From Chitinophagaceae bacterium (GTDB taxonomy: Bacteria > Bacteroidota > Bacteroidia > Chitinophagales > Chitinophagaceae), in the NCBI GenBank assembly GCA_025963615.1, contig JAOQAL010000571.1, positions 1 through 10,207 of the forward strand: 10,207 nucleotides of DNA, in the 5' to 3' direction. Below are positions 1 to 10,207 of the stretch, one piece after another. A program made the translations under genes and the position numbers. Below the pieces are notes generated by a model. The model ran no database searches, was not told where the DNA came from, and saw only the letters and a program-made list of their open reading frames with translations. Position 1 is the first letter of the stretch. Each line of letters begins with the position of its first letter.

Positions 1-63
1 AGCTCGTAGGGTGAGGCGATTTAGGCTGGTAAAGAGTTTCATCTGTTTTACCGGACAATAATG

Positions 64-77
64 ATGCTGGATGCTGG
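64..77 (+). repeat. Short 7-bp repeat, ATGCTGG family, second site
   Basis: Two perfect ATGCTGG units lie four bases beyond the TAA stop of the minus-strand amidohydrolase (82-84). It is the same unit as the array after uxaC, but relative to the adjacent gene it is in the opposite orientation (CCAGCAT on the coding strand). Two units alone would be unremarkable; the match to the longer array makes it worth recording. Bases 1-63 otherwise hold nothing I can identify. Confidence 0.55.
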
Positions 78-81
78 ATCC

Positions 82-1725
82 TTATTTCTTTTCCAGGGTG
101 GGATAGCTAATTCCCAACTGTTCCAGGTAGGTTTTATACTTGGCCGGATTGTAATAATATTTTTTCATCTGCTCCCGGTACCTGGCCATGATTTCTGTAT
201 TGAGATATGTGGCTGGCGGGTCATTGGCCGTAATAAATGGCATGTATTTTACATTCTTCGTCTGTACATTGATGAAATAATTTTTTGCACTGTCTATAAT
301 TTTAGGTGTGGTGAAAATATCAATCAAGGTCAGCGCTGTTGCTTTGGCACCAGCTAATGTGCCTTTGTGCGCAATGGGTGTTGCCATGGCAATGGCATCT
401 GCCCAATGATGACCCTTGGTGCCGGGAATATTGGCAGGATACCAGAGAACTATTGTTGGCACATTCCATGAAATATCTGCGATATCATCAGAGCCACCGC
501 CCCATGAAAATGGCGCCGAGCCTGTAATGGTATCCACTTTATTTTTCAACCCGTCAACCGGTTTTCCTTCTTCATCAATCTTGGGCGCCTCCACTAATTT
601 TTGAACGGCTGCGGCCAGTTGCCGGTCCGCATCCGTCCACACCGGCATGCCTACTTTTTTTATATTGGTGTACATGGCTTCCGCAAGGGGTTTATTAAAA
701 TGCCCGGGCCAGGCAGTACCCAAAACCTGGTATTTCATTTTGGTATCGGTCATCATCGCCGCACCCTGGGCAATCCGGAGGCCGGCATCATACACCATTT
801 TGATATCCTCGTAATTTCTTTCCCTGAAAAAATACCAGACACTGGCTTTGGATGGCACCACATTCGGTTGATCGCCACCGTCAGTAATTACATAATGCGA
901 CCGCTGGGTTGGTTTCAAATGCTCTCTTTTAAAATTCCAACCTGCATCCATCAACTCCACCGCATCCAGGGCACTCTTGCCTCTCCATGGCGCACCGGCG
1001 GCATGGGCTGCTTCCCCATCAAAAGAAAATTTTACGGATACCAGTCCATTCATGCCCGGGTCACCATAACCTACAGCAAACGCTCCACCAACATGCGTGA
1101 AAATGCAGGCATCTACATTTTTAAAATATCCGTCCCGGATATACCAGGCTTTGCTGCCCAGCAATTCTTCGGCAACGCCGGGCCATATAATAATGGTTCC
1201 GGCCATGTGATTTTTCTGCATTAATTCTTTCATTGCGATGGCCGCATAAATAATTACTGCCTGTCCTGAGTTATGACCTTCCCCATGACCTGGAGCACCT
1301 TCTACGATCGGATCTTTATAGGCAACACCCGGCTTTTGCGATGCTTTCGGGATGCAGTCAATATCACTGCCCAATGCGATCACGGGACTACCACTTCCCC
1401 ATTTGGCAAGCCAGGCAGTGGGTATTCCCGAAATACCCTTCTCCACATTGAATCCATTTTTGCTGAGTATGTCTGTGATGTATTTCGAGGTCTCAATTTC
1501 CTGAAAACCCAGTTCGCCAAAACTGAAAATCATATCGACCATCTCCTGCACATTTTTTTCTTTTGCAGAAACGGCTGCAAGCGCCTCTTTCTTCAAGCCT
1601 TCTATAAATAACGAGTCATAAGATTTTGCGGTCTGCGCTTTTGCAACGTGAAAGAAAAATAAGGCGCCCGTGATGAAAATAAAACGGGCAGCCCCTTTGG
1701 CAGCTTTTTGGTTTGTCTGTCTCAT
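82..1725 (-). CDS. Secreted M20-family amidohydrolase, AbgB-like
   Basis: This 547-residue protein is a metal-dependent amidohydrolase of the M20 peptidase family, closest in layout to the p-aminobenzoyl-glutamate hydrolase subunit B (AbgB) group. Residues 1-30 form a signal peptide: basic start, hydrophobic stretch about 13-25, and an AKA|QT cleavage site, so it should act in the periplasm. M20 landmarks are GSDID (119-123), GHGEGHNSG (146-154), the catalytic EE pair (186-187), THVGG (210-214), the dimerisation-domain segment GEAAHAAGAPWRGKSALDA (237-255) and a late GHHWAD (438-443). The frame is open back to 1887, but the first 54 residues of that version have no family similarity that I recognise and would bury the signal peptide, so I start at the ATG at 1723-1725. 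At residue 149 a Glu sits where many M20 amidohydrolases carry a Cys metal ligand. The natural substrate cannot be read from the sequence; an N-acyl amino acid or peptide is plausible. Family call is firm, substrate is not. Confidence 0.88.
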   Translation of the reverse strand: MRQTNQKAAKGAARFIFITGALFFFHVAKAQTAKSYDSLFIEGLKKEALAAVSAKEKNVQEMVDMIFSFGELGFQEIETSKYITDILSKNGFNVEKGISGIPTAWLAKWGSGSPVIALGSDIDCIPKASQKPGVAYKDPIVEGAPGHGEGHNSGQAVIIYAAIAMKELMQKNHMAGTIIIWPGVAEELLGSKAWYIRDGYFKNVDACIFTHVGGAFAVGYGDPGMNGLVSVKFSFDGEAAHAAGAPWRGKSALDAVELMDAGWNFKREHLKPTQRSHYVITDGGDQPNVVPSKASVWYFFRERNYEDIKMVYDAGLRIAQGAAMMTDTKMKYQVLGTAWPGHFNKPLAEAMYTNIKKVGMPVWTDADRQLAAAVQKLVEAPKIDEEGKPVDGLKNKVDTITGSAPFSWGGGSDDIADISWNVPTIVLWYPANIPGTKGHHWADAIAMATPIAHKGTLAGAKATALTLIDIFTTPKIIDSAKNYFINVQTKNVKYMPFITANDPPATYLNTEIMARYREQMKKYYYNPAKYKTYLEQLGISYPTLEKK

Positions 1726-1739
1726 GTGTGGGGTTTGTT

Positions 1740-1747
1740 CAAATATA
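1740..1747 (-). promoter_or_regulatory. Possible Bacteroidota -7 element for the amidohydrolase
   Basis: On the minus strand these bases read TATATTTG, an exact match to the TAnnTTTG -7 consensus of the Bacteroidota primary sigma factor. I see no clean TTTG -33 element at the expected 19-21 base spacing; the nearest run reads CTTTTC. The implied transcript would have a leader of only about 10 bases before the ATG at 1725. The motif is short and can occur by chance. Confidence 0.3.
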
Positions 1748-1911
1748 AAACAACTGGGTGGTTTTACTGAAAAGGCGAACACCAAAGAAGCTAAAAAATA
1801 TGGCCGTTGTTTTGAAGAGAATAATTGACCGTTGGAAAAATAAAACAAAGAAAGTTGAGTACCTTTCTTTAGAATTTTCAGGCTCATAGCGCAGACTCAA
1901 TTAACCCACTG

Positions 1912-1976
1912 CCGTCCAGACTATCCCTGGTTGGGTAGTTACCTGGTTTGTGCAGGCGGTTTAGCAGGGATGACGG
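1912..1976 (+). promoter_or_regulatory. GC-richer patch with two competing folds upstream of the isomerase gene
   Basis: The 298-base gap 1726-2023 has no credible gene. Most of it is A/T-rich, but about 1905-1980 is clearly richer in G+C and holds inverted repeats. A long-range helix pairs CCGTC (1912-1916) with GACGG (1972-1976) and ATCCCT (1923-1928) with AGGGAT (1966-1971), separated by a six-base bulge on the 5' side. A local hairpin, ACTA(T)CCC (1920-1927) with GGGTAGT (1933-1939), uses the same CCC and so excludes the inner helix. A small CCTG/CAGG hairpin (1942-1956) fits inside the outer fold. The patch ends 47 bases before the ATG at 2024, where a leader RNA would sit. I recognise no known riboswitch here, and strand and function are inference. 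Confidence 0.3.
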
Positions 1977-2023
1977 GGACAAACGAAAAAAAGTAACCAA
2001 TACCATTAACCTAATAATTAAAT

Positions 2024-2953
2024 ATGAAAAATTCAAGACGATCTTTTATCAGGAACAGCCTGGCAGGATCGCTGGCGGCTACTTTGTCCCCTTCATTTAC
2101 AAATGCAGCAACCGTTCAACTTAAGCCACGCATCAAGCTGAGTATTTCATCCTATTCTTACTGGCATTTTAAAGAGAAGAAATTCCCAATCGAAACGGTA
2201 ATTGATGAAGCCGCCAAATCAGGTGTAGAAGGTATTGACATACTTCATGTGCAGATGGAGAGTGAAGACAACAGGTATATCCAGCAACTAAAACGCCATG
2301 CTTATCTTAACGGTATAACTTTTACCTGCCTTTCCATTCATCAGAGTTTTGTTTCACCAGATAAAGAAGTACTCAGGAAGGAAATAGAACATACCAAAAA
2401 ATGTATTGAGCTGGCTGCAAAAATGGGTATCCCCTGCCTGAGGTTAAATTCCGGAAGGTGGAATACTATAAAGTCTTTCGATGAATTGATGAAAAACCGG
2501 GGTGTGGAACCGATCCTTCCAGGTTACACCGAAGCCGATGGATTCAAATGGTGTATTGATAGCATACAGCAATGCCTGCCGGTAGCCGAAGAATTTGGAG
2601 TTTTATTGGCACTCGAAAATCATTGGGGGTTGTGCTCCACGCCTGAGGGACAATTGCGCATTAAAAAAGCCATCGATTCGCCCTGGCTGGGAATTTTGAT
2701 GGACACCGGAAATTTTCTTGAAAATCCGTATTCGAAATTAGAGATGATTGCACCCTATACCAATTTTGTGCAGGCAAAAACTTATTATGGTGGCGGTGAA
2801 TGGTATTCCCTGGAGCTCGATTACAAACGAATAATCGACATTCTTCAAAAAGTAAATTACCAGGGCTATATCTCCCTGGAATTTGAAGGCAAGGAAGACC
2901 CATTCACCGCTGTACCAAAAAGTATTGAGATGTTAAGAGAGGCCATGCGATGA
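2024..2953 (+). CDS. Tat-exported sugar phosphate isomerase/epimerase (xylose isomerase-like TIM barrel)
   Basis: This 309-residue protein belongs to the AP endonuclease 2 / xylose isomerase-like TIM-barrel superfamily, which includes hexulose, myo-inosose and tagatose/psicose epimerases. It opens with a twin-arginine signal: SRRSFIRNS (4-12), then a weakly hydrophobic stretch and a likely cleavage after TNA (about 26-28). It is therefore probably exported folded to the periplasm, as is common for such isomerase-like proteins in Bacteroidota. The barrel runs from about residue 37 to 305. Likely metal-site residues are Glu198 (LALENH), Asp227 (MDTGNF) and Glu286 or Glu288 (SLEFEG). The strand that often supplies a His reads FVQAKTYY (248-255), with Gln at 250, so the third ligand may differ or lie at His200. 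The gene is divergent from the amidohydrolase and followed by a 115-base gap. The substrate is unknown; hexose-type sugars or keto-sugar derivatives are the usual guess for this group. Confidence 0.85.
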   Translation: MKNSRRSFIRNSLAGSLAATLSPSFTNAATVQLKPRIKLSISSYSYWHFKEKKFPIETVIDEAAKSGVEGIDILHVQMESEDNRYIQQLKRHAYLNGITFTCLSIHQSFVSPDKEVLRKEIEHTKKCIELAAKMGIPCLRLNSGRWNTIKSFDELMKNRGVEPILPGYTEADGFKWCIDSIQQCLPVAEEFGVLLALENHWGLCSTPEGQLRIKKAIDSPWLGILMDTGNFLENPYSKLEMIAPYTNFVQAKTYYGGGEWYSLELDYKRIIDILQKVNYQGYISLEFEGKEDPFTAVPKSIEMLREAMR

Positions 2954-3000
2954 TGCTATGTGTATTAAATAACTATTCATTTCACAAAAAAACATCGCCG

Positions 3001-3020
3001 AACCTGGATTTTTCCTGGTT
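3001..3020 (+). terminator. Weak imperfect hairpin after the isomerase gene
   Basis: AACC-T-GG (3001-3007) pairs with CC-T-GGTT (3014-3020) around an ATTTTT loop, leaving a T-T mismatch, and two further T residues follow directly. It lies between the isomerase stop at 2953 and the cyclase start at 3069, where a terminator would be expected. The stem is short, mismatched and has a poor U-tract, so a terminator role is tentative. The rest of 2954-3068 is A/T-rich leader with no promoter motif I can defend. Confidence 0.25.
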
Positions 3021-3068
3021 TTCAAGATAAATAGTAACAGCTGATTTTTTATTCAATAATAAGAGTGT

Positions 3069-5009
3069 ATGACCCAGACCCGTCAACTCGCTGCTATCGT
3101 GTTTACCGACATCGTCGGGTATACAGCATTAATGGGCAATGATGAACAAAAAGCATTTGTGCTGCTGAAAAAAAACAGGGAACTACAAAGGCCAATCATT
3201 GAACTATACAATGGCCGTTGGATAAAAGAATTAGGAGATGGTGTTTTGGCGAGTTTTCTCACAGTGACCGAAGCGGTGATGTGTTCCATTGAAATTCAAA
3301 CAGCCTGCGATCACATTCCCGGGTTGAAACTTCGTATCGGTATTCACCAGGGAGAAGTGGTGTTTGAAAATAATGATGTGTTTGGAGATGGCGTTAATAT
3401 TGCTTCCAGAATACAGGCCCTGGCGCCCATTGGAGGTATCTGGCTTTCCGAATCTGCCTATCGAAATATTATTAACAACAAAGAAATAAAAACAAAATTC
3501 GCTGGAAACCAGCCCTTGAAAAATGTAAAAGAACCCGTTCCCATTTATGAAATAATTATAGATCAAACCAATACTTTAACCGACAGTATGACGAAGGAAC
3601 CAACTAAAAAATCACCGGAAAAAAGTATTGCGGTGTTACCCTTTGTCAATATGAGTAATGATCCGGAGCAGGAATATTTCAGTGATGGAATGGCTGAAGA
3701 AATCCTCAATTCGCTGACCCATTTAAAGGATTTAAAAGTAGCCGGCCGTACTTCTACCTTTCAGTTTAAGGGAAAAAATATTGACTTACGGGAAGTAGGA
3801 GAAAAACTAAAAGTAAGGACCGTACTGGAAGGCAGTATCCGCAAACAGGGAAATAAAATCAGGATCACGGCACAATTAATTAATGCGGAAGATGGCTATC
3901 ATCTTTGGAGTGAAAGATATGACAGGGAGCTGGACGATATTTTCGCTGTACAGGATGAAATCGCTTTGGTAATAACTGAAAAACTGAAAGTGATATTATT
4001 AGCCAATGACCGGGAACTCATCACGCAAACATATACCCAAAATACAGAGGCCTATGAGTTATATCTCAAAGGAAAGTATGAATGGGCGAAACGCACCCGC
4101 GAAGGATTCCTGAAAAGCATTGATTATTTTAACCAGGCTATCCAGGTGGATCCAAAATACAGCCTGGCTTATGCCGGAATCGCTGACAGCTATACGTTAT
4201 TATGCGGATACCATATTCTGTCACCTGAAGCCAGTATTCCAAAAGCAAAAATGGCAGCTGAAAAAGCCATATTGCTAAATCCATCACTGGCAGAAGCTGC
4301 TGAAGCTACCGGGCATATTGAATTTCTTGTTGACCTGAATTGGGAAAAAGCAGAGGATGACTATAAAAGAGCCCTGCAACTGAATCCGAGTTTTGCAACC
4401 GCTTTTCAGCGTTTGGCGTTAATGCTGGCTACAAGGGAAAGATATACCGAAGCTCAGGAACTTATCAAAAAAGCCCAGGAACTCGAACCTCTTTCCAAAA
4501 TCATAAATACAGATGCCGGATTAATCCACTTATTGATGGGTGAAACCGATAAGGCCATTAACCAATGCGAAGAAGTTTTAGAAATCGATCCGGCTTTCCC
4601 AGTTGCCCTTTTCATCCAGGGACTTGCCTATGAACAAAATGAAAGGTTCGAACTGGCGATTGCCAATTTTAAGAAAGGGGCAAAAGCAGCCAACAATAGT
4701 CCTATTATTTTATCAGCATTGAGCCATGCATTAGCTAAAAACGGCAACCAGATGGAGGCCATCGAAATGCTGCAAAAACTCGAAAATTCACTGGACGAAA
4801 AATATATTTCTCCTTATTGCATTGCAGTCATTTGTGCCGGTCTTGGTAAAAAGGATGAGGTATTTAAATGGCTTAATAAGGCCGTTACAGGTAAATCAGT
4901 ATGGATGATCCATCTCCATTTCAGCGCCGATCCGCGGTTTAAGGAACTAAAACAAGATATGCGGTTTGTTGAAATTTTTAAGCGAATAAGAATGACGAAT
5001 GAGAAATAA
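3069..5009 (+). CDS. Class III adenylate cyclase - TolB-like domain - TPR fusion protein
   Basis: This 646-residue protein has three parts. Residues about 7-165 are a class III nucleotide cyclase domain, which should make cAMP from ATP. Both metal-binding aspartates are present (Asp14 in FTDIVGYT, Asp57 in LGDG). So are the adenine-specifying pair (Lys53, Asp103) and the Asn110/Arg114 of VNIASR, which support the transition state. The set favours adenylate over guanylate cyclase and suggests an active enzyme. Residues about 185-310 (from SIAVLPFVNMS) match the TolB-like/CadC-type amino-terminal domain often found after such cyclases. Residues about 325-600 are TPR helical repeats, with recognisable units ending in VDPKY, LNPSL, LNPSF, LEPLS and IDPAF, probably a protein-binding sensor. 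No transmembrane segment is visible between domains, so the protein looks cytoplasmic. Its last codons (from 4991) lie in a 7-base tandem repeat that also supplies the stop. The stimulus and cAMP target are unknown. Confidence 0.9.
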   Translation: MTQTRQLAAIVFTDIVGYTALMGNDEQKAFVLLKKNRELQRPIIELYNGRWIKELGDGVLASFLTVTEAVMCSIEIQTACDHIPGLKLRIGIHQGEVVFENNDVFGDGVNIASRIQALAPIGGIWLSESAYRNIINNKEIKTKFAGNQPLKNVKEPVPIYEIIIDQTNTLTDSMTKEPTKKSPEKSIAVLPFVNMSNDPEQEYFSDGMAEEILNSLTHLKDLKVAGRTSTFQFKGKNIDLREVGEKLKVRTVLEGSIRKQGNKIRITAQLINAEDGYHLWSERYDRELDDIFAVQDEIALVITEKLKVILLANDRELITQTYTQNTEAYELYLKGKYEWAKRTREGFLKSIDYFNQAIQVDPKYSLAYAGIADSYTLLCGYHILSPEASIPKAKMAAEKAILLNPSLAEAAEATGHIEFLVDLNWEKAEDDYKRALQLNPSFATAFQRLALMLATRERYTEAQELIKKAQELEPLSKIINTDAGLIHLLMGETDKAINQCEEVLEIDPAFPVALFIQGLAYEQNERFELAIANFKKGAKAANNSPIILSALSHALAKNGNQMEAIEMLQKLENSLDEKYISPYCIAVICAGLGKKDEVFKWLNKAVTGKSVWMIHLHFSADPRFKELKQDMRFVEIFKRIRMTNEK

Positions 5010-5039
5010 GAAATGAGAAATAAGGAATGAGAAAGTTAG
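4991..5039 (+). repeat. 7-bp tandem array, AATRAGR family
   Basis: Six consecutive 7-base units with consensus AATRAGR start at 4991, 4998, 5005, 5012, 5019 and 5026, followed by a decayed unit AAGTTAG at 5033-5039. AATGAGA occurs three times; the others differ at one or two positions. The first two and a half units are coding and give the cyclase its last residues (MTNEK) and TAA stop (5007-5009); the remainder is non-coding. Confidence 0.85.
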
Positions 5040-5044
5040 GGCAA

Positions 5045-5100
5045 AACACTCACCATTCACTACTCACCATTCACCATTCACTATTCACTATTCACCACCC
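5045..5100 (+). repeat. 7-bp tandem array, ACYAYTC family, copy 1
   Basis: Exact 7-base periodicity: ACCATTC at 5052, 5066 and 5073, ACTACTC at 5059, ACTATTC at 5080 and 5087, flanked by decayed units AACACTC (5045-5051) and ACCACCC (5094-5100). The array fills most of the gap between the convergent cyclase and uxuA genes and runs straight into a palindrome at the uxuA stop. The same unit family recurs at 9306-9340. Confidence 0.88.
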
Positions 5101-5114
5101 GATAGCTATCGGGT
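5097..5114. repeat. Perfect 18-bp palindrome overlapping the uxuA stop
   Basis: ACCCGATAGCTATCGGGT is a perfect inverted repeat with no spacer. As RNA it could form a six- to seven-base stem with a tight loop. On the minus strand it spells the last uxuA codons ACC CGA and the stop TAG (5106-5108). No T-run follows on either strand, so a classic intrinsic terminator is not supported, although a role as a bidirectional end structure between convergent genes is possible. From memory, the core CCCGATAGCTATCGGG is a dispersed intergenic element in other Bacteroidota; I could not check this here. Confidence 0.75.
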
Positions 5115-6281
5115 CACCATTAAACTTCTGCTCACTCCCAATTCCAGCCCTCTCAATTCTGCCAATCCTTTTAATCTTCCGATAGCGGAATATCCGGCGT
5201 AGGTCTTTTTATTCAGATCGTCCAGCATCTGGTGACCATGATCAGGCCGCATCGGAATGGATTGTTTTCTTCTGCGCATGAGCAGCACCACTTCCTTCAT
5301 GATCTCATACATATCGGTATCACCGGCAAGGTGATCGGCCTCATAAAAATTTCCCTCGGCATCTCTTTTGGTATTGCGCAGGTGCAGGAAATGAACATGA
5401 TCACCAAATCGTTTCAACATTTTTAGCAAATCATTATCAGCCCTCACCCCGAAGGAGCCGGTACAAAAACATAGTCCGTTGGCTGGTGATACCACGGCAC
5501 TCAACAAATCAGCCGCATCCTGCTCCGTGCTCATGATCCGCGGCAATCCTAATACTGAATAAGGAGGGTCATCCGGGTGGATAGCCATCTTCAAACCACA
5601 TTCTTCCGCCACAGGAACCACCTGCCGGAGAAAATAAAAAAGATGCTGTTTGAGTTTTGCCGCATCAATTCCATCATAGGTCTTCAACGCTATTAATACC
5701 TGCTCCAGGGTAAATGATTCATCACTGCCGGGCAGGCCCAGCATCATGTTGCGAAAAAGAAACTCCTTTTCTGCTTCAGACATTATTTCAAATTTCGCCT
5801 TGGCTTTTTTCATTTCTTCCGGTGAATAATTTTTTTCCGCACCCGGCCTTTTTAATAAAAACAAATCAAAAGCTATAAAAGCGATCCGATCAAAATATAA
5901 GCCCGTACTGCCATCGGGCAGCCTGTAAGAAATATTGGTACGCAACCAATCCAGGATCGGCATAAAATTATAGGTAACTACTTTTAATCCGCAGGCGGAT
6001 ACATTACGCAGGCTCGTTTTATAATTTTCAATCCATTCCCGGTAATTACCGGATTGCTTTTTAATGTCCTCGTGTACCGGCATGCTTTCAATCACCGTCC
6101 AGTCCATGCCGGCAGCTTCAATAACATTTCTTCGCTTACTGATCTCCTCTATAGTCCATACTTCCCCCACGGGAATATGATGAAGCGCTGTCACAACGCC
6201 AGCGCAACCGGCCTGGCGGATATCGGCAAGGCTAACCGGGTCATTCGGCCCGTACCATCGCATAGTTTGATGCATCAACAT
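5106..6281 (-). CDS. uxuA: Mannonate dehydratase UxuA
   Basis: UxuA dehydrates D-mannonate to 2-keto-3-deoxy-D-gluconate in the cytoplasm, the third step of glucuronate catabolism. The amino end [18 protein letters not shown] and the following [14 protein letters not shown] (29-42) are hallmarks of the family. The TIM-barrel metal site is visible: His235 (AIHPDD), Cys273 (FCTGS), His300 (FLHLRN) and Asp347 (RPDHGH), matching the Cys/His/His/Asp set known for Mn2+-dependent mannonate dehydratases. The length, 391 residues, is normal for the family. The first ATG (6279-6281) gives [11 protein letters not shown]. The third residue is also Met (6273-6275), and starting there gives MHQTMRWYG, which aligns better with the E. 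coli start as I remember it (MEQTWRWYG); both remain possible. The gene is divergent from uxaC and convergent with the cyclase. Its final Thr-Arg and TAG lie inside a palindromic repeat. Confidence 0.97.
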
Positions 6282-6340
6282 GAGCGCAATTTAATTTTTT
6301 AATCCTTTTTATTATAAGTTATCTTGCTATTCTGAAAATT
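6282..6340. promoter_or_regulatory. Divergent uxuA / uxaC control region
   Basis: Only 59 very A/T-rich bases separate the start codons of uxuA (minus) and uxaC (plus), so both promoters and any shared operator must lie here or inside the genes. On the plus strand TATCTTG (6320-6326) is an imperfect match to the Bacteroidota -7 element, lacking one T. ATAAGTTAT is a small palindrome overlapping it. Neither is strong enough to name an operator. The shared spacer suggests joint control of the two hexuronate enzymes. Confidence 0.45.
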
Positions 6341-7783
6341 ATGGCAAAAGATATTCAATCTCCCGGAACAATTAAGTGGCTGCACGAGGATTTCCTGTTA
6401 AAAACAAAAACAGCGCGACAACTATATCATGATTTTGCTGAGCGCCTGCCCATCATTGATTACCATAATCACCTTTCACCGCAACAAATCGCTGATGATA
6501 GTTGCTTTGAGAACCTGACGCAGGCCTGGCTTTATGGCGATCATTACAAATGGCGGGCGATGCGCACCAACGGCATTGCCGAAAAATACTGCACCGGAAC
6601 AGCCAGTGACTTTGAAAAATTTGAACAATGGGCGGCTACCGTTCCGTATACCTTACGAAATCCTTTGTACCACTGGACGCACCTGGAACTGCAGCGATAT
6701 TTTAATATCAGTGACACGTTGTCACCGCAAACTGGAAAGAAGATCTATGATGAAGGCTCTGAAAAATTGCAATCCAACGAATACAGTGTACGCAACTTGC
6801 TGCGCAAAATGAACGTAAAAGTTTTGTGCACTACGGATGACCCCGTTGATTCCCTGGAACATCACCAGAAAATAAAAAAGGATGGCTTTGAAATAAAAGT
6901 ATTACCTGCTTTTCGTCCCGACAAAGCCATGGATGTGGAAAATGCTGATACATTCAATCAATACGCCGGCAAGCTGGAAAAGGCCGCCGGTATTTCAATC
7001 AGTAATTATAAGGATTATCTCGCCGCACTGAAAGACCGCCACGATTATTTTGCATTGAATGGCTGCAGGGTTTCTGATCATGGCCTTGCTGAAATATCCG
7101 CGGATGATTATACGGATAGTGAAATAGAAAATATTTTTTCAAAAATCCGCCTGGGCGCTTCTTTGACCCACGAAGAGAAACGAAAATTCAAAAGTGCCAT
7201 GCTGGTTGTATTCGCGGAATGGGATCATGAAAAAGGCTGGATCCAGCAATATCACCTTGGCGCCTTACGGAATAACAATTCCAGAATGCTGCATCAACTG
7301 GGGCCGGATACCGGATGGGACAGTATCGGCGATTTCAGCTATGCACAACCGCTGGCTAAATTTTTAAATCGTTTGGACAATAATAACAAACTCACCAAAA
7401 CAATCATCTACAATCTCAATCCCGCGGACAATGAAATGATGGCAACGATGATTGGAAATTTTAATGACGGAAGCATTACTGGAAAAATTCAATGGGGCGC
7501 TGCCTGGTGGTTTCTTGATCAGAAAGACGGTATCCGCCGGCACCTGGACACCTTATCCAATATGGGTTTAGTAAGCCGTTTTGTTGGTATGCTTACTGAT
7601 AGCCGCAGCTTTCTTTCCTTTCCGCGACATGAATATTTCAGAAGAATACTTTGTAATGTTTTTGGGAAAGAGATAGAAGACGGCGAACTACCGAATGATG
7701 TTGAATGGATCGGAAGCGTGATACAGGATATTTGCTACAATAATACGAAGGGGTATTTTGGGTGGGGAGATGATGGGTGGTAG
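6341..7783 (+). CDS. uxaC: Glucuronate (uronate) isomerase UxaC
   Basis: UxaC interconverts D-glucuronate with D-fructuronate and D-galacturonate with D-tagaturonate in the cytoplasm, the entry step of hexuronate catabolism. The 480-residue protein belongs to the uronate isomerase branch of the amidohydrolase superfamily. Visible landmarks are the metal-binding HxH in IDYHNHLSP (His42, His44), WRAMRTNGI (71-79), CTTDDP (163-168), QYHLGALRNNN (303-313), YNLNPADNE (357-365) and LTDSRSFLSFPRHEYFRR (418-435). Length is close to the family norm of about 470. The carboxyl end reads YFGWGDDGW, whereas relatives I recall stop soon after YFGF or YFAIEL. The extra residues coincide with the edge of a 7-base repeat that also holds the TAG stop. 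The gene is divergent from uxuA and followed after 63 bases by the hexuronate transporter, probably in one operon. Confidence 0.97.
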   Translation: MAKDIQSPGTIKWLHEDFLLKTKTARQLYHDFAERLPIIDYHNHLSPQQIADDSCFENLTQAWLYGDHYKWRAMRTNGIAEKYCTGTASDFEKFEQWAATVPYTLRNPLYHWTHLELQRYFNISDTLSPQTGKKIYDEGSEKLQSNEYSVRNLLRKMNVKVLCTTDDPVDSLEHHQKIKKDGFEIKVLPAFRPDKAMDVENADTFNQYAGKLEKAAGISISNYKDYLAALKDRHDYFALNGCRVSDHGLAEISADDYTDSEIENIFSKIRLGASLTHEEKRKFKSAMLVVFAEWDHEKGWIQQYHLGALRNNNSRMLHQLGPDTGWDSIGDFSYAQPLAKFLNRLDNNNKLTKTIIYNLNPADNEMMATMIGNFNDGSITGKIQWGAAWWFLDQKDGIRRHLDTLSNMGLVSRFVGMLTDSRSFLSFPRHEYFRRILCNVFGKEIEDGELPNDVEWIGSVIQDICYNNTKGYFGWGDDGW

Positions 7784-7825
7784 ATGCTGGATGCTGGGTG
7801 CTGGATACTGGATGGTGGATGAGTA
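7770..7825 (+). repeat. 7-bp tandem array, ATGCTGG family
   Basis: Units in exact 7-base register: ATGATGG (7770), GTGGTAG (7777, containing the uxaC stop), ATGCTGG (7784 and 7791), GTGCTGG (7798), ATACTGG (7805), ATGGTGG (7812) and a decayed ATGAGTA (7819). The first two units code for the last residues of UxaC; the rest fill most of the 63-base gap before the transporter. The same ATGCTGG unit occurs twice at 64-77, next to another gene end. An open frame reading through the array is a by-product of the repeat, not a gene. Confidence 0.85.
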
Positions 7826-7846
7826 AGAATAATAATAAACTAACGA

Positions 7847-9154
7847 ATGCAACAGATTGGAAAATACAGGTGGACTATTTGTGGTCTTTTGTTCTTTGCC
7901 AGTACGATCAATTACCTGGACCGGGCGGTAATCAGTTTCCTGAAATCAACATTGACGGTTGAAATGCATTGGAATGATGGGGATTATGCCAATGTTGAAA
8001 TTGCTTTTAAAATAGCCTATGCGGCCGGCCTGTTGTTATCAGGCCGTGTGATTGACAAACTGGGAACGAAAATCGGTTATGCATTGGCGACAGGTCTATG
8101 GAGCCTTTCCGCTATCGCTCATTCATTGGCTACCAGCGTACTGGGTTTCGGCGTGGCCCGGGCCGCCCTGGGAGTAAGTGAAGCTGGTAACTTTCCTGCT
8201 GCTATAAAGACCGTTGCGGAATGGTTTCCGAAAAAAGAAAGGGCGTTTGCTACCGGCATTTTTAATTCCGGCACCAGCATTGGTGCAATCCTGGCGCCGC
8301 TTACGGTACCTTTTATTAATAAACAATGGGGCTGGCAATGGGCCTTTATCATTACCGGTTCTTTCGGCATTATATGGCTGGTACTCTGGTTTATTTATTA
8401 CGAGGTTCCCGATAAGCAAAAGAAATTAACACAGGCTGAATTTGATTATATCCACAGCGATAAAGATGAAGGACCACCCACAACTGAAACAAATTCACCC
8501 AGATTATCCTGGGGAAAATTATTGACCTACAAGCAAACATGGGCCTTTGCGCTGGGAAAACTATTGACTGATCCGATCTGGTGGTTTTATCTTTTCTGGC
8601 TACCCGATTTCCTCGAAAGTCAATATGGATTGAAAGGAACTCAATTAGTATTACCAACGGTATTGGTTTATACGATGTCGACTTTTGGCAGTGTTGGTGG
8701 TGGCTGGCTCCCCTTAAATTTGATAAAGAAAGGCTGGGCGGTATTCCGGGCCCGCAAAACATCCATGCTTATTTATGCCGTTTGTGTAGTGCCTGTTTTC
8801 TTCGCGCAGATTTTAGGGTCGGTGGATATGTGGCTGGCCGTACTCGTTATAGGCATTGCCGCCTCGGCTCACCAGGCCTGGAGCGCCAACATTTTTACAA
8901 CGGTGTCGGATATGTTTCCCAAGAGTTCTGTTGCATCGGTCACGGGCATTGGGGGAATGTTTGGAGCCGCCGGCGGCATCCTGCTTTCCGCTGCGGTACA
9001 AAAAAACCTATTTGTTCACTACCGGGCTATAGGCAAAATTGAAGTGGCCTATTATATCATGTTCGCTGTATGTGCCGGGGCTTATATTATTGCCTGGTTG
9101 GTAATGCACGTGTTGGCACCTAAAATGAAACGGATTGATGCGGAAATTGAGTAG
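7847..9154 (+). CDS. exuT: ExuT-type hexuronate MFS transporter
   Basis: This 435-residue protein is a 12-helix major facilitator of the anion:cation symporter family, to which E. coli ExuT belongs; it should bring glucuronate and/or galacturonate across the inner membrane with protons. Supporting motifs are NYLDR (22-26) in the first helix, the loop 2-3 segment GRVIDKLGTKIGYA, ARAALGVSEAGNFPAAIK and AEWFPKKERAFATGIFNSG, all typical of this family. The LGTKIGYA and EWFPxKER stretches closely resemble ExuT as I remember it. Hydrophobic helices alternate with short loops across the whole length, with a longer charged central loop near residues 185-220. The start ATG at 7847 puts the first helix close to the amino end, as expected. 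It follows uxaC by 63 bases, mostly repeat. The exact hexuronate cannot be settled from sequence; another sugar acid is the main alternative. Confidence 0.9.
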   Translation: MQQIGKYRWTICGLLFFASTINYLDRAVISFLKSTLTVEMHWNDGDYANVEIAFKIAYAAGLLLSGRVIDKLGTKIGYALATGLWSLSAIAHSLATSVLGFGVARAALGVSEAGNFPAAIKTVAEWFPKKERAFATGIFNSGTSIGAILAPLTVPFINKQWGWQWAFIITGSFGIIWLVLWFIYYEVPDKQKKLTQAEFDYIHSDKDEGPPTTETNSPRLSWGKLLTYKQTWAFALGKLLTDPIWWFYLFWLPDFLESQYGLKGTQLVLPTVLVYTMSTFGSVGGGWLPLNLIKKGWAVFRARKTSMLIYAVCVVPVFFAQILGSVDMWLAVLVIGIAASAHQAWSANIFTTVSDMFPKSSVASVTGIGGMFGAAGGILLSAAVQKNLFVHYRAIGKIEVAYYIMFAVCAGAYIIAWLVMHVLAPKMKRIDAEIE

Positions 9155-9181
9155 TGTATCAGTTTCAATCATTAAGAATAT

Positions 9182-9232
9182 TTGGCTAAAGCCAATCAAT
9201 CATCATTCCGGTTCCTCTGCTCTAAAGAGCAG
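9182..9232. repeat. Pair of TAAA-loop hairpins, REP/REPIN-like
   Basis: Two hairpins share the loop TAAA. The first is TTGGC-TAAA-GCCAA (9182-9195; it can also be read as TTGGCT-AA-AGCCAA). The second is CTGCTC-TAAA-GAGCAG (9217-9232), extendable by a wobble and a C-G pair. They are 21 bases apart in the gap between the convergent transporter genes. Similar paired short hairpins are dispersed in Bacteroidota genomes as I remember them, which would fit repetitive extragenic palindromes moved by Y1/REP-associated transposases; no transposase is present here. Either hairpin could also act as a transcript end, though neither is followed by a strong T-run. Confidence 0.5.
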
Positions 9233-9252
9233 GGCAAGTTGACAAATCGAGA

Positions 9253-9276
9253 ATGCGATCCCAATAGTTATCGCAT
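9253..9276. repeat. Inverted repeat ATGCGAT / ATCGCAT
   Basis: A perfect 7-bp stem, ATGCGAT (9253-9259) with ATCGCAT (9270-9276), encloses a 10-base spacer. It lies 20 bases after the TAAA-loop hairpins and may be part of the same composite element or a bidirectional transcript end between the convergent genes. The remaining bases of the 9155-9339 gap show no coding potential. Confidence 0.45.
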
Positions 9277-9305
9277 AAATACATATTCTTGTAGACCCTA
9301 TTCAA

Positions 9306-9340
9306 GACATTCACCATTCGCTACTCACTACTCACCTTAT
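9306..9340 (+). repeat. 7-bp tandem array, ACYAYTC family, copy 2
   Basis: Units in 7-base register: GACATTC (9306), ACCATTC (9313), GCTACTC (9320), ACTACTC (9327) and a decayed ACCTTAT (9334-9340). This is the same unit family as 5045-5100. The last unit touches the TGA stop (9340-9342) of the minus-strand permease, so in both copies the array lies directly downstream of a minus-strand gene, reading GARTRGT on the coding strand. Confidence 0.8.
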
Positions 9341-10207
9341 CAGCCATCCTGTTCTCCTATCATTTTATTAACATGCCTTGTTTCACTCATGAACACATAT
9401 ATAAGGAGTGAGATAAAAATAGATCCCGTGATATACCAGTAGAAATAAGATTCATGGCCAAGCTCTTTAAACCAAAGTGCGATATACTCGGCAGTGCCAC
9501 CAAAAATAGCTACTGTTAATGCATACGGCAACCCAACACCTAAAGCCCTTACCTCAGCGGGGAAAAGTTCTGCTTTAACAACCGCATTGATACTGGTATA
9601 GCCACTGACGATGATCAATGACAGCATCATCAGTGCAAAAATTTCCCAATTGGATACCGCATGACTTAACGCGGTAAGCAGCGGTACTGTAAATAAAGTT
9701 CCCGCTATACCGAATGCGAGTAATAGCGGGCGGCGGCCTATTTTGTCGGAAAGACGACCGAAAACGGGCTGCAGCAATGCGAACAACAGCAATGAAAAAA
9801 ATGATAACAATGTAGATTGCCCTTTTGATACACCTGTTGTATTTACAAGAAATTTCTGCATGTAAGTCGTATAGGTATAAAACGCCAGTGTCCCACCCAG
9901 GGTTAGTCCTGCTACGGTAAGAATAGCTTTTGGATGCTTCAGCAATTCCGCCATGGCGTTTTTCTTTATACCCGGTTTTTGTATCACTTCCGTAAAGGCT
10001 CTGGTTTCATCAAGGTGGCGACGGATATACAAGGCTATAACCGATAACATGGCGCCAATGACAAAAGGAATGCGCCAGCCCCATTCATGCAATTGCTTAT
10101 CCGTAAGGAGCCATAACTGCAGTATCAACTGAATCCCTAAAGCCACTAACTGACCGCCTACCAGCGTAACATACTGGAAACTTGAATAAAAACCCCGATG
10201 ATCGCGA
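9340..10207 (-). CDS. MFS permease, metabolite:H+ symporter (MHS) family, C-terminal part
   Basis: The reading frame stays open to the window edge and its amino-terminal part lies outside. The first residues visible, read from the edge, are HRGFYSSFQYVTLVGGQL, a stretch conserved in the MHS branch of the major facilitator family (relatives of ProP, KgtP, PcaK and citrate permeases). A GTG at 10144-10146 is an internal Val, not the start. Further marks are GWRIPFVIGA, RRHLDETRAF (the MHS LxET signature), GRLSDKIGRRPLL (MFS motif A in the second half) and PAEVRALGVGLPYALTVAIFGG. About 289 residues are visible, covering roughly the last eight helices. The substrate is probably a dicarboxylate, other organic acid or osmolyte taken up with protons; sequence alone cannot choose. 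It is convergent with exuT and may belong to a different operon. Confidence 0.88.
   Translation of the reverse strand, partial: RDHRGFYSSFQYVTLVGGQLVALGIQLILQLWLLTDKQLHEWGWRIPFVIGAMLSVIALYIRRHLDETRAFTEVIQKPGIKKNAMAELLKHPKAILTVAGLTLGGTLAFYTYTTYMQKFLVNTTGVSKGQSTLLSFFSLLLFALLQPVFGRLSDKIGRRPLLLAFGIAGTLFTVPLLTALSHAVSNWEIFALMMLSLIIVSGYTSINAVVKAELFPAEVRALGVGLPYALTVAIFGGTAEYIALWFKELGHESYFYWYITGSIFISLLIYVFMSETRHVNKMIGEQDG

Follow-up and report, generated by a model that had tools for sequence, protein, structure and literature searches.

The analysed window, a stretch of 10,207 nucleotides on contig JAOQAL010000571.1 of a Chitinophagaceae bacterium, carries genes for a peptidase, a cyclase-domain protein, uxuA, uxaC and transporters, with tandem arrays of 7-nt units at gene 3' ends. 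The features are as follows.

63-79: GATGCTG array of 2.4 units (ATGCTGG family), 2 nt downstream of the M20 peptidase stop (TRF)
82-1722, minus strand: M20-family peptidase gene (Pfam PF01546/PF07687; stop 82-84; start codon as used in the Pfam query)
3069-5009, plus strand: gene for a guanylate-cyclase-domain and TPR protein (Pfam)
4990-5034: array of GAATGAG/AAATAAG heptamers, covering the 3' end of the gene for the cyclase/TPR protein with its stop at 5007-5009 (TRF at periods 7 and 14; period scan, 4990-5031)
5050-5100: TTCACCA/TTCACTA heptamer array, minus strand GTGAATRG (TRF, period scan)
5097-5114: perfect 18-bp palindrome ACCCGATAG/CTATCGGGT between array and uxuA (repeat search)
5106-6281, minus strand: uxuA, mannonate dehydratase (PF03786, 7.7e-126)
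6341-7783, plus strand: uxaC, glucuronate isomerase (PF02614, 3e-205)
7769-7821: array of GATGCTG/GATACTG/GATGGTG heptamers across the uxaC stop codon at 7781-7783 (TRF, period scan)
7847-9154, plus strand: MFS transporter gene (PF07690)
9148-9156: TGAGTAGTG, over the plus-strand MFS stop at 9152-9154 (inverted match to 9326-9334)
9308-9335: CATTCAC/CACTACT heptamer array, 4 nt from the minus-strand MFS stop (TRF, period scan)
9340-10206, minus strand: MFS/sugar transporter gene, truncated by the contig end (PF07690/PF00083)

The array at 5050-5100 faces the one at 4990-5034 and ends 5 nt short of the uxuA stop codon, which in its present position sits inside the palindrome. The uxaC array, taken as 7776-7821 for its placement, ends 25 nt short of the following start codon at 7847 and so also precedes a gene. 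The 9-nt arms at 9148-9156 and 9326-9334 are 100% complementary, although so short a match could be due to chance.

The window was scanned with TRF and with a separate period scan over periods 4-15, in which a run was called when at least 17 of 21 positions equalled the base one period further on. Both placed period-7 arrays at about 4990-5034, 5050-5100, 7769-7821 and 9308-9335. Four runs were found at period 7 and three at period 14, a multiple of 7, while the other periods had none. Across 300 first-order Markov shuffles of the window a single period-7 run appeared in total, and the period-7 sites described in the earlier note are therefore real. The stretch at 63-79, one of those sites, stands less firmly. 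With 2.4 units and a TRF score of 34 it is not above chance by itself, as period-11 and period-8 matches elsewhere in the window score 34 and 32. It is counted as an array because its ATGCTGG-family unit recurs genome-wide: the tandem pattern RTGCTGGATRCTGG has 143 matches in the genome, against 0 for its reversed control. Such reversed controls are themselves of period 7 and at times match what look like true arrays of different units, so that they are no clean null. Apart from 63-79 taken alone, the window arrays are LSSRs, i.e., 7-nt tandem units longer than chance.

In two array-rich relatives period 7 dominates. The complete, single-contig genome G055 had 109 period-7 runs in 400 kb, with no other period between 4 and 13 exceeding 12, and G021 had 66 in 400 kb against at most 4. 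G000 yielded 4 period-7 runs in 89,781 bases and none for other periods, and 80 named loci (679,647 bases together) yielded 21 against at most 4. Array-poor relatives show a small period-7 lead or lack arrays; 20 genomes sampled at 40 kb each gave 9 runs at period 7, 5 at period 9, 4 at period 8 and 3 at period 11. The preference for period 7 is thus strong in the array-rich samples and slight across these 20 genomes. Array abundance differs greatly between close relatives, and within one genus it ranges from hundreds of matches to almost none.

A few unit families recur at many loci of each genome. The 105 arrays of G055 fall into 37 exact unit classes and the 60 arrays of G021 into 22, compared to 96-100 and 58-60 for random heptamers, respectively. 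Likeness within one change was uninformative, with 235 of 300 (G055) and 182 of 300 (G021) random heptamers equally close to a unit. The earlier note had proposed a common generating process rather than the spread of one sequence. This is half right: with a handful of units found again and again across the genome, a shared process and spread are both at work.

Arrays in the two array-rich relatives are intergenic, as 4254 of 4443 array bases in one sample and 3498 of 3644 in the other show, and they cluster at stop codons or overlap them. Placement was analysed for 165 arrays in gaps of G055 and G021 (95 tandem, 53 convergent, 17 divergent), with genes called by a simple codon model. In tandem gaps 34 of 95 arrays lay within 10 nt of a stop, where 7.7 were expected, and 5 within 10 nt of a start; in convergent gaps 30 of 53 lay within 10 nt of an end, again with 7.7 expected. 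Arrays are accordingly found near stops far more often than near starts. The stronger statement that all lie at 3' ends and never at a start holds within the window and fails in the relatives, where 17 of 165 arrays stand between two starts in divergent gaps and the 5 tandem-gap arrays lie close to a start. In the array-rich samples other periods were not equally common and the arrays were not spread evenly over intergenic space, the two outcomes named in advance as speaking against the pattern.

The tandem-gap expectation near stops rises from 7.7 to 11.2, 17.1 and 33.9 when 0, 30, 60 and 100 nt before starts are barred, although the bar of 100 nt is generous and pushes the arrays of short gaps to the stop. 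A bar of about 100 nt before starts therefore accounts in full for the stop preference in tandem pairs, with 34 arrays observed, and a bar of 60 nt does not; pure target choice was rejected as its cause. Among 78 arrays without gene overlap, 20 lay within 10 nt of a stop compared to 12.1 expected with 60 nt barred. Promoter avoidance does not explain the crowding at stops between convergent genes.

Gaps with two arrays often hold facing inverted copies of one unit family in these two relatives. Among the outermost array pairs of G021 (n = 20), 19 were inverted-similar, none direct and one neither, with the arms 12-80 nt apart in 17 pairs; in G055 (n = 31), 13 were inverted, 3 direct and 15 neither. 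Mean pair similarity exceeded all 300 partner permutations in both genomes. In the window itself, the counterparts are the 9-nt inverted match and one pair of facing arrays whose units differ. Of the 152 arrays whose skew is not zero, 117 have the G-rich strand running inward (13 further arrays have zero skew), and the G-rich strand is the coding strand in 81 of 105 arrays of non-zero skew closest to a stop in G055 and G021. The 63-79 stretch is an exception, being C-rich when read on from its stop. A replication-strand bias of the units was rejected, as direct counts in sampled stretches give both strands (GATGAC in G021, 41 vs. 18).

Evidence for a mirrored unit order within pairs is weak. 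In G021, 2 of 11 pairs fell below 0.05 with a combined p of 0.004, 9 of 20 pairs being too short or unlike, and in G055 one of two pairs stood out (p 0.06), 29 of 31 being too short or unlike. A phase-choosing form of the test gave a combined p of 8e-4 for 12 G021 pairs, a form that favours the observed order.

The window carries an array where its congener G059 has none (uxaC), and the stops of uxaC and uxuA lie further on. In G059, uxaC stops right after YFGW, while the window reads YFGW-GDDGW-stop; the uxuA stop of G059 lies four codons earlier, after SRSL. The window stops are thus shifted by 5 (uxaC) and 4 (uxuA) codons, to positions within or beside arrays. Other uxaC relatives have longer, unrelated tails, and the absence of an array in a congener could be loss. 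One convergent gap measures 259 bp with arrays in G021 and 79 bp without arrays in its congener G133, of which 56,841 bases held no period-7 run. By eye, a separate terminator-like hairpin sits in the loop between the G021 arrays, and the array-free G133 counterpart has one too. Neither inverted pairing nor shifted stop codons were among the claims of the earlier note.

Several repeat systems resemble these arrays. Cyanobacterial STRR elements are tandem heptanucleotides, a likeness by description. REP/BIME elements with their RAYT transposases are likewise inverted, many-copy intergenic repeats near gene ends; unlike them, the present arrays have a 7-nt tandem structure and were absent near 20 Y1 genes. 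Mrazek et al. 2007, as cited by others, reportedly found that heptamers outnumber every other class of long repeats in most of the genomes studied, and are said to have proposed slippage. Set beside those LSSRs by citation, the present arrays share the heptamers, with pairing and stop geometry described here.

In the parts of PMC4692102 drawn on here, heptamers of Xanthomonas and Nostoc (GGGAATC and GGGGA(C/T)T) are intergenic, vary in length between relatives and are under-represented between divergent genes; 70 and 75 convergent inverted pairs are given for two Xanthomonas genomes and few for Nostoc, and Calothrix heptanucleotides are mentioned. The present arrays share the period and the intergenic location, stop proximity and coding-strand G-richness as tendencies in G055 and G021, and, with Xanthomonas, the convergent inverted pairs (19 of 20 and 13 of 31 outermost pairs in G021 and G055). 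They differ, as far as those parts go, in that one G-quadruplex-forming unit type is followed there, while many units occur here in Bacteroidota, several per genome and sometimes mixed within one array. No GGGNATC-type unit is present in the window, whose units GATGCTG, AATGAGA and TTCACCA lack a repeated run of three G. In the text consulted of PMC4679880, TAACTGA direct repeats occur sporadically across phyla, in Beggiatoaceae, cyanobacteria and five Bacteroidetes; they mostly stand just before start codons in the main species, with some sets between or just after stops. These also have period 7, an intergenic location, other heptamers mixed in and some close relatives with shorter, array-free gaps, but tandem-gap arrays of G055 and G021 favour the stop over the start, and TRF found no TAACTGA array in the window. 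The suggestion of a new class in Bacteroidota is not upheld, given that an excess of heptamers, their placement at 3' ends and their convergent pairs are printed for Xanthomonas and partly for Nostoc in the portions of PMC4692102 used; what is found here is a similar geometry in Bacteroidota with many unrelated units.

Slippage in 7-nt steps, tolerated at gene ends, with hairpin copying or recombination keeping the arms similar, has in our view an even chance of being the explanation. The arrays would be heptanucleotide minisatellites, i.e., simple repeats of 7-nt step, that grow through strand slippage during replication or repair, and hairpin-type template switching or recombination between arrays of one family may maintain the likeness of arms. 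They would lie at gene ends because the DNA there is free of coding and promoter constraint. As 7 is no multiple of 3, a stop-bearing heptamer would close all three frames within 21 nt and could so overwrite a gene end. This frame-closing idea is weakly borne out. Among 31 stop-overlapping arrays, 23 close all three frames on the sense strand and 9 on the antisense strand, which is partly true by construction; for arrays beginning 11-60 nt past the stop the figures are 16 vs. 4 of 27. Arrays beginning 0-10 nt past the stop showed no difference (15 vs. 12 of 33), and frame closing was rejected as the reason for stop placement. Slippage alone would give a different unit at each locus, and the few recurring families speak against it. 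It also leaves unexplained why the period is 7 rather than 8 or 10; a guess in print, in the literature as far as drawn on here, is the length of DNA contacted by the polymerase.

Were the arrays functional 3'-end hairpins, with paired arms forming a long RNA or DNA stem downstream of the stop that terminates, insulates or protects transcripts and pairing under selection, the close inverted arms flanking the junction in G021 and the partly mirrored unit order would be accounted for. The segment 4985-5116 also folds better than its shuffles (z -2.2, with 4 of 200 as good), but the separate 18-bp palindrome supplies part of that fold. A terminator scan returned 11 sites compared to 12.0 in shuffles and none on the window arrays, which were thus rejected as intrinsic terminators (GC-rich stem and T-run). 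The terminator-like hairpins in the G021 loop and in the G133 gap, the 15 unlike pairs of G055 and the relatives that live with few or no arrays also argue against selected hairpins, which we regard as unlikely. A single insertion bringing both arms is not favoured either, as the arms flank the terminator-like hairpin in one G021 gap and belong to unlike families in another.

A dedicated machine, i.e., a templated copying enzyme or mobile element that writes or disperses heptads at stops, would fit the similar geometry of unrelated units, the few families at many loci, the large differences within genera and the like placement and convergent pairs published for Xanthomonas. None was found, however, the candidates examined being Y1/RAYT transposases. 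PF01797 (Y1/RAYT, E <1e-15) was detected in 25 of 31 array-rich genomes and in 40 of the 86 others (p 0.0014). The array-rich group has the larger genomes, however, with a median of 5.2 Mb against 3.95 Mb, and p within three size classes was 1.0, 0.06 and 0.19. No array occurred in 84,440 bases surrounding 20 Y1 genes that were taken from this group. Y1/RAYT transposases were rejected as spreaders on these grounds, and a dedicated machine is judged improbable. It is similarly doubtful that one process common to Bacteroidota, Xanthomonas and cyanobacteria writes 7-base steps at stops, makes its own mirror copy and homogenises units genome-wide; its agent would be either an enzyme that copies from a heptad template or a DNA polymerase working in a snap-back mode, its stroke fixed at 7 nt. 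That inverted arrays persist where the hairpin nuclease SbcCD has been lost seemed to agree with at least two CAYTCACYAYTCAC matches in 0 of 14 SbcD-positive and 39 of 103 other family genomes (p 0.0045). The contrast faded to 2 of 14 vs. 41 of 103 (p 0.08) with three patterns, one of them a reversed control, at a threshold of 5, to 3 vs. 6 runs in 40-kb samples of ten genomes per group, and to 15 of 97 vs. 36 of 199 (p 0.63) for at least five GTGA-type matches among 296 genomes of the phylum. SbcCD loss was rejected as a permissive cause and is very improbable. Chance or an assembly artefact has next to no probability: the window stems from an 835-contig draft that is 79% complete, but the complete G055 is rich in such arrays, and 300 shuffled windows produced a lone period-7 run.

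That bacteria carry an excess of seven-base repeats is already published, in the sources as far as drawn on here, without an established mechanism. Contrasts within genera, facing inverted arrays and stops moved next to arrays make the question of their origin testable. If confirmed, this would also offer a route for change of gene ends.

The period scan identified four period-7 runs in the window, a run being a stretch in which at least 17 of 21 positions equal the base one period further on.

Period-7 runs in the window (period scan)
4990-5031, period-7 run
5050-5100, period-7 run
7776-7821, period-7 run
9308-9335, period-7 run

The threshold met by all four was reached by a single run across 300 shuffles of the window. 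The weight of a further, short stretch at 63-79 comes only from its unit family, RTGCTGGATRCTGG, which has 143 matches in the window's genome and none for the reversed control pattern, itself of period 7 and hence not a fully clean null. CAYTCACYAYTCAC gave 23 matches there and its control 2. This genome is a draft (4.78 Mb, 835 contigs, 79% complete), and the window, an entire contig of 10,207 bases, encodes an M20 peptidase, a TIM-barrel protein, a cyclase/TPR protein, mannonate dehydratase (uxuA), glucuronate isomerase (uxaC), and two MFS transporters. The uxaC protein shares 80% identity with its counterpart in the congener G059 and at most 72% with the titled records among the matches listed, the best being from Chitinophagaceae. 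A perfect 18-bp palindrome, ACCCGATAGCTATCGGGT (5097-5114), lies between an array and uxuA and contains the uxuA stop.

The preference for period 7 proposed in the earlier note was followed in relatives sampled in even steps. In G055 (complete genome) and G021, picked for their many pattern matches, 400 kb each held 109 and 66 period-7 runs vs at most 12 and 4 of any other period (4-13 in G055), respectively. G000 had 4 vs 0 in 89,781 bases (13 contigs, leaving out two hit-picked and five N contigs), G004 had 6 vs at most 1 in 200 kb, and no period-7 run occurred in the 200 kb sampled from G018. The preference is slight in array-poor genomes, as 40 kb from each of 20 further relatives held 9 period-7 runs beside 5, 4, and 3 runs of periods 9, 8, and 11, respectively. 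Across 80 titled loci (679,647 bases), 21 runs had period 7, 4 period 8, and one each periods 9 and 10. Period 8 is a distant second in the G055 sample (12 runs, L076-L095), with four further runs in SbcD-less 40-kb samples.

Few unit families recur within a genome, since the 105 arrays of G055 fall into 37 exact unit classes and the 60 of G021 into 22, far fewer than with random heptamers (96-100 and 58-60, respectively). Of four window units compared, TCACCAT matches a unit in both genomes exactly and CTACTCA one in G021; no unit of the two genomes is identical to GATGCTG or AATGAGA. Of 300 random heptamers, 21 match G055 units exactly and 13 match G021 units exactly.

Using our own simple codon model for gene calls, 165 of the 175 runs of G055 and G021 were assigned to gaps between genes (53 convergent, 95 tandem, and 17 divergent), with densities of 2.1-2.6 arrays per kb in convergent and 0.4-0.7 in divergent gaps. 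A stop lay within 10 nt of 34 of the 95 tandem-gap arrays and a start within 10 nt of 5, against a uniform expectation of 7.7; the near-stop expectation rises to 17.1 if 60 nt before the start are barred and to 33.9 if 100 nt are. In convergent gaps, 30 of 53 arrays were within 10 nt of a gene end (expected 7.7), and in divergent gaps none of 17 (expected 1.2).

The outermost two arrays of each gap holding at least two were inverted relatives in 19 of 20 cases in G021 (direct 0, unlike 1) and in 13 of 31 in G055 (direct 3, unlike 15), and mean pair similarity exceeded all 300 partner permutations in both. Some G021 gaps mirror the order of several unit types (in L129, CGTGAG outside and AGTGAAT inside). 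Mirroring exceeded that in shuffles for 2 of the 11 pairs tested there (combined p 0.004) and for 1 of the 2 in G055 (p 0.06). Of the 152 arrays with non-zero skew in the two genomes, 117 have the G-rich strand reading inward. Pairing within the window is faint: 9148-9156 has an inverted match at 9326-9334, and the arrays that face each other within 4990-5100 differ in their units. By eye, the loops between paired arrays at G021 loci L122 and L133 share a similar nested-palindrome block (GTGCGAGACC..., GTCGCC...GGCGAC) that may be a small mobile element. Because units containing AGCT (G021 L117, L118, L122, L134) are in part self-complementary, one array by itself can make a gapless, loopless palindrome.

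Two stop codons lie further on in the window than in G059. The uxaC of G059 ends YFGW-stop without an array and that of the window YFGW-GDDGW-stop with an array over the stop; uxuA ends SRSL-stop in G059, to which the window adds MVTR, encoded by an ATGGTGA heptamer plus the palindrome. From these sequences, gain in the window's line would be the simplest reading, though the arrays may instead have been lost in G059. In the 33 loci checked among the 80 titled ones, the uxaC protein sometimes stops directly after this motif, as in one Ferruginibacter MAG ending at YFGW, and sometimes carries an unrelated longer tail; arrays lie within 220 nt after uxaC in two, both Niabella, one beginning 6 nt before the stop with other units than the window's. 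One convergent gap of G021 holds arrays and measures 259 bp; in the congener G133 it has none and measures 79 bp. The array-free G059 uxaC end (L097), TTTTGGATGGTAA, resembles GGATGGT, one unit of the window's array, and could be a seed or a chance likeness. Stop-overlapping arrays close all three frames in 23 of 31 cases in sense and 9 in antisense, partly by construction, and arrays 0-10 nt past the stop in 15 of 33 and 12.

SbcCD (a hairpin nuclease) and Y1/RAYT transposase genes were tested as causes of the arrays and found unsupported. No period-7 run occurred in 84,440 bases around 20 Y1 genes of array-rich genomes (L287-L306); acquired DNA may be without arrays. The mechanism behind the heptamer arrays is one that we infer; polymerase slippage is cited in a passage of PMC4679880, which also gives TAACTGA arrays with five Bacteroidetes among the hosts. 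Passages of PMC4692102 place Xanthomonas GGGAATC repeats at 3' ends, on the coding strand across stop codons, and already describe convergent inverted pairs. These two papers treat intergenic heptamer arrays genome-wide, and the other heptamer papers listed in the open literature deal with single loci, e.g., of Haemophilus. No report of inverted multi-unit heptamer arrays at Bacteroidota stop codons was found in the open literature, a search with most subscription papers and all preprints outside it.

Occurrence is patchy. The CAYTCAC pattern is present in 53 of 117 family genomes, and two members of one genus have 187 and 8 matches. GATGACRGATGAC has 512 matches in G021 vs 1 in G133, and of 296 genomes in the phylum, 107 contain a GTGA-type pattern. 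The arrays are a real, patchily abundant, and known kind of repeat, and their geometry recurs with unrelated units.
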